Shown: positions 1-64,000 of the stretch, piece after piece | How the letters are laid out: each line of letters begins with the position of its first letter | Numbering within the stretch: the first letter of the stretch is position 1 | NCBI RefSeq assembly: GCF_019903425.1 | Contig: NZ_JACHUZ010000013.1 | Span: 252,087-316,086, forward strand | Length of the DNA: 64,000 nt | Source: Vreelandella halophila | GTDB taxonomy: Bacteria > Pseudomonadota > Gammaproteobacteria > Pseudomonadales > Oleiphilaceae | Reading direction: 5' to 3' | Position numbers and translations under genes: made by a program | The notes under the pieces: generated by a model | Database searches by the model: none | What the model was told of the DNA's origin: nothing | What the model saw: only the letters and a program-made list of their open reading frames with translations

Positions 1-1074
1 CGGCTCCTGCCCGCTCGCCGGCGCCGTTGCCGCGCCGCCTGATGCCGCCCTCCTGCGCCCGGCACCGCCCGTTTCGGGGGGCTCGGTGGGGCGCTCCCTT
101 GCCAGCCGCTGCAGGGTCTCGGCCAGAGCCCTTGCGGCGGGAATGCGCAGCTCCGGCGGCTTCGCCCGCTCTCCCGAAAACGCTTTCTGGGCCCACTGGC
201 TGAGCCCGGACACGTCCTGGCGGAGCTGCTTCTGCAGCTGACCGAAGACCAGCCAGATGCCCGCAACGATCACCACCGCCACCACAGCCAGAAGGCCCCA
301 GAGTGCCATCGGCGCGACCAGTTCCAGTGTCCCGGAGGTAGGCACATAGCGCACCGACCAGCCACTGACTGCGAGATCCCGGGCCACGCCTCCGCCCTGG
401 CCACTGCCACGGGTGAATACTGGCACATCACGCCCATCCACTCGCTGACGCAGTGCCACGCGGCCTTCCAGGACCCCAGCTCCCGAGAGCACCGGATCCA
501 TCACCGAGTCGTCAAAAATCACCAGCAGGCTGCCACCACCGGCATCGCCAACCGGCGCCGCGATCTGAACGAACCAGCTGCCATCCCGCTGGAAGGCATC
601 CATGCGCGTGTCGCCTTCGCGCTCGGCCTGGCGTGCCAGGTCGATACTGGCGAAACCCAGCTCCCAGTCGCGATCCTCAGGCTGGCTGACATCCCCGGGT
701 TCAAACAGGAAAACCGCTTCCGCGGCGGGCAGGGTATCCTGGAGGATCCGCGCGGCATCCTCGCGATCATCACTGCCACCGGCAGCGGTCCGGATGGACT
801 CCTGGGCGGCAAAGGAGCCGACCACGTCATGCAGGTAATTCAGATGCTGGTCAAAGCGCGCCTTGAGCACATCCGCCTGCTCGCGGGTATTGTTCTGCTG
901 GACCGTCTGCTCAGCCGGGGCGACCAGAAAGAAGCTGAACAGCACCCCCGCCAGGGCCAGACCGGTAACGGCAACCAGCGACTGTAGCGTCGGTACACGG
1001 GAGAGGGAAAAGGAGCGGGCACCGCCCGATTCGGATTCCGGCCCTGAAGCGGCCTTTCTGAGTCGGAATTTCAT
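1..1074 (-). CDS. algC: N-terminal membrane part of an AlgC-type phosphomannomutase/phosphoglucomutase (partial, runs off the window)
   Basis: The open frame starts with ATG at 1074 and is still open at base 1, giving 358 residues of the N-terminus. It has a basic start, a membrane segment at about residues 30-52, a soluble domain of about 200 residues that is probably periplasmic, a second membrane segment at about 253-277, and a charged, Ala/Pro-rich linker. The catalytic mutase domain would lie beyond the window. The call rests on the order coaBC-dut-algC, conserved in Pseudomonas-like gammaproteobacteria, where long AlgC forms carry this kind of membrane extension. AlgC interconverts mannose-6-P/mannose-1-P and glucose-6-P/glucose-1-P for exopolysaccharide and LPS synthesis. 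It could instead be a separate membrane sensor-like protein; the missing C-terminus decides. Confidence 0.6.
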   Translation of the reverse strand, partial: MKFRLRKAASGPESESGGARSFSLSRVPTLQSLVAVTGLALAGVLFSFFLVAPAEQTVQQNNTREQADVLKARFDQHLNYLHDVVGSFAAQESIRTAAGGSDDREDAARILQDTLPAAEAVFLFEPGDVSQPEDRDWELGFASIDLARQAEREGDTRMDAFQRDGSWFVQIAAPVGDAGGGSLLVIFDDSVMDPVLSGAGVLEGRVALRQRVDGRDVPVFTRGSGQGGGVARDLAVSGWSVRYVPTSGTLELVAPMALWGLLAVVAVVIVAGIWLVFGQLQKQLRQDVSGLSQWAQKAFSGERAKPPELRIPAARALAETLQRLARERPTEPPETGGAGRRRAASGGAATAPASGQEP

Positions 1075-1142
1075 GATGTCATCCTTGGGTCTGGGAGGGC
1101 TCTGAGGGCCAGTATAGATGGCTGCCCGATGATTGCATCCTA

Positions 1143-1604
1143 CTACTGGCCCCCGGTAGAGCCGAAACCTCCCTCGCCCCGTTCGGAGGCGCTGAAGGTC
1201 TCGACCACCCGGAAATCCGCCTGCACCACGGGGACCACAACGAACTGCGCGATACGGTCACCGGGCTCGATGGTGAAGGTCGTGTGCCCCCGGTTCCAAC
1301 AGGAAACCATCAGCTCGCCCTGGTAGTCCGAATCGATCAGCCCGACCAGGTTCCCCAGTACGATACCGTGCTTGTGCCCCAGGCCGGAGCGCGGCAGGAT
1401 CATCCCTGCCAGCCCGGGGTCGGCGATGTGCACCGCCATCCCCGTGGGCAGAAGCTCGGTCTGGCCCGGCTCCAGGGTCAGGGGTTCCCGCAGGCAGGCC
1501 CGCAGGTCCAGCCCCGCGGAGCCGGCAGTGGCATAGTCGGGCATGGGAATGCTGTTGCCCAGGCGTTCGTCGAGAACCCGGATTTCAATGGATCGGTTCG
1601 CCAT
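1143..1604 (-). CDS. dut: dUTP diphosphatase (dUTPase)
   Basis: This 153-residue protein is the usual length for a homotrimeric dUTPase, which hydrolyses dUTP to dUMP and PPi to keep uracil out of DNA and to feed dTMP synthesis. The conserved motifs are visible in order: [10 protein letters not shown] near the N-terminus, [21 protein letters not shown] with the catalytic Asp, a PGDRIAQ motif, and the Gly-rich C-terminal arm [11 protein letters not shown] that closes over the substrate. It lies 23 bp downstream of coaBC and upstream of the algC-like gene on the same strand, so the three are probably co-transcribed. Confidence 0.97.
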
Positions 1605-1627
1605 GGCAGGCAGGTGCTCCTTTCAGG

Positions 1628-2833
1628 TTAGGCTGGACGACTGTTCTGGTGTGAATGGAAAAGGCGGATCAGGTCCCGGGCCAGCTCGCGTTTCGGGCGC
1701 GCCTCGAACCGCTCGCTGCCGCCCCCCCAGAACACCTCAACCGCATTACTGTCACTGTTGAAGCCGAGACCGGGCGTGGACACATCGTTGGCCACGATCA
1801 GGTCCAGCCCCTTACGGCTGAGCTTGTCACGGGCGTAGTCGGCCAGGTTGCGGGTCTCGGCGGCAAAACCAATGGTCAGCGGTCGCTGTTCGGTGCGCCC
1901 TGCCACCCCGGCCAGGATATCCGGGTTCTCTTCCAGTTCGATGACAGGGGCGTCGGCACCGGCCTGCTTCTTCATTTTCTGGTCCGCTATCGCCAGCGGC
2001 CGGTAATCCGCCACCGCCGCCGTGGCGATGAACCAGTCCGTGCCAGCGGCGACCGCCCAGTCAACGGCGTTCTTCATTTCCCGGGCGGATGTCACATCAA
2101 TACGGGTAACGCCAGTGGGCGTGGGTTGCTCAACCGGGCCTGCCACCAGCGTCACGTCCGCCCCCTGCTGGGCAGCAGCCTCCGCCAGGGCAAAGCCCAT
2201 GCGGCCAGAGCTGTGGTTGGAGATATAGCGGACCGGATCCAGCGCCTCGCGCGTGGGCCCAGCGGTGATCACAACCCGCAGATTCGCCAGCGGCTGCTCC
2301 TGCAGGGCGGCCACTTCCTGCACCAGCACCTCCGGCTCCAGCATCCGCCCTGGCCCGGTGTCGCCACAGGCCTGGTCCCCGGCTTCCGGCCCCCAGAGCC
2401 GGAACTGGGAATCCTCCACCAGCAGGCTGCGGTTGCGCTGCGTGCGGGCATTGCGCCACATGGCCTGGTTCATGGCCGGGGCCAGCGCGATGGGTGCTTC
2501 CGTGGCCAGGCAAACGGTCGTGAGCAGATCATCCGCCAGCCCACAGGCCAGCTTCGCCATGATGTCCGCCGAGGCCGGGGCAACCAGCACCAGATCCGCC
2601 CATTTCGCCAGCTCGATGTGCCCCATGCCGGCTTCCGCCTCCGGATCGAGCAGGCTCTCCCGCACCGGGTGGCCGCTCAGGGCCTGAAAGGTCAGCGGCT
2701 GCACAAAGGCTCGAGCGCCGCTGGTCATCACCACCTGCACCTCATGCCCCTGGCGGCGCAGCTCGCGCACCAGCTCCGCGCTCTTGTAGGCGGCGATGCC
2801 ACCGGTTACGCCTAGAAGAATCTGTTTGCCCAC
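1628..2833 (-). CDS. coaBC: Bifunctional phosphopantothenoylcysteine decarboxylase / phosphopantothenate-cysteine ligase
   Basis: The protein has 401 residues and carries out two consecutive steps of coenzyme A synthesis: ligation of cysteine to 4'-phosphopantothenate, then FMN-dependent decarboxylation. The N-terminal CoaC flavoprotein part shows the typical start LLGVTGGIAAYKSAEL, the PASADIMAKLACGLADDLL segment and the PAMNQAMW substrate motif. The C-terminal CoaB part shows ITAGPTREALDPVRYISNHSSG and the KMKK segment near the nucleotide site. It is divergent from radC, with the two starts 145 bp apart, and heads the coaBC-dut-algC gene set. Confidence 0.97.
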   Translation of the reverse strand: MGKQILLGVTGGIAAYKSAELVRELRRQGHEVQVVMTSGARAFVQPLTFQALSGHPVRESLLDPEAEAGMGHIELAKWADLVLVAPASADIMAKLACGLADDLLTTVCLATEAPIALAPAMNQAMWRNARTQRNRSLLVEDSQFRLWGPEAGDQACGDTGPGRMLEPEVLVQEVAALQEQPLANLRVVITAGPTREALDPVRYISNHSSGRMGFALAEAAAQQGADVTLVAGPVEQPTPTGVTRIDVTSAREMKNAVDWAVAAGTDWFIATAAVADYRPLAIADQKMKKQAGADAPVIELEENPDILAGVAGRTEQRPLTIGFAAETRNLADYARDKLSRKGLDLIVANDVSTPGLGFNSDSNAVEVFWGGGSERFEARPKRELARDLIRLFHSHQNSRPA

Positions 2834-2978
2834 TGTCGCCTCTGGGGATCCGTTTTGCCGTTAAAGATACCAGATCCAGCCTCAGTATTGGCAGCCGTAA
2901 GCCAGGACGCTAGACTCTTCAATCACCGCTAGCCGGCGGTACCCTGACGGATCAGGAACCATCAGCGAAGGAGTCGCC

Positions 2979-3653
2979 ATGTCACTGAAAGACCTCCCCG
3001 TCACCGAACGCCCGCGTGAAAAGCTGCTGAACCTCGGCCCGGACAGCCTCACGGACGCGGAACTGCTGGCCATCTTCCTGCGCACGGGCAGCGCCGGCCG
3101 GCCGGTCATGACGCTGGCCCACGAGCTGCTCAACAGCTTCGGGAGCCTGCGCGCACTTACCGGCGCCTCGGCGGAGCGCTTCTGCCAGACGCCGGGACTG
3201 GGCACCGCCAAGTACGCCCAGCTGCAGGCCGCGCTGACCATGGCGCAGCGGGTCATGGAATCACCGGTCACCAACGGCGAACCTCTCACCTCGCCGGCAG
3301 CCACCCGGAGCTACCTGAAGTCGAAACTGGTGACGCGTCACCACGAGGTATTCGCGTGCCTGTTCCTGGATACCCGCCACCGGGTGATCCGCTACGAGGA
3401 GCTGTTCACCGGGACCATCGACGGAGCCGCTGTCTACCCACGCGAGGTGGTCCGCCGGGCACTGGAGACCAACGCAGCGGCCCTGATCCTGGCTCACAAT
3501 CACCCCTCCGGCGTGGCCGAACCCAGCAGCGCGGACGTCAATCTCACGGAACGACTGCGTTCAGCGCTGGGCCTGATCGACGTACGGGTGCTGGACCACA
3601 TGATTGTGGGGCACAATGAGGTCACCTCCATGGCGGAGACAGGCCACCTCTGA
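2979..3653 (+). CDS. radC: RadC family (JAB/MPN) protein
   Basis: This 224-residue protein has a helix-hairpin-helix-like N-terminal part and a C-terminal JAB1/MPN metalloprotease-like domain. The metal-site signature [15 protein letters not shown] is intact near residue 170, with an upstream Glu in the [12 protein letters not shown] segment. The family name comes from an old DNA-repair link that has not held up, and its true role is unclear. The ATG at 2979 is preceded by a good GAAGGAG ribosome site. It lies beside coaBC and rpmB-rpmG, the usual neighbourhood in gammaproteobacteria. Confidence 0.95.
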
Positions 3654-3665
3654 AAGCGAAAATTT

Positions 3666-3694
3666 TTGCGTCGGGCGCCCTTTTCTGGTATAAA
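3666..3694 (+). promoter_or_regulatory. Likely sigma-70 promoter of rpmB-rpmG
   Basis: A -35 element TTGCGT (3666-3671) and a -10 element TATAAA (3689-3694) are separated by exactly 17 bp. They lie about 120 bp upstream of rpmB, just past the radC stop codon. This predicts a leader of about 115 nt for the ribosomal protein mRNA. Confidence 0.6.
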
Positions 3695-3816
3695 ACCGGC
3701 CTTTTCCGGGAGCGTCAGGCGCGAGCCGTCAGCGGGTGCAACGAAGGCTGCGGGGCACCACCGGGCGCGGGATTCGATTTCAATCATTATGACCAACGCT
3801 CAGTTGGAGGCCTAAT

Positions 3817-4053
3817 ATGTCCAGAGTCTGTCAGGTGACCGGTAAGCGCACGGCCACCGGTAACAACGTTTCACACGCCATGAACCATCGCAAGCGGCGG
3901 TTCCTGCCCAATCTGCAGACCCATCGTTTCTGGGTGGAAAGCGAGAAGCGCTTCGTAAAGCTGCGCGTCTCCACCAAGGGTCTGCGTACCATCGACAAGA
4001 AGGGTATCGAGACGGTCCTGCAAGACCTGCGTGCCCGCGGCGAGAAGGTCTGA
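3817..4053 (+). CDS. rpmB: 50S ribosomal protein L28
   Basis: This 78-residue basic protein begins [20 protein letters not shown] and includes the conserved [14 protein letters not shown] segment, both diagnostic of bacterial L28, a large-subunit protein. Length matches the family. A TTGGAGG ribosome-binding site precedes the ATG. It is followed after 10 bp by rpmG, the standard two-gene ribosomal operon of gammaproteobacteria. Confidence 0.98.
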
Positions 4054-4063
4054 GGAGAACATC

Positions 4064-4219
4064 ATGCGCGAGAAGATCAAACTGGCTTCCAGTGCCGGCA
4101 CGGGTCACTTCTACACCACGACCAAGAACAAGCGGAACACCCCGGACAAGATCGAGATCAAAAAGTACGATCCGGTTGTCCGCAAGCACGTTCCGTACAA
4201 GGAAACCAAGCTGAAGTAA
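4064..4219 (+). CDS. rpmG: 50S ribosomal protein L33
   Basis: This 51-residue protein starts at the ATG at 4064, where an AGGAG site overlaps the end of rpmB. The start [20 protein letters not shown] and the ending [11 protein letters not shown] are typical of L33. The paired zinc-binding cysteines seen in some L33 versions are absent, so this is the Cys-minus, zinc-independent form. An in-frame GTG at 4031 lies inside rpmB and is not a credible start. Confidence 0.97.
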
Positions 4220-4232
4220 GCGGTTCCCGCCT

Positions 4233-4260
4233 GCCCCACCACCACCGGTGGGGCACTCCC
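4233..4260 (+). terminator. Terminator hairpin after rpmBG
   Basis: A perfect 8-bp stem (GCCCCACC 4233-4240 / GGTGGGGC 4247-4254) with a 6-nt loop follows the rpmG stop and precedes the convergent gene at 4263. The trailing T-run is short, so termination may be inefficient. Confidence 0.6.
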
Positions 4261-4262
4261 CT

Positions 4263-6776
4263 TTAGCTTTCCGTATCCTCCAGAGCCGCGGCATGATGCA
4301 GGAACGCCTGTCGTATCTGGCTCCGCAACTGCTCATCGTCCCAGGGCTTGGTCAGGAACTTGTAGATCGCCCCCCGATTCACCGCATCGGTCACGGAATC
4401 CAGATCGGTATAGCCAGACAGGACAATACGGATGGTGTCCGGATAGAGCTCCTTGACGCGACTCAGGAAATCCGTCCCCGTCATTTCCGGCATGCGCTGG
4501 TCCGACAGAACCACCTGGAACTCGTAAAGGGCAAGCAGGTTCAGCGCTTCCTGCGCTGACGTCACCGTATGGATCTCATACCCATCCCGCCTGAGAAGCC
4601 GCTTAAGCGACCTGAGAATGTTCGGCTCATCGTCAAGGATCAGCAATCGGCGGCTATCCTGCTCACCGGATTCACGCCCGTTCACCTCCGCAAACGCCGC
4701 CTGGGCTTCCCCGCTCAGCTGGTAGGTCCGGAGTTGATCGAGTGGCATGGGCGGCCCCGGCAGAAACCCCTGTACCAGATCGCAGTGATTACGGAGCAGG
4801 AATGCCAGCTGGAAGCGGTCCTCAACCCCTTCCCCCACAACCTGCAGGTTGAGTTTGTGGGCCAGGGCGATAACACCCCGCGTAATTGCGGCATCGGCGC
4901 TGTCCGACACGACATCCCGGATAAAGGACCGGTCAATCTTGATCCGCGAGGCAGGAACCTGCTTGAGGTAATTCAGGCTCGAGAAGCCGGCGCCGAAATC
5001 GTCAATCATCAGGCCGATGCCCAGGGTACGGATTTCATCAAGCGCCCTGCGCACCGGTTCATCAAACGACAGGAATGTCGACTCAACAAGCTCCAGGTTC
5101 AGACAGGAGGGGGCAAGGCCAGTGCTCTCAAGTGCCTCCCTGACCGAGGAGACCACATCGCCACGCACAAAATGGTTGGGTGAGATGTTCACGGAAACCC
5201 AGAGCATACGCCCGGTTTCCTCCATGAAGTGGATGAGATCGGTGCAGGCTCGCCTGAGCACCCAGTCCGTGACCTCAACCATGAGTCCGCCGGTTTCAAT
5301 TGCCTGGAGAAAATCGCCGGGGCACAACATACCCTGTTCCGGATGGTGCCAGCGCAGGAGTGCCTCGATTCCGACAATTTCCTGGCTCAGCGCCTCCACA
5401 ACCGGCTGGTAATAGAGCTCAAACTGCTCCTCGCTCAACGCGTGCTGCAGCTGATTGTGGAGCCTGAGCGTCCACTCCACCTCTTCAGCAAGCAGGATGC
5501 TGTACCAACGGTAACCACCACCGCCACACTGCTTGGCATTCCGCAGGGCCAGGCTCGCATGGCTCATGAGTTCATCAGCTCCCGCACCGTTCTCGCCGGT
5601 CCATGCGATACCCGCACTGGCAGTAACGAACATCTCCTGCCCCTCGAGCCGGAAGGGAATGGCCAGCACTGAAACCACCGAATCCACCAGGGAGCTCACA
5701 TCGTGGCTTCCCATCACGTCGTTCTGGAGAATCGCAAACTCATCAGCACTCAGGCGCGCCAGAAGATCACTGCGCCCAAGCAATGGCATCACCCGGTCCA
5801 CCACGGCCTTGAGCAGCTGATCAGCGGCCCCGGCCCCGAAGGCAGCGTTGATTGCCTTGAAGTTATCTATGTTGAACAGCGTCAGTGCCACGGCATGCCG
5901 GTGATGGCCTGATTCCTCGCACGCCTGGGCAACGCGGCTCTTGAACCGCTCAAAATTGGGAAGCCCGGTGAGACCGTCATAACTGGTGCGGTAGGCGAGC
6001 GCCGACTCCGCATCCATGCGCGCGGACACATCATTGATGACCCCGACATAGTGGGTAATCTGGCCGCCATTCTCACACACTGGTGAAACCTGGAGTTCGT
6101 TCCAGAACCGGGAACCATCCCTGCGGTAGTTGCGTATCTGCACGAGCGCGGCCTCGCCGGCCCGCAGGGCCATTCGCAGCTGGTCAACCCCGGGCTGCTT
6201 GCGATCACTGCCCTGGAGAAAGCGGCAGTTGCGCCCATGGACCTCATCCGGCGCATAGCCAGTAATCCTGGAAAACGCCTGATTCACATGGACAATGGGC
6301 ATGTCATCGGAGCGGGCATCGACGATAACGATGCCGTTGGCGCTGGCTTCAACACAGGCATGGAACAGGGTTGAGCGCTGCCAGAGCCGGATTTCATTGA
6401 GCAGCTGCGCCAGTGCCTCGACCACAGGCCCCTCATCCCCTTCCGACCCCGACAGGCACCGCACATTGAAGCGGCCGTCCAGGGCCTCTGGAAGCTCGCT
6501 GTCACCGAGAACGAGGAAGGCGGTTGCCGGGTGTTCTGCAAGCAGCTGATCCGTCAGGACGCGCCGGGATACAGCCTGATCACTCCCATCTTCGCGCAGA
6601 ACCAGAAGATCGATTCCCCCGTTATCGAGCAGCTCCACCAGGGATTCATGGCTCAACGCTGATGCCATCTCAGCCCCGGGGAACCCTGCAAGCGAACAGG
6701 CTCTGGCAATGCGCCCGGCTTCGGACCGGTCAAGGCCCCAAAACAGCAGACGAGGGAACGAAGCGGCGTGTTTCAT
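4263..6776 (-). CDS. LOV/PAS - degenerate GGDEF - EAL - receiver protein (probable light-regulated c-di-GMP phosphodiesterase)
   Basis: 837 residues. Residues 1-125 look like a receiver-like domain without a clear phospho-Asp. Residues 135-255 form a PAS domain of the LOV class, with GRNCRFLQG at 181-189 (the flavin-adduct Cys is 184) and the conserved NYRRDGSRFWNEL segment. The GGDEF domain follows at about 260-425, but its signature reads SADEF, so cyclase activity is unlikely. The EAL domain (about 435-690) keeps EALLRW, the NIS Asn, the ELVES Glu, DDFGAGFSS, the IKID Lys and the GEGVE Glu, so c-di-GMP hydrolysis is likely. A C-terminal receiver (709-837) has phospho-Asp 759 and ends in TKPWDDE. 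It is probably a cytoplasmic hub that combines blue light and phosphorylation to lower c-di-GMP. It lies divergent from a histidine kinase that may phosphorylate it. Confidence 0.85.
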   Translation of the reverse strand: MKHAASFPRLLFWGLDRSEAGRIARACSLAGFPGAEMASALSHESLVELLDNGGIDLLVLREDGSDQAVSRRVLTDQLLAEHPATAFLVLGDSELPEALDGRFNVRCLSGSEGDEGPVVEALAQLLNEIRLWQRSTLFHACVEASANGIVIVDARSDDMPIVHVNQAFSRITGYAPDEVHGRNCRFLQGSDRKQPGVDQLRMALRAGEAALVQIRNYRRDGSRFWNELQVSPVCENGGQITHYVGVINDVSARMDAESALAYRTSYDGLTGLPNFERFKSRVAQACEESGHHRHAVALTLFNIDNFKAINAAFGAGAADQLLKAVVDRVMPLLGRSDLLARLSADEFAILQNDVMGSHDVSSLVDSVVSVLAIPFRLEGQEMFVTASAGIAWTGENGAGADELMSHASLALRNAKQCGGGGYRWYSILLAEEVEWTLRLHNQLQHALSEEQFELYYQPVVEALSQEIVGIEALLRWHHPEQGMLCPGDFLQAIETGGLMVEVTDWVLRRACTDLIHFMEETGRMLWVSVNISPNHFVRGDVVSSVREALESTGLAPSCLNLELVESTFLSFDEPVRRALDEIRTLGIGLMIDDFGAGFSSLNYLKQVPASRIKIDRSFIRDVVSDSADAAITRGVIALAHKLNLQVVGEGVEDRFQLAFLLRNHCDLVQGFLPGPPMPLDQLRTYQLSGEAQAAFAEVNGRESGEQDSRRLLILDDEPNILRSLKRLLRRDGYEIHTVTSAQEALNLLALYEFQVVLSDQRMPEMTGTDFLSRVKELYPDTIRIVLSGYTDLDSVTDAVNRGAIYKFLTKPWDDEQLRSQIRQAFLHHAAALEDTES

Positions 6777-6957
6777 GGTCTGATGGCGCTGTCTCCATTT
6801 CCGTTATCACAAGTGTAGTCCCGGACCACCACTCATGCCCCCGGAATGCAAAACATCACTTGCGGAAACAGACCATTTACACCAACACCGAGCAGAATGG
6901 ATAAAAGCATATAAACTGCGTGTTAGAAGACCATGATCAGCGGCCGGACACACGCCC

Positions 6958-8286
6958 ATGAGTACGTACCAGCATTACCTCTGGTCGGAGATCCATGAAT
7001 GGCTTCGGCATGTCCGTCGGGAACAGCCGGAATTCCACCGGGAACTGCTGACCCGTGCGTGCCTGTTGTGTGACGGCCATGCCGGTGGCATCGCTCTGGA
7101 CCCCACCCAGTATATTTCCTGGATCAGCCGGGGGCTGGACCTGGAGGAGGTGCTTGCGTGGGATGGACAGGGCTACGGCATCCTGACTCCGGACACCCCC
7201 CGAAGCTGCCACTGCCTCCGGGGAAACAACTCCCAGCCACTGCCCGTCATGAGCCTCCCCTATCGCCAGGGTGACCACCACACGCTGACACTCGTACTGG
7301 TCCGCAATGCTGGCAGTGGGCCGTTCACGCGCGAGGACGAGCTCAACGCCAACCGGCTTATACAGGAAACCATGAGCGCCATGGACAAAAATACCCTGCT
7401 GGAGGAACTGGCGGAAAGCAATGCCGCGCTGCGACAGCGCCAGGAAGAGCAGGATGCGTTGATACGCGAGCTCAAGCAGGCACGCGACCAGCTGATGCAG
7501 TCCGAAAAGATGGCGAGCATCGGCCAACTGGCGGCCGGTGTCGCCCATGAGATCAACAACCCCATCGGTTATGTGCGCTCCAACCTGTCATCCCTGCGCG
7601 AATACACCGAATCCCTTCTGGCTCTGAACGATGCGTTTGCAGAGGCGCTGGGTGACAGGTTCCAGTCTCCGGAGCTCCAGTCCCTGTGCAACACCCATGA
7701 CCTCGAATTCATCCGCGAGGATCTGCCCTCACTGCTGGAGGAGTCCCGGGACGGTATTGAGCGGGTGGAAAAGATCATCCGTTCCCTGCGGGACTTCTCG
7801 CGCACGGATACCGGCGAAATGGAATCCCTGGATATCCACCAGTGCCTGAACAAGGCTCTCGCCGTGGCCCGGAATGAGATCAAGTACAAAGCCACGGTTG
7901 AAACCGACTTTGCCGAGCTTCCCTCGATCACGGGAGTAGACTCCCAGCTGGGGCAGGTGTTTCTGAACCTGCTGGTGAACGCGGCCCAGGCGATCGAGGA
8001 GCAGGGCCTCATAACCATTTCGACAGAGCAGCGTAATGCGGACAACATCGAAGTACGGATCGCCGACACCGGTAAAGGTATAGAGCCAGGTAACCTGGGC
8101 CGGCTCTTCGAACCGTTTTTCACGACCAAGCCGGTTGGCAAGGGCACCGGCCTGGGGCTGTCGCTGTCTTACGGTATTGTCCAGAGCCACCAGGGCGACC
8201 TGACCGTTTCCAGCACCCCCGGCGAGGGAACCACCTTCAGCGTGGTCCTGCCCATCAGGCAGACATTGAACGAGGGTGTGGAATGA
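6958..8286 (+). CDS. Soluble histidine kinase with GAF-like sensor region
   Basis: 442 residues with no membrane segment. The N-terminal 145 residues look GAF-like, ending in the typical GPFTREDELNANRL strand/helix, but the ligand is unknown. A coiled coil (about 150-180) leads to the dimerisation/phosphoacceptor region with the H-box GVAHEINNPIGYV. The ATPase domain shows the N-box NLLVNAAQAI, G1 DTGKGI, the F-box FEPFFTTK and G2 GKGTGLGLS. It overlaps the next receiver gene by 4 bp (ATGA), so the two are translationally coupled. The likely targets are the receivers encoded around it. Confidence 0.9.
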   Translation: MSTYQHYLWSEIHEWLRHVRREQPEFHRELLTRACLLCDGHAGGIALDPTQYISWISRGLDLEEVLAWDGQGYGILTPDTPRSCHCLRGNNSQPLPVMSLPYRQGDHHTLTLVLVRNAGSGPFTREDELNANRLIQETMSAMDKNTLLEELAESNAALRQRQEEQDALIRELKQARDQLMQSEKMASIGQLAAGVAHEINNPIGYVRSNLSSLREYTESLLALNDAFAEALGDRFQSPELQSLCNTHDLEFIREDLPSLLEESRDGIERVEKIIRSLRDFSRTDTGEMESLDIHQCLNKALAVARNEIKYKATVETDFAELPSITGVDSQLGQVFLNLLVNAAQAIEEQGLITISTEQRNADNIEVRIADTGKGIEPGNLGRLFEPFFTTKPVGKGTGLGLSLSYGIVQSHQGDLTVSSTPGEGTTFSVVLPIRQTLNEGVE

Positions 8287-9611
8287 GCGAATACCGTTTC
8301 CGCATCCTGTTTGTCGATGATGAAGAACCCATCCTGAGCTCGCTCCGGCGCCTCATGCGCCGCCACGACTACGACTGCTGGTTTGCGGCCAGCGGCGCGG
8401 CGGGCCTGGAGATCCTGGAGCACAACCCCATCGATCTGGTCATCTCGGACATGCGCATGCCGGAGATGGACGGTGCGCAGTTCCTGAGTGAGGTGCGGAA
8501 GCGCTGGCCGTTCAGCGTGCGCTTCCTGATGACCGGGTATGCGGATATGAGCGCCACCATTGATGCGCTCAACCAGGGCGGTATCAACCGTTACGTCTCC
8601 AAGCCCTGGGATGACGAGGCACTGATCGAGGCCATCGAAGAGGGCCTGCGCATCCGCAAGCTGGAACGCCAGAAAAAGAAGCTGATCGACCAGACCCGGG
8701 AACAGAACCGGGAGCTCCAGAATCTCAACAAGGATCTCGAGCAACGGGTGCGCGACCGTACGCGCGCGCTTGAATCCCGTACTGCGGATCTGCAGAAAGC
8801 ATTCCGCCAGCTCGAGAACAGCTACGACTCCTTCGTACGCGTGTTCTCATCCGTGATTGCCAGCCGCCCCCATCTGGTAAAAGGCCGCTCCCGGGAGGTC
8901 GCGGACCTTGCCCGGCGCATTGCCCAGCACCTGGAGCTGGACACGGCCCGGGTCCGCTACATCTACTATGCAGCCCTGCTTCACGAGGTGGGCAAGCTCA
9001 GCCTGAACGATGATGTCCTGGGGCGCTCCGAAACCCAGCTGACCTACCGGGATCTGGCCGAGTACCGTCAGTACCCCACACTGGGTGAAATGGCACTGAT
9101 GCCGATCAGGGCGCTGCGCCCCTGCGCGGAACTGATCCGTGCCCACATGGAGAAAATGGACGGCACAGGCTATCCCGATGAGCTGGCTGGTGAGGATATC
9201 CCCCAGGGCGCGCGCATTATCCGGGTGGCAAGGGACTTCGTGGGCCAGCAGACGCCGCTGCTCCGGGACCCGCCCGTCACTCCCGTAGAGGCCTACGACA
9301 GCATGAAGGAGCGTTCCGGCCGGTTCTATGACCCGGAAGTTCTGGCCGCGCTTGAGCCCATCGTCAATCAGTTCACGCTGGAACCCCAGAATGACGGAAC
9401 CGGCATGATGCTCCCCATCTCGGAGCTGCGCCCGGGCATGGAACTGACACGTGACATCGTCAGCGCCAACGGCATCCTGCTGATGGTCAAGGGAACGGTG
9501 CTCAATGACAGCGCCATCAAGCGCCTCAGCCGGATGAGCTGGGAGGACCGCAGACACCTCAAGGTGTCCGTGACGGTACCGGCCGGGGACGTCCACACCA
9601 ACGAGGAGTGA
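8283..9611 (+). CDS. Response regulator with coiled coil and degenerate HD-GYP domain
   Basis: 442 residues. A receiver domain (5-125, phospho-Asp 56, ending SKPWDDEAL) is followed by a long coiled coil (about 125-180) and an HD-GYP-like domain (about 185-350). The GYP triplet is kept (296-298), but metal-ligand positions are altered: the HD pair reads HE (234-235), the expected HP pair reads YP (in RQYPTLGE), and the HHE before GYP is AHME. It resembles RpfG-type c-di-GMP phosphodiesterases but is probably inactive, perhaps a c-di-GMP sensor or scaffold. It overlaps the upstream kinase gene by 4 bp and is followed after 4 bp by a lone receiver. Confidence 0.85.
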   Translation: MSEYRFRILFVDDEEPILSSLRRLMRRHDYDCWFAASGAAGLEILEHNPIDLVISDMRMPEMDGAQFLSEVRKRWPFSVRFLMTGYADMSATIDALNQGGINRYVSKPWDDEALIEAIEEGLRIRKLERQKKKLIDQTREQNRELQNLNKDLEQRVRDRTRALESRTADLQKAFRQLENSYDSFVRVFSSVIASRPHLVKGRSREVADLARRIAQHLELDTARVRYIYYAALLHEVGKLSLNDDVLGRSETQLTYRDLAEYRQYPTLGEMALMPIRALRPCAELIRAHMEKMDGTGYPDELAGEDIPQGARIIRVARDFVGQQTPLLRDPPVTPVEAYDSMKERSGRFYDPEVLAALEPIVNQFTLEPQNDGTGMMLPISELRPGMELTRDIVSANGILLMVKGTVLNDSAIKRLSRMSWEDRRHLKVSVTVPAGDVHTNEE

Positions 9612-9615
9612 GCCC

Positions 9616-10158
9616 ATGTCGGAGGACAACAAGCCCGTCATTGCCCTGATCGACGATGAACCGGAGATCCTGAACGCCCTGGTACGCCTTTTCCGTCACC
9701 GGGACTGGATCACCCTGACCTGCACTGATGCCCGCACCGCCCATGCCGACCTCAGGCACCACCAGCTTGATCTGGTCATCTCCGACTACCGGATGCCCGG
9801 CATTGACGGTGTCACGCTGCTGAACCAGTTCAAGCAGTCCCACCCTGACGCGCTGCGGATCGTGCTCAGCGGTCAGGCCGACCTGGAAGGCGTGGTCAAC
9901 GCGGTGAACGACTCGGAAGTGTACCGCTTCATCCTCAAGCCATGGTCCAATGAGGATCTTCTGGTGACTCTGGACAATGCCCTGCGCTACAAGGAGATGG
10001 CGCTTGAAAACCAGCGGCTGGCGGAAACCGTCCGGCGCCAGCAGCGCGAACTGCAAACCCAGAAGAAGGAACTGGAACGCCTGGAGTCGGAAGCACCGGG
10101 GATAACGCGGGTCGAGCGGGACCAGGACGGGTTCATCACGCTGTCAGACGAGGATTAA
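9616..10158 (+). CDS. Single-domain response regulator with C-terminal coiled coil
   Basis: 180 residues: a receiver (about 8-125) with the acidic pair DDEPE, phospho-Asp in the LVISDYRMPG segment, SGQAD and a C-terminal LKPWSNEDL. A charged helix (about 125-160) and a short acidic tail follow. There is no output domain, so it probably acts by protein-protein contact or as a phosphate-relay partner. It is the third gene of the kinase/HD-GYP/receiver operon and converges, 6 bp apart, on the receiver-ATPase gene. Confidence 0.88.
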   Translation: MSEDNKPVIALIDDEPEILNALVRLFRHRDWITLTCTDARTAHADLRHHQLDLVISDYRMPGIDGVTLLNQFKQSHPDALRIVLSGQADLEGVVNAVNDSEVYRFILKPWSNEDLLVTLDNALRYKEMALENQRLAETVRRQQRELQTQKKELERLESEAPGITRVERDQDGFITLSDED

Positions 10159-10164
10159 ACGACC

Positions 10165-12411
10165 TCAGATGTCGATCTGACTGCCCAGCACCCGCAGGAT
10201 TTCCGCCAGGTTCGTCTCGCCCGCCTCAACGCGGTAGCGGGCGTCCGCAGCCAGTGTGACCAGACCATCACTTTCCGCCTGCTCCACCATGTCGCGCACC
10301 GCCCCGCCCGAGGCGATCACGTGGCGCATGGACTCGGTCACGGTCAGAACCTCATGCAGGGCGACCCGCCCCTTGAATCCCTGGTGATGGCACCGGTCAC
10401 AGCCTCTGGAGGCATGGTCATAGAGACCAGGGCTGGCAAAGGCTGGCCCCAGCAGTTTCTGGACTTCCGGATCGGGCGTGCTGGGTTCACGACAATACGG
10501 GCACAGCCGGCGCACCAGCCGCTGGGCGATCACGCATTCCAGCCCATAGGCCACCACATAGGGTTTCAGGCCCAGGTCCAGGAGACGGGCGACGGAGGCA
10601 ATGGCCGAATTCGTGTGCAGCGTTGAGTAGACCATATGACCGGTCATCGCGGCATGGAACGCCACCTCCGCAGTTTCCCGGTCGCGGATCTCACCCAGCA
10701 GTATGACGTCCGGGTCCTGGCGCAGGATGGCCCTGAGCACCGAGGCGAAATCCAGCCCTACCTTTTCCCGGACCGGCACCTGGCCCGCCATGTCCATGTA
10801 GAACTCCACCGGATCCTCAATGGTGACGTAGTTCTTCTCCGGCGTGGCCTGATGCTGGAGCATGGCATAGAGGGTTGTGGTCTTACCGCTGCCGGTAGGG
10901 CCGGTGGCCAGGATGATGCCCTGGGGCCGGGTGATGACGTTGAGCAGCCGTTGCCGGTTGAGATCCGAAAGCGCCAGCTGGTCGATGTTCTTGATGCTGG
11001 AATTGCGGTCGAGCACCCGCATGACCACCTTCTCACCATTGAGCGTGGGCAGGGTCGACAGCCGCAGGTCCACAATCTTCATGGGTGTCTTCACGGTCAG
11101 ACGTCCATCCTGGGGCCTGCGCCTTTCGGTGATGTCCAGCTCAGACATCACCTTGATCCGCGAGACGATACTCATCTGCAGGGTGCTCGGGATACGGATC
11201 TTGTCCTGCAGAACCCCGTCAATCCGGTACCGGACCACCACCACATTGGTACGCGGCTGGATGTGGATATCGCTTGCCCCCAGGCGCAGCCCCTCCATGA
11301 CGATGGCGTTGACCACACGCACCGCCGAGGGCTGCTGCGTGTCCGAAAGCAGCCCCTCCAGATCCACATCGGAGTCATCATCCTCGATGACCAGCTCGAT
11401 GGTGTCGCCGGGATCGTTGGCGCCAAAGACCGACTCGAGCTCCTCCAGGCCTTCCCGGGATTCACCGAACAGCTGCCCCAGCCGCTCCTCCAGTTCATCC
11501 ACCCGCACCAGCACCGGCTCGATCTTGAGCCCAATGGCGAACGACAGCTCCTCGATGAGCGGCTGGTTGAGCGGATCCGCCATGGCGAGCACCAGGCGCC
11601 GCCCCCTGACCCGCAGGGGCAGCAGAAGCTGGCCTTGGCAGACGTCCGCGGGGATCAGGTCCAGGGCTTCCGGATCAACCGCGAATTCCGCCAGTGAGAC
11701 CTCATCAAAGAGCAGCTCGTCGCGCAGCAGACTGTAGACCTTTTCCCGGGTGACCCACTCCTTCTCAAGCAGCAGCCGGATGGTCGCCACCTTGCGCGCC
11801 TGCTGGATCTTGTAGATTTCCTGAACCTGCTGGCGATTGATGAGTCCGTGCTTGTGCAGCATCAGCGCCAGCTGGCTGCGCTGCTGCTGGTTCATTTTGC
11901 GGAAGACGTCTAGGTCTTTCTTCTGGCGACTGGTGGTCTTCTCCAGATGGCGGTTCTTTTCCCGCAGCTCATATTGCTCCAGCGCCAGGGCCACCGTCAC
12001 GCGCAGGTCGTCATCATTCCAGGGCTTGAGGATGAAGCGATAGACCGCCCCCTCGTTGATGGCGGTCATCACCGCCTGGGTATCCGCGTGCCCGGTCAGC
12101 ATGATGCGTAGGGTGTCCGGCGAAATGTCCCGGACTTCCCGCAGCAGATCCGCACCATTCATGCCGGGCATCTTGAAATCGGTAATCATCAGGTGGAAAT
12201 GCCGGGAGCGCACCAGTGCCAGAGCCTCCTCGGCACTGGCGGCACACTGGATCTCATAGTTCTCACGGTGAAAGGTCCGGCGCAGGGAGCTCAGCACATT
12301 GGGCTCATCATCCACAAACAGCAGCCGATACTGGCCTGCCTCCGGAGTGGGCGGCTCATCCTCACCGGACTGTTTGCTGTTGGAGAGAAAATACTGGTCA
12401 AACTCGGGCAT
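10165..12411 (-). CDS. Receiver domain fused to a GspE/PilB-type secretion ATPase
   Basis: 748 residues. Residues 28-150 form a receiver (DDEPN; phospho-Asp 78 in TDFKMPG; LKPWNDDDL). Residues 175-320 resemble the MshE-N/GspE-N domain that can bind c-di-GMP, but the repeats are diverged. Residues 360-745 form a type II secretion/type IV pilus hexameric ATPase with Walker A GPTGSGKTT (504-512), Asp/His boxes, Walker B VILLGEIRD, and the zinc-type CPYC...CDRC pairs of PilB/GspE assembly ATPases. Such ATPases drive pilus or pseudopilus extension at the inner membrane. The receiver suggests phosphorylation control. No pilin or secretin genes lie nearby, so the machine it powers is not known. It is followed by a gap of only 14 bp from the upstream kinase gene. 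Confidence 0.88.
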   Translation of the reverse strand: MPEFDQYFLSNSKQSGEDEPPTPEAGQYRLLFVDDEPNVLSSLRRTFHRENYEIQCAASAEEALALVRSRHFHLMITDFKMPGMNGADLLREVRDISPDTLRIMLTGHADTQAVMTAINEGAVYRFILKPWNDDDLRVTVALALEQYELREKNRHLEKTTSRQKKDLDVFRKMNQQQRSQLALMLHKHGLINRQQVQEIYKIQQARKVATIRLLLEKEWVTREKVYSLLRDELLFDEVSLAEFAVDPEALDLIPADVCQGQLLLPLRVRGRRLVLAMADPLNQPLIEELSFAIGLKIEPVLVRVDELEERLGQLFGESREGLEELESVFGANDPGDTIELVIEDDDSDVDLEGLLSDTQQPSAVRVVNAIVMEGLRLGASDIHIQPRTNVVVVRYRIDGVLQDKIRIPSTLQMSIVSRIKVMSELDITERRRPQDGRLTVKTPMKIVDLRLSTLPTLNGEKVVMRVLDRNSSIKNIDQLALSDLNRQRLLNVITRPQGIILATGPTGSGKTTTLYAMLQHQATPEKNYVTIEDPVEFYMDMAGQVPVREKVGLDFASVLRAILRQDPDVILLGEIRDRETAEVAFHAAMTGHMVYSTLHTNSAIASVARLLDLGLKPYVVAYGLECVIAQRLVRRLCPYCREPSTPDPEVQKLLGPAFASPGLYDHASRGCDRCHHQGFKGRVALHEVLTVTESMRHVIASGGAVRDMVEQAESDGLVTLAADARYRVEAGETNLAEILRVLGSQIDI

Positions 12412-12425
12412 GCAACGCGCCTGGT

Positions 12426-13649
12426 TCAGCTGTCACCAGCAGATGGGTTTGTCGGCAGCCATACGGACACGACGGTTCCGGAACCGGGTTCACTGCTGAT
12501 ATCAATCCCGCCCCCGTGGGCCCGGATGGTGTCACGGCAGACACTCAGGCCAAGACCGGCGCCAGCTCCTACCAACCTTGTGGTATAGAAGGGATCAAAG
12601 GCCCGGGCAATCACCTCCGGGGCCATCCCGTCACCGTCATCCCGGATCCGCACGCGCACACCCTGCTCACGCCTCTCAGTTTCAACAACCATCCCTACCG
12701 GCCGCTCCGCTGCCAGCGAGGCATTCTCCATAAGATTGTAGAAGGCCTGACTGATCCCCGCCCGATCCACCTGAACCAGCGGCACGGATTCATCCAGCGC
12801 CCAGTCGACCGTCATGCCCCCAAGGCTTCCTTCCGCCACCGCCCAGACGCCCTGCAGCAACTCATTGATACAGACAGAAGAGGCGCCGCTTTCATCCGTG
12901 CCCGCGAAGCGCCGCAGCGCGCTCACAATCGCCGCAACACGGCCGGAGCCGTCAATGGACTCATCAATCAGGTCCTGGAAGTCTGGGACCACGAAGTCCA
13001 GGTCGAGCTCCCGCGCCAGCTCCTCACCTCCGGGCAGCGTGCGCAGCCGTTTCGACAGTTCAGCGAATGTGCCCAGATAATCCTTGGCCGAGTGCAGGTT
13101 GGAGCGGATGAACCCGATGGGATTGTTGATCTCATGGGCAATCCCCGCCCCCAGACGCCCCACGGCATTGAGCTTTTCCGAGGCATAGAGGCGCCGCTGG
13201 CGGTCCTCAATCTGTGCCACCTGCGCCTCAACGCGCTCTTCCAACTGTTCGGAAAGCTGGCGGTAACGGGCCTCGGACGCCTGGACCTGGGCATGCTGCT
13301 GCTGGAGCTCATCGTAGTTGCGCTGGACCACATCCAGGTGCAGGTTGGCCGCCAGGTAATAGCGGGAAGCCTGGTACAGCACCCGTTCCGCCGTACGGGC
13401 AAGCCCCTGGAGCAGACCGGTATCAAGATCCGCACTGACCCAGGCCACGGTCTGAAGCTGATGGCGGATGGGCGCCGCCGGCTTTTCACCGGCGGCCATA
13501 ACGATGGCAACCGGCGCCCCCGCAACCTGCGACAGCGACTTCGCCAGCAACGCCGTTTCGCGCTCGCTCATCAGATCATCCCAGCCGAGCTGCTCCAGCG
13601 TCGCTTCCAGCTCGCCAAAGTCAACGGGCCCGGGCTCAACTGGCGACAT
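12426..13649 (-). CDS. Soluble histidine kinase downstream of the MglA-like GTPase
   Basis: 407 residues from the ATG at 13649; the longer upstream open frame is antisense-type sequence inside the GTPase gene. An N-terminal region of about 100 residues has no recognised fold. It is followed by a long coiled coil, the H-box GIAHEINNPIGFIRSNL, and an ATPase domain with N-box NLMENAS, DDGDGMAPE, FDPFYTTRL and a GAGAGLGLS lid. It lacks membrane segments. It overlaps the GTPase gene by 14 bp and is followed after 14 bp by the receiver-ATPase gene, so GTPase, kinase and ATPase likely form one operon. Confidence 0.9.
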   Translation of the reverse strand: MSPVEPGPVDFGELEATLEQLGWDDLMSERETALLAKSLSQVAGAPVAIVMAAGEKPAAPIRHQLQTVAWVSADLDTGLLQGLARTAERVLYQASRYYLAANLHLDVVQRNYDELQQQHAQVQASEARYRQLSEQLEERVEAQVAQIEDRQRRLYASEKLNAVGRLGAGIAHEINNPIGFIRSNLHSAKDYLGTFAELSKRLRTLPGGEELARELDLDFVVPDFQDLIDESIDGSGRVAAIVSALRRFAGTDESGASSVCINELLQGVWAVAEGSLGGMTVDWALDESVPLVQVDRAGISQAFYNLMENASLAAERPVGMVVETERREQGVRVRIRDDGDGMAPEVIARAFDPFYTTRLVGAGAGLGLSVCRDTIRAHGGGIDISSEPGSGTVVSVWLPTNPSAGDS

Positions 13650-14301
13650 GGTTCTGCCCCAGTGCGTTCCGCACAAATGCCGCGCTATCAAGGCCATGGT
13701 GTTCTCCGAGCGCGTATTCGCGATCAAGCGCGAGCCAGGTGCGCTCCAGAAGAAGCTGGAACGTCTCCAGAACCCCCTTGCTCTCCAGGGCGGTCGCCAG
13801 CTTGATCGGCCACCAGGGGCTGCTCTGCCACCGGGCAACCAGGTCCGGTTTGGATACGATGTCCCCAAGATCCCGTTTGTTGAACTGGACCGCCAGCGGC
13901 AGAGACCCGAAATCCAGCCCCACACGGTTGGCGTTTTCGCTCAGGTTCCGGAAGGACTCCAGGTTGTTCTGTTCCTGGGTGCGCTGGGAGTCGGCGATGA
14001 ATGCCACACCGTCCGCACGCGAGAGGACGGCCTTGCGCGTGCTGTCATGCTCGACCTGTCCAGGCACGGTATAAAGCTTGAAGGTTACGGTCAGCCCGGA
14101 AGGCAACTCAAAACCCAGGGGGAAAAGATCAAAAAACAGCGTGCGGTCATTCCGGGTCTCAAGCACCATCATATCGCCCTTGAGATCCGGCTGAAGCAGA
14201 TCATGGAGAGCGGCAAGGTTCGTCGTCTTGCCACTCAGGGCCGGACCATAGTAGACCAGCTTGATCCGGAGCTGATTCCGCTCCTCATCGAATTCCGCCA
14301 T
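13636..14301 (-). CDS. MglA-like small Ras-type GTPase
   Basis: 221 residues with a small GTPase fold of the bacterial MglA class: a P-loop YYGPALSGKTT near residue 18, the MglA-typical segment KLYTVPGQV in place of a classical DxxG switch II, and the guanine-specificity motif NKRDL. MglA-type proteins set cell polarity and place pili or motility machinery, with GAP partners of the MglB/roadblock type; none is seen here. First gene of the GTPase-kinase-ATPase set, so it may position or gate the receiver-ATPase. The C-terminal part (about 150-221) is less typical. Confidence 0.82.
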   Translation of the reverse strand: MAEFDEERNQLRIKLVYYGPALSGKTTNLAALHDLLQPDLKGDMMVLETRNDRTLFFDLFPLGFELPSGLTVTFKLYTVPGQVEHDSTRKAVLSRADGVAFIADSQRTQEQNNLESFRNLSENANRVGLDFGSLPLAVQFNKRDLGDIVSKPDLVARWQSSPWWPIKLATALESKGVLETFQLLLERTWLALDREYALGEHHGLDSAAFVRNALGQNHVAS

Positions 14302-14394
14302 GCTCCGCCCCGGGCCAGAGAGTATCGCCGACTCCTCAAGTATAGCCCATCAGGGGATCCTGCCCAGAAAGACCAGGCCCGGTGCTGGCCCCGC

Positions 14395-15243
14395 TTATCC
14401 GGAGTAACCCGGAATCTCGATTTCCATACTGATCGGCAGATGATCTGACACTGGGTAGTTCACAACGCGGGTGTCATGCACATCCAGACTCGGGCTGACA
14501 AGGATGTGATCCAGCGCTTTCTCAGGGCGCCAGCTGGGAAAGCTCATCGCGGAATCCGGCAGCGGGATCAGTTCCGCCGAGCGCAGTGGGGAATGGGTCA
14601 GCAGCTGCTCGGCATGGGCATTCATATCGCCCATGAGTACCACATGGCGGTAGGGGGCGATCAGTTCCCGGATGTAACCCAACTGCCGGTTCTGCGCGCC
14701 CTTGCTCAGGGACAGGTGCATCAGCACCAGAACGAGCGGATCCTCCGGGTTGCCGTAGAACGCCATCATGGCGCCACGGCCCGGAATCAGGGCCGGCAGG
14801 CGGTGCTCTTCCACCTTCAGGGGCTGGTAACGGCTGAGGATGCCGTTGCTGTGCTGGGCGATACGCCCGAGATTGCGGTTGAGTTGCTGACGCCAGTAGG
14901 GGAAGCCGCCCTGGTTTGCCAGGTACTGGACCTGATTGACGAAACCACTGCGTAGCGAGCCACCATCGCACTCCTGGAGCGCCACCACATCGTAGTCCAG
15001 CAACAGTTCCGCAATGCGATCCAGGTTGTCGCGGCGCTGGGAATGAGGCAGCAGATGCTGCCAGCTGCGGGTAAAGTAGTGGTGATAGGCTTCAGTGGCA
15101 ATGCCCACCTGAATATTGAAGGTAAGCAGCCTTATCCGGCCCGTCTCGGCCAGGGAGGGAGCGCTGCCGGACGTCGAGGCCGCTCCCCGGGAGCGGCCGG
15201 GGGCGGCCAGACGCCGGACCTGGTCACGCAGCTTCGGATACAC
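14395..15243 (-). CDS. Endonuclease/exonuclease/phosphatase family protein
   Basis: 282 residues with the metal-dependent EEP fold: the early LLTFNIQVG motif, ALQECDGGS with the metal Glu, MGDMNAHAE with the Asp-Asn pair, and the C-terminal VSDHLPISME with the catalytic Asp-His. No signal peptide is evident. The substrate (DNA, phospholipid headgroup or nucleotide) cannot be told. It begins 2 bp after the dsbA stop, as in Pseudomonas-like genomes where cytochrome c4, dsbA and an EEP protein are linked. Confidence 0.88.
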   Translation of the reverse strand: MYPKLRDQVRRLAAPGRSRGAASTSGSAPSLAETGRIRLLTFNIQVGIATEAYHHYFTRSWQHLLPHSQRRDNLDRIAELLLDYDVVALQECDGGSLRSGFVNQVQYLANQGGFPYWRQQLNRNLGRIAQHSNGILSRYQPLKVEEHRLPALIPGRGAMMAFYGNPEDPLVLVLMHLSLSKGAQNRQLGYIRELIAPYRHVVLMGDMNAHAEQLLTHSPLRSAELIPLPDSAMSFPSWRPEKALDHILVSPSLDVHDTRVVNYPVSDHLPISMEIEIPGYSG

Positions 15244-15245
15244 AG

Positions 15246-15875
15246 TCAGTCGCCGGAGCGTTCCTTTTCCAGCAGGTGATCGGCAATGGCCAGCATGTTC
15301 TCGTAGCTGCCGGCCGCCCTGACGGAGATGACATACTTCCCCTCGACCACCAGCGTCGGGGTACCGCTCACCCGAGCCCCCTGCTGGAACTGGTGGCCGC
15401 GGCGCATGGCGGTATCAACCGCGAAACTGCCCCAAGCATCACGGACCTCCGAGGCTTCCGCCACTTCCTGCTCCTCGAAGAAGGCGGCGATCGTATCAAG
15501 ATCATTCAGGTTACGCCGCTCGCCGGCCAGCGCATCAAACAGCTCGGAATGGATCTCGTCCACAACACCCAGCTCACGCGCGGTGTAGAACGCCTTGGCG
15601 TGGGGCTTCCAGTCACGTCGCAGGGAGGCGGGCACATGGCGCAGGTTCACATCATCGGGCTTGGTCTGTTTCCACTCCTCGATGACCGGCTGCATGCGGT
15701 AGCAGGAAGGACAGCCGTACCAGAACACCTCAGCCAACTCGAGCTGGTCTCCGGAACGGGTCTCAACAGGTTCGGAAAGGGTCTGATAATGGGTGCCTTC
15801 CTCCCATTCCGCAGCCAGTGCGGCTGGTACCATGGCGAGGAAGGCGGAAAGTGCGATCAGGCTGCGATGAAGCAT
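15246..15875 (-). CDS. dsbA: Thiol:disulfide interchange protein DsbA (CPSC active site)
   Basis: 209 residues: a signal peptide (cleavage likely after the AALA segment near residue 21), a thioredoxin fold with the FWYGCPSCYRMQP active site, and a cis-Pro loop GTPTLVVEG. DsbA oxidises cysteine pairs in exported proteins in the periplasm. The dipeptide between the active cysteines is Pro-Ser rather than the usual Pro-His, which should change the redox potential. It sits in the cytochrome c4-dsbA-EEP gene set, 90 bp downstream of the cytochrome gene. Confidence 0.93.
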   Translation of the reverse strand: MLHRSLIALSAFLAMVPAALAAEWEEGTHYQTLSEPVETRSGDQLELAEVFWYGCPSCYRMQPVIEEWKQTKPDDVNLRHVPASLRRDWKPHAKAFYTARELGVVDEIHSELFDALAGERRNLNDLDTIAAFFEEQEVAEASEVRDAWGSFAVDTAMRRGHQFQQGARVSGTPTLVVEGKYVISVRAAGSYENMLAIADHLLEKERSGD

Positions 15876-15965
15876 GCCGTTCTCCTGCGGTCACAGAAAG
15901 TGAAAAACGCCTCCCATTGAAGCGAACTTTGCAGGAGTCGGCAAGTAGCGGTTCCGCGGAAAGCC

Positions 15966-16574
15966 TCAGTAGAGCCCTTCGATGTACTCCGCAACCGCCT
16001 CGATCTCATCGTCATTGAGCTTGCTGGCGATGTCACCCATGATCTGGCTCTTCGGACCGTAGACGCGGTCACCGGAGCGGTAGTCCTTCAGGGACTTGAC
16101 CACATACTCCGCGGACTGACCGCTAAGCCGGGGGTAACCGGCAGGCTCATTGCCCAGCCCTTTCGGGCCGTGACAGGCAATGCAGGCCGCCACGTCGCGC
16201 GACAGATCACCACCGCGGTACAGGGATTCGCCGGCGTCCACCTTCTCCGGGTTCGCTTCGCCACGGGGCATCTCCTGCTGGTCGTAGTAGGCCGCCAGGT
16301 TGCGCATATCCTGCTCGTCCAGGCCTCTCACAATGCCCATCATCTCCGGCACATTGCGATCGCCGCTCTTGATAGCGCTCAGCTGTTTGAACAGGTAGTC
16401 CTCACCCAGTCCAGCCAGCCGTGCGTAATTCGGCTGCAGCGGTTCAACGCCATTCTGCCCATGGCAGGAAACACACTGGTTCTGGGCGATTTCTTCCCCG
16501 GCGCCGGGGTCGGCCGCCTGGGCCAGTCCGGCCAGACCAAACGTAAGTACAAGACCGATCAGCAGTTTTCTCAT
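15966..16574 (-). CDS. Diheme cytochrome c4
   Basis: 202 residues from ATG 16574, chosen because it gives a clean signal peptide (MRKLLIGLVLTFGLAGLAQA). Two cytochrome c domains each carry one heme motif, CVSCH and CIACH, with axial Met candidates in the PEMMGI and SQIMGDI segments. Cytochrome c4 is a periplasmic, often membrane-associated electron carrier to terminal oxidases. It is divergent from engB. The TATAAT read on the minus strand at 16656-16651 is a plausible -10 element. Confidence 0.94.
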   Translation of the reverse strand: MRKLLIGLVLTFGLAGLAQAADPGAGEEIAQNQCVSCHGQNGVEPLQPNYARLAGLGEDYLFKQLSAIKSGDRNVPEMMGIVRGLDEQDMRNLAAYYDQQEMPRGEANPEKVDAGESLYRGGDLSRDVAACIACHGPKGLGNEPAGYPRLSGQSAEYVVKSLKDYRSGDRVYGPKSQIMGDIASKLNDDEIEAVAEYIEGLY

Positions 16575-16681
16575 CGTGACACCACTCGGATTACACATTG
16601 TCCGTTCGGCCGGCGCCTCAAACGGCACCGGCCCCGCAAACTGGTGTGGTATTATACATGTTTCACCACTGACTGAAATCA

Positions 16682-17332
16682 ATGGACGCAGGCCGCGCCG
16701 TGACTGGACATTCGACCCGCATCGCTTTCAACAGCGCCCGATTTCTGACCAGCGCCGCACGGCTCGACCAGTGCCCCGAGGACACCGGGCGCGAGGTGGC
16801 CTTCGCCGGGCGCTCCAACTCGGGCAAATCCAGCGCCATCAATGCCATCACCCGGATCGGCGGCCTGGCCCGGACCAGCAAGACGCCGGGCCGCACCCAG
16901 CTGATCAACTTCTTCTCACTGAGTACGCCCGGCACCCGGCTGGTGGATCTGCCCGGCTACGGTTTCGCGCGCGTCTCGCGCAATACCCAGAAGGAATGGG
17001 AGAAACATCTGGGCGACTACCTGGCCCACCGCCAGTCGCTGGTAAGCATGACGTTGATCATGGATCTGCGCCACCCACTGTCGGAGTTCGATGCCATGCT
17101 GATCGAGTGGTGCGAGCACCACGGGCTGCCGATGATGCTGCTGCTGACCAAGGCCGACAAGCTCAAGAGCAACCCGGCGCGAAACCAGGTTGAGAGCGTC
17201 CGGAGGGACCTCGAAGGCGTTGAGTGCATTCACCACATCCAGCCATTCTCGGCCCTCAAGGGGCAGGGTGTGGAACCGGCCCGCAACCACCTCAGTGACT
17301 GGCTGCTTGACGCTGAACCGGGGTCAGACTGA
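16682..17332 (+). CDS. engB: Ribosome biogenesis GTPase EngB (YsxC/YihA)
   Basis: 216 residues. A Ras-like GTPase: P-loop GRSNSGKSS, switch segment KTPGRTQLINFF, DLPGYGFA (G3) and TKADK (G4). EngB is needed for late assembly of the large ribosomal subunit. There is no good Shine-Dalgarno before the ATG at 16682; an in-frame GTG at 16700 is an alternative start. It converges on the TetR gene and overlaps it by 9 bp. Confidence 0.95.
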   Translation: MDAGRAVTGHSTRIAFNSARFLTSAARLDQCPEDTGREVAFAGRSNSGKSSAINAITRIGGLARTSKTPGRTQLINFFSLSTPGTRLVDLPGYGFARVSRNTQKEWEKHLGDYLAHRQSLVSMTLIMDLRHPLSEFDAMLIEWCEHHGLPMMLLLTKADKLKSNPARNQVESVRRDLEGVECIHHIQPFSALKGQGVEPARNHLSDWLLDAEPGSD

Positions 17333-18016
17333 CAGACCGGACTCCTCCTCCCGGGCACCCTCCGCCATGACGCTGAGATCGGGCCGGTACTGCTCCCGGA
17401 TCGCCGCCACGCGCTCGTAATACGCCTCCGTGAGATACGGCATTTCCAGGGTGAGCACCTGATAGATGCCCTGTTTGAGCTCCCTCTGGGTATTGCCGTC
17501 GCGGCGGCCGTCGGCACTCGCTGTCTTGAGGAACGCCATCCAGTTGGTCACCACCAGCCATACATTCAGGGCCATGGCCTCGTGCTCCTGCTCGGAGTGG
17601 GGGCGCAGAATACCCGCCTCCTGCAGCCCCTTGAGCACCGCGCGGATCTCGCCCAGGCAGTGGAAGGTGAACTCACGATAGTCGTGGCGCAGCCGCTCGT
17701 CCATGGTCAGAAGGTACTCCAGGTCGCGGTGGAAGAAACGATAGTGCCAGAGACCATCAAACACGGATTCCAGATAGAACATCTTGTCCTCCACCGTAAG
17801 CGTGCGGTTCCGCGGCACCTTCAGGTAACGATCCACCAGCCCCCGGTACTGCACGAACAACGAGTAGATGATGTCCGCCTTGTTGCGGAAGTGGTAATAG
17901 AGGTTGCCCGGCGAAATACCCAGATGCGCGGCAATGTGGTTGGTGGTCACATTGCGTTCGCCCTGTTCGTTGAACAGCTGGAGGCTGGCTTTGAGAATCC
18001 GGTCACGGGTTTTCAT
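17324..18016 (-). CDS. TetR/AcrR family repressor
   Basis: 230 residues. The N-terminal DNA-binding domain has TRDRILKASLQLFNEQG and the helix-turn-helix HLGISPGNLYYHFRNKADI. The C-terminal two-thirds is a ligand/dimerisation domain, rich in aromatic and hydrophobic residues. It is divergent from the aldehyde dehydrogenase operon, and two matching palindromes in the intergenic region are the likely operators, so it probably senses an aldehyde, alcohol or acyl compound handled by those enzymes. Confidence 0.92.
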   Translation of the reverse strand: MKTRDRILKASLQLFNEQGERNVTTNHIAAHLGISPGNLYYHFRNKADIIYSLFVQYRGLVDRYLKVPRNRTLTVEDKMFYLESVFDGLWHYRFFHRDLEYLLTMDERLRHDYREFTFHCLGEIRAVLKGLQEAGILRPHSEQEHEAMALNVWLVVTNWMAFLKTASADGRRDGNTQRELKQGIYQVLTLEMPYLTEAYYERVAAIREQYRPDLSVMAEGAREEESGLSV

Positions 18017-18060
18017 GGCGTTTCTGTGCCCTGCTGACGCGTACTGTCGGCGTTACTGTA

Positions 18061-18110
18061 TTGACTGCTAGAGCAGATGCTCTAATATTGATCCTAGAGT
18101 ACATGCTCTA
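18061..18110 (+). promoter_or_regulatory. Promoter with two TetR-type operators for the aldehyde dehydrogenase operon
   Basis: Two related 16-bp inverted repeats are present: TAGAGCAGATGCTCTA (18069-18084) and TAGAGTACATGCTCTA (18095-18110), centres 26 bp apart. A candidate promoter is TTGACT (18061-18066), a 16-bp spacer and TAATAT (18083-18088). The first palindrome then fills the spacer and the second covers the start point, the classic layout for steric repression. The same sites probably control the divergent TetR gene. Confidence 0.7.
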
Positions 18111-18178
18111 GATCTGCCAGCACAGATCCCGCGGAAGGGGCAGCGGCAGAACTCCCGGACAATACAGGAGAAGCAGCC

Positions 18179-19624
18179 ATGGTCGCCAATGTTGTTCAGC
18201 TGACGGATAACCGGAAGCAGATCCAGCAGATCAGCCGTGCGTTCAACGCCCAGCGCGAGGCTTTCAGGGCCCAGCCGATGCCGAGCGGTACCGAGCGCCG
18301 GGAGCACCTGAAGCGGCTCAAGCGTGTGCTGCTTGCCAATCAGGATGCGCTGTGCGATGCCATCAACGAAGACTTCGGGGGCCGCTCCCGGGACGAAACC
18401 CTGCTGGCCGAAATCATGCCCTCGGTCCAGAACATCAACTACTCCCTGAGCCATCTCGGCAGCTGGATGAAGCCCGAGAAGCGCAAGGTACACATGCTCT
18501 TCCAGCCGGCGCGCAACGAGGTGCACTACGAACCCTTGGGTGTCGTCGGTATCATGGTGCCCTGGAACTACCCGCTGTTCCTGGCTGCCGGCCCTCTGAC
18601 CGCGGCACTGGCCGCCGGCAACCGGGTGATGCTCAAGCTCTCCGAGTTCACACCGGCCACTTCGACCCTGCTCGAGAGGCTGCTGCACGAGACCTTCCCG
18701 TCCGACCTGGTGACTGTCATCAATGGTGAGGCGGACGTGGCTCAGGCCTTCTCCTCACAGCCGTTCGACCATCTGCTGTTCACCGGTTCCACGCCGATCG
18801 GGCGCATGGTGATGAAGGCGGCCGCCGAGAACCTCACCCCGGTGACCCTGGAACTGGGTGGCAAGTCGCCCGCCATCATCTCCCGGGAAGTGCCCATGAA
18901 GGATGCGGCCGAACGCATCGCCTTCGGCAAGTGCATCAACGCCGGCCAGACCTGTGTGGCACCGGACTACATCCTCTGCCCGCGGGACCGGGTGAACAGC
19001 TTCGTGGACAGCTTCCGCAGCGCGGTCGCCTCGATGTACCCCACGATCAAGGACAACCCGGACTACACCAGCATCATCAACGAGCGCCAGCACGAACGCC
19101 TGACTGGCGTGCTGGAAGACGCCCGGGACAAGGGTGCCGACATCATCCAGATCAACCCGGGCAACGAGTACTTCGGAGAGGACACCCGCAAGCTGCCGCC
19201 GCACCTGATCCTGGGTGCCACGGCAGACATGCAGGCGCTTCAGGACGAGGTCTTCGGGCCACTCCTGCCGATCGTTCCCTATGACCGGCTCGAGGATGCC
19301 CTGGAGTACGTGAACGGCGGCCCGAACCCGCTGGCACTGTACTACTTCGGCTATGACCACAGCGAGCAACGCCGGGTACGGGAGCAGACCCACTCCGGTG
19401 GCATGTGCATCAACGATACCCTGGTACATGTGGGTCAGGATGACCTGCCGTTCGGGGGCGTCGGCCATTCCGGCATGGGCGCGTACCATGGCCGCGAAGG
19501 CTTCATAACCTTCAGCAATCCAAGGGGCGTCATGAGCAAGCAGCGGCTCAACAGCGGTAAGTTCATTCACGCCCCACACGGCACGCTGATGCACAGGGTG
19601 ATCTACAAGCTGTTCATCCGCTGA
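18179..19624 (+). CDS. NAD(P)-dependent aldehyde dehydrogenase, coniferyl-aldehyde dehydrogenase type
   Basis: 481 residues, a class-3-like aldehyde dehydrogenase resembling coniferyl aldehyde dehydrogenases. Seen: the Asn motif VPWNYPLFL, the cofactor loop FTGSTPIGR, the catalytic Glu in LELGGKSP and the catalytic Cys in NAGQTCVAPDY. It oxidises an aldehyde to the acid; the real substrate may be fatty, terpenoid or aromatic. First gene of an operon with a Tat lipoprotein and a GMC oxidoreductase, which suggests an alcohol-to-aldehyde-to-acid pathway under TetR control. Confidence 0.92.
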   Translation: MVANVVQLTDNRKQIQQISRAFNAQREAFRAQPMPSGTERREHLKRLKRVLLANQDALCDAINEDFGGRSRDETLLAEIMPSVQNINYSLSHLGSWMKPEKRKVHMLFQPARNEVHYEPLGVVGIMVPWNYPLFLAAGPLTAALAAGNRVMLKLSEFTPATSTLLERLLHETFPSDLVTVINGEADVAQAFSSQPFDHLLFTGSTPIGRMVMKAAAENLTPVTLELGGKSPAIISREVPMKDAAERIAFGKCINAGQTCVAPDYILCPRDRVNSFVDSFRSAVASMYPTIKDNPDYTSIINERQHERLTGVLEDARDKGADIIQINPGNEYFGEDTRKLPPHLILGATADMQALQDEVFGPLLPIVPYDRLEDALEYVNGGPNPLALYYFGYDHSEQRRVREQTHSGGMCINDTLVHVGQDDLPFGGVGHSGMGAYHGREGFITFSNPRGVMSKQRLNSGKFIHAPHGTLMHRVIYKLFIR

Positions 19625-19638
19625 CAGGAGCCTTCCCC

Positions 19639-20256
19639 ATGGATTCCGCTGCCCCGGATCCGGATCGCCGCCAGTTCCTCCGCCTTGGCTTCCAGGGCGG
19701 CGTAGCTGCCGGCGGTGCTCTGGTTCTGGCCGGTCTCGCCGGCTGCTCCGCACGCCCCACCCACGACCCCATGATTCCGGCCACCACCGGCGCGCCCGGC
19801 CGGCGATGGTATTTCATGACCGAGGAAGACCGGGTTGTCATGGCCGCACTGCTGCCCGCCATTGTGGGATCCGGTATGCCACAGGAGGCGGAAGCAAGAA
19901 ACAGTGCCCTGTCGAACACCCTGGTTGCCATGGACCAGGCCTTCCACGCCATGGGACCACCCAACCAGCGCCAGTTCCGCCAGCTGTTCGACCTGCTGGA
20001 ATCGTCCATCACCCGACTGACCCTGGCCCGGGTCTCCTCCTACTGGCCCAACGTCTCCGGAGATCAGGCAGAGGCCTTTCTCCAGCGCTGGCGGGGCAGT
20101 ATGTTTGATGTCTTCAACCGGGCCTACCTGGGGCTGGTACAGGTGAGCAATGCGGCCTGGTACGGTCAGTCAACGCACTGGGAACAGATGGGCTACCCCG
20201 GACCACCCGCCTACACCTACGACGCACTGCCCCAGATGCAGAGGGCATCCGCCTGA
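19639..20256 (+). CDS. Twin-arginine lipoprotein, gluconate-dehydrogenase subunit-3-like
   Basis: 205 residues. The N-terminus has a Tat motif (DRRQFLRLG), a hydrophobic stretch and a lipobox (LAGC, Cys about residue 36), so a folded, lipid-anchored exported protein is predicted. The rest has scattered aromatic residues and resembles small subunits that accompany GMC-type flavin dehydrogenases. It lies 14 bp after the aldehyde dehydrogenase and 31 bp before the GMC oxidoreductase. The function as a partner of that enzyme is inferred from context. Confidence 0.75.
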   Translation: MDSAAPDPDRRQFLRLGFQGGVAAGGALVLAGLAGCSARPTHDPMIPATTGAPGRRWYFMTEEDRVVMAALLPAIVGSGMPQEAEARNSALSNTLVAMDQAFHAMGPPNQRQFRQLFDLLESSITRLTLARVSSYWPNVSGDQAEAFLQRWRGSMFDVFNRAYLGLVQVSNAAWYGQSTHWEQMGYPGPPAYTYDALPQMQRASA

Positions 20257-20287
20257 ACGACCCCGGCAATACTGACACGGAGCCCCA

Positions 20288-21886
20288 ATGGCCAATTTCA
20301 ACCTGTATGGCAAAGGCATTGATGACGGCTGGGACGTGATGGACGCGGCCCTGCTCGAGGAAGACCGCTCACTTGAGGCGGATGTGGCCGTTATCGGCAC
20401 CGGCGCAGGTGGCGGCACCTCGGCGGAAGTGCTCGCGCGCGCCGGCCTGAAGGTGATCATGGTGGAAGAGGGCCGCCTGTATCACGACCCAGACTTCACC
20501 ATGGACGAGCACAAGGCCTACAGCCGGCTCTACCAGGAAGGTATGACCCGCGCCACCGCCGACGCCAGCATCGCCATTCTCCAGGGCCGGTGCGTGGGTG
20601 GTTCCACCACCGTCAACTGGACGTCCAGCTTCCGGACACCGGAGCAGACCCTCAACCACTGGCAAAGCGTCCACGGCGTGCAGGACTGCGATCCGGAAAC
20701 CCTGGCCCCCTGGTTCGCCAACCGTGAACAGGCCCTGAACATCCACCCCTGGAACGTGGATCCCAACCGCAACAACGACATCCTGCGCGACGGCTGTGAA
20801 CGCATGGGCTGGGACTGGAAGACGATTCCCCGCAATGTGCGCAACTGCTGGAACCTGGGCTACTGCGGTATGGGCTGCCCCACCAACGCCAAGCAGGGCA
20901 CGCTCGTGACCAGCGTGCCGTCAGCGCTCGGTGACGGCGCAACACTGATCCACTCGCTGCGCGTGGACCGGCTCGACCACCAGGGGGACCGGGTGCACGA
21001 ACTCCGGGGTACGGCCCTCGGTGCGGACGGTGTTACCGTCACAGGCCGGCGCATGCGCATCCGTGCCCGGCACTTCGTGGTCGCCGGCAGCGCCATCGGC
21101 TCCCCCGGCCTACTGCTGCGCTCGGACGTGCCGGACCCCCATGGCCGCATCGGCCGCCGCACCTTCCTGCATCCGGTCAACGCTACCGTGGCCCGCATGC
21201 CGGAGACCGTGGAGCCCTACTACGGCGCGCCCCAGTCCATCTACTCGGACGAATTCCTCTGGCGCGATGGCGTCACCGGAAGCCCCGGCTACAAGCTGGA
21301 GGTGCCGCCGCTGCACCCGGTGATGGCCGCGGCCGTGCTGCCGGACCACGGCGAGGCCATGATCGAACAGGCGCGCCACTTCCCGCAGACCCAGTCCATC
21401 ATCGCCCTGCTACGCGATGGCTTCAACGAAGACAGCCAGGGCGGCACCGTCACCCTGCGCAACGACGGGAGTCCGCAGCTGCACTACCCCATCAGCGACT
21501 CGCTCTGGTCCGCCTTCCGCCATGCCTGGCTGCGCATGGCCGAGGTGCAGTTCGCCGCCGGCGCCGAGGCCGTGCGCCCCGTGCACATGGATGCGCCCTA
21601 CTGGCGCAGCTGGAAGGAAGCCGAACAGGGTATCCGGGAGCTGCCCCTGGCGGAACTGCGGGCCCGGCTGTTCACGGCCCACCAGATGGGCGGCTGCGCC
21701 ATGGGCGACGACCCGACCCGCAGCGTGGTCAACAGCTGGAGCGAGCACCATCACCTGAGCAATCTCTCCGTGCACGATGCGTCGATCTTCCCCACCAGCC
21801 TGGGTGCGAATCCGCAGCTGACCGTGTATGCTCTGGCAGCACGCAACAGCCACAGACTGGCTGGGCGACTCCAGAGCAACGCATAA
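20288..21886 (+). CDS. GMC family FAD-dependent oxidoreductase (alcohol dehydrogenase/oxidase type)
   Basis: 532 residues. N-terminal FAD-binding motif VIGTGAGGGTSAEVLARAG, the GMC signature region GRCVGGSTTVNW, a CGMGCPTNAKQG segment typical of the long-chain alcohol oxidase/cholesterol oxidase-like branch, and a C-terminal HDASIFPTSLGANPQ with the active-site His region. It oxidises an alcohol to an aldehyde or ketone. It has no signal peptide, so it may be exported only with its Tat-signal partner, or remain cytoplasmic. Third gene of the TetR-regulated operon. Confidence 0.9.
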   Translation: MANFNLYGKGIDDGWDVMDAALLEEDRSLEADVAVIGTGAGGGTSAEVLARAGLKVIMVEEGRLYHDPDFTMDEHKAYSRLYQEGMTRATADASIAILQGRCVGGSTTVNWTSSFRTPEQTLNHWQSVHGVQDCDPETLAPWFANREQALNIHPWNVDPNRNNDILRDGCERMGWDWKTIPRNVRNCWNLGYCGMGCPTNAKQGTLVTSVPSALGDGATLIHSLRVDRLDHQGDRVHELRGTALGADGVTVTGRRMRIRARHFVVAGSAIGSPGLLLRSDVPDPHGRIGRRTFLHPVNATVARMPETVEPYYGAPQSIYSDEFLWRDGVTGSPGYKLEVPPLHPVMAAAVLPDHGEAMIEQARHFPQTQSIIALLRDGFNEDSQGGTVTLRNDGSPQLHYPISDSLWSAFRHAWLRMAEVQFAAGAEAVRPVHMDAPYWRSWKEAEQGIRELPLAELRARLFTAHQMGGCAMGDDPTRSVVNSWSEHHHLSNLSVHDASIFPTSLGANPQLTVYALAARNSHRLAGRLQSNA

Positions 21887-22393
<507 letters not shown>

Positions 22394-22404
22394 GGAGCCA
22401 CACC

Positions 22405-24099
22405 ATGAGACGCATCGGCAGCCTGTTCACGGCAGCGCTGGCGGCGCTGCTGATTGCCGGGTGTGCCCATTTCGGCACCCCCGAGCCCAACGCCGGCGTG
22501 GCCTCGGCGCATCCGATGGCCACCGAGGCCGGGCTCCAGGCCCTCGAGAACGGTGGCAATGCGGTGGACGCGGCCATCGCCACCGCCGCCGCCCTGGGCG
22601 TGGTGGAACCCTACAGCTCGGGCATTGGTGGCGGCGGTTTCTGGGTCATCCAGCAGGCCAACGGCGAGTCCGTCGTCATCGATGCCCGGGAGGAAGCCCC
22701 CGGCGAGGCCCACCCCGAGCTCTACCTCAATGACGAGGGTGAGGTCCGGGAAGACAAGCCCTCGCTGAACGGCGCCCTTGCCGCCGGCATTCCAGGCCAG
22801 CCCGCGGCCTTCGACCACATGGCCTCGGAATACGGCCGGCTGCCGCTGACCCGCAGCCTGGAGCCGGCCATACGCCTGGCCCGTGAAGGCTTCCCGGTGG
22901 ATGAACGCTACCGCAACCTTGCCGGATTCCGGCTGGAGGTCATGCGCGATTACCCCGGAACCCGGGCGCTTTTCCTTGACGATGGTGATGTCCCGGAAGA
23001 AGGCCATGCGATCCGGCAACCGGCCCTGGCGCGAACACTGGAAACCCTCGCCCGGGAGGGCCGCTCGGGCTTCTACCGGGGGCCGGTGGCGAAACAGCTG
23101 GTAGCAGATGCCCGCCAAGCAGGCGGCATCTGGACCCTGGACGACCTGGCCGATTACGACCTCATCGAGCGCGCCCCGGTGCGCATCGACTACGGCAATG
23201 CCACCCTTCTGACCGCGCCGGCCCCGTCCTCCGGGGGCATGGCCCTGGCCCAGCTGTTCGGCATGCTGGAGCAGCGCCCGGTACCCGAGGACGCGGAACG
23301 GGTAACCCGCGTCCATTGGCTGGCCGAGATGATGCGCCGGGCCTACCGGGACCGGGCCGTGCACATGGGCGACCCAGCCTACACCGAGATTCCCCGTGAG
23401 CGGCTGCGGGATCCCGCCTACCTGCGGACACTGGCGAGCAGCCTCAACCCGGACCGGGCCACCCCCAGCGCCGACCTCGGAGGACCCGGCACCGATGGCC
23501 GTCACACGACCCACCTGTCGGTCATGGACGCCGAGGGCAATATCGTCTCCGCGACCCTCAGCATCAACTACCCTTTCGGCTCAGGGGTCACGTCCGCGGA
23601 TACCGGGGTGGTCCTCAACAACGAGATGAACGACTTCAGCATCCGCCCCGGCCATGCCAATGCCTGGGGGCTGGTCGGCGGCAAGGCGAACCAGGTGGAA
23701 GCCGGCAAGCGCCCGCTATCGAGTATGAGTCCACTGATCATCCGCAGCCCGGAACGGGTAACGGCCCTAGGGGCACCGGGTGGCAGCCGGATCATCACGA
23801 TGAACTTCCTGGCCGCCCTGGATGTGCTGGAAGGCATGGACCCGGACGCCGTGGTCGCCGGCAGGCGCTTCCATCATCAGTACCAGCCGGACCGGATCGA
23901 GCACGAGCCGGAGACCTTCTCGCCGGCCGAGAAACAGGCGCTGCGGGCCATGGGGCATGAGTTGCATGATGTGGAGCGCACCTACGGCAATATGCAGCTG
24001 ATCCAGAGGAACAGGCGCTCGGATATCATCCGGGGCGCCGCCGACCCGCGCGGCATCGGCAGCGCCGGACTCATTCACGAGGCCGTGGCCTCAGAGTAA
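22405..24099 (+). CDS. ggt: Gamma-glutamyltransferase (glutathione hydrolase), lipoprotein form
   Basis: 564 residues. An N-terminal lipoprotein signal (LLIAGCAHF, Cys about 20) suggests periplasmic membrane anchoring. The Ntn-hydrolase core shows GGNAVDAAIATAAALGVVEP, SSGIGGGGFW, and the autocleavage site before HTTHLSVMD, whose Thr becomes the catalytic nucleophile. PLSSMSP and GSRI segments are present. It cleaves or transfers gamma-glutamyl groups of periplasmic glutathione. Its last 9 bp overlap the convergent DUF945 gene. Confidence 0.95.
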   Translation: MRRIGSLFTAALAALLIAGCAHFGTPEPNAGVASAHPMATEAGLQALENGGNAVDAAIATAAALGVVEPYSSGIGGGGFWVIQQANGESVVIDAREEAPGEAHPELYLNDEGEVREDKPSLNGALAAGIPGQPAAFDHMASEYGRLPLTRSLEPAIRLAREGFPVDERYRNLAGFRLEVMRDYPGTRALFLDDGDVPEEGHAIRQPALARTLETLAREGRSGFYRGPVAKQLVADARQAGGIWTLDDLADYDLIERAPVRIDYGNATLLTAPAPSSGGMALAQLFGMLEQRPVPEDAERVTRVHWLAEMMRRAYRDRAVHMGDPAYTEIPRERLRDPAYLRTLASSLNPDRATPSADLGGPGTDGRHTTHLSVMDAEGNIVSATLSINYPFGSGVTSADTGVVLNNEMNDFSIRPGHANAWGLVGGKANQVEAGKRPLSSMSPLIIRSPERVTALGAPGGSRIITMNFLAALDVLEGMDPDAVVAGRRFHHQYQPDRIEHEPETFSPAEKQALRAMGHELHDVERTYGNMQLIQRNRRSDIIRGAADPRGIGSAGLIHEAVASE

Positions 24100-25389
24100 G
24101 GGAGGCACCTCGAAGCGGTCGTCGTTCACCCGGAGCTGCATCGATTCCAGGCGCAGATCCAGGTGATAGCGGCCGTCCCGGGGTGTCACCACATTCTCGC
24201 GCTCAAGCCGGGCCAGTACACGGCGCGCCACCCTCGGCAGCGCCCAGACCATGCCGCGATCCACGTTGAGGACGCCCTCGGCACTGGCATGCCGGATCAG
24301 GCTCACCGGCTGATCCCACTCCGACGCCGGCAGGCGCGGATACTCTATGAACCCCTCGCCTTCCACGGTGCCGTCCGGCAGGGTCAGCAGCACTTCCTCC
24401 AGGCTCAGGCGCCCCCCGCGAGCAGAGAGCGTCTGCAGGTTCTCCGACAGCCGTTCGTACCTATCCATCAGGTCCTGCCCCCGCTCCGCGTTGCCGCCCC
24501 CGGCTGCCGCTTCCGCCGCGCGCAGGGCCATGAAACTGTCCACCACGTTATCGAGGGTGCCCGCGTGCAGGCGCTCGGCCTTCAGCAACAGTGCCTGGCG
24601 GCCAAAGGAACGGCCGGCGTTACGGAGCTCACTGATCACCGCTTCCAGATTTGCGTCCAGGTAGCCCTTCTGTGTCCCGGAATGGAAGCGGAAGCGGACC
24701 TTGTCCGCAATGATCGGATCGTCCAGAACGGGGTCCACGGTCAGCGAGGCCACATCAAGCTGGCTCTGGCCCTGCCAGAGGCGCTCGCCAAGGGGACTGA
24801 GGCGGTGGTCCAGCGTAACGGAACTCACCTCGATGCGCGCATCCCCGAGGTCCATGGAAAGCCCGGGCCACTCCATGGTCAGCCGGTGTTCATTGCCCGG
24901 GGACCATTCCCCATGCAGATCAACCGGCGCAACCTTGCCCCCGGAACCCGCGAGCGCCGGGACCGTCGTATCCGGCCCCCAGTCCAGCCCGGGAATACGC
25001 AACCGGAGGTCTGCGGAACCACCAATCCCGACCTCCACACGGAGCCTTGGTTCCATCCCCTCGGGCATCAGGGACGCGATGGACTCAAGGGTCTCGTCCG
25101 GCAGACGGGTCATCGCCCGGACATCCGTCAGCCCGTGACTGAAGCGCGTCACCAGCGGGAGCACCTGCTCCTCACCATTGTCCATGCGCCAGCGCAGTTC
25201 ATACCGAGCCACCGCGTTGAGATAGCCACGCTCGTAATCCAGGCCGGTCAGGCGCCAGTCACGGCCCTCTCCCTCCAGATCCCGCACCATCGAGCGGAAC
25301 CCGGACTCCGTGAGCGCGCCCACACCGTAGGGGGCACCAACGGCAATGCCGACCAGTAATGCGAGGGCGATCAGGGGCAGCCAGCGCAT
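24091..25389 (-). CDS. DUF945 (YdgA-like) family protein
   Basis: 432 residues with an N-terminal membrane anchor or signal (about residues 3-22) and a long beta-rich extracytoplasmic region. The early pattern with YERGYLNAVARYELRW is typical of the DUF945 family. The biochemical role of the family is unknown. It is the last gene of the hemB-ppk1 set, only 3 bp after ppk1. Confidence 0.78.
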   Translation of the reverse strand: MRWLPLIALALLVGIAVGAPYGVGALTESGFRSMVRDLEGEGRDWRLTGLDYERGYLNAVARYELRWRMDNGEEQVLPLVTRFSHGLTDVRAMTRLPDETLESIASLMPEGMEPRLRVEVGIGGSADLRLRIPGLDWGPDTTVPALAGSGGKVAPVDLHGEWSPGNEHRLTMEWPGLSMDLGDARIEVSSVTLDHRLSPLGERLWQGQSQLDVASLTVDPVLDDPIIADKVRFRFHSGTQKGYLDANLEAVISELRNAGRSFGRQALLLKAERLHAGTLDNVVDSFMALRAAEAAAGGGNAERGQDLMDRYERLSENLQTLSARGGRLSLEEVLLTLPDGTVEGEGFIEYPRLPASEWDQPVSLIRHASAEGVLNVDRGMVWALPRVARRVLARLERENVVTPRDGRYHLDLRLESMQLRVNDDRFEVPPLL

Positions 25390-25392
25390 GGT

Positions 25393-27495
25393 TCAACTGG
25401 ACCCCGTCAGGCGCTGCATCAGGGCCTGCTGGGAGGCCACCCGCTTCTCGCCCGCCGCCGGCTGGCGCTGGTGATAGTTGCCATCGGGCTGCAGCTCCCA
25501 GCTCTGGGCGTTATCCCGCAGGTAGACTTCAAGGTCGCGCCGCAACCGTCGCGCCAGCCGTCGATCCTCGACGGGGAAGCAGGTCTCGACCCGGTTGATC
25601 AGGTTGCGCTCCATCCAGTCAGCGCTGGAACAGTACACCTCCGGCTCACCGGCATTGGCGAACCAGTAGACGCGACTGTGCTCCAGAAAGCGGCCGATGA
25701 TGGAGACCACACGGATATTCTCCGACAGCCCTTCCACACCGGGCCTCAGGCAGCAGATCCCGCGTACGATCAGGTCCACCTGGACGCCCGCACAGGACGC
25801 CCGGTACAGGGCCCGAATCACCTCCGCTTCGGTCAGGCCATTGACCTTGACGATAATGCGGGCACGCTTGCCAGCGAGGGCGTTCGTGGTCTCACGCTCA
25901 ATCAGCTCGAGCACTCGCTGATGCAGGGTAAAGGGCGCATGCAGCAGCTTCTGGATGCGCAGGGTCTTGCCCATACCGGTAAGCTGCTGGAAGATCTTGT
26001 TAACGTCATCACCCAGGGCATCGTCACAGCTCATGAAACTGTAGTCGGTGTAGAGACGGGCATTGCCCGCGTGATAGTTGCCGGTGCCGAGGTGCACATA
26101 GCGCTTGAGGCGGCCGTTCTCACGGCGCACGATCAGGATCATCTTGGCGTGGGTCTTGTAGCCCACAACCCCGTAGACCACGATTACGCCGGCCTCCTGG
26201 AGCCGGCTGGCCAGTTCCAGGTTCTCGGCCTCGTCGAAGCGGGCCCGCAGCTCGATCACCGCTGTCACTTCCTTGCCCCGGCGTGCCGCCTCGGCCAGCG
26301 CCTCCACCATCTCGGAGTCCGCGCCGGTGCGGTAGAGGGTCTGGCGGATGGCCAGCACCTGCGGGTCCCGCGCCGCCTGGCGCAGGAAATCCACCACCGG
26401 CGAGAAACTCTCATAGGGGTGCAGCAGCAACACATCCTGCTGGCGAACGGCATCCAGGGTGCTGTCGCGGCCCTTGAGGGTCTTGGGGAGCCCCGGCGTC
26501 ATGGGCGCGTACTGCAGGTCCGGCCGGTTCACCAGTTCACTCACGGCAGTCAGGCGTGCCAGGTTCACCGGCCCATTGGCCCAGTAGAGCTCGCGCTCGG
26601 TGAGGCCGAACTGGCGCAGCAGGAAATCCGCCAGGTGGCGCGGGCAGTTGTCCGCCACCTCCAGGCGCACCGCATCGCCGAAGCGCCGGCTCAGCAGCTC
26701 ACCGCGCAGGGCCGAGGCCAGGTCCTCCAGGTCATCCTCCAGCTCCAGGTCCGCGTTACGCGTGAGGCGGAACTGATAGCAGCCCTTGATGCGCATGCCG
26801 GGGAACAGCAGGTTGGCGTGCGCGTGGATCATCGAGGACAGGAACACCAGGTTGTCGCCACTCTCGCAGACCTCGTCCGGCAGCCGCACAAGACGGGGCA
26901 GCGAACGGGGGGCCGGTACAATAGCCATCCCCGTCTCACGACCGAAGGCATCCTTGCCTTCCAGCTCCACAACGAAGTTAAGGCTCTTGTTGACCAGGCG
27001 CGGCAGCGGGTGGGAGGGATCCAGGCCGATGGGGTTCACCACCGGCATGATCTCGTCCCGGAAGTAGCGGGCCACCCAGTCCGCCTGGGCCCGGGTCCAG
27101 TCGCGGCGGCGCACGAAGTGGATGTTCTGCTCGCGCAGTTCGGGAATGATCCGTTCGTTCAGGATCCGGTACTGTTCCGCTACGTAACGGTGGGCAACCT
27201 CCGAGATCTCGTTCAGCGTCTGCTGGGGCGCGCGCCCATCCGGACCCGGCACTTCCCGGCCGTACTTGAGCTGCTGGCGCAGGCCGGCGGCGCGGATCTC
27301 GAAGAACTCGTCCATGTTGCTGCTGAAGATGCAGCAGAACATCAGCCGTTCCAGCAGCGGATGACTCTCGTCGCAGGCCTGGCGCAGCACCCGGTAATTG
27401 AACTGAAGGTGGCTGAGCTCGCGATTGAAATAGTTCTCCGGCGCCTTCAGGTCCGGCAGCTGCAGGCCACTGGTATCGGTAACCGCCTGGTTCAT
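25393..27495 (-). CDS. ppk1: Polyphosphate kinase 1
   Basis: 700 residues, normal for Ppk1, which polymerises the ATP gamma-phosphate into polyphosphate. Seen: the N-terminal YFNRELSHLQFNYRVL, the autophosphorylated His region GYKTHAKM, HLGTGNYHAGNARLYTDY, and the conserved C-terminal segments with ICCLRPGVEGLSENIRV. It starts 9 bp after hemB, the linkage also known in Pseudomonas. Together with PiT, PhoX, PhoU and PhoBR in this window it points to active phosphate storage. Confidence 0.97.
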   Translation of the reverse strand: MNQAVTDTSGLQLPDLKAPENYFNRELSHLQFNYRVLRQACDESHPLLERLMFCCIFSSNMDEFFEIRAAGLRQQLKYGREVPGPDGRAPQQTLNEISEVAHRYVAEQYRILNERIIPELREQNIHFVRRRDWTRAQADWVARYFRDEIMPVVNPIGLDPSHPLPRLVNKSLNFVVELEGKDAFGRETGMAIVPAPRSLPRLVRLPDEVCESGDNLVFLSSMIHAHANLLFPGMRIKGCYQFRLTRNADLELEDDLEDLASALRGELLSRRFGDAVRLEVADNCPRHLADFLLRQFGLTERELYWANGPVNLARLTAVSELVNRPDLQYAPMTPGLPKTLKGRDSTLDAVRQQDVLLLHPYESFSPVVDFLRQAARDPQVLAIRQTLYRTGADSEMVEALAEAARRGKEVTAVIELRARFDEAENLELASRLQEAGVIVVYGVVGYKTHAKMILIVRRENGRLKRYVHLGTGNYHAGNARLYTDYSFMSCDDALGDDVNKIFQQLTGMGKTLRIQKLLHAPFTLHQRVLELIERETTNALAGKRARIIVKVNGLTEAEVIRALYRASCAGVQVDLIVRGICCLRPGVEGLSENIRVVSIIGRFLEHSRVYWFANAGEPEVYCSSADWMERNLINRVETCFPVEDRRLARRLRRDLEVYLRDNAQSWELQPDGNYHQRQPAAGEKRVASQQALMQRLTGSS

Positions 27496-27504
27496 GATGC
27501 GTCC

Positions 27505-28742
<1,238 letters not shown>

Positions 28743-28769
28743 ACCGCTTCCTTTTCTGATTGACAGAAC

Positions 28770-28798
28770 TTGACGCAAGAACTGAACTCTAGTTCAAT
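28770..28798 (+). promoter_or_regulatory. Promoter and operator of the second TetR gene
   Basis: A -35-like TTGACG (28770-28775) and a -10-like TTCAAT (28793-28798) are 17 bp apart. A perfect palindrome TGAACTCTAGTTCA (28783-28796) overlaps the spacer and the -10 element, so the TetR protein probably represses its own operon here. Confidence 0.6.
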
Positions 28799-28829
28799 TA
28801 TTCTGGAATGCCCGGATTCAGGAGCACTC

Positions 28830-29462
28830 ATGGCCTATCGCGAAACGCCACGCATGCGGGCTCGCAAGGAAGCCACGCGCCAGCGCATCCTGGATATTAC
28901 CCAGCAACTGGTTGCATCAGGCGGCTTCGGTGCCGCCTCCGTAGCGCGGGTTGCGGAGGAGTCTGGTGTTGCGATTGGTTCTGTCTACCGGCATTTCGAC
29001 TCCAAGAGCGACCTGTTTGCGGAAGTCTTCCGGCACGCCACTGAAGTGGAGGTCAACCGTGTCGGTGAGGCGCTGAATACCTCAGCCCCTGCCGATAAGG
29101 CATTGGCTGAAGCCCTGGAAGTCTTTGCCAGGAGAGCCATCCGTTCGCCCACCATGGCATGGGCGCTGATTGCTGAACCGGTGGGCCCCCTGGTCGATGA
29201 GGAACGCCTGCGTTACCGCCAAGCTTACGCGGAACTTTTTGAACAGACCCTGATCCGGGGCATGCGCGAGGGATGCTTCCGCCCGGACCAGAACTCGAAA
29301 CTCAGCAGTGCCGCCACGGTCGGTGCCATTGCCGAAGCACTGGTCGGCCCCCTGTCACCCGCCGCCGACGGACTCGACAGGGACAGCGCCGAACAACTGA
29401 TCCATGACGTCGTACGGCTCTGCCTGCAAGCCGTACGCGCACCGGGAGGACAACAACAATGA
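28830..29462 (+). CDS. TetR/AcrR family regulator linked to an acyl-CoA dehydrogenase
   Basis: 210 residues from ATG 28830, which has a CAGGAG ribosome site; a longer frame from 28770 would cover the promoter. The N-terminal domain ATRQRILDITQQLVASGG with helix-turn-helix VAEESGVAIGSVYRHFDSKSDL is typical. Its stop overlaps the next gene by 4 bp (ATGA), so it is co-expressed with the AidB-like dehydrogenase and probably responds to an acyl-CoA or related ligand. Confidence 0.9.
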   Translation: MAYRETPRMRARKEATRQRILDITQQLVASGGFGAASVARVAEESGVAIGSVYRHFDSKSDLFAEVFRHATEVEVNRVGEALNTSAPADKALAEALEVFARRAIRSPTMAWALIAEPVGPLVDEERLRYRQAYAELFEQTLIRGMREGCFRPDQNSKLSSAATVGAIAEALVGPLSPAADGLDRDSAEQLIHDVVRLCLQAVRAPGGQQQ

Positions 29463-31144
29463 ACGCACCCTTCGAGAGCAACCAGGACGGCGCCTTTCTG
29501 GCGGACACCCACGAGGTGTTCAACCAGCCGCCGGCACTGGAAGACTACAACCTCTACCGCGAGGACCGTGCCCTCCAGGAAGCGGTCCGGCGCGAAGGCG
29601 CCGCAAGGGCGGAAAGCGAACTGGACGTTTACGGCGCCATCACCGGCCGCTCGGATGTCATCGAACTCGGCCACAGCGCCAACGCCAACAAGCCGGAGTT
29701 CCATACCCACGACCGTTTTGGGCACCGCATCGACGAAGTGCGCTTCCACCCCGCCTACCATGAGCTGATGACCATGGCGCTGGAAGGCGGCCTGCACAGC
29801 GCCCCCTGGACCGACCCCGGTGAAGGCGCCCACGTCGCCCGGGCGGCCCGCTACTACATGCACAGCCAGGTGGAGGCGGCCCACTGCTGCCCCATTACCA
29901 TGACTTTTGCCTGTGTTCCGGCGCTGAAGAAACAGCCGGAGCTGGCGGAAACCTGGCTTCCGAAGATCCTCAACCGCCACTACGATCCTCGCAACGTCCC
30001 TGTCTCGGAAAAACAGGCCGTCACCATCGGCATGGCCATGACCGAAAAGCAGGGCGGCTCCGATGTGCGCGCCAACACCACCAAGGCCTACCCGCTGGCG
30101 GAAGAGGGCGCAGGCAAGGCATACCAGCTCGTGGGTCACAAGTGGTTCGTCTCCGCCCCCATGTGCGATGCCTTCCTGGTTCTGGCCCAGGCCCCCGGCG
30201 GCCTGAGCTGTTTCCTGATGCCGCGCTGGCGCCCGGACGGCACGAAGAATACGATGCAGATCCAGCGCCTCAAGAACAAGATGGGCAACGTCGCCAACGC
30301 CTCCAGCGAGGCGGAGCTGCGCGGTGCCCATGCCTGGATGGTGGGCGAAGAAGGCCGTGGCGTGGCCACCATCATCGAGATGGTCGCCATGACCCGCTAT
30401 GACTGCATGATCGGCTCCGCCGCCGGCCAGCGCCAGGCGGCGGCCCAGGCGCTGCACCACTGCGCCTATCGGGATGCCTTCGGTGGCCGCCTCAACCAGC
30501 AGCCACTGATGCAGAACGTACTGGCGGACCTGGCCCTGGAGAGCGAGGGCTCCGTAGCCCTGACCATGCGCATGGCACGCGCCATGGACCAGCAGGACGA
30601 CCCGGAAGAGCGCAACCTGGTGCGGTTGGTCACGGCCGTGGGCAAGTACTGGATCTGTAAGCGCACGCCCCAGCACGCCTACGAGGCCATGGAATGCATC
30701 GGCGGCAGCGGCCTGATGGAGGACTGCATCATGCCTCGGCTTCTGCGTGAATCGCCGGTCAACGCCATCTGGGAAGGCAGCGGCAACGTCCAGTGCCTGG
30801 ACGTGCTGCGGGCCATGAACCGGGAACCGGGCGTGCTCGACAGTTTCTTCGCCGAAGTGAACCGGGCCCGGGGCATGAACGCGGACTTCGATGCGTTCAC
30901 CAGTGAACTGGAAAACGAGTTCCGCCACAGTGACAATCTGGAGTACCGTGCCCGCAACCTGACCGACCGCATGGCGCTTGCCATCCAGGCGTCACTGCTG
31001 CTGCGCGGGGACAACCAGACCGTTGCCGGAGGTTTCTGCGCCGGGCGCCTGCGCCAGCGCGATCACTTCCAGTTCGGCAACCTGCCCGATGATGTCGACT
31101 GCGCCGCCATCATCGAGCGCGCCACCCCGAGCGTGGAGGACTGA
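29459..31144 (+). CDS. AidB-like acyl-CoA dehydrogenase family protein
   Basis: 561 residues, the length of AidB. The N-terminal part FNQPPALEDYNLYREDRALQ and the FAD/substrate segment MAMTEKQGGSDVRANTT match AidB, and the C-terminal part contains ECIGGSGLMEDCIMPRL and WEGSGNVQCLD. E. coli AidB is a flavoprotein of the alkylation response that binds DNA and has weak isovaleryl-CoA dehydrogenase activity. Here it is autoregulated with a TetR protein rather than Ada, so a metabolic role is possible. Confidence 0.9.
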   Translation: MNAPFESNQDGAFLADTHEVFNQPPALEDYNLYREDRALQEAVRREGAARAESELDVYGAITGRSDVIELGHSANANKPEFHTHDRFGHRIDEVRFHPAYHELMTMALEGGLHSAPWTDPGEGAHVARAARYYMHSQVEAAHCCPITMTFACVPALKKQPELAETWLPKILNRHYDPRNVPVSEKQAVTIGMAMTEKQGGSDVRANTTKAYPLAEEGAGKAYQLVGHKWFVSAPMCDAFLVLAQAPGGLSCFLMPRWRPDGTKNTMQIQRLKNKMGNVANASSEAELRGAHAWMVGEEGRGVATIIEMVAMTRYDCMIGSAAGQRQAAAQALHHCAYRDAFGGRLNQQPLMQNVLADLALESEGSVALTMRMARAMDQQDDPEERNLVRLVTAVGKYWICKRTPQHAYEAMECIGGSGLMEDCIMPRLLRESPVNAIWEGSGNVQCLDVLRAMNREPGVLDSFFAEVNRARGMNADFDAFTSELENEFRHSDNLEYRARNLTDRMALAIQASLLLRGDNQTVAGGFCAGRLRQRDHFQFGNLPDDVDCAAIIERATPSVED

Positions 31145-31434
31145 TGGAGCATCCGCACGTCGGCGTCATGACCCTGCATTTCCAGGTCTACGGCTGCGAG
31201 ACGGTGCGGGACAAGAAACGCGTCTTCTCGGCCATGCGCGGGGTCTGGGGCAGGGAACCGGATCTGGCCGTGGCCGAGATTGCCGACCAGGACGACCCCG
31301 GCCTCGCCACCTGGAGCATCGTCACCACCGGCCCGGACCCGCAGCTCCTCCAGCACCGCCTGCAGGAAGTGGAAAAGGCCATCCTCGCCCGCATTGATGC
31401 CCCGATTCTCGACACACAGATCGAGATCGACTGA
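31144..31434 (+). CDS. DUF503 (YlxP-like) family protein
   Basis: 96 residues. The pattern VGVMTLHFQVYGCETVRDKKRVFSAM followed by AVAEIADQDD and a C-terminal helix is that of the DUF503/YlxP family, which is often linked to ribosome or translation genes but has no firm function. Its ATG overlaps the preceding stop (TGATG), so it is coupled to the AidB-like gene. Confidence 0.75.
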   Translation: MEHPHVGVMTLHFQVYGCETVRDKKRVFSAMRGVWGREPDLAVAEIADQDDPGLATWSIVTTGPDPQLLQHRLQEVEKAILARIDAPILDTQIEID

Positions 31435-31501
31435 CGCCAACCACCATCCCGGATAGACTCACCTGAGGAACCTCAGCTGAACCCAAAGGGAGGACTGGCT
31501 C

Positions 31502-31912
31502 ATGAAAGGCACCTGTCTCTGTGGGGCGATCCAGGTTACGGCGCCCGACCATACCGACATCAGCGTCTGCCACTGCACCATGTGCCGGCGATGGGGCGGA
31601 AGCCCGATGTTTGCCGTGCACTGCGGACCCGGGGTGCAGTTCAGCGGCAGCTCTACCCCTGCCACCTACCGGTCCTCGGAATGGGCGGAACGCGGCTTCT
31701 GCCCCAACTGCGGAACGCATCTGTACTTCCATTACCTCCCGGAGGATGATTATGTACTGGCAGCCGGTCTCTTCCAGGAGTCGGAGACGTTCCGCATCGC
31801 CGGCCAGATCTTCATTGATGAAAAGCCGGACTACTATGCGCTTGCCAATGACACCGAGACCCTGACGGGAGAGCAGGTATTCGCTCAGTTCGCCGGGGAT
31901 TCATCGTCCTGA
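31502..31912 (+). CDS. GFA (glutathione-dependent formaldehyde-activating enzyme/centromere protein V-like) family protein
   Basis: 136 residues with the GFA zinc-binding cysteines: GTCLCGA at the start, CHCTMCRRWGG near residue 30, and FCPNCGTHLYF near 70. The fold binds zinc and in some members glutathione adducts. The real substrate is unknown. AGGGAGG lies a little upstream of the ATG. It is a separate unit, 67 bp after the DUF503 gene. Confidence 0.9.
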   Translation: MKGTCLCGAIQVTAPDHTDISVCHCTMCRRWGGSPMFAVHCGPGVQFSGSSTPATYRSSEWAERGFCPNCGTHLYFHYLPEDDYVLAAGLFQESETFRIAGQIFIDEKPDYYALANDTETLTGEQVFAQFAGDSSS

Positions 31913-31931
31913 TCGGACAGGGAGGCATCCG

Positions 31932-32336
31932 ATGAAACCAAAGATCAGCCTGATCACCCTGGGTGTTGACGACCTCGACAGGGCCACCCGTTTCTACGGC
32001 GAAGGATTGGGCCTGCCGCAGTATGACTTTGAAGGGGAAGGCGTCGCCTTTTTCAGCCTGGAGGGCACCTGGCTGGCGCTGTATCCAAGGGCGGAACTTG
32101 CCCGCGACATCGGGATCACCGTTGCGGAAGGGCCCGCCCATGCCAGCGTGACCCTGGCCCATAACGCCCCCAGCCGCGAAGATGTCGACACGGTCCTTGC
32201 CCAGGCGGTCGCCGCCGGCGCCACCCTCATCAAACCGGCCAAGGAGGTTTTCTGGGGTGGCTATTCCGGTTATTTCCAGGATCCGGAAGGGCATTACTGG
32301 GAGGTCGCCTTCAATCCTTTCATGGACCTGACCTGA
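31932..32336 (+). CDS. VOC family (glyoxalase/dioxygenase-fold) protein
   Basis: 134 residues with two beta-alpha-beta-beta-beta units of the vicinal-oxygen-chelate fold: start ISLITLGVDDLDRATRFYGEGLG and end GYFQDPEGHYWEVAFNP. The Glu in the last strand fits a metal ligand, whereas the N-terminal His of glyoxalase I is not obvious. It is probably a small-molecule binding or isomerising enzyme. It follows the GFA gene by 19 bp. Confidence 0.88.
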   Translation: MKPKISLITLGVDDLDRATRFYGEGLGLPQYDFEGEGVAFFSLEGTWLALYPRAELARDIGITVAEGPAHASVTLAHNAPSREDVDTVLAQAVAAGATLIKPAKEVFWGGYSGYFQDPEGHYWEVAFNPFMDLT

Positions 32337-32351
32337 TCAAGCAGGAGCAGG

Positions 32352-32984
32352 ATGTCGATTCAACCACTCAATCACGCCGGTTTCGACACTGACGATACCC
32401 GGCCAGGAAACGCAAAAGTGCGGGAGGCACTTGCGTTAGCCCTGGGAGGCGATACGGCGTCATCCCTTGTCACCCGACTGGCTGATGCCTTCGTGGAGCG
32501 GCGCTTCAGGAAGGCGGAGGCTGTTCTGTTGGCCGGAGAACAATGGCAGCAGGTACTCTTCATTGAGCAGGGTATGCTGCGTCTGTATTACAGCGACGAA
32601 GAAGGACGAGAATTCAACAAAGGGTTCTTTCAGGAGGGTCAGCTAATCTGGCCTGTAGCGCCCAGCGCCCGCCAGGAACCAAGCCTTTTCAGTATCCTGT
32701 GCCTTGAACACTGCTCAATCCGGGTTGCTGATTTTGACTGGTTCCGGAGGCAGCTTGAGAGTGCCGGACTATGGTCCAGGTTCGCCTTGCCTTTCACGGA
32801 ATGGCTCGCGGAGGAGAAATTCCTGCGTGAATACGAGCTGTTGCTCTATCCAGCCTTGGAGCGTTACCAGCACTTCCAGAACCAGTATCCGGAACTGGCA
32901 GCGCGGGTTCCCGACTATCATCTGGCGTCTTATCTGGGCATGAGCAACGTCACTCTGTCACGGATCAAGCGACACGGTGTTTAG
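32352..32984 (+). CDS. Crp/Fnr-type cyclic-nucleotide-binding-fold regulator
   Basis: 210 residues. A cNMP-binding-like beta roll (about 45-130, with LLAGEQWQQVLFIEQGMLRLYY) is followed by a long helix and a C-terminal helix-turn-helix (YHLASYLGMSNVTLSRIKR). There are no Fnr-type cysteines, and the phosphate-binding cassette of cAMP binders is not clear. The local base composition looks less G+C-rich than the neighbourhood through about 34,100. It may control the SDR and monooxygenase genes that follow. Confidence 0.85.
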   Translation: MSIQPLNHAGFDTDDTRPGNAKVREALALALGGDTASSLVTRLADAFVERRFRKAEAVLLAGEQWQQVLFIEQGMLRLYYSDEEGREFNKGFFQEGQLIWPVAPSARQEPSLFSILCLEHCSIRVADFDWFRRQLESAGLWSRFALPFTEWLAEEKFLREYELLLYPALERYQHFQNQYPELAARVPDYHLASYLGMSNVTLSRIKRHGV

Positions 32985-33055
32985 CCTGTGTTAATGCACC
33001 GGAACCGCGTAGGGCGGAAGATGCAGTTGTTCCATCTGACACGGGAGCAACCGCA

Positions 33056-33799
33056 ATGCATGAAACCAGTGAGCATACCGTACTTGTCACCGGCGGCACC
33101 CAAGGTATTGGATTGGCTATCAGCCAAGCCTTTTCGAAACGGGGTAGCCGGGTCATAACGGTTGGACGTCACCCCACAGAGGATCCAACTCCGACCCATC
33201 ATATTCAAGCAGACCTTACCACCCAGGATGGGTGTCAGGAGGTGACCCGATATTTCCGGGAGGCGGAGGAAGGGTTGGATGTACTGGTCAATAACGCCGG
33301 AGTAGCCCGGTTCACCATGCTGGAAGCAACAGAGGATGGACTGCTTGAGGAACAAATGGCCGTGAACCTGCTTGCTCCCTACCGTATGGTCCGCGACCTC
33401 CTGCCGCAATTGCGGGAGCGCAGAGGCTGCGTAATCAACATATCGTCCTACTTTGCCCGCCGCATGCTGCCTGATCGCCCTTCCTCCGCCTACTCCATGA
33501 CGAAAGGGGGACTGGATGCCCTTACGGGGGCGCTGGCCTTTGAACTGGGTCCCGAAGGGGTACGAGTCAATGGCATTGCGCCAGGCACAGTGGATACGCC
33601 TCTGTTTCGCCAAAACCTCGCTGCATTACCCGAGCAGTCGCGTGAGGCATTCAGACAGGCTGTACCCCGACTGTACCCGCTGGGACGACTTGGGCAACCG
33701 GGAGACGTGGCAGCCCTCGCATGTTTCCTGGCTTCCGCCGAAGCGGGTTGGATGACAGGGGCCGTTGTACCGGTGGATGGCGGACTGACAACTCATTGA
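33056..33799 (+). CDS. Short-chain dehydrogenase/reductase
   Basis: 247 residues, classical SDR: the cofactor motif TGGTQGIG near residue 12, VLVNNAGVA, the catalytic Ser in INISSYF, the YSMTK Tyr-Lys pair, and the usual PG...DT segment. The Arg after the second strand (TVGRHPTE) suggests NADP preference. The substrate is unknown. It is followed after 7 bp by an antibiotic-biosynthesis-monooxygenase-like gene, probably in the same transcript. Confidence 0.92.
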   Translation: MHETSEHTVLVTGGTQGIGLAISQAFSKRGSRVITVGRHPTEDPTPTHHIQADLTTQDGCQEVTRYFREAEEGLDVLVNNAGVARFTMLEATEDGLLEEQMAVNLLAPYRMVRDLLPQLRERRGCVINISSYFARRMLPDRPSSAYSMTKGGLDALTGALAFELGPEGVRVNGIAPGTVDTPLFRQNLAALPEQSREAFRQAVPRLYPLGRLGQPGDVAALACFLASAEAGWMTGAVVPVDGGLTTH

Positions 33800-33806
33800 G
33801 GAAATA

Positions 33807-34103
33807 ATGCGGACAACAGCAGTCATCAAACAGGTGGAACTGGAAGCCGTTGGTGATCCGGCAGCAACAAGGAAAGCACTGGCGGAACTGGTCAGGCATA
33901 CCCGTGCGGAACCGGGCTGCATTCTCTTCGAGATTCACGAACACAGTGATAACAGCAGTCGCTTCAGCCTGTGGGAACACTTTGTCGATCAGGCCGCCTT
34001 TGATGAGCATCTGGCGGAAGCTCATACCCGAGCCTTCTTTGAAAGAGGCTGGACTCGGTTAGTTCAAAGACAGGATCTGCGACTTTTGGAAACAGCCCCC
34101 TGA
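33807..34103 (+). CDS. Antibiotic biosynthesis monooxygenase (ABM/YgiN-like) domain protein
   Basis: 98 residues forming one ABM domain: LVRHTRAEPGCILFEIHEH, then the FSLWEHFVDQAAFDEHLAEAHTRAF pattern with conserved Trp/Glu and His residues. Such proteins are dimeric and include quinol monooxygenases and heme- or quinone-related enzymes. A GAGG site precedes the ATG. Together with the preceding SDR this suggests quinone or aromatic-compound handling. Confidence 0.85.
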   Translation: MRTTAVIKQVELEAVGDPAATRKALAELVRHTRAEPGCILFEIHEHSDNSSRFSLWEHFVDQAAFDEHLAEAHTRAFFERGWTRLVQRQDLRLLETAP

Positions 34104-34175
34104 AACGGTTTAAAACATGTCCGCGCCGGTTATCATCCAACCAGGACCTGATAACCCGCCGGACAAGGAGGCGTC

Positions 34176-34670
34176 ATGCTGACCTACGCACACACCATGG
34201 CCCGCTACAACCGCTGGATGAACCGGCGCCTTTATGACGTCTGCGGACGTCTTTCCGACGAAGCCAGGAAGCAGGACATGGGCGCGTTTTTCCGTTCCAT
34301 CCACGGCACGCTCAATCACCTGCTGCTGACTGATCGGCTCTGGATGGGCCGATTCACCGGGGAAGGGTATACGATCCAGTCCCTCGACCAGGAGCTGTAC
34401 GCCGACTTCGAGACGCTCCGGGCCGAACGTGAGTACGAGGACAACAGGATCCTCGAATGGGTGGCGTCACTGGATCATGAAACGATCGAGGGAGACCTGG
34501 TCTACACCAGTGCCGTCAGCCCCGAGCCCAGGCGCCTCCCGTTCCGGCTGGCCCTGACCCACTTCTTCAACCACCAGACCCATCACCGTGGCCAGCTCAC
34601 CACGCTGATCACCCAGCAAGGGATTGACCCTGGCGTGACGGATCTCATCTGGTTGCCTGAAGAGGCATAA
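34176..34670 (+). CDS. DinB family protein
   Basis: 164 residues of the DinB four-helix fold: MARYNRWMNRRLYD, HGTLNHLLLTDRLW with the first metal His, and HFFNHQTHHRGQLTTLI with the His pair. DinB-fold proteins are metal-dependent thiol transferases or hydrolases, acting with bacillithiol, mycothiol or glutathione; the substrate here is unknown. An AAGGAGG site lies just before the ATG. Confidence 0.9.
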   Translation: MLTYAHTMARYNRWMNRRLYDVCGRLSDEARKQDMGAFFRSIHGTLNHLLLTDRLWMGRFTGEGYTIQSLDQELYADFETLRAEREYEDNRILEWVASLDHETIEGDLVYTSAVSPEPRRLPFRLALTHFFNHQTHHRGQLTTLITQQGIDPGVTDLIWLPEEA

Positions 34671-34862
34671 TGACCGCTACCGGATCAGCTGGCTCTGGGG
34701 ACTGATGACCGCGACCAGTCTCAGGCCACCCGGCTGACAGTGCCCTTTCCCTTCCAGCCCCGAGAGGCCCCTATGAGCATGGATCATCATGAAGTCGGAA
34801 CCCTGTACCCAGCAGCACTCGCACCAGGTCCAGACCAACGCTGATACCCGCACTTACCCAAT

Positions 34863-34890
34863 AAAAAGCCGGGCACAGGGCCCGGCTTTT
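34863..34890. terminator. Bidirectional terminator
   Basis: A 7-bp stem (GCCGGGC 34868-34874 / GCCCGGC 34880-34886) is flanked by AAAAA on the left and TTTT on the right, so it can end transcription from both sides. It separates dinB (plus) from the lipoprotein gene (minus). The rest of 34671-34916 shows nothing I can support. Confidence 0.8.
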
Positions 34891-34916
34891 CTGGAACAGA
34901 ATGCTGACACCACTAA

Positions 34917-35186
34917 CTAGTCAGTGCTCTCCTCGATACTATCCCCGGCTTCTTCAGCGCTTTCTTCCATCTCGTCGGCAACTTCCCCGGCGGTCTCCTC
35001 AGCCTGCTCCATGGAATCCTCCTGGGTACCGGTCAGATCCTCGGTGGTTTCCTCGGCGCTGTCGGCGGTATCCTCGGCCATTTCTTCCATGTCCTCGCCT
35101 GCTTCCTCCATGGAGGAGTCATCACCGCAGCCTGCAAGGCCCAGAGCTGCAACAAGTGCAAGACCGATTATCCATTCACGTTTCAT
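34917..35186 (-). CDS. Small, very acidic lipoprotein
   Basis: 89 residues. A signal peptide ends in a lipobox (GLAGC, Cys at about residue 20). The mature part is almost entirely Glu, Asp, Ser, Thr and Ala in imperfect short repeats (EEAGEDMEEMAED and similar), probably disordered or one long helix. Gly-Asp-Asp after the Cys suggests the Lol system could treat it as an inner-membrane-retained lipoprotein (Asp at +2 or +3). Function unknown; acidic periplasmic proteins are common in halophiles. Confidence 0.8.
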   Translation of the reverse strand: MKREWIIGLALVAALGLAGCGDDSSMEEAGEDMEEMAEDTADSAEETTEDLTGTQEDSMEQAEETAGEVADEMEESAEEAGDSIEESTD

Positions 35187-35330
35187 AGCGACACCTTCCT
35201 TCTCATCTGGAATGTGCCGCGAACTTTCACATTCTTTTACGCGTCGGGCAATAACAGGCTGATTACCATTAATTCAGTCTGATCAGAACCTTAGCCGTAA
35301 TGCCTGGACGGTCTCCGGGCCACTGCCGGG

Positions 35331-37556
35331 CTACAGGTCATCGTTCAGCGAGATCATCTGGGTCTTGCTGATGCGGTGCCTGTAGATCTCGCGCAGGTAC
35401 TTGATCGCCTTCTTGATGTTGTCCCGGTTCAGCCGGATGTCATTGATCGAGACGAAGTTGCTCCGGTCATGGCACATCTCCCGGTACTTCTTCTCATACA
35501 TCGGCTTGATGGCGTACCAGTTGGTGTCGAGGATCTTGGCCGGATTCTCAAACTCGTTGAGCATCTCATCCACCAGCTGCTCATCGAACTCATCGTTCTT
35601 GATGAATTGGAGCATGCTGCGATCCAGGGTGTCATCAAAACGGGCACTCTCATTCGCGAAGCAGCGCTTGATGTAGGCCGTAATCAGGGTGAGGAAGTCA
35701 TCACTCAGGCACGGGCTCTTGACCACCAGGGTGGTCAGCGAGAGGTTCGCCGAGGCCCCGATCACCAGGGCGTAGCGCTTCAGAGTGGTGTTCGGGAAGA
35801 GCGCGTTCAGGTGTGTCTTGAGCCGATTCAGGTCCACATAGGAGAGTTTGTAGTCCTTGGGCAGCGACACGATCGAGACAATGGACGAGCAGTTCTGGAA
35901 GAAGTGCAAGTCGCTCAGGGTCTCGGCGTTGTAGCCTGAGTCCCGGAAGCGCTTGAGCCGCTCGCGGTAACGCTCGGACTCGATCGGCAGCAGGCTCACG
36001 CCCTCGATGGCCTGGGTGACCTTGTTGAAGTGCGGCAGGTCGATGGACCGATAGAAGAGGTCATCAATGTCCAGCCGCGACTCCTCATCGAAGCGCCGCC
36101 GGTCTCCCACATCCTGGGGCGTGGTCGGCACCACGGATTCCGCATAGGCCACCGCCACCGGTCCGGCCAGGCTCATGAACAGGTCGTTGGCGTCCAGGCG
36201 AATGGTCTCGCCAATGTCCACACCGGCACGGCGGAAGTAGTCCTCGTCGTAATCGGTGGTCACCGCCTGGGCCGTGAGGATGTTGAAGATCTGCTGGGAG
36301 ATGTACTGGTTGGCGTACTTCTCCATGGCGTTCACATCCACGTACTGGATGTTGCCGTCATCCGTCTGCTCGGCGTAGCGCATGATGTCGTTGGAGATCA
36401 GCATCATGGCGTTCCAGGGCCGGATGCGGTTCATCATGTTCTCGTCGCTGGTCTCCTCCGTGTCGAAGTTGTAGGAGAAGTCCCACTCTTCAGAGAGGTA
36501 CTTGCACAGCAGGCGCCCGGCGTTAATATGCAGCGCCTCGGACATCTCCACTTGGTTGTCTTGGATATTGGGCAGGATACAGATGCCGCTGGTGAAAATG
36601 GGCTCGAAGATGAAGGCATGATCCTGATTCTGGAGGCCAGTGTCCTCCAGCTTGGGGTCAAAGGTCTTGCGCATGTAGGCGTATTGCTGCGCCAGCCCGA
36701 ACTCCGAGGCCATGCCTGAACCAGTGCCGCCACCAGCGGAGAAGATGTAGAAGTAAAGGCGTGACTGGTTCGCCTTGATACCGCAGGAGTCGATCAGGTA
36801 GGAGTGGATGAACTTCCAGTCCTCGTTGCTGAACTGCTGGGTATCCTTGTTGAGGATGATCTTTGCCAGGTACTGGCCGAGGATGGGCGCGTTACCCGCA
36901 CCACCGGCGTGAACCTCGGAAAGGTCCATGATCTTGAGCTTGTTGTAGTCGTCCAGGAGGTAGTTGTCGTCCTCCTTGTTATGGGTCAGCTGGATGCGGC
37001 CCTCGATGTCCTTGTCCAGATCCCCCAGCATCACCATGGGCTCGATCAGGAACACCGGTTTCACCGAATTCGGCGTGGGCAGGTTGAGGCTGTTGCGGAT
37101 CCAGCGCATCGGGCCCACTTCCTTCTCGCGGCTGCGCCGCTCCTCGCTGTTCAGCTCCTGCAGGTAATAGGTCCGGGCACTGTGCACCAGTGCGGCGACA
37201 TCCAGCGCGATATTGGAACCGCACCGGCCCAGCCCAATCAGGCATACGGACGGGAAGACCTGATCATTACGCCCGGTCTTGTCCGGCGCCGCACCGGTAA
37301 TGGTGTTGGGGAACACATTGGCCCGGAGCTCGTCCAGATTCGAAAGAATCTGGTCAAGATCCTTCTCAGTGAAGTACATATAGGGCTCCGGTGACGTGCT
37401 GCTCTGACCACCAGAGCCCGTGCGGCGGCGCGTTCCGCCCGACTTGCCTTTACCGCTGGATTTCGCCTGACTGGCACGGCCACTCTTCTGTTTGGCGGTG
37501 GTCTCTTCGGCCGCCTGCTCCGTCTGCTCTTCCCCGGTCGTATTCGACTCGCTCAT
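35331..37556 (-). CDS. FtsZ/tubulin-superfamily protein (Tubulin_2/FtsZ-like class)
   Basis: 741 residues, about twice the length of FtsZ. Residues 1-58 are low-complexity, basic and Ser/Gly/Lys-rich. A Rossmann-like start SVCLIGLGRCGSN (103-115) and the tubulin signature SAGGGTGSG (273-281) define a nucleotide-binding core. A later RLDAND segment lines up with the FtsZ T7 loop NxDxxD, keeping both Asp residues though the Asn is Arg, so GTP hydrolysis across a polymer interface is possible. A further 250 residues follow with no recognised domain. There is no signal or membrane segment. It stands alone, divergent from a PLP decarboxylase gene. It is clearly not the cell-division FtsZ, and its role is unknown. 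Confidence 0.8.
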   Translation of the reverse strand: MSESNTTGEEQTEQAAEETTAKQKSGRASQAKSSGKGKSGGTRRRTGSGGQSSTSPEPYMYFTEKDLDQILSNLDELRANVFPNTITGAAPDKTGRNDQVFPSVCLIGLGRCGSNIALDVAALVHSARTYYLQELNSEERRSREKEVGPMRWIRNSLNLPTPNSVKPVFLIEPMVMLGDLDKDIEGRIQLTHNKEDDNYLLDDYNKLKIMDLSEVHAGGAGNAPILGQYLAKIILNKDTQQFSNEDWKFIHSYLIDSCGIKANQSRLYFYIFSAGGGTGSGMASEFGLAQQYAYMRKTFDPKLEDTGLQNQDHAFIFEPIFTSGICILPNIQDNQVEMSEALHINAGRLLCKYLSEEWDFSYNFDTEETSDENMMNRIRPWNAMMLISNDIMRYAEQTDDGNIQYVDVNAMEKYANQYISQQIFNILTAQAVTTDYDEDYFRRAGVDIGETIRLDANDLFMSLAGPVAVAYAESVVPTTPQDVGDRRRFDEESRLDIDDLFYRSIDLPHFNKVTQAIEGVSLLPIESERYRERLKRFRDSGYNAETLSDLHFFQNCSSIVSIVSLPKDYKLSYVDLNRLKTHLNALFPNTTLKRYALVIGASANLSLTTLVVKSPCLSDDFLTLITAYIKRCFANESARFDDTLDRSMLQFIKNDEFDEQLVDEMLNEFENPAKILDTNWYAIKPMYEKKYREMCHDRSNFVSINDIRLNRDNIKKAIKYLREIYRHRISKTQMISLNDDL

Positions 37557-37790
37557 GACCTGATACCCGTCTCTGTGCCGCGCTGAATAGATGGTACATT
37601 ACTGGATTTTCACCCTCTATCAAGATAGCTTCCCCCACGCATTTCGCAATCCTCCGGTTGCAATTCGACACATACCAGCACGCAGCACCAGAAGCGGCGG
37701 ATGCTGGTCTGGCGTAAGCTCAGTCCTTATACTTTCTGGTTTGGGCACCTGACGATGAACGCCCTGCAACTCACCGGAGCCCGAGCAGTC

Positions 37791-39461
37791 ATGAGCGGCC
37801 AGAGAAAAACCGCACAAGCCAGTCTGGAGGCGATGTACCGGATCTTCACGATCCCAGAGGCCCCGGATTCGACGCTCAGCCGTTTGGATCAGGACATATC
37901 CCGGAACCTGACTGGCTTCCTGCAGGACCACATCGTGGCCCTGGAGCGCGAGATGGGCGAGATGGAGAAAGACTTTCAAGAGCCTCGCGTTCCGGAAAAG
38001 CCCATCTTCGTTTCCGAGCAGGCCCAGTTTCTTCTGGACAAGCTGGTCTCCCAATCCGTCCACACGGCCTCACCCAGTTTTGTGGGGCACATGACCTCGG
38101 CCCTGCCGTACTTCATGCTGCCGCTTTCCAAGATCATGATCGCCCTGAACCAGAACCTGGTTAAGACCGAGACTTCCAAGGCCTTCACCCCGCTGGAGCG
38201 CCAGGTACTGGGCATGCTTCACCATCTGGTCTACGGCTGTGAGGACGCCTGGTACCGGCAATGGATGCATGACCCGCATCACGCGCTCGGGGCCATGTGC
38301 TCCGGGGGTACCATCGCCAACCTCACGGCACTGTGGGTAGCCCGTAACCATGCCTTCCCCCCTGAGGGCGGATTCAGGGGGGTACACCGTGAAGGACTCT
38401 TCCGCGCGCTGCGTTTCTACGGTCATGAAGGGGCCGCGGTACTGGTATCCGAACGGGGCCACTACTCGCTCACCAAGGCGGCTGATGTTCTCGGGATTGG
38501 GCGTGACAGCCTGATCCCCATTGCCACGGATGCCGACAACCGCATCGACCCGGACGCCCTGCGTGACCGCTGCCTGGAGCTCCAGCGCCAGAAGATCAAG
38601 GTTCTGTCGATTGTGGGTATTGCCGGCACCACGGAAACAGGGCATGTGGACCCACTGGAGACCCTGGCGGATATCGCGCAGGAATTCCGCGCCCACTTCC
38701 ATGTGGATGCGGCCTGGGGTGGACCCACCCTGTTCTCCCGCCAGCACCGGTACCGGCTCAATGGCGTCGAGAAGGCGGACTCGGTCACCATTGATGCCCA
38801 CAAGCAGCTCTACACGCCCCAGGGCGCGGGCATGGTGCTGTTCCGGAATCCGGCCTCGGTAAGCGTGATCGAACACCACGCGCAGTACATCATCCGCAAG
38901 GGGTCCAAGGATCTGGGCAGCACCACGCTGGAAGGCTCACGCCCCGGCATGGCCATGCTGATCCACTCCGGGCTGCGCATTATCGGGCGGGAAGGGTACG
39001 AGATCCTGATCGATCAGGGTATTGAGAAGGCCCAGTCCTTTGCGGCCATGATCCGCGGGCACGATGACTTCGAGCTGATCACCGAGCCCGAGCTCAACAT
39101 CCTGACCTACCGCTACTCACCAGCCCGGGCCCAGGAGGCCCTGGCGCAGGCGGACGAAGTGGCGGCTGAACGCATCAACGCCAGCCTCAACCGCATCACC
39201 CGGTTCATCCAGAAAACGCAGCGGGAGCGCGGCAAGTCCTTTGTTTCACGGACACAGCTGGAACCGGCCCAGCACAACCACTACCCCTGCGTGGTATTCC
39301 GGGTCGTTCTGGCCAACCCGCTGACCACCCACGAGATTCTCAGTGACATACTGGAAGAGCAGTCGGGCATCGCGCGCGAAGAGCGTATTGCGGGAGAGCG
39401 CCGGGCCCTGGAGTCGGCCGTCGCGTCAGTGCTGGAAGGGACGGAAAAGGCGGCTCAGTAG
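37791..39461 (+). CDS. panP: PLP-dependent decarboxylase, PanP-type aspartate 1-decarboxylase
   Basis: 556 residues from ATG 37791; earlier in-frame ATGs at 37701 and 37755 are possible, as no start has a perfect ribosome site. It is a group II PLP decarboxylase: CSGGTIANLTAL, the pyridine-stacking His region, VDAAWGGP and the PLP lysine in IDAHKQLYTPQGAG. The N-terminus TAQASLEAMYRIFTIPEAPDSTL matches the PanP family, which makes beta-alanine from aspartate for pantothenate in bacteria lacking PanD. A glutamate or cysteine-sulfinate substrate cannot be excluded. Confidence 0.8.
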   Translation: MSGQRKTAQASLEAMYRIFTIPEAPDSTLSRLDQDISRNLTGFLQDHIVALEREMGEMEKDFQEPRVPEKPIFVSEQAQFLLDKLVSQSVHTASPSFVGHMTSALPYFMLPLSKIMIALNQNLVKTETSKAFTPLERQVLGMLHHLVYGCEDAWYRQWMHDPHHALGAMCSGGTIANLTALWVARNHAFPPEGGFRGVHREGLFRALRFYGHEGAAVLVSERGHYSLTKAADVLGIGRDSLIPIATDADNRIDPDALRDRCLELQRQKIKVLSIVGIAGTTETGHVDPLETLADIAQEFRAHFHVDAAWGGPTLFSRQHRYRLNGVEKADSVTIDAHKQLYTPQGAGMVLFRNPASVSVIEHHAQYIIRKGSKDLGSTTLEGSRPGMAMLIHSGLRIIGREGYEILIDQGIEKAQSFAAMIRGHDDFELITEPELNILTYRYSPARAQEALAQADEVAAERINASLNRITRFIQKTQRERGKSFVSRTQLEPAQHNHYPCVVFRVVLANPLTTHEILSDILEEQSGIAREERIAGERRALESAVASVLEGTEKAAQ

Positions 39462-39721
39462 AGCGCCTGCTCCTCCTCCAGAACATCCTCGATCACGTCC
39501 AGGAAGATCTCATCCGCCTCACTGTGGGCCTCCGGAATCCGCACAATGGTCTGGGCGCTGATCTCCCGGGCAATCTGTTCCCGGGCGTCGCGCTCCTGGC
39601 GGTGCTCACGGGCAATCTCCATACAGCGCGCAGCCACGGTGGGTTCGCTCAGGACCTTGCGAATGAAGCCCCGGAGCTCATCAATGATCTTCTGCTGGCG
39701 GCTTTCAGTGGGCGTTGTCAT
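39455..39721 (-). CDS. Small uncharacterised helical protein
   Basis: 88 residues from ATG 39721, with AGGAG 6 nt upstream. The protein is highly charged and predicted to be almost all helical (QQKIIDELRGFIRKVLSEP, then REHRQERDAREQIAREI), ending in an acidic tail. I recognise no family. It overlaps the convergent decarboxylase by 7 bp. The good ribosome site supports a real gene. Confidence 0.6.
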   Translation of the reverse strand: MTTPTESRQQKIIDELRGFIRKVLSEPTVAARCMEIAREHRQERDAREQIAREISAQTIVRIPEAHSEADEIFLDVIEDVLEEEQALY

Positions 39722-39781
39722 CAATCTCTCCTGACTGGGGGCGGTTGCTGGATGATCAGTTCGCCCCAGTATAGCAATGCA

Positions 39782-41356
39782 TCAGACGAAAATGCCGCGC
39801 AGCGTGAAATAGAACATGGCGGCCAGCAACCCGGAAGCCGGCACCGTGATCACCCAGGCGGCCACGATCTTGAGCATCAGATGGCGCTTGACCATCTCCT
39901 CCTGGTAGATCTTCTTCAGGCGCTTGCGTTCCTTCTTCTTCAGGCGTACTTCCGTCTGCTTTTCCTTTGTCTGGCGGATCATGGCCTCCATCTCTTCGAT
40001 GGACGCCCGGCGGAAATCATCCAGAAACGCCTGCAGCTGCTCCCGGTCGTTCCCCTGGTGATGCTCCAGGATGCCGTGCAGGCGACTGGCGTAGTTGGTC
40101 TTGAGGAATTCTCGCAGAAAGCCGACCCCGAAGACGGCACCCAGCGCAATGTGTGTGGAGCTCACCGGCAGCCCCAGCTGAGAGGCGATGATCACGGTAA
40201 TGGCCGCCGCCAGAGCAATGCAGTAGGCGCGCGTCTTGTCCAGCTCCGTGATCTCGCTGCCCACAGTTTTGATCAGACGAGGCCCGTAGAGAGCGAGCCC
40301 CACTGCCAGACCCACGGCGCCCAACAGCATGACCCACAGCGGAATCGGTGCCTGGCCGGCGATGTCACCGCTGGTGATGGCCTCGTTGATGGCCGCAACC
40401 GGGCCAATGGCATTGGCCACGTCATTGGCGCCATGGGCAAATGAAAGCAGTGCCGCCGCGAAGATCAGCGGGATGGTGAACAGACCGTTCACGCCCTCGG
40501 TGCTGTTGGCCATGGTCGCGGCCTGGCGCACGATACTGGCGCGCACTATCAGGAAGGCGGCGGCCGCCACCAGCAGGCCCACGCCGGCGGCCTCGAGGAA
40601 GCTGGCATCCCAGATCTCGGGCAGCGCCTTGATGACCAGATAGGTGGCAAAGGCCCAGGCCATGACCGCAATCAGCCAGGGCACCACCCGGCGCGCCGCC
40701 ATTACCCGGTCCTGTTTGTACAGCACGGTCAGCTTGATCAGATAGAGGAAGGCGGCGGAAATCAGGCCACCCAGCATCGGCGAGATGACCCATGACGCGA
40801 CGATGCTGGCCATCACGCCCCAGTTCGCAATGGCCAGCCCACCGGCAGCCAGCCCGGCCCCGAGCACGCCACCCACGATCGAGTGCGTGGTGGAGACCGG
40901 CGCACCCAGTATCGTTGCCAGATTGAGCCACATGGCGCCGGCCAGCACCGCGCCAGTCATCAGCCATATGAAGTTGCGGGGGTCACCCACCATCTCCGGA
41001 TTGATGATGCCGCCCTTGATGGTGCTGATCACCTCGCCGCCGGCGATCAACGCACCCGCCGCCTCGAAGATGGCGGCGATGATGACCGCCCCAGTCATGG
41101 TCAGGGCCCCGGACCCAACCGAGGGCCCGACGTTGTTGGCCACATCGTTGGCCCCGATATTCATGGCCATGTAGCCGCCGAAAAGCGCGGCTACCAGCAG
41201 CAGCGGGGAACCTGGAACGCTCAGCCCTCCGAAATGCATGAAGGCCCAGATCAGGAGCAGGAACAGGCTCCCCACACCCAGACGGAAAAGACGGGCGGCG
41301 GAGGCATCGGAGGCAAGGTAATCGGCAGTGGCGTCAGGTACGGCTGGCTGAGTCAT
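39782..41356 (-). CDS. PiT family inorganic phosphate transporter
   Basis: 524 residues with about ten to eleven membrane segments and the two PiT signatures: MNIGANDVANNVGPSVGSGALT in the first half and FAHGANDVANAIGPVAAIN in the second. Such carriers move phosphate with H+ or Na+. A charged cytoplasmic stretch (about 420-490, with KEKQTEVRLKKKERKRLKK) precedes the last membrane segment. It lies upstream of tatABC in the same direction but with a 169-bp gap on the tat side, so it is a separate unit. Confidence 0.93.
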   Translation of the reverse strand: MTQPAVPDATADYLASDASAARLFRLGVGSLFLLLIWAFMHFGGLSVPGSPLLLVAALFGGYMAMNIGANDVANNVGPSVGSGALTMTGAVIIAAIFEAAGALIAGGEVISTIKGGIINPEMVGDPRNFIWLMTGAVLAGAMWLNLATILGAPVSTTHSIVGGVLGAGLAAGGLAIANWGVMASIVASWVISPMLGGLISAAFLYLIKLTVLYKQDRVMAARRVVPWLIAVMAWAFATYLVIKALPEIWDASFLEAAGVGLLVAAAAFLIVRASIVRQAATMANSTEGVNGLFTIPLIFAAALLSFAHGANDVANAIGPVAAINEAITSGDIAGQAPIPLWVMLLGAVGLAVGLALYGPRLIKTVGSEITELDKTRAYCIALAAAITVIIASQLGLPVSSTHIALGAVFGVGFLREFLKTNYASRLHGILEHHQGNDREQLQAFLDDFRRASIEEMEAMIRQTKEKQTEVRLKKKERKRLKKIYQEEMVKRHLMLKIVAAWVITVPASGLLAAMFYFTLRGIFV

Positions 41357-41525
41357 GAGTCACCATCTTCAAGGTCGGACCGATGATTGCAGCCGCACTA
41401 TAATGGACACTGTCACAAAAATGAAACGTGGTTTATTGTCGCGTTCGCTTGCCGCATATCCCCTCAGCCATTAATTCCTTTGATGCCAGAGGGTTGTGCA
41501 GCACCATCATCCGCCACGCCAGCTC

Positions 41526-42293
41526 TCACCCGCTGCCTCGCCAACGCACAACAAGAATTGAGATTTCATAGAGGCCCAGCACCGGAATCCCAAGCGCCAA
41601 CTGCGAAACCAGGTCCGGTGGCGTTACCAGTGCCGCCGCGCCAAACACGAGGACCACCATGTGCTTCCGGAAGGCCCTGAGCCCTTCCAGATCCACCATA
41701 CCGGCTCGCGCGAGCAGCAGGACCACCAACGGCAGCTCGAAACTCAGCCCGAACACCATGATCAGCTGGAGCACCAGCGACAGGTACTCACTCACGCGCG
41801 CCTCCAGTTCCACGGGCATCCCGCCGACGGTATTCCCGCTGCTCTCGAACCCCACGAAGAATTCCCACGCCAGCGGAAATACCCCATAGAAGGCGACGGC
41901 CGCGCCTACCGTGAACAGTACGGGCGTGCACCACAGAAAGGGGCGCATGGCTCGGCGCTCATGCTGGTACAGCCCCGGCACCAGGAACTTCCAGACCTGG
42001 TTCAGGATTAGCGGCATGGCCACGAAAACCGCCACGAAGAGTGACAGTTTCAGGTGCGTCACGAAGGCTTCCTGCAACCCCGTGTAGATCATCCGCCGAT
42101 CCTGGTTGTCACCAAAGGCCTCGACCAAGGGCTGGGTCAGGAACGCGTAAATATGTTCCGAGAACGCGTACGCCACCCCGAAAGCCCCCAGACAGAAGAC
42201 AACCACGCGCAGCAGGCGCCGGCGCAGCTCCATCAGGTGGGTCAGCAGCGGGGCCCTTGAGAGGTCCAGCACCTCGTCCCCAACCTCACTCAT
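41526..42293 (-). CDS. tatC: Sec-independent protein translocase TatC
   Basis: 255 residues with six membrane segments. The N-terminal HLMELRRRLLRVV and the conserved FVTHLKLSLFVAVFVAMPLILNQVW and GFSSGNT-like/Glu-containing loop regions are those of TatC, the signal-peptide receptor of the twin-arginine system. It overlaps tatB by 4 bp. Tat substrates in the window include the PhoX-like protein and the lipoprotein at 19.6 kb. Confidence 0.95.
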   Translation of the reverse strand: MSEVGDEVLDLSRAPLLTHLMELRRRLLRVVVFCLGAFGVAYAFSEHIYAFLTQPLVEAFGDNQDRRMIYTGLQEAFVTHLKLSLFVAVFVAMPLILNQVWKFLVPGLYQHERRAMRPFLWCTPVLFTVGAAVAFYGVFPLAWEFFVGFESSGNTVGGMPVELEARVSEYLSLVLQLIMVFGLSFELPLVVLLLARAGMVDLEGLRAFRKHMVVLVFGAAALVTPPDLVSQLALGIPVLGLYEISILVVRWRGSG

Positions 42294-42646
42294 TGCTCTG
42301 TCTCCCGTTCGCCCTGGCCTGAGCGCTCCTCGATTGCTCTCGACCAGGCAGCTTCCGCATCATGGTGCGGCTGCGCGTCCCCATGCGGGGCGGTCATGCG
42401 CATGGCTTCCCGGACTTCCTCCGGTAAGAGCTCATGGCGTTCACCCTGCGCCTTCTCCGGATGGCTCGCGGCATCAATCTCCTGCTCCAACCGGGTAACA
42501 CCGTTCATCGCATCACGGTAGAGCCGCCGCCCCTTCTGCACCGCGCCACCGATGGTGCGGGCCAGTCCGGGCAGCTCCCGGGGCCCGACCACCAGCAGTG
42601 CAAGCACCGCCACAAACAGCAACTCGCTCCAGCTCAGGTCAAACAC
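42290..42646 (-). CDS. tatB: Sec-independent protein translocase TatB
   Basis: 118 residues: a single N-terminal membrane helix (MFDLSWSELLFVAVLALLVV), the GPRELPGLARTIG hinge, an amphipathic helix and a disordered tail. This is the TatB pattern, the partner of TatC in the receptor complex. It follows tatA by 6 bp and overlaps tatC by 4 bp. Confidence 0.94.
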   Translation of the reverse strand: MFDLSWSELLFVAVLALLVVGPRELPGLARTIGGAVQKGRRLYRDAMNGVTRLEQEIDAASHPEKAQGERHELLPEEVREAMRMTAPHGDAQPHHDAEAAWSRAIEERSGQGERETEQ

Positions 42647-42652
42647 GCCAGC

Positions 42653-42931
42653 TCACTCCTCCGTCGCGGCGCCCCGGCGGCTCGCATTGGCTTCCTTGCC
42701 GGGGGCATCCGCTCCGGCCTCCTCCTCCGGGGCTGCGGTACTGTCGGGCAGTGCTGCGCTCGCAGCGCCCTCACCACGGCCGCTGCCGCCAGTATCACCA
42801 TCCCCGACGCCACTGCGAAAACTCTTGATGCCTTCAGCCAGATCCCCCATCAATTGCGGAATACGGCCACGGCCGAACAGCAGCAGGAACAGCAGCACAA
42901 TCAGGGCAATCTGCCAGAATCCCAGACTCAT
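42653..42931 (-). CDS. tatA: Sec-independent protein translocase TatA
   Basis: 92 residues: a short membrane helix followed by the conserved FGRGRIPQLMGDLAEGIKSF amphipathic helix, then an acidic Gly/Ala tail. TatA oligomerises to let folded proteins cross the inner membrane. First gene of tatABC. The tail is longer and more acidic than in E. coli. Confidence 0.95.
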   Translation of the reverse strand: MSLGFWQIALIVLLFLLLFGRGRIPQLMGDLAEGIKSFRSGVGDGDTGGSGRGEGAASAALPDSTAAPEEEAGADAPGKEANASRRGAATEE

Positions 42932-42988
42932 AACGGTTCTCCCTTGATCGGGCGAAAAGTGGCCCCATCCGGAGCCACTCCCGGCTTG

Positions 42989-43558
42989 TCAGGCCAGTTC
43001 CGGCTTGCGCCCGGGGCGCACAACACCGCAGGCCACCAGCAGGCTGAGCCCTCCCGCCATCAGGAAGAGCGCGGATGTCTCCGGAACCTGGGAAACCGAC
43101 ATCTCGTAGCTGAAGCTGCCGCCGGTCTGGAACCCGTCACCAACACCGCCCAGTGCCAGGGTATAGACCGCCCCATCGGCCAGGTCTGTTTTCAGGAACT
43201 CAAAGGGCCCGTAGAACGGGTTATTCCCGTCCACATAGGCGAGGTCAGCGAAATCCCCGTTGTTACTGAACGCCAGCGCATCGCTGAATGACGCCACCTC
43301 GCCCCGATAGAGGCTGACCCCCATGGTGGTGTCGCCGGAGACACTGACACTCAACGTCTCACCGGGGCTCCCGGTCAGCGTCCAGAAATCCACGCCGTTG
43401 CCGGTGGCGGACTCGGTCAGCCAGGCGTCGTTGGCGTCGACATCCCCGGAAAAGGTGCCGCCACCGGTAACATCGCCGGTGACCGGCATGGCATGAACGG
43501 ATGCCGACACCGCCAGGGTGGCCAGCAGTGCGGTGAAAAAGAAGCGCTTGAACCTCAT
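42989..43558 (-). CDS. PEP-CTERM-like exported protein
   Basis: 189 residues from ATG 43558, which gives a standard signal peptide (MRFKRFFFTALLATLAVSASV, Ala-rich cleavage near residue 22). The middle is Gly/Ser/Asp-rich and beta-like, resembling pre-peptidase or bacterial cell-wall type domains. The C-terminus has VPETSALFLMAG, a hydrophobic stretch and basic residues (RPGRK), the exosortase sorting pattern with VPET for VPEP. Such proteins are tied to exopolysaccharide or surface assembly. It lies between tatA and the PhoX-like gene. Confidence 0.72.
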   Translation of the reverse strand: MRFKRFFFTALLATLAVSASVHAMPVTGDVTGGGTFSGDVDANDAWLTESATGNGVDFWTLTGSPGETLSVSVSGDTTMGVSLYRGEVASFSDALAFSNNGDFADLAYVDGNNPFYGPFEFLKTDLADGAVYTLALGGVGDGFQTGGSFSYEMSVSQVPETSALFLMAGGLSLLVACGVVRPGRKPELA

Positions 43559-43605
43559 GGCTGTTCCTCCTTGCTTTCCATTGCGTGATGTTGAATAACG
43601 GCGCC

Positions 43606-45000
43606 TCAGAGGCTGCCCTTTTCCCAGGGACCGGTGATGGCAAAGGTCACCCCCGGGTCCTGGATGTTCACGAACAGCCAGCGATTGTAGAAGGTCGCTC
43701 CAGCCCACTCGCGGCCCCGATAGTCACCCGCACCGATGTGGTTGGCGGCCCCTGGAAAATGGGAATCGATGGTGGCGACATCGCCGTTGTTCAGACTGAT
43801 GCGATTGCGCGCGAAGGGGAAAACAGTGGCGTCCCGGTTCACCGCGATCAGCCGCTGCTGGGCCTGACCGCCATCCTCGCAGACAAGCAGACCACCACGC
43901 GGACTCACGGCGATGTTGTCCGGGCTGTCCAGATCCGAGGCGCTGCGGCTCTCATAGATCATGGTCAGTTTCTGGCGGCGGGGGTCGTATTCATAGAGCT
44001 GACCGGTACGGTTGCTGCCCCCATCGGTAGCGCTGAAGAAAATCCGGCCTGAATCCTCCCAGCAACCTTCCAGACGGGTGAAGGTCGCGGCTCCCGGGGC
44101 CGACTCGAGCGCGCTGCCCTCTTCAGCCATGGGGTCGTTGACCGGCACCCATTCCACGTCCCAACTGGTGCCGTCAGCGAAGCTCGGGAACCGACCATTG
44201 TCACCGAACACAAAACCCGGCTGATCCTTCACCGCCAGGGCTTCCAGGGTACCGCCGGAGTGCAGGTCACCCCACTTGCCCTCGGGGCGGAACCGGTAGA
44301 ACCCGGCCGGACGCGCATCCTCGGTCTCGTACATGATGCCGGTGGCAGGGTCGATGGCAACCGCCTCGTGGCTGAAGCGGCCCGCGGCCCGGATGGGCCT
44401 GGCATCGCTCACACCAAAGCCGGGCACCTCGAACACCCAGCCGTGCCCCTCCGCGGTTGTCTCCTCGCAGGAGATCCAGGTGCCCCAAGGCGTGCGACCA
44501 CCAGCGCAATTACGGATGGTGCCTCCGAGTGAGGACCAGGAAGCCACGAACTTGCGATTCACCGTATCGAAGATCAGGTTGCTGGTGCCGCCGGCCTCGT
44601 TATCGTCGAACCAGTTCGGTGCCATCACGGCCGGGCGGTCACCAGCTGAGTTCTCGTGGTTGCGGACAATTGCAATCTCGTTGCCACGTGCCGCGACCAC
44701 ACTCATGCCATCGTGAGCACCCGAGGTGGGTGTATCGTCGGACATGACCTGCCCGTGCCAGCCATAAGTGATGTATTCAAAGCCTTCCGGCAGTTCCAGA
44801 AGCTCGAGACCGGTCACTTTGTCGGCCACCGGCTGCAGGGGGCCGTAGTCGCTGCTGAAGGTCTCGGCGGCCGCCACGGATTGGCCGCCAAGGGCAGCGA
44901 ACGCAGCCGTGGCCGCTGTACCACTCTTGACGAAGTCACGCCGCGTAACGGCGATCTCTTGTGAGACATGGTCGATCAGTTGATGGAAATCCTTGTACAT
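43606..45000 (-). CDS. PhoX-family Tat-exported phosphatase-like protein
   Basis: 464 residues from ATG 45000, with a GGGAGGG ribosome site; a longer frame upstream has no such site. The N-terminus has the Tat motif TRRDFVKSG and a hydrophobic stretch ending in AAAETF. The body is a beta-propeller of the DUF839/PhoX class: HDGMSVV, IVRNHENS, SWSSLGGTIRNCAGGRTPWGTWISCEET, GRFSHEAVAIDPATG, DSPDNIAVSPRGGLLVCED. PhoX enzymes are Ca/Fe-dependent periplasmic alkaline phosphatases. It lies next to tatABC, which would export it. No PHO box was found upstream. Confidence 0.85.
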   Translation of the reverse strand: MYKDFHQLIDHVSQEIAVTRRDFVKSGTAATAAFAALGGQSVAAAETFSSDYGPLQPVADKVTGLELLELPEGFEYITYGWHGQVMSDDTPTSGAHDGMSVVAARGNEIAIVRNHENSAGDRPAVMAPNWFDDNEAGGTSNLIFDTVNRKFVASWSSLGGTIRNCAGGRTPWGTWISCEETTAEGHGWVFEVPGFGVSDARPIRAAGRFSHEAVAIDPATGIMYETEDARPAGFYRFRPEGKWGDLHSGGTLEALAVKDQPGFVFGDNGRFPSFADGTSWDVEWVPVNDPMAEEGSALESAPGAATFTRLEGCWEDSGRIFFSATDGGSNRTGQLYEYDPRRQKLTMIYESRSASDLDSPDNIAVSPRGGLLVCEDGGQAQQRLIAVNRDATVFPFARNRISLNNGDVATIDSHFPGAANHIGAGDYRGREWAGATFYNRWLFVNIQDPGVTFAITGPWEKGSL

Positions 45001-45169
45001 GATGCCCTCCCGGGGTTCAGGAAATAGGGATGGGCGATACTGCGTGATTCGCTCCTTGAGCACGCTCCGGCGGGATCGCCGGGAGGTGCAGGGCAGATAC
45101 TGGGGCTGGAAGGTTAAAAGCCGCTGACAGGACGGTGATGTTTTGACAACAGTTTTTTGAAAGGCGGGT

Positions 45170-46027
45170 TCAGGTGCGCTGGCGGATCAGTGCCTCCTGC
45201 GCCACGGAAGCCACAAGCTCCCCGTTGCGATTGAAGAGCGTACCCCGGTTCATGCCCCGTCCGGAAGAAGCGCTGGGGCTGTCCATGTCATAGAGCAGCC
45301 AGTCATCCAGCCGCAGGGCGCGATGGAACCAGATGGCATGATCCAGGCTTGCCACCTGCAGGCCCGGCGTTGAGAACCCGGCGCCATGGGGGCGCATGGA
45401 CGTGGCAAGCAGTCCGAAGTCTGAGGCATAGGCCAGGATCGCCCGGTGCAGAACGGGATCATCCGGAAGCGGGCCCCGCGCCCGGAACCAACTCTGGCGG
45501 CAGGGCTCTCCGGGTTCCGGCCTGAGCGGATCCGTTGGATCGACAGGGCGGATGTCGATCGCGCGCTCCTTCATCATCTGCTCCCGACGTTCCTCCGGGA
45601 TCAGGTGGCGCACCTGCTCGTTCAGTGCCTCTTCGGATTCAAGCCCCTCCGGGTCCGGCGCAGCGGGGACATCAAACTGGTGCTCAAAGCCCTCCTCTGG
45701 AACCTGGAACGACACCATGGCCGTCAGGATCTCGCGCTCATCCTGACGGGCAATCACCCGGCGGACGCTGAAGGTGCCACCATCACGCACACGCTGAACC
45801 TCATAATCGATCCCACGGTGCGGGTTGCCCGGGCGCAGGAAATAGGCGTGCATGGAGTGCGCCAGCCGCCCCTCAACGGTACGGCTGGTGGCCATCAAAC
45901 CCTGACCGAGCACCTGACCCCCGAACACATTGGGAAAGCCGAGATCATCGCTTTCGCCGCTGAAATGGTCGTCCCCGAGCGGCGCGACATCCAGCAGCCC
46001 TACAAGCTTGCGTGTTACCTCTTCCAT
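45170..46027 (-). CDS. tesB: Acyl-CoA thioesterase II
   Basis: 285 residues from ATG 46027, a double hot-dog protein. Conserved pieces include FPNVFGGQVLGQGLMA, HSMHAYFLRPGN and the C-terminal SLDHAIWFHRALRLDDWLLYDMDSPSASSGRGMNRG with the catalytic Asp region. TesB hydrolyses medium- and long-chain acyl-CoA. It is transcribed toward the PhoX-like gene and is 29 bp downstream of rubredoxin reductase. Confidence 0.94.
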   Translation of the reverse strand: MEEVTRKLVGLLDVAPLGDDHFSGESDDLGFPNVFGGQVLGQGLMATSRTVEGRLAHSMHAYFLRPGNPHRGIDYEVQRVRDGGTFSVRRVIARQDEREILTAMVSFQVPEEGFEHQFDVPAAPDPEGLESEEALNEQVRHLIPEERREQMMKERAIDIRPVDPTDPLRPEPGEPCRQSWFRARGPLPDDPVLHRAILAYASDFGLLATSMRPHGAGFSTPGLQVASLDHAIWFHRALRLDDWLLYDMDSPSASSGRGMNRGTLFNRNGELVASVAQEALIRQRT

Positions 46028-46056
46028 ACCACCGGCTCCCGTTATCAACCTGGTTC

Positions 46057-47220
46057 TCAGGCCGGCAGAATAGCCGGCACTTCCTTCGACAGCGACTGTT
46101 TCTCGCCCGCACAGTCACCGGTAACCGCAAAGCCGAGAAGATCACCATTTTCCGAGCGAAACAGGACACGCAGGCTGCAGCCCTCGCCCTCCACATGCCA
46201 TTCGCCAGCCGCATCCGCCGGGGGCGGGCACACGGCCACGGGGCAGGCAGGCGTCTTCACCGTCACCGGCATGCTGCCGTAGTGCACCGGTGTGTGCTCG
46301 CCGGTAAGGCTTTTTGCCAGCGCTCGCGCCGCTGCCATCAGAGGCATGACGTAGGGCAACACATGCCCACAGACCTCGGCGCAGTCCCCCAGGGCATAGA
46401 CACCCGGAGCGCTGGTCTCCAGATACTGGTTCACCCGGATACCGCGGCCGCACTCAAGTCCGGCGGCACTGGCCAGATCCGTACGTGGCTGCAGGCCGAC
46501 GGCCGCAACCCCGAGATCCGCCTCGATCACACGGCCGTCGTCCAGAGTAACGCTGACACCACTACTGGTGCGGTGTACCGCCGTGGCGCTGCGTTCAAGA
46601 TGAAACCGGACGCCGGCCTCTTCCAGCCCGGCCCGCACCGCTTCGGAGGCGGGTTCCGGCAGCAGCGCCGGAAGCACTCTGGCGTCCGGCGCCACGATTT
46701 CCACCTCAAAGCCACCCTTGATCAGGTCATTGGCGAACTCACAGCCGATCAGACCAGCGCCCAGGATCACCACACGACGCGCCCCGGCCACCCCCTCACG
46801 GAACTGGCCATAGTCCGTGAGGTCATTCACCTGATACAGGGCCTCCAGGCCATCACCTTCGAGTGGGATACGGATGGGGTTCGCGCCCCAGGCCAGCACC
46901 AGGCGGCCATAATCAAGCGTTCCGGCGTCCGTCGTAATCCGGCCGGCCTCCGGATCAATGGCCTCAACCCGTGTATGGGTCAGGATACGCGCATTGAGCG
47001 CCTCAGCCTGGGCATCCGCATCCGCCTGCGCCAGCTCATCGGCGGTCTTACCCTTGGCAAAACCGTTGGAAAGCATCGGCTTGGAGTAGCTCCGGCCGTC
47101 GTCGGCCGTCACCAGCACAAGCGGCGTCTCGGTGTCGAGCTTGCGCAGCTCCCGGGCCAGGGTGTAACCGGACAGTCCGGTCCCAATGATGACAACGGGC
47201 AGGTTCTGATTCTGGCTCAT
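46057..47220 (-). CDS. Rubredoxin reductase (NAD-dependent)
   Basis: 387 residues. Two dinucleotide-binding motifs are visible: the FAD motif VVIIGTGLSGYTLA at the start and an NAD motif VILGAGLIGCEFANDL in the middle, with GVYALGDCAEV near the C-terminus. It passes electrons from NAD(P)H to rubredoxin, as in alkane hydroxylase chains or oxidative-stress defence. It starts 8 bp after the rubredoxin gene. No alkane hydroxylase gene is in the window. Confidence 0.93.
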   Translation of the reverse strand: MSQNQNLPVVIIGTGLSGYTLARELRKLDTETPLVLVTADDGRSYSKPMLSNGFAKGKTADELAQADADAQAEALNARILTHTRVEAIDPEAGRITTDAGTLDYGRLVLAWGANPIRIPLEGDGLEALYQVNDLTDYGQFREGVAGARRVVILGAGLIGCEFANDLIKGGFEVEIVAPDARVLPALLPEPASEAVRAGLEEAGVRFHLERSATAVHRTSSGVSVTLDDGRVIEADLGVAAVGLQPRTDLASAAGLECGRGIRVNQYLETSAPGVYALGDCAEVCGHVLPYVMPLMAAARALAKSLTGEHTPVHYGSMPVTVKTPACPVAVCPPPADAAGEWHVEGEGCSLRVLFRSENGDLLGFAVTGDCAGEKQSLSKEVPAILPA

Positions 47221-47228
47221 GGGCGGGC

Positions 47229-47396
47229 TCAGTCGATCTCGACCATTTCAAAGTCTTCCTTGCCTACGCCGCAGTCAGGGCAGGTCCAGTCCTCGGGCAC
47301 GTCCTCCCAGCGGGTGCCCGGCTCAATGCCATCCTCGGGCCAGCCTTCCGCTTCGTCGTAGATGAATCCACAGACTACGCACTGCCACTTTTTCAT
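47229..47396 (-). CDS. Rubredoxin
   Basis: 55 residues: [20 protein letters not shown] at the start and [13 protein letters not shown] near the end, giving the two CxxC pairs that bind a single iron. The length is exactly that of a one-domain rubredoxin. ATG at 47396 has a good AAGGAG site. It is co-directional with and just upstream of its reductase, so it is the electron carrier between that enzyme and an oxygenase or detoxifying partner. Confidence 0.97.
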
Positions 47397-47479
47397 GGCC
47401 TACTCCTTAACGAATGACAAATATGGAGCGCATTCTAACCAAACACTACCCCCGGATTACACCCGACAGTGTCAGAATC

Positions 47480-47508
47480 GGGACAATCGGGTACCGCGGC
47501 GTTATACT
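47480..47508 (+). promoter_or_regulatory. Likely sigma-70 promoter of hpt
   Basis: GGGACA (47480-47485) and TATACT (47503-47508) are 17 bp apart and end about 45 bp upstream of the hpt start. The divergent rubredoxin gene starts about 100 bp to the left. Confidence 0.5.
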
Positions 47509-47553
47509 CGCGCCTTTCAAATCCACCCATGCCCGCGGAGAGCACGTCCAGCC

Positions 47554-48111
47554 ATGTCCCGGAACACAGCTGAAATGCAACAGGTTTTCGACGAAGCCGA
47601 CTGCATCTATACGGAAGGTCAGGTGAGTGAGGCCATGGATCGACTGGCCAGTGAGGTAACCACTACCATCGGCGACCAAGACCCACTCATCCTCTGCATC
47701 ATGAACGGCGGCCTGGTTGTTGCGGGCCAGCTCCTGCCCCGGCTGGGCTTCCCTCTGCAACTGGACTACGCCCAGCTTTCCCGTTACCGGGGCAATACCA
47801 CCGGCGGGGACCTGGAGTGGAAGGTTCACCCACAGGCCCGGCTGAGCGGGCGCACGGTGCTGATCGTTGACGACATCCTCGACGAGGGCGACACCATGGC
47901 CGCGCTCGCCGAGGCCTGCCGGACCGAGGGAGCGGAACGGGTCTGGACACTGGCACTGGTGGAGAAACACCACGACCGCAAGAGCCAGCCGGGCTTCGAG
48001 GCGGATTTCATCGGCCTGCAGACTCCGGACCGTTACCTGTTCGGCTACGGCATGGACTACCAGGGCTACTGGCGCAACGCTCCGGGCATCTACGCGGTCC
48101 GGGGCCTGTAA
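47554..48111 (+). CDS. hpt: Hypoxanthine-guanine phosphoribosyltransferase
   Basis: 185 residues from ATG 47554. The PRPP-binding motif VLIVDDILDEGDTM and the early LILCIMNGGLVVAGQLL are those of type I phosphoribosyltransferases, closest to the bacterial hypoxanthine/guanine class used in purine salvage. Lys and Asp residues of the base site are in the C-terminal EKHHDR...ADFIGLQ region. It is followed by ubiC after 19 bp. Confidence 0.92.
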   Translation: MSRNTAEMQQVFDEADCIYTEGQVSEAMDRLASEVTTTIGDQDPLILCIMNGGLVVAGQLLPRLGFPLQLDYAQLSRYRGNTTGGDLEWKVHPQARLSGRTVLIVDDILDEGDTMAALAEACRTEGAERVWTLALVEKHHDRKSQPGFEADFIGLQTPDRYLFGYGMDYQGYWRNAPGIYAVRGL

Positions 48112-48130
48112 CCCCATGGAGGGCACCGCC

Positions 48131-48676
48131 ATGGGTTTCCGGCCACGCCCCTGGCACTGGCTGCCCCGCTACCAGCGCCGGGTGGTCCGGCACCGTGGTT
48201 CCCTGACACGATTGCTGCGCGGCTTCACCCGCGACCATTTCCATGTCCGGGTCCTGCGGGAGGGTTACCGCCTGCCGAAACCGGACGAAGCCAGGGAACT
48301 CGAGCTGCCAACGCGTCAGAGGGCCTGGATACGGGACGTACAGCTGATCGGAGATGGCACCGCCTGGGTGCAGGCACGCACGGTCATCCCCCTCCACTGC
48401 CTGACAGGCCCGAACCGTCGCCTGCGCCACCTGGGAAACCGCCCGCTGGGCTCCGCGCTTTTCGGCCGCCACCCCTGGTGCCGCGAGGCATTCACCTGTG
48501 GTCAGTGGCAGCCACCCGGGCATGGCGCGCCGTGCCCGGCGCGACGCTCGCGTTTCCGCCGCGGCCAAGGTACCCTGCTGGTCACGGAGTGCTTCCTACC
48601 CCCATTGTGGGACGACATCAGGGACCAGGCCGTGCGCCGCCACCCGACCCACAGGGACAGCCTCCGACCACTCTAG
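48131..48676 (+). CDS. ubiC: Chorismate pyruvate-lyase
   Basis: 181 residues from ATG 48131, which has GGAGGG 7 nt upstream; an ATG at 48116 overlaps that site. UbiC makes 4-hydroxybenzoate from chorismate, the first step of ubiquinone synthesis. Family landmarks include WIRDVQLIGDGTAWVQARTVIP, the LGSALF segment and the C-terminal LLVTECFLPPLW with the active-site Glu. It is directly followed by ubiA. Confidence 0.93.
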   Translation: MGFRPRPWHWLPRYQRRVVRHRGSLTRLLRGFTRDHFHVRVLREGYRLPKPDEARELELPTRQRAWIRDVQLIGDGTAWVQARTVIPLHCLTGPNRRLRHLGNRPLGSALFGRHPWCREAFTCGQWQPPGHGAPCPARRSRFRRGQGTLLVTECFLPPLWDDIRDQAVRRHPTHRDSLRPL

Positions 48677-48702
48677 TCACGGGCTACAACGGACAGGGAA
48701 CC

Positions 48703-49599
48703 ATGACGACGACACGCCTTCAGCCCGCACTGAACCGGGTGCGTCAGCGCCTGCCGGATTTCATACAGCTGATGCGGATCAACCGGCCCATCGGCAGCCT
48801 GCTGCTGCTCTGGCCCACCTGGTGGGCCCTGTGGCTGGCCGCCGACGGCATCCCGAGCCTGGCCAATCTGGTGACCTTCACCCTCGGGGTCTTCTTCATG
48901 CGCGCCGCCGGCTGCGTCATCAACGATTACGCCGACCGCAACCTGGACGGTCACGTCAAACGCACCCGCGAACGCCCCCTCGCCACCGGTCGGGTACGCC
49001 CCGGCGAGGCCATCACCCTGTTCCTGGGCCTCTGCCTGGTGTCTTTCCTGATGGTGGTGTTTTTCACTAACCGGCTTACCCTCTGGCTGTCCTTCGGTGG
49101 CGTGGCACTGGCCTTCATCTATCCGTTCATGAAGCGCTACACCCACCTTCCCCAGATCGTACTCGGGGCAGCTTTCTCCTGGGCCATACCCATGGCCTGG
49201 GCAGCCGAGGCTGGGGAGGTCACCCGCATTGTCTGGCTGCTCTACATCGCCAACCTGGTCTGGACCGTGGCCTACGATACCCTGTACGCCATGGTGGACC
49301 GGGATGACGACCTGAAGATCGGCATCAAGTCCACGGCCGTGCTCTTCGGAGACATGGACCGCGCGGCAGTGGGCATCCTCCAGGCCACGACCCTGCTCAC
49401 ACTGCTGCTGGTCGGGTTCCAGACCGAACTGGGTGCACTCTTTGTGCTGGGGGTGCTCGCCATGGGCGGACTTTTCGGCTACCAGCAGTGGCTCATCCAG
49501 GGCCGGGCGCGGGGCAGCTGCTTCCACGCCTTCCTGAACAACAACTGGGCCGGGTTCGCCGTGTTCCTGGGACTGGCTCTGGATCTGGCCCTGTCATGA
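48703..49599 (+). CDS. ubiA: 4-hydroxybenzoate polyprenyltransferase
   Basis: 298 residues with eight or so membrane helices. Both Asp-rich motifs for Mg-diphosphate binding are intact: NDYADRNLDGHVKRT and DTLYAMVDRDDDLKIGIKS. UbiA attaches the polyprenyl tail to 4-hydroxybenzoate at the inner membrane. It sits 26 bp after ubiC. Its stop codon lies inside the PHO box that serves phoB. Confidence 0.96.
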   Translation: MTTTRLQPALNRVRQRLPDFIQLMRINRPIGSLLLLWPTWWALWLAADGIPSLANLVTFTLGVFFMRAAGCVINDYADRNLDGHVKRTRERPLATGRVRPGEAITLFLGLCLVSFLMVVFFTNRLTLWLSFGGVALAFIYPFMKRYTHLPQIVLGAAFSWAIPMAWAAEAGEVTRIVWLLYIANLVWTVAYDTLYAMVDRDDDLKIGIKSTAVLFGDMDRAAVGILQATTLLTLLLVGFQTELGALFVLGVLAMGGLFGYQQWLIQGRARGSCFHAFLNNNWAGFAVFLGLALDLALS

Positions 49600-49624
49600 T
49601 TCTGTCATAATAAGACTGTGTAAT
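49591..49624 (+). promoter_or_regulatory. PHO box and -10 element of phoBR
   Basis: Two exact direct repeats CTGTCAT (49591-49597 and 49602-49608) are spaced 11 bp apart as in the PhoB consensus. A -10-like TGTAAT (49619-49624) follows 10 bp later, the standard distance. The first repeat covers the ubiA stop codon. This supports phosphate-starvation autoactivation of phoB-phoR. Confidence 0.88.
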
Positions 49625-49650
49625 GGCACAGTAACTGAGCCGACAGAGAT

Positions 49651-50352
49651 ATGGCATCCATGGCCGAAAAAACCGTCCTGATTGTTGATGATGAACCCTC
49701 CATCCGCGAGATGATCGCGGTGGCATTGGAGATGGCGGGCTATCACTATATCGAGGCCGGCGATGCCCGCCATGCACACAGCCTGATCGTGGACGAGCGG
49801 CCGGATCTGATCATCCTCGACTGGATGCTGCCCGGTACCTCCGGCATTGACCTGGCCCGGCGCCTGAAACGCGATGAAGGTACCGCCGAGATCCCCATCA
49901 TCATGCTCACAGCCCGAACCGAGGAGGACAATCGGGTGCAGGGACTGGAGGTGGGCGCGGATGACTACATCACCAAACCCTTTTCGCCCCGGGAAATGGT
50001 GGCCCGACTCAAGGCGGTTCTGCGGCGCTCCACACCGCCCGGCATGGACACGCCGGTCGAAATCGGCGGCATCCACCTGGACCCGGTCGGTCACTGGGTG
50101 ACCATTGATGGCGAATCTGTCAATATTGGCCCCACTGAATACCGCCTGCTGCAGTTCTTCATGACCCACCCGGACCGGGTCTACACCCGCGAGCAGCTTC
50201 TCGACCAGGTCTGGGGCGCGGGCATCTACGTGGAAGAGCGCACGGTGGACGTGCACATACGTCGGCTGCGCAAGGTTCTGGGCGAGGCGCATGGAAAACT
50301 CGTGCAGACGGTCCGGGGTGCCGGGTACCGATTCTCCGCACGCCAGCAGTGA
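49651..50352 (+). CDS. phoB: Phosphate regulon response regulator PhoB
   Basis: 233 residues: receiver with VDDEPSIREM, phospho-Asp in ILDWMLPG, TAR and ADDYITKPFSPREM, then a winged-helix DNA-binding domain with GPTEYRLLQFFMTHPDRVYTREQLLDQVWG and ERTVDVHIRRLRKVL. The start could be ATG 49651 or 49660. It is preceded by a clear PHO box and followed after 15 bp by phoR. Confidence 0.96.
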   Translation: MASMAEKTVLIVDDEPSIREMIAVALEMAGYHYIEAGDARHAHSLIVDERPDLIILDWMLPGTSGIDLARRLKRDEGTAEIPIIMLTARTEEDNRVQGLEVGADDYITKPFSPREMVARLKAVLRRSTPPGMDTPVEIGGIHLDPVGHWVTIDGESVNIGPTEYRLLQFFMTHPDRVYTREQLLDQVWGAGIYVEERTVDVHIRRLRKVLGEAHGKLVQTVRGAGYRFSARQQ

Positions 50353-50367
50353 ATCGCCGGGAATCCG

Positions 50368-51675
50368 ATGAGTAGAGGCCTTAACAAGCACCTGCGTAAG
50401 CTGGCCCTGCTGCTGACCGCGTCCCTACTGGTGGGTTGGCTGCTCGGTCACCCCATCCCGATGCTCGCCCTGGCATTGGCCGTCTACGCCGGCGGGATGC
50501 TTTATCAGCTGATCCGCCTCCACCGTTGGCTCGAAGGCAGCAACCAGGACGCCGAACCGCCCGAAGCGCCGGGGCTCTGGGGCGAGGTTCTGGACGACAT
50601 CTACCGCCTCCAGAAACGTAACCTGCGGGCCCGCGACCGACTCCAGAGCATGATCAACCGAATCCGGGAATCCACCAATGCCCTGCGTGACGGCGTTGTG
50701 ATGACCGACGCCGCCGGCGCCATGGAATGGTGGAACCAGGCAGCGGAAAACCTGTGTGGCTTCAACAGCAGCCATGACCAGGGCGAATACATCCACAACC
50801 TGCTCCGTACCCCGGAGTTCCGCAATTACTTCGAGGCCAAGGCCTACGCGGAACCACTGGAGATTGAATCTCCGGCGCGTCCGCGTACACGGCTTCAGAT
50901 CGAGATCAACCTGTTCGGCGAGGACGACCGGCTCATCACCATCAAGGATGTGACCCGGCTTTACCAGCTGGAGAGAATGCGGCGGGATTTCGTGAGCAAC
51001 GTTTCCCACGAGATGCGGACGCCCCTCACGGTGCTGAACGGCTATCTGGAAACGCTCGCGGAGCAGACCGACCGCATGCCCGCCGGCTGGCAGCGACCGA
51101 TGAATGCCATGCGGCACCAGGCCAACCGCATGGAGGCGCTGATCACGGATCTTCTGCTGCTGTCACGGCTGGAGACCAGCGACCGCAACACCGGCGACAC
51201 GGAATGTAGGCCGACGGATCTGCTGCGCCAGATCCAGCAGGACGCCATGGCCCTTAGCGGCGAGCAGGAACATGAGATCGAACTGCGCATCGGCGACAAC
51301 CGCAGCATCCGTGGTGATGCGGAACAGCTGCGCAGCGCTTTCTCGAACATCATCTTCAACGCGGTGAAATACACCCCCGGCGGCGGCCATATCCGTATTG
51401 ACTACAGCACCGGTGCCGAAGGTATATCACTGAGCGTCACGGATGATGGTCCGGGCATCGATCCGGAACACATTCCCAGGCTCACGGAGCGCTTCTACCG
51501 TGCCGACCCCAGCCGCAGCAAGGAAACCGGCGGAACAGGGCTGGGCCTCGCCATCGTCAAGCACATCCTCTACAACCACGACGGGTACCTGAGCATCGAC
51601 AGCACGCCCGACAGCGGCAGCACCTTCCGCTGCCACCTCCCCGCCAACCGCATCATCCCTGGAAGCGGGCAATGA
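50368..51675 (+). CDS. phoR: Phosphate regulon sensor kinase PhoR
   Basis: 435 residues. One or two N-terminal membrane helices (about 10-45), a linker, a PAS domain (about 95-200), the H-box FVSNVSHEMRTPLTVLNGYLETL, and an ATPase domain with NIIFNAVKYTP, DDGPGI, FYRADPSR and GGTGLGLAIVKHIL. There is no periplasmic sensor, as expected for PhoR, which reads phosphate status through PstSCAB and PhoU. Its last 23 bp overlap the convergent receiver gene. Confidence 0.96.
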   Translation: MSRGLNKHLRKLALLLTASLLVGWLLGHPIPMLALALAVYAGGMLYQLIRLHRWLEGSNQDAEPPEAPGLWGEVLDDIYRLQKRNLRARDRLQSMINRIRESTNALRDGVVMTDAAGAMEWWNQAAENLCGFNSSHDQGEYIHNLLRTPEFRNYFEAKAYAEPLEIESPARPRTRLQIEINLFGEDDRLITIKDVTRLYQLERMRRDFVSNVSHEMRTPLTVLNGYLETLAEQTDRMPAGWQRPMNAMRHQANRMEALITDLLLLSRLETSDRNTGDTECRPTDLLRQIQQDAMALSGEQEHEIELRIGDNRSIRGDAEQLRSAFSNIIFNAVKYTPGGGHIRIDYSTGAEGISLSVTDDGPGIDPEHIPRLTERFYRADPSRSKETGGTGLGLAIVKHILYNHDGYLSIDSTPDSGSTFRCHLPANRIIPGSGQ

Positions 51676-52522
51676 AGTGACTCAGATCCTCCAGCTTCTG
51701 GGGATCATCATCCACGAACCGCACGACGACCTGAACGAACTTCGTATCCGGGTGTTTCTCCTGAGCCTGGAGCTGGTAGACATAACCGTTCAGCCGCGCC
51801 ATCCGGCCTCCCAGATCCACATCCACCACAGCCTGCTCGAGGATCTGCGGCATTGGGTCATCACGCCTGGCGCTGACCCGCACCTCGTTCAGGGTAACCG
51901 CCCGCAAAACCCCCCTCAGCGTCGCCTCAGAGAAGCGCAGATCAACCATGGTGGCTTCCCTGCCCCGCGACGCGCTGGCTGTGCCCGTGGCCTGTGCCCT
52001 CTTTGCACCACCGCTTTCAGTGGATGCCTCCCCGGTCGACGAAGGCGTTTCCTTCTTCTGTGAACCGCTGCCTCCTGTCAGAAGATCCGCAGACTGACGG
52101 AAGGCATCACTGGGGGCCGGTGCTCCCTGACCCTCATCGCCGAGCTGACTGCCCAGCACCTTGCGTACCTTCTTGCCCAGGGATTCCGGGCTGAAGGGTT
52201 TGCCGAGGTAATCAGAGACCCCCTCGCGGATAGCCTCAATCACGTGCTCCTTGTCACCACGGCTGGTCACCATCACGAACGGCGTCTCACTGTACTGGCT
52301 GTGGCCGCGTGCCCACTGCAGCAGCTCCAGCCCCGAGACCTCCGGCATCTCCCAGTCGCACAGGATCAGGTCAAAGCGTTCACGCCCCATCAGGGTCTGG
52401 GCCCTGCGCCCATCTGCCGCCTCATGGAGTTCAATGGAGGGGAACTGAGAGCGCATCGTACGCCTGACCAGATCCCTTACGAAGCTGGCGTCATCCACCA
52501 CCAGGGCCTTGAGTTTGCTCAT
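51653..52522 (-). CDS. CheY-like receiver protein with unknown C-terminal domain
   Basis: 289 residues from ATG 52522. Receiver (1-125: VVDDASFVRDLVRR, phospho-Asp in LILCDWEMPE, VTSRGD, GKPFSPESL). A disordered Ser/Gly/Ala linker (about 130-195) leads to a C-terminal domain of about 95 residues (from MVDLRFSEATLRGVL to the end) that I do not recognise. It lies right beside a Gac/Rsm-type RNA and converges on phoR. It may be a chemotaxis- or surface-related regulator. Confidence 0.85.
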   Translation of the reverse strand: MSKLKALVVDDASFVRDLVRRTMRSQFPSIELHEAADGRRAQTLMGRERFDLILCDWEMPEVSGLELLQWARGHSQYSETPFVMVTSRGDKEHVIEAIREGVSDYLGKPFSPESLGKKVRKVLGSQLGDEGQGAPAPSDAFRQSADLLTGGSGSQKKETPSSTGEASTESGGAKRAQATGTASASRGREATMVDLRFSEATLRGVLRAVTLNEVRVSARRDDPMPQILEQAVVDVDLGGRMARLNGYVYQLQAQEKHPDTKFVQVVVRFVDDDPQKLEDLSHFIARFQG

Positions 52523-52623
52523 TGCGGGTAATCCGACATCGGTTTCCGGGAATACCCTCACTATAGACCTGAATACCCGCTACTGCCCGTACACCGCAGA
52601 TGTCAGCGTTTTTCCATAATACT

Positions 52624-52654
52624 TGTAAGAGATTTCCTACACTGATGTAGGAAA
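52624..52654 (+). promoter_or_regulatory. GacA-like upstream activating site with overlapping palindrome
   Basis: TGTAAG, a 6-nt spacer and CCTACA (52624-52641) match the GacA/UvrY site (TGTAAG-N6-CTTACA) at 11 of 12 positions. The second half is also the left arm of a perfect inverted repeat, TTTCCTACA (52633-52641) and TGTAGGAAA (52646-52654). The site is about 180 nt upstream of the predicted RNA start, the spacing known for rsmY/rsmZ promoters. Confidence 0.72.
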
Positions 52655-52811
52655 TGCTTGTTCTGTTACGTCGGAAACAGCCTATTTCACCTGGAATAGC
52701 TTCTTATGATGCTGATTATAAAAAGGTTCAATAACCCAGGGCGGCTGGAAGCGGGCAGGCGGGCGGTATTGACCCACCCAGCAGCCGCCCCTGAGTTGGT
52801 ATTGTTTCAAC

Positions 52812-53053
52812 TGTCAGCGGACGACAGGGAAAGGACGCTACAGGGACGGTTTCCTCAGAGGACCTGAGGGGAAGCATGGAATAAAGGGATGTAATGCTTG
52901 AGGGACGCTGAACCAGAAGGCCGGCTCGGATGCCGGCTGGCCATGGAAGGCCGTGGACAGAGTCACAGGGGGTGGTAACCGGGCAGGATGCCCACCGCTT
53001 TCGTCGGAAAGCGTTTCGCCAGTTTGAGGGATGGCCACGGCCATCCCTTTTTT
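52812..53053 (+). ncRNA. CsrB/RsmZ-type regulatory RNA sequestering CsrA/RsmA
   Basis: About 240 nt without a credible ORF hold some 15 GGA motifs, many in hairpin loops: CTCAG-AGGAC-CTGAG (52854-52868), GCCGGC around TCGGAT (52920-52937), GGCC around ATGGAA (52939-52952), GGGC-AGGAT-GCCC (52981-52993) and CGCTTT/AAAGCG (52996-53013). The 5' end has ACGACAGGGA, like CsrB. It ends in a strong terminator. A -10-like TATTGT lies at 52800-52805. Such RNAs bind and titrate CsrA/RsmA, freeing target mRNAs. The upstream part, 52523-52811, holds the control region, including a second possible -10 (TATAAA 52717-52722). Confidence 0.85.
53028..53053 (+). terminator. Terminator of the CsrB/RsmZ-type RNA
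   Basis: An 8-bp stem (GGGATGGC 53028-53035 / GCCATCCC 53040-53047) with a CACG loop is followed by six T residues. The T-run touches the stop codon of the convergent methyltransferase gene. Confidence 0.9.
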
Positions 53054-53723
53054 ATGCAGTGCCGTCCAGCCCGATGCCTGGAGCCCAGTACAGCCTTACC
53101 CGGTTGAACTCCTCGAATTCGTTGAGATCCGGCCAGGTCCGCCCTTCCACCGTAGTGATCAGCCGGTAATCATCATTGCCCAGGTACCGAAGGCGTGAGT
53201 CCGCCATCAGAACCGCATCCGCACCGGCCTGGAAATCCCACAGCATGGGACGATTCTCCGGATCATAGAGCACATCCGCGGCCAGAAGCACCTCGGGGCG
53301 TGCCACCTCGTACCAGTCCCCGGCCAACGTCACCGTTACACCATTGCGACGGGCATTGATTTCGGTGGCCGCAAGTGCGTCCGGGTCAATATCCGCCGCG
53401 ATCACCTCACGGGCACCCGCCATGGCAGCGGCAATGGCCACAACACCGGAGCCGCATCCGAAATCCAGTACCCGCCGCCCGGCAACACGCTCCGGATTGT
53501 CCAGCAGCCACTGCGCCATCACCTGGCCACTCGCCCAGCAGAACGACCAGTAGGCGGGCTCGGCCACAACCAGCTGCGCCTCCTCGTGGCTGAGCGGGCC
53601 CTCCAGGCAGGCGGGATCAAACAGGCAGAGTTCAATCGCCGGGCAGCCGGCGGGCCGGCTCCAACAGGTCCGGGCGCGGGGCAGGCTGCTCTGTAGCAGG
53701 GCATCGAGAGGGGCATTGTCCAT
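53052..53723 (-). CDS. Class I SAM-dependent methyltransferase (lysine methyltransferase-like)
   Basis: 223 residues from ATG 53723; the much longer upstream open frame runs antisense through selU and is not credible. The SAM motif VLDFGCGSGVVAIAA, an acidic AADIDPDALAA strand and the post-motif ADVLYDPEN are those of the Methyltransf_16/METTL20-like group, which methylates protein lysines such as on electron-transfer flavoprotein or ribosomal proteins. The actual target is unknown. It is divergent from selU. Confidence 0.88.
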   Translation of the reverse strand: MDNAPLDALLQSSLPRARTCWSRPAGCPAIELCLFDPACLEGPLSHEEAQLVVAEPAYWSFCWASGQVMAQWLLDNPERVAGRRVLDFGCGSGVVAIAAAMAGAREVIAADIDPDALAATEINARRNGVTVTLAGDWYEVARPEVLLAADVLYDPENRPMLWDFQAGADAVLMADSRLRYLGNDDYRLITTVEGRTWPDLNEFEEFNRVRLYWAPGIGLDGTA

Positions 53724-53813
53724 GGCGGCGCATAGTAGCCGGGCCGCCGGGTAGCGTAAAGCGCCGGGAGCTGGGTTAGACTGTGCACTCACTGCAACAA
53801 CGGAATCATCACT

Positions 53814-54953
53814 GTGGCCTCCGAACTGCCGCTTACAGACGACTATGCCGAACTGCTGCGCGAGGGGCGCCCGCTTCTGGATGTGCGCGCCCCCGTGGAG
53901 TTCGCCGAAAGCACACTGCCCAACGCGCACAACCTGCCCCTGATGACCGACTCCGAGCGCGAACAGGTGGGCATCCGCTATAAGGAGGCCGGCCAGAGCG
54001 CCGCCATCGAGCTCGGCCACGAACTGGTCGGAGGCCAGGTGCGTGAGTCCAGGATTGCCCACTGGGTGGATTTCGTGAAGCGCCACCCCCAGGCCCGCCT
54101 GTACTGCTCCAGGGGTGGCCTGCGCTCCCGGATCGTGCAGCAGTGGCTTTATGAGGCCGGCGTCACCATCCCCCGGGTCGAGGGAGGTTACAAGTCCCTG
54201 CGACGCTTTGTTCTGGATGAACTGATCGAAAACCGGATTCCCGAACTGCCCCTGCTGGTGGTCGCCGGGCGCACCGGTACCGGCAAGACGAGACTGCTGC
54301 ACCAGCTCCCCAACCCCGTGGACCTCGAAGGTCTGGCCGCGCACCGTGGCTCCAGCTTCGGACGCACGCTCAGGCCCCAGCCCACCCAGGCCAGCTTCGA
54401 GAACGGTGTCGCCACGGCCCTCTGCCAGGCCCACGCCCGGGGCGGCCCCATCCATGTAGAGGATGAAGGGCGACTGATCGGCCGGCGGGTACTGCCCGTA
54501 CCTCTGCAGAAGCGTCTGGGCGAATCCCCCCGGATGGTCCTCGAACAGCCGCTGGAAACCCGTGTTGAGAACATCCTGGAGGACTACGTCATCGATATGA
54601 GCCGGGCCTTCGTTGAGCGCGACGGGACTGAAGCCGGCTTTGAGGCTTTCCGGAGTTTTCTGCTGGACGCCCTGGCCCGTATCCGCAAGCGCCTGGGCGG
54701 ATTACGCCACCAGCAACTGGAAGCGGTGATGCAGGAAGCCCTGTCGCACCAGTGGCAGTCCGGCGACCTGGACCGCCATCGTGACTGGATCCGGACGCTG
54801 CTGACGGACTATTACGACCCGATGTACGATTACCAGCTCAACCAGCGTGATGGCCGCGTCCTGAAACAGGGCGGATTCGACGAACTGATTGAGTGGGCCG
54901 TGGAAGCCAACGCACAACCCCCGACAGAACAAGCATCCATAAGGAGCGCCTGA
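53814..54953 (+). CDS. selU: tRNA 2-selenouridine synthase
   Basis: 379 residues from a GTG start at 53814. The N-terminal rhodanese domain has LLDVRAPVEF and the active-site loop YCSRGGLRS (about residue 98). The C-terminal part has a P-loop GRTGTGKTRLL and conserved LEGLAAHRGSSFG. SelU (MnmH) replaces sulfur by selenium in the wobble 2-thiouridine through a geranylated intermediate. Its presence implies a selenophosphate supply (selD) elsewhere. The MscS gene begins directly at the next base. Confidence 0.95.
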   Translation: MASELPLTDDYAELLREGRPLLDVRAPVEFAESTLPNAHNLPLMTDSEREQVGIRYKEAGQSAAIELGHELVGGQVRESRIAHWVDFVKRHPQARLYCSRGGLRSRIVQQWLYEAGVTIPRVEGGYKSLRRFVLDELIENRIPELPLLVVAGRTGTGKTRLLHQLPNPVDLEGLAAHRGSSFGRTLRPQPTQASFENGVATALCQAHARGGPIHVEDEGRLIGRRVLPVPLQKRLGESPRMVLEQPLETRVENILEDYVIDMSRAFVERDGTEAGFEAFRSFLLDALARIRKRLGGLRHQQLEAVMQEALSHQWQSGDLDRHRDWIRTLLTDYYDPMYDYQLNQRDGRVLKQGGFDELIEWAVEANAQPPTEQASIRSA

Positions 54954-55790
54954 ATGCAAAGCATGATCCCGGATACGGAGCAGCTCCAGGAGCTGACATC
55001 CATGGCCGCGGGCATGGCCATGAACTACCTGCCACAGCTGCTGCTGGCCATCGTTACGCTGGTCGTGGGCCTCTGGTTGATCAACCGCTTTGTGACCGCC
55101 CTCGACAAAAAGCTGACCGCAAAGGATCCGACCCTCGGACGTTTTGTCACCGGTCTGGCTTCCATCCTGCTCAAGATCATCCTTTTGATCTCCGTGGCCT
55201 CCATGGTCGGCATCGCGACGACCTCCTTCATCGCGGTTCTTGGTGCCGCCGGCCTGGCCGTCGGCCTGGCGCTGCAGGGCAGTCTCGCGAACTTCGCGGG
55301 CGGCGTTCTGATCCTCATATTCAAACCGTTCAAGGTGGGCGATGTCATCGAGGCCCAGGGTTTTCTCGGCACGGTGAAGGAGATCCAGATCCTCTACACG
55401 GTGGTGGACACCTTCGACAACCGCCAGGTTGTGATGCCCAATGCGTCGCTCTCCAACGCCAGCCTGACCAACTACAGCGCCTACCCGAATCGCCGTGTGG
55501 ATATGACCATCGGTATCAGCTACACCGATGACATCCAGAAGGCCCGCGAGGTCATCCAGAAGACCCTGGCAACGGATGAGCGCATCCTGCGTGATCCGGA
55601 ACCAATGATCGTGGTGGGCGATCTCGGTGACAGCTCCGTGGATCTCAAGGTCCGCATCTGGGCCAATGGGGATGACCTCTGGTTCTGCTACTGGCACATG
55701 CTTGAACAGATCAAGGTGGCCTTCGACCAGAACGGCATCACCATTCCCTATCCCCAGCGGGATGTGCACCACTTCCAGGCCGCGGGCTGA
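54954..55790 (+). CDS. MscS-family mechanosensitive channel
   Basis: 278 residues, the size of E. coli MscS. Three membrane helices are predicted; the pore helix has the hallmark GAAGLAVGLALQGSLANFAG, followed by the beta domain GGVLILIFKPFKVGDVIEAQG and PNASLSNASLTNYS. Such channels release osmolytes upon hypo-osmotic shock. The ATG follows the selU stop with no gap, so the two are probably translated together. Confidence 0.95.
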   Translation: MQSMIPDTEQLQELTSMAAGMAMNYLPQLLLAIVTLVVGLWLINRFVTALDKKLTAKDPTLGRFVTGLASILLKIILLISVASMVGIATTSFIAVLGAAGLAVGLALQGSLANFAGGVLILIFKPFKVGDVIEAQGFLGTVKEIQILYTVVDTFDNRQVVMPNASLSNASLTNYSAYPNRRVDMTIGISYTDDIQKAREVIQKTLATDERILRDPEPMIVVGDLGDSSVDLKVRIWANGDDLWFCYWHMLEQIKVAFDQNGITIPYPQRDVHHFQAAG

Positions 55791-55898
55791 ATGTACAAAA
55801 TGTAACCTTTTTACAGGACACCTCCGGCGCGGTTGGGCTAGCCTGAGTTCAGGATCCCCGGATCCATGGGTCACAGCCCTGTGCCAGGAGGTGTTGCC

Positions 55899-56426
55899 AT
55901 GCCCGTACAGACCCTGATTGAACACCTGAAGTCCCATGGTGCCGAGTACCGGTGCCTGAGCCACCCTCCCGGATTCACTGCCCATTCCCTTGCCCACCAC
56001 TGCAACGTGCCCGGTGACCAGGTGGCCAAGACGGTCATCATCGAACTGGACGGACGCATGGCCATGCTGGTGATGCCCGCCAGCTTCCGGATCCGCTGGG
56101 ACCGGATGATGGACGTGCTCAACACGGACTTCGTGGAACTGGCGGATGAAGCGGACTTCACGGACCGCTTCCCGGACTGCGAGGTCGGCGCCATGCCTCC
56201 CTTCGGCAACCTCTTTGGAATGACGGCCTACTGCAGCGAGACCCTGGCCGAACAGCCGGAAATCACCTTCGCGGCGGGCAGCCATACCGAAGCCATGCAG
56301 ATCCGCACCAGGGACTATCTGGCGCTGGCGCAGCCGGTGGTCATCAGCCAGGGATTCATCCGCCCCGGTGCCCGCCGTCCCGCCTGGCTCGCCGGAAAGC
56401 CCGGACGTCCACGCAAGGCCGGCTGA
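55899..56426 (+). CDS. YbaK/EbsC-type aminoacyl-tRNA deacylase domain protein
   Basis: 175 residues from ATG 55899, with an AGGAGGTG ribosome site. The YbaK fold is shown by HSLAHHCNVPGDQVAKTVIIELDG with the catalytic-type Lys, and EVGAMPPFGNLFGM. These proteins hydrolyse mischarged tRNA, or are general hydrolases. A short basic C-terminal tail is unlike E. coli YbaK. Substrate is unknown. Confidence 0.88.
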   Translation: MPVQTLIEHLKSHGAEYRCLSHPPGFTAHSLAHHCNVPGDQVAKTVIIELDGRMAMLVMPASFRIRWDRMMDVLNTDFVELADEADFTDRFPDCEVGAMPPFGNLFGMTAYCSETLAEQPEITFAAGSHTEAMQIRTRDYLALAQPVVISQGFIRPGARRPAWLAGKPGRPRKAG

Positions 56427-56467
56427 GCCCCCTGTTGCCGTCGTTCACTCTGGCGTAGACTGCGCCC

Positions 56468-57748
56468 ATGAGTGAACGCGAGCACGACATCGCCGTAATC
56501 GGTGCCGGCATGGTCGGCGCCGCGCTGGCACTGGCCTGTGCGGCCAGCGGCTGGCGCGTGGCCGTCATCGAACCCAGTGCTCCGGAACAGCCCTCCAGCG
56601 ACAGCGAACCCGACCTGCGCGTTTCCGCCCTGAGCGCCGGCAGCGAAGCCTGGCTGCGCGGGCTGGGCGTCTGGCCCGCCATGGAAGCAATGCGCATGGC
56701 CCCCTTCCAGCGACTGGCGGTCTGGGAGGCCGCCTCGGGCCCGCTTGCCAGCATGCCCGGCGGCCGGCTGCTGGCCCAGCGGGCACGGACCAAGTTCGAC
56801 GCCGCGCGGCTCGGACGCGACCACCTGGGCCATATCGTCGAGAACCGGGTAACCCGCTGGGCCCTGTGGGAGCGGATGGGCCAGCAGACCGGCGTCACCC
56901 GGTTCTGCCCGGCGTCGCTCAAGGCGCTGGACCAGACAGAGAACGGCGTCACGCTCACACTGGAAAACGATGAGACCCTGCATGTGGCCCTGGTCGTGGG
57001 CGCGGACGGAGCGAATTCCGTAACCCGGCGCCTGGCGGGAATCGGGACGAGCCGCACCCAGTACCGCCAGCAGGCCATGGTTATCAACATCCGCCATGCC
57101 CCGCCGGCACAGACCATCACCTGGCAGATGTTCACCCCGCAGGGTCCCAAGGCCTACCTGCCCCTGCCGGAAGCGGATGGCAGTGCCTGGGGCTCTCTGG
57201 TCTGGTACGACCAGCCGGAAAATCTGGACGAACTGATGGCCATGGACGAAAACCGGCTCCTGGCCGCCATACGCAGAGCCTTTCCACTTGAGCTGCCGGA
57301 TCCCGACGCAGCTCCGGCTCGCGGGCGCTTCCCCATCGCGCGCGAACATGCCCACCAGTACGCCCATGGGCGCGTGGTGCTGGTCGGGGATGCAGCCCAT
57401 ACCATCAACCCGCTGGCCGGACAGGGCGTCAATCTCGGCTTTCAGGATGCGGCCGCGCTGGCGCGCAGCCTGGGCGCCGCCTCTGTACAGGCAGACCCCG
57501 GGAATGCGCGGGTGCTGGCCGCCTATGAAACGGAGCGCCGCCCCCGCAACCGCCTGATGATGGAAGCCATGGACCTGTTCTATCACCTGTTCAGCAACAC
57601 CACCCCACCACTGCACCTGGCGCGCACCCTGGGCCTGGGGCTCGCGGGCCGGGTACCGTTCGCACGTGAGCGGGTCACGCGCTACGCCATGGGGATTGAC
57701 GAGCAGCTGCCCGCGCCCCTTGAATCACTGCTGAAACGACTGGCCTGA
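56468..57748 (+). CDS. ubiF: UbiF-type FAD-dependent ubiquinone-synthesis hydroxylase
   Basis: 426 residues of the UbiH/UbiI/UbiF family: FAD motif IAVIGAGMVGAALALA, the middle GADGANSVTRR and the C-terminal VVLVGDAAHTINPLAGQGVNLGFQDA. Segments RVSALSAGSEAWLRGLGVW, HIVENRVTRWALWE and SLVWYDQPE are closest to UbiF, which hydroxylates C6 of demethoxyubiquinol with oxygen. UbiI or UbiH is a less likely reading. The window thus carries ubiC, ubiA and this gene in two places. Confidence 0.85.
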   Translation: MSEREHDIAVIGAGMVGAALALACAASGWRVAVIEPSAPEQPSSDSEPDLRVSALSAGSEAWLRGLGVWPAMEAMRMAPFQRLAVWEAASGPLASMPGGRLLAQRARTKFDAARLGRDHLGHIVENRVTRWALWERMGQQTGVTRFCPASLKALDQTENGVTLTLENDETLHVALVVGADGANSVTRRLAGIGTSRTQYRQQAMVINIRHAPPAQTITWQMFTPQGPKAYLPLPEADGSAWGSLVWYDQPENLDELMAMDENRLLAAIRRAFPLELPDPDAAPARGRFPIAREHAHQYAHGRVVLVGDAAHTINPLAGQGVNLGFQDAAALARSLGAASVQADPGNARVLAAYETERRPRNRLMMEAMDLFYHLFSNTTPPLHLARTLGLGLAGRVPFARERVTRYAMGIDEQLPAPLESLLKRLA

Positions 57749-57766
57749 CAACCAAGCGAGGAACCC

Positions 57767-58120
57767 ATGTCCGAAACCATTTTCAGCCGCATCATCAACC
57801 GTGAGATCCCCGCCGATATCGTGCACGAGGACGACCAGTGCCTCGCCTTCCGGGACATCAATCCCCAGGCGCCGGTGCACATCCTGATCATTCCGAAAAA
57901 GGTCATCCCAACGGTCAATGATCTCACTGAAGAGGACGAGCAGACCGTGGGCCACCTCTATACCGTGGCCGCACGCCTCGCAAAGGCAGAGGGTATTGCG
58001 GAGGACGGTTTCCGCACGGTGATGAATTGCAACGAGCACGGCGGCCAGTCCGTGTACCACATCCACCTGCACCTGATTGGTGGCAAGGCACTGGGCTGGC
58101 CCCCCTTCCCCAACGGCTGA
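57767..58120 (+). CDS. hinT: HIT family purine nucleoside phosphoramidase
   Basis: 117 residues, the length of HinT. The start [20 protein letters not shown] and the histidine triad [11 protein letters not shown] with its upstream Asn are intact. HinT hydrolyses AMP-linked phosphoramidates. It follows the UbiF-type gene by 18 bp and converges on phoU. Confidence 0.95.
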
Positions 58121-58150
58121 GGCAGGCGCGGGTGATCAGCCCGCGCTGCC
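58121..58150. terminator. Possible hairpin between hinT and phoU
   Basis: An 11-bp stem with one bulged G (58121-58132 with 58140-58150) lies across the end of phoU just after the hinT stop. It lacks a T-run, so it could end transcripts from both sides only weakly, or serve mRNA stability. Confidence 0.35.
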
Positions 58151-58891
58151 TGACTCACTGCTGTCGGCGTCAAGCTCACGCTCCGTCTCGGAAAGCGGCC
58201 GATGGCGCACGTCCATGCCACGCACCAGGTAGATCACCTGTTCGGCCAGGTTGTCCGCGTGGTCACCAACCCGTTCCAGAGCCCGCAGTGTCCACATCTG
58301 GTTGAGGCAGAGCCCAATCCCGCGCGGGTCCTCCATCATGTGGGTGACCAGTGCACGCGCGGAACTCTTGTATTCCTCGTCCACGGACTCGTCCTCGCGC
58401 ATGACGCCCAGAGCACTTTCGGTATCAAAGCGCGCAAAGGCATCCAGGGCATCACGAACCATAGCCCGGACATGACCGCTGATGTTGCGAACCTCCACAA
58501 ACCGGCGCTGACTCATGCTGTCTTCCATCTCATCCGCCATCTCCAGCGCCAAGCGTGCGATTTTCTTGGCCTCGTCGCCAATACGCTCCAGATCCGCCAC
58601 CATTTTGACCACGGACATCACCAGGCGCAGGTCACTGGCGGCCGGCTGGCGCAGCGCGATCACCTGGATGGCCTCCTCATCAAGGCGACGCTCCATATCG
58701 TCCACCTCGCGGTCACGGTCGCGCACGGCCTTCGCTTTGTCCGCATCATTGCTGACGAGCGCCTCAACCGCCTCGCCAATCTGTTTCTCAACCAGTCCGC
58801 CCATTTCCAGCAGCTGGTTTTTGAGCTCACTCAGTTCCTCATTGAACCGCTGGGAAATATGGCGGGAATAGTTCTCTCGATCACTTACCAT
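58136..58891 (-). CDS. phoU: Phosphate-specific transport system accessory protein PhoU
   Basis: 251 residues from ATG 58891 with GAGG 8 nt upstream. Two repeated three-helix bundles each carry the metal-binding E/DxxxD-type motifs (VRDRDREVDDMERRLD and RIGDEAKKIARL; later VDEEYKSSARAL and RVGDHADNLAEQV). PhoU holds PhoR in its off state when phosphate is plentiful. It lies apart from pst genes, none of which is in the window. Confidence 0.95.
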   Translation of the reverse strand: MVSDRENYSRHISQRFNEELSELKNQLLEMGGLVEKQIGEAVEALVSNDADKAKAVRDRDREVDDMERRLDEEAIQVIALRQPAASDLRLVMSVVKMVADLERIGDEAKKIARLALEMADEMEDSMSQRRFVEVRNISGHVRAMVRDALDAFARFDTESALGVMREDESVDEEYKSSARALVTHMMEDPRGIGLCLNQMWTLRALERVGDHADNLAEQVIYLVRGMDVRHRPLSETERELDADSSESGSAG

Positions 58892-59047
58892 TATTGTGCC
58901 TCTGACGATGGTCACCCAAAGAAAGGATAAGAAAAATGGGTAACAATTCTATGATATCAGGCCATGCCTGGTGCCACATCGCAAATGCCACTGAGGGGGC
59001 TATACTGGCCCGCAACGCATCCTGACTGAAGCATCGGACAGATACCC

Positions 59048-59455
59048 ATGACAACACAACCCGACAAGCCGCAACCCCGGGGTGACCTGACGCTGCAGCT
59101 GGTCACCATGGCCTCAGACACCAACAACAACGGCGACATCTACGCCGGCTGGCTGGTCAACAAGATGGACCTGGCCAGCGCCACCGCCGCCGGCCGCCTG
59201 GCCCGCGGGCGGACCGCCACCGTCGCCATGGAGGGCATGGAGTTCCTGTCTCCGGTGCGACTCGGCGCCGAGGTGGCCTTCTACACCCACCTTGAGGACA
59301 TTGGCCGGAGCTCCATGAAAATCCGGGTGGAAGTCTGGACACGGGACCAGACGGAACAGCACATGCGCAAGGTCACCGAAGCCCAGTTCGTCAGCGTGGC
59401 CATCGATGAACACGGGCGCATCCGCGAGGTTCCCGAGCCAGCCCAGAAGCTCTAG
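59048..59455 (+). CDS. YciA-type acyl-CoA thioesterase
   Basis: 135 residues, a hot-dog fold thioesterase. LQLVTMASDTNNNGDIYAGWLVNKMDLA includes the active-site Asn/Asp pattern of YciA, and the GMEFLSPVRLGAEVAFY and IRVEVWTRD strands match. YciA enzymes hydrolyse short to long acyl-CoA. It begins 156 bp after the divergent phoU start. A TATACT at 59001-59006 may be its -10. Confidence 0.93.
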   Translation: MTTQPDKPQPRGDLTLQLVTMASDTNNNGDIYAGWLVNKMDLASATAAGRLARGRTATVAMEGMEFLSPVRLGAEVAFYTHLEDIGRSSMKIRVEVWTRDQTEQHMRKVTEAQFVSVAIDEHGRIREVPEPAQKL

Positions 59456-59629
59456 GGCGCCCACAGCGACCTGTTTCTGTCAGATATTTTTACACATCGA
59501 GGGCGCGGTAACGGGCGACCGTATGACCATCCCCCTGATTCCATGGATGAAGGGCCACCCATGCACGGTTCCTGCATTCCATTCCCTGTTCGAGCTGCCA
59601 TCCCGGCAGGGATTCAGGGAGTCAGAGTC

Positions 59630-60292
59630 ATGCAACAGCCCACTTCTTTCCGTTTGCCGCGCGCCCTCGTGATGGGCCTCCTGTGTCTGCCCGCAGCGGC
59701 CATGGCGGGACCGCACACCTTTGACAGCGGTACTGGCCTCAATGAGGCTCACAGCTGCGGCAGTAATGAAGCCTACATCATCAGTACCAGCAACGTGACC
59801 ACCGATAATAATGATGCCACAAACTGTTTTGGCGCCTACCAAGGGAACCCCGGCCAGCTGCTCCCGAACAGCGCACCACTGACCTGGAACGGCGACAGCT
59901 GGGATTTCATCGCCAAGATGGAGGAAGGCACTTCCGGTGCCCTCAGCGCGGACATTGGCCAGAACCAGGGGAACTGGTCCTATTCCGGTGATGTCAGTGA
60001 CTGGGCCAGCTTCTTCGTGATCACCAAGGCCTCGAACAATCCAGGCTGGGCGGCCTATTACTTCGATGATACCCAGGGGCTCAGCACACTCGACGGCACC
60101 TTCTTCATCCCCTGGGGGAACGAGGGCGGCAACAATGGCCCTGATCTCAGCGCCGCAGAGGAAGGCGGCTCCGCCCTTTCCAACCTGAGCCTGTACGCCC
60201 GCCGGGTTGCGCAGGTTCCGGAACCCGCCACACTGGGCCTCATGGGCCTGGGGCTTCTGGGGCTGGGTATGGGCCGCCGCCGCAACCGGTAA
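59630..60292 (+). CDS. PEP-CTERM exported protein
   Basis: 220 residues from ATG 59630, chosen because it puts the signal peptide at the start (ALVMGLLCLPAAAMAGPHTF). A Cys pair (in HSCGSNEAY and ATNCFGAY) and Asn/Gly/Ser-rich beta segments suggest a secreted, perhaps sugar-binding domain. The C-terminus is a textbook PEP-CTERM: VPEPATLGLMGLGLLGLG, then GRRRNR. Exosortase would cleave it and place it on the cell surface or in the matrix. It is a single-gene unit with its own terminator. Confidence 0.88.
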   Translation: MQQPTSFRLPRALVMGLLCLPAAAMAGPHTFDSGTGLNEAHSCGSNEAYIISTSNVTTDNNDATNCFGAYQGNPGQLLPNSAPLTWNGDSWDFIAKMEEGTSGALSADIGQNQGNWSYSGDVSDWASFFVITKASNNPGWAAYYFDDTQGLSTLDGTFFIPWGNEGGNNGPDLSAAEEGGSALSNLSLYARRVAQVPEPATLGLMGLGLLGLGMGRRRNR

Positions 60293-60298
60293 TCCGGA

Positions 60299-60328
60299 GA
60301 CCGCCGCCATCGCGGCGGTCTTTATTTT
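60299..60328 (+). terminator. Terminator after the PEP-CTERM gene
   Basis: A 9-bp stem (GACCGCCGC 60299-60307 / GCGGCGGTC 60312-60320) with a CATC loop is followed by TTTATTTT. It separates the PEP-CTERM gene from cobG. Confidence 0.88.
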
Positions 60329-60381
60329 CACCGCCCTTCCCGCCTATCCTGACAGTCCGTAAACAACCCGGCTCCATACCC

Positions 60382-61731
60382 ATGCCAATCCCGGATCACT
60401 ATCGCCGTGGCGCCTGCCCCTCTGCCGGTAACCCGATGCTCAGCGGCGACGGGCTGCTCTCGAGGATCCGGCTGATCGATGGCCGCCTGACACCTAAAGG
60501 CCTGAGGCGCGTGGCGGATCTGGCAGACCAGAACGGGTCAGGCCTGATCGAGATCACCGGAAGGGGCAACCTGCAGCTTCGGGGTCTTGCCGGGGAAGCC
60601 GAGGCAGAAGTGACGGCAACGCTGGTGAATGCCGGCTTGGCGGTTGAAACCGCGGCGGCCGAGGCGGCCCGCAACATCCAGTGCAGTGCGGCCGCGGACC
60701 TGGACCCCCAGGCCCTGATCGACCCCGCCCCGGAAGCGCGTGCCCTCGACGAGCGACTCATCGGCGACGAGCGTTTCTGGGCCCTGCCGCCCAAGTTCCG
60801 TTTTGTGTTCAACGGCGGAGGACTGACCCACCTGGCTGACGCGGACGGGGACATCCGCGCCGATGCGGTTTCAACTCAGGCAGGCATCCGCTACCGCATC
60901 GGCCTGGCCGGCACATCCACCACCGCCCACAGCCTGGGCGACTGTACGCCGTCCCGGGTCGTGGATGTCCTGGTGGAACTGGCGCTGATCTTCCTCGAAG
61001 AACGCCAGCGGCTGATCACGCCGGCCAGGCGCATGCGACAGCTGATCGACGCATCGGGCGCGGCTCCCTTCGCGGGGCTGCGCGACCTTGGCCGGCCCGT
61101 TGGCAGGCTGGCGGAGTACACGGCGGCTCCGGAGCCCGGCCAGACCCCTGTCGGCACGGTCCTGGGCGTTGCCTTGGGATGCCTGGGGACCAGCGGTGCC
61201 CGGCTGATCGCGGAAGGGCTGGAGGCGCATGATGGAACGCTGAGGATCACGCCCCAGCGGCGCCTGATCATGCCCCATGCCTCGGCCCCTGAGCCCGGCC
61301 TGCCGGAAGCACCGGAACTGATCCACGCCCCGGGCGACCCACGGCTCTCGGCCATAGCCTGCCCTGGAACGCCCGGCTGTGCCTCCGGCACCACCGAGAC
61401 ACGAAGGGACGCCCTGGACTGGGCGGAACAGGTGCCGGAACTCTTTGACGGCAACACCTCCGTGCACGTATCCGGCTGCCCCAAGGGCTGCGCCCACCCC
61501 GGCAGGGCACCCGTGGTGCTGGTGGCCAGGCAGGGGCGCTACGACCTGGTGCTCAATGACCGGGCACTGCCCGAGGAGGAAGGCCATCGGATCGCAAGCG
61601 GACTGCTGCCCGGGGAAGTACCGGACACACTGCGCGCCCTGGTCAGCAGCGCCACACTGAACAGTTTCGATAACGAGTCACTGGCCCAATCACTGGAACG
61701 CGTGGCTCAGGCGTCCCTGAACAGACGATGA
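60382..61731 (+). CDS. cobG: Precorrin-3B synthase
   Basis: 449 residues, a small relative of sulfite/nitrite reductase. The start [22 protein letters not shown] and the iron-sulfur/siroheme-type Cys set [11 protein letters not shown] and [11 protein letters not shown] are typical for CobG. The enzyme uses O2 to convert precorrin-3A to precorrin-3B, so the aerobic cobalamin route is used. It converges on cobM and overlaps it by 25 bp. Confidence 0.93.
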
Positions 61732-62462
61732 TGGGCTGGATCATAGAGCGCACTGTTACAGAAATCCGTTTCCCCGAGCGCGGGCCCAACCAGGATGATC
61801 GCTGAACGTTTCTCCGGGATGCGCTCCAGATCCTCCGCCAGCCGACCCAGTGGTGCCCGCAGCACCTGCTCGTCCGGACGGCTGGCGCGGAAGACCACGG
61901 CCGCCGGGCAGGCTTCCCCGTAATAGGGCACCAGCCGTTCCACCACTGAATCCAGGGTATGCAGCGAGAGATGAATGGCGAGCGTTGTGCCGGTGGCCGC
62001 GTAGGCCTCCAGGGTTTCACCTTCCGGCATGGATGACGCCCGCCCCTGGGTCCGCGTGAGCACCAGGCTCTGGGCAACACCGGGCAGGGTCAGCTCCTGG
62101 CCGAGCACCGCGGCGGCCGCTGAAAAGGCCGGTACGCCGGGGGTCAGTTCATAGCGTATTCCCAGCTCGCGCAGGCGCCGAAGCTGCTCCGCCACTGCCG
62201 AGTAGATGGCCAGGTCCCCGGAGTGGAGACGGGCCACATCCAGACCCTCCTCATGGGCAGCCTGGATTTCACCGATGATGTCATCCAGGGCCATCGAGGC
62301 CGTGTTCACCAGGCGCGCGTGCTCCGGCGCATGGGCGAGCACCTCCTCCGGGATAATCGAGCCCGCGTAGAGGCAGACCGGCGAGGCGGCGATACGGTCC
62401 CGCGCCCGCAGCGTGATCAGGTCCGGGGCGCCCGGACCGGCGCCGATGAAGTGTACCGTCAT
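61707..62462 (-). CDS. cobM: Precorrin-4 C11-methyltransferase
   Basis: 251 residues from ATG 62462. Class III SAM methyltransferase: [20 protein letters not shown] at the start, [25 protein letters not shown] and [19 protein letters not shown]. CobM (CbiF) methylates C11 of the corrin ring. It overlaps cobL by 4 bp, so cobL-cobM are translated together. Confidence 0.95.
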
Positions 62463-63745
62463 GCTGTTCCTTCCCCTGCCTGTGATGATTTGGTGGCGGA
62501 CCAGATCGTGATCGGCCGGTCCGACTGCCAGCCATTGAACCGCCCCAGCGGCTCCGTGCGGTCTACCGAGAGGCGTGTCAGTTGCCCGCCAAACCGATCC
62601 CGGGCCGCCATCAGCGCGGCTTCGCCCTCGAGGGTCACCGCCGTCGCCACGCATCGGCCCCCGGCCGCCAGGGCGGACCAGGCGCCGTCGATCACCCCCT
62701 CGCCACTGGCACCGCCGCCGATGAAGACCGCGTCCGGTTGCGCCAGCGCGGGAATCACCTCAAGAAGATCCCCCTCCCGGGTCTCCAGGTGGCCCACGCC
62801 ATGCAGGCGCGCATTCTCCCGAACGTTTGCCAGACGCTCCGGGCGCCGTTCAACGGCGGTCGCCCTGTTGGCCGGGTCCGACAGGAGCCATTCCACGGCC
62901 ACCGCACCGGAACCGGCGCCCAGGTCCCAGAGGTGCTCCCCGCCCCGGGGCGCCAGTTGCGCCATGACCACCGCCCGGATCTCCGGCTGGGAGATCTGGC
63001 CGTCCTGCAGGAAGGCCTCGTTGGCCCGCCCCGGTACCCGTGACACCGGCGTTGCCCTTTCGGCGGGCCGGCACTCGATGGCCAGGGTGTTCAGGCGCGC
63101 GGGGGCATGAGCCAGACCTTCCCGCGCCGTGGTCTCGATGATCCGTTCCTCCGGCCCCCCCAGGGCTTCAAGTACCGTCACCCGGCTGGCGTCGTAACCG
63201 CTGTCCGTGAGCAGCCGGCAGACCACCGCCGGGCTCTGTTCATCACTGCTGAGCACCAGCAGCCGCCGGCCGGGCGCGAGCACCGCCCGCAACCGGTCCG
63301 GATCCCGCGCCACCAGCGAGTGGCAGTGAAGCGACTGCAGCGGCCAGCCCAGGCGCGCGGCCGCCAGCGAAAAGGCGGACGGCCCGGGATGGCAGGCCAT
63401 GACCTCCGGCGGGAAGGTGCGCGCCAGGGTCGCGCCCACGCCGTACCAGAACGGATCGCCACTGGCGAGCACACAGACCGGCTGCCCCTGCCACTGGCGG
63501 ATGCGCTCAACGCCCTCCGAGAAGGGCGTGGGCCAGGCCTCCCGGCACTGGCCCGGCACCGCCGGCAGATGATCCAGGTGCCGCTGCCCCCCGATCACGA
63601 AGACCGCCCCGGTCACCGCCGCGCGCGCCGCCTCATCCAGCCCGTGCCAGCCCGCCTCGGACAGCCCCACAAGACTCAGCCAGCGGTGCGGCACCCCGGA
63701 GGACGGCGTCCGGTCCGTGCCTGTATAATCCCCGTATTCACTCAT
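62459..63745 (-). CDS. cobL: Precorrin-6Y C5,15-methyltransferase (decarboxylating), CbiE-CbiT fusion
   Basis: 428 residues from ATG 63745. The N-terminal CbiE part (about 20-225) has [21 protein letters not shown] and [15 protein letters not shown]. The C-terminal CbiT part has the SAM motif [18 protein letters not shown] and AVERRPERL. The enzyme methylates C5 and C15 and decarboxylates the C12 acetate side chain. It is divergent from cobK, with only 20 bp between the two start codons. Confidence 0.95.
63724..63729 (+). promoter_or_regulatory. Candidate -10 element for cobK
   Basis: A perfect TATAAT lies on the plus strand at 63724-63729, inside the first codons of cobL and about 37 bp before the cobK ATG. 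No good -35 is seen at the right distance. Confidence 0.35.
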
Positions 63746-63765
63746 TCCCGACTCCGGCAGAAACC

Positions 63766-64000
63766 ATGCCCTTTCGTATCCTGATCCTCGGCGGCACCCG
63801 CGACGCCATGACCCTGGCCGAACAGCTCCTCGATCAGCCCGGCCTCGAGCCCACCTACTCCCTGGCAGGGCGAACCCGCCGCCCGCTGCCTCCGGCACTG
63901 CCAACGCGCCGGGGCGGCTTCGGCGGCATCGAGGGCCTGAAACAATGGCTCACGGACCACGACATCGCCGCCGTGGTCGACGCCACCCACCCCTTCGCCG
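63766..64000 (+). CDS. cobK: Precorrin-6A reductase (partial, runs off the window)
   Basis: 78 codons are visible from ATG 63766. The start RILILGGTRDAMTLAEQLLDQPG and the DATHPFA motif at the window edge are those of CobK/CbiJ, which reduces precorrin-6A with NADPH before the CobL step. The remaining two-thirds lie outside. Its place, back to back with cobL, fits the pathway order. Confidence 0.9.
   Translation, partial: MPFRILILGGTRDAMTLAEQLLDQPGLEPTYSLAGRTRRPLPPALPTRRGGFGGIEGLKQWLTDHDIAAVVDATHPFA

Follow-up and report, generated by a model that had tools for sequence, protein, structure and literature searches.

The family FtsZl2 was named by Makarova and Koonin in 2010, with PFL_1302 of Pseudomonas fluorescens Pf-5 as type member (PMC2875224). 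In the part of that paper that deals with the family, FtsZl2 is proteobacterial and keeps all nucleotide-binding motifs, with inserts between T1 and T4; the features listed are the signature GGGTG(S/T)G, the loops T1, T4, T6 and T7 and helix H7. The C-terminus is described there as about 300 residues of mixed alpha/beta structure with no coiled coil, its kind being left unspecified; no gene association is given, FtsZl2 coexists with FtsZ and filament formation was predicted (PMC2875224). The paper places FtsZl1 together with genes encoding vWA, kinase, GTPase and OmpA proteins (PMC2875224). TubZ, PhuZ and RepX are plasmid- or phage-borne. In later work, FtsZ-like proteins of the Tubulin_2 type were set aside as divergent (PMC9871819). 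A full-text search of the open-access literature for "FtsZl2" gave, beyond PMC2875224, only PMC7327170, in whose matching text the string denotes the mutant FtsZ L272E, and no functional study of FtsZl2 was recognised in this literature, judged on titles and the starts of abstracts. An earlier note on the present DNA had called the encoded protein uncharacterised, which holds for its function within the open-access literature searched.

The gene in the window and the conservation of its product

The window is a stretch of 64,000 nucleotides. According to the list of open reading frames, it contains a single intact frame of 741 codons at 35331-37556 on the minus strand, starting with ATG at 37556; in the frame first given for it, the plus strand of the same interval contains four stops. 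The 741-residue ORF of the earlier note is real and its strand is minus. The gene, its parts and its two direct neighbours are as follows.

34917..35186, minus: small, very acidic predicted lipoprotein of 89 residues; neighbour, not part of the feature; lies beside the decarboxylase gene in genome G003
35331..37556, minus: putative FtsZl2-type tubulin-superfamily gene, 741 residues (ORF list, profile matches, motifs)
37377..37556, minus: N-terminal tail, residues 1-60, variable and weakly selected (column identity, dN/dS)
37311..37376, minus: N-terminal segment YFTEKDLDQILSNLDELRANVF, residues 61-82, fairly well conserved; low-confidence models show it as helix-like (mean column identity 0.75 for residues 61-80)
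37212..37235, minus: T1 motif GLGRCGSN, residues 108-115 (89/89; in register with FtsZ GVGGGGGN)
36885..36905, minus: T3-like motif GGAGNAP, residues 218-224 (89/89; in register with FtsZ GAGANP)
36714..36734, minus: T4 tubulin signature GGGTGSG, residues 275-281 (89/89; in register with FtsZ)
36276..36317, minus: H7-like segment YANQYISQQIFNIL, residues 414-427 (pattern AN.YISQQIFN in 89/89; H7 assigned by eye)
36183..36200, minus: T7-like motif RLDAND, residues 453-458, with Asp 455 and Asp 458 (LDANDL in 89/89; partial MAFFT register)
35706..35888, minus: possible FtsZ_C-like strand-helix-strand, about residues 557-617 (some MAFFT modes; a lead only)
35334..35705, minus: conserved C-terminal extension, residues 618-741; near 707-728 a basic, amphipathic, helix-like stretch (conservation, dN/dS, helical moment)
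37701..39461, plus: pyridoxal-dependent decarboxylase (PF00282, Pfam); divergent neighbour, not part of the feature

The window genome (3.5 Mb in 13 contigs, 99% complete) carries the FtsZl2-type gene in a single copy on a contig of 2.68 Mb, and a separate canonical ftsZ is located on contig 11. The latter scores 163.7 bits against PF00091, the window protein 12 bits against a cut-off of 33. Identity with the division FtsZ was thus rejected, in agreement with the earlier note.

To describe the family we used 89 distinct proteins out of 97, the window protein included; the least similar of them is 54-57% identical to the window protein. The motifs GLGRCGSN, GGGTGSG and RLDAND read in the earlier note are present at residues 108-115, 275-281 and 453-458, and the T1, T3, T4, H7-like and T7 motifs were each found in all 89 proteins, the T4 count being partly by construction since the family frame at each locus was picked by this motif; it was missing from none of the 91 loci examined. 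Because T1, T3, T4 and T7 are each kept in 89/89 family proteins, they are not chance occurrences. In a 37-row alignment, mean column identity amounted to 0.16-0.23 per 20-residue block over residues 1-60, 0.75 for residues 61-80 and 0.42 for 81-100. Over residues 101-640 the blocks reached 0.81-1.00, except for 121-160, 181-200, 301-320, 361-380, 481-500 and 521-540 with 0.52-0.79, and over residues 641-740 they were at 0.69-0.90. In the two closest pairs dN/dS was 0.23-0.24 for residues 1-57, 0.010-0.015 for 58-617 and 0.024-0.051 for 618-741; in three more distant pairs it was 0.10-0.14 for 58-617 and 0.09-0.20 for 618-741, and their tails were saturated or nearly so. Purifying selection is strong on the core and on the C-terminal extension and far weaker on the N-terminal tail.

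The earlier note had further described a basic, disordered N-terminal tail and proposed a link to membrane or DNA through the tails. The tail does have a net charge of +2 over 60 residues in the window protein, but in the family tails are neither basic nor conserved: across the 89 proteins their length ranges from 9 to 103 residues, where some long tails may reflect a wrong choice of start, and their net charge from -9 to +5. With this variation and the lowest conservation in the whole protein, a basic N-terminal tail as DNA or membrane anchor is not supported and was rejected. The note's "about 250 extra C-terminal residues" is a loose figure, since 283 residues follow T7 and this region of FtsZ likewise holds a C-terminal domain. 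In the family proteins the final 45 residues were scanned for the FtsZ C-terminal tail peptide with a pattern that we assume to represent it; it was found in 0/89. Within the window protein the helical moment peaks near residues 707-728 (0.69, compared with the rest of this protein alone). The conserved C-terminal part is a candidate for contact with a partner or the membrane.

Evidence for a tubulin fold

All Pfam matches of the window protein were below threshold: Tubulin_2 (PF13809) gave 16.9 bits (cut-off 27), Tubulin (PF00091) the 12 bits mentioned above and DUF6562 17.2 bits (cut-off 25). When 37 members were scanned singly, PF00091 was matched at E<=0.1 by 34/37 (best 2.7e-4) and PF13809 by 32/37 (best 7.5e-4); DUF6562 was matched by 17/37 (best 0.003). 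NCBIfam and PHROGs gave no credible match for the window protein, PADLOC gave none, and a single-sequence and a profile search against solved structures each returned one match at chance level.

Next to these single scans, alignments were compared with a profile of 31 FtsZ proteins by hhalign. The whole family alignment gave P 0.0088 over 50 columns around T3-T4, and residues 99-400 scored 28.9 (P 0.005, 19 columns), the top of 20 column shuffles being 23.1. The hhalign probabilities of this match were low (4.6-7.1%, aligning 19-50 columns around T3-T4), and residues 400-480, 500-741, 540-620 and 615-741 did not exceed their own shuffles against the same profile. In all MAFFT settings tried, T1, T3 and T4 fell in register when the window protein was aligned with FtsZ from its own genome. 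T7 was aligned with FtsZ VDFADV in 6/6 settings when the stretch ended shortly after T7; the longer MAFFT alignments did not recover this register, and H7-T7 found no profile support. A match of the H7-like segment with H7 was recovered neither by MAFFT nor by profile comparison. Residues 557-617 fell on the C-terminal strands of FtsZ in 3/4 modes of one MAFFT comparison, two of which gave an identical alignment; the settings of two further MAFFT comparisons did not reproduce it, and in hhalign the segment was not above shuffles. Cutting FtsZ into pieces made the MAFFT alignment worse. In sum, the statistics lend weak support to the T3-T4 part, and the assignment of T1 and T7 would follow from motifs and register.

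Since the family is too uniform (Neff 1.7), its alignment is not deep. AlphaFold2 with 37 family members gave a mean pLDDT of 42.9, and a model of residues 59-741 from 36 relatives and 25 FtsZ N-domain rows, which would bias it towards FtsZ, gave 47.5. Both models were uninformative. With the motifs kept in 89/89 proteins and the weak but recurrent PF00091 and PF13809 matches, the window protein is likely a member of the tubulin superfamily, as had been proposed.

Distribution and genomic surroundings

A scan of the species-genome collection with a six-member alignment, which is confined to members with one of two short peptides preserved, gave 511 pattern stretches, 484 of which encode a relative. 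The best 80 of the 484 loci are all gammaproteobacterial and belong to Pseudomonas, Rheinheimera, Arsukibacterium, Alkalimonas, Alishewanella, Marinobacter, Thioalkalivibrio, Cellvibrio, Paraglaciecola and Marinifaba, among other genera; the nearest kin among these 80 are proteins of Halovibrio salipaludis and of a strain labelled Vreelandella utahensis, with 97% identity. Sampled searches draw genomes evenly, so that carrier counts are samples, and they include the own genome where it was drawn. In these samples the gene was carried by 5/58 relatives, 2/369 genomes in the class, 6/349 in the phylum and 9/163 of the window's family, as well as by 2/6 in the family of genome G049. The highest share was seen in the genus of genome G536 (g308), with 194 carriers among 298 genomes and 104 genomes without the gene. 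We equate g308 with Pseudomonas on two grounds: its member G663 encodes a protein (L087) identical to the one from Pseudomonas sp. HMWF032 (L056), and two more members stand among Pseudomonas in the tree; another genus of the same family, g309, had no relative in the three genomes listed. A PF00091 protein over the cut-off, i.e. canonical FtsZ, was also present in all 12 carriers checked. One carrier has a third tubulin-superfamily match besides FtsZ and the FtsZl2 gene (G753:C166:6891-7397, 54 bits to PF00091, 403-codon frame), and in another genome of the same phylum a second match to PF00091, a short one, barely exceeds the cut-off (G428:C13:2257-2679, 33.1 bits, 194-codon frame).

Neither 72,556 plasmid records nor 50,697 phage records contained a match, and of 120 stretches in viral contigs that matched the pattern none encodes a relative; carriage by plasmids or phages was therefore rejected for the collections searched. 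A quick tree groups Thioalkalivibrio next to Marinobacter (support 87) and has Cellvibrio and Paraglaciecola nested within the Rheinheimera-type group, the long branches L005, L006, L060 and L091 being possibly misplaced. Since Thioalkalivibrio, Cellvibrio and Paraglaciecola are thus placed among other groups, the tree suggests gene transfer between families.

Comparison of close relatives revealed presence and absence at the same site. Genome G002 aligns with the window across the tubulin gene. G003 (same genus, 99% complete) has no tubulin relative, and the lipoprotein and decarboxylase frames adjoin at a distance of about 260 bases. The same locus (L101) also lacks the block 31502-34670 beyond the lipoprotein gene, so that it differs from the window in two respects. 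This block comprises about six genes on the plus strand, including SDR and DinB genes (Pfam) and glyoxalase-like, Crp-like and other genes assigned by eye. The 89-residue lipoprotein (34917-35186) matched no Pfam family; a weak match to a ZorA model (E 0.0037) is probably compositional. Farther away, at 42989-45063 on the minus strand, a protein whose end resembles a C-terminal sorting signal follows just after a 485-residue protein; we take the signal to be of PEP-CTERM type and the 485-residue protein to be PhoX-type phosphatase-like.

Over 82 loci, neighbours change by genus and the commonest flanking families each occur at 24; these counts are approximate, since gene calls are longest frames and some were lost to shadow frames (the family gene itself was clustered in 74/82). 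The Rheinheimera group has ETF-ubiquinone oxidoreductase (ETF-QO), aldo-keto reductase, pseudouridine synthase and sodium symporter genes as neighbours, Pseudomonas has MFS transporter, hydroxyisobutyrate-dehydrogenase-like, xylose-isomerase-like and DUF2288 genes, and a PhyH protein and an AstE-like protein are encoded nearby in Marinobacter and Thioalkalivibrio, respectively. ETF-QO lies directly upstream on the same strand, at a distance of 119-253 bases, in 24/82 loci (L017-L038, L040 and L046); it is fixed in the group of Rheinheimera, Arsukibacterium and Alkalimonas and was not seen there in the remaining loci. This fixed neighbour may reflect shared ancestry or a functional link. The ten flanking families that were identified include no division gene. 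Comparison of the upstream regions by eye, without statistics, revealed no motif common across genera, and scanning for promoters and terminators yielded no signal stronger than in shuffles. The gene is a stand-alone chromosomal gene that is useful yet dispensable at the species level.

Proposed function and comparison with known systems

We consider it probable that the window protein is an FtsZl2 member, that it forms filaments driven by GTP and distinct from the Z ring, and that its conserved C-terminal extension binds a partner. The FtsZl2-type protein would bind GTP and stack head to tail, each subunit completing the GTPase site of its neighbour with its T7 aspartates; in FtsZ and tubulin the acidic residues of T7 act only once two subunits have stacked. 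The filament so formed would be dynamic and would operate alongside the Z ring, not as part of it. Since no FtsZ-type C-terminal tail peptide was found, tethering by FtsA or ZipA is not expected, and the C-terminal extension, which has no counterpart in FtsZ, would be the likeliest part to bind a partner or the membrane.

Other readings of the same data have to be weighed against such a filament. The protein could, as a diverged relative of FtsZ, act on the Z ring itself and, in certain conditions, cap canonical FtsZ, assemble together with it or restrain it. The presence of canonical FtsZ in 12/12 carriers and the nucleotide-binding half with its FtsZ motifs in register are in line with this idea, but the large T1-T4 insertions and the long C-terminal extension would alter the filament surface, an FtsZ-type tail peptide was found in 0/89 proteins, 104 of the 298 Pseudomonas-group genomes do without the gene and the ten identified flanking families include no division gene; we regard an action on the Z ring as unlikely. 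A nucleotide-binding scaffold or switch that uses the tubulin fold without polymerising would agree with the strong constraint over nearly the whole length of the sequence and with the assignment of T7 and H7 at motif level only, and a lone conserved gene may also code for a scaffold or an enzyme. Against it stand the two acidic residues of T7, both kept in 89/89, which say little alone in so conserved a family, and we judge a scaffold or switch to be decidedly improbable.

The patchy presence of the gene and its suggested transfer between families could also be explained if the protein formed a TubZ/PhuZ-type filament related to DNA or phages, or were an anti-phage component; the neighbouring decarboxylase cross-matches SspA (E 5.6e-7) and DndA (E 1e-5) of PADLOC, which we take as fold-level similarity. 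The plasmid and phage records and the viral contigs, with nothing found in 72,556, 50,697 and all matching stretches, respectively, as well as the missing PADLOC match of the tubulin-type protein argue against this explanation, which appears very improbable indeed.

If the FtsZl2-type protein does form its own filament, it could tentatively be seen, though with some doubt, as a second, division-independent tubulin cytoskeleton made from one lone gene product, with a conserved C-terminal adaptor replacing the FtsZ tail, in about two thirds of the species of the large Pseudomonas group and in scattered other gammaproteobacteria. With 194/298 carriers in this genetically easy genus, a second bacterial tubulin becomes directly testable, and the lone gene, the strong conservation of core and C-terminus and the presence or absence between close relatives narrow the possible roles. 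FtsZl2 has had its name since 2010; data on distribution, selection and neighbourhood are added here.

With TubZ, PhuZ and RepX the protein shares the status of a divergent bacterial tubulin relative but, unlike these plasmid- or phage-borne proteins, its family had no match in the plasmid, phage and viral-contig collections searched. With FtsZl1 (Tubulin_2, PF13809) it shares the superfamily and the weak matches in 32/37 family members, but its 16.9 bits are below the PF13809 cut-off of 27, and vWA, kinase, GTPase or OmpA genes were not seen among the Pfam-identified neighbours in the window and the ten identified flanking families; membership in FtsZl1 was therefore rejected. Among 249 genomes from the phylum, PF13809 exceeded its cut-off twice, the frames concerned being 1111 and 1540 codons long, and genome G000 had no PF13809 match at E<=0.001. 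Canonical FtsZ has T1, T3 and T4 in register with the window protein but is about 400 residues long, compared to 741, and, unlike FtsZ, the window protein has no C-terminal tail peptide that could be found and no division-gene neighbours in the window.

The closest likeness is to FtsZl2. The distance from the start of T1 to the start of T4 is 167 residues in the window protein versus 88 in FtsZ of the same genome, and the 283 residues after T7 contain helices and strands in the low-confidence model. Of the loops listed for FtsZl2, T6 was not identified in the window protein. The family also includes a protein of P. brassicacearum (L077), which we assign, as an assumption of ours, to the P. fluorescens group, and this protein is 71% identical to the window protein. 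PFL_1302 itself was compared by description only, and the window protein fits the FtsZl2 description, from which no difference was found in the part of the paper that deals with the family; it is almost certainly a member of FtsZl2. A new family was therefore rejected, and the "new" filament of the earlier note gives way to one that had been named and predicted to form filaments in 2010 (PMC2875224). The features in common are the tubulin signature, the T1, T4, T7 and H7-like motifs, the inserts between T1 and T4, the long C-terminal region, a lone gene with FtsZ alongside and proteobacterial carriers that include the P. fluorescens group.
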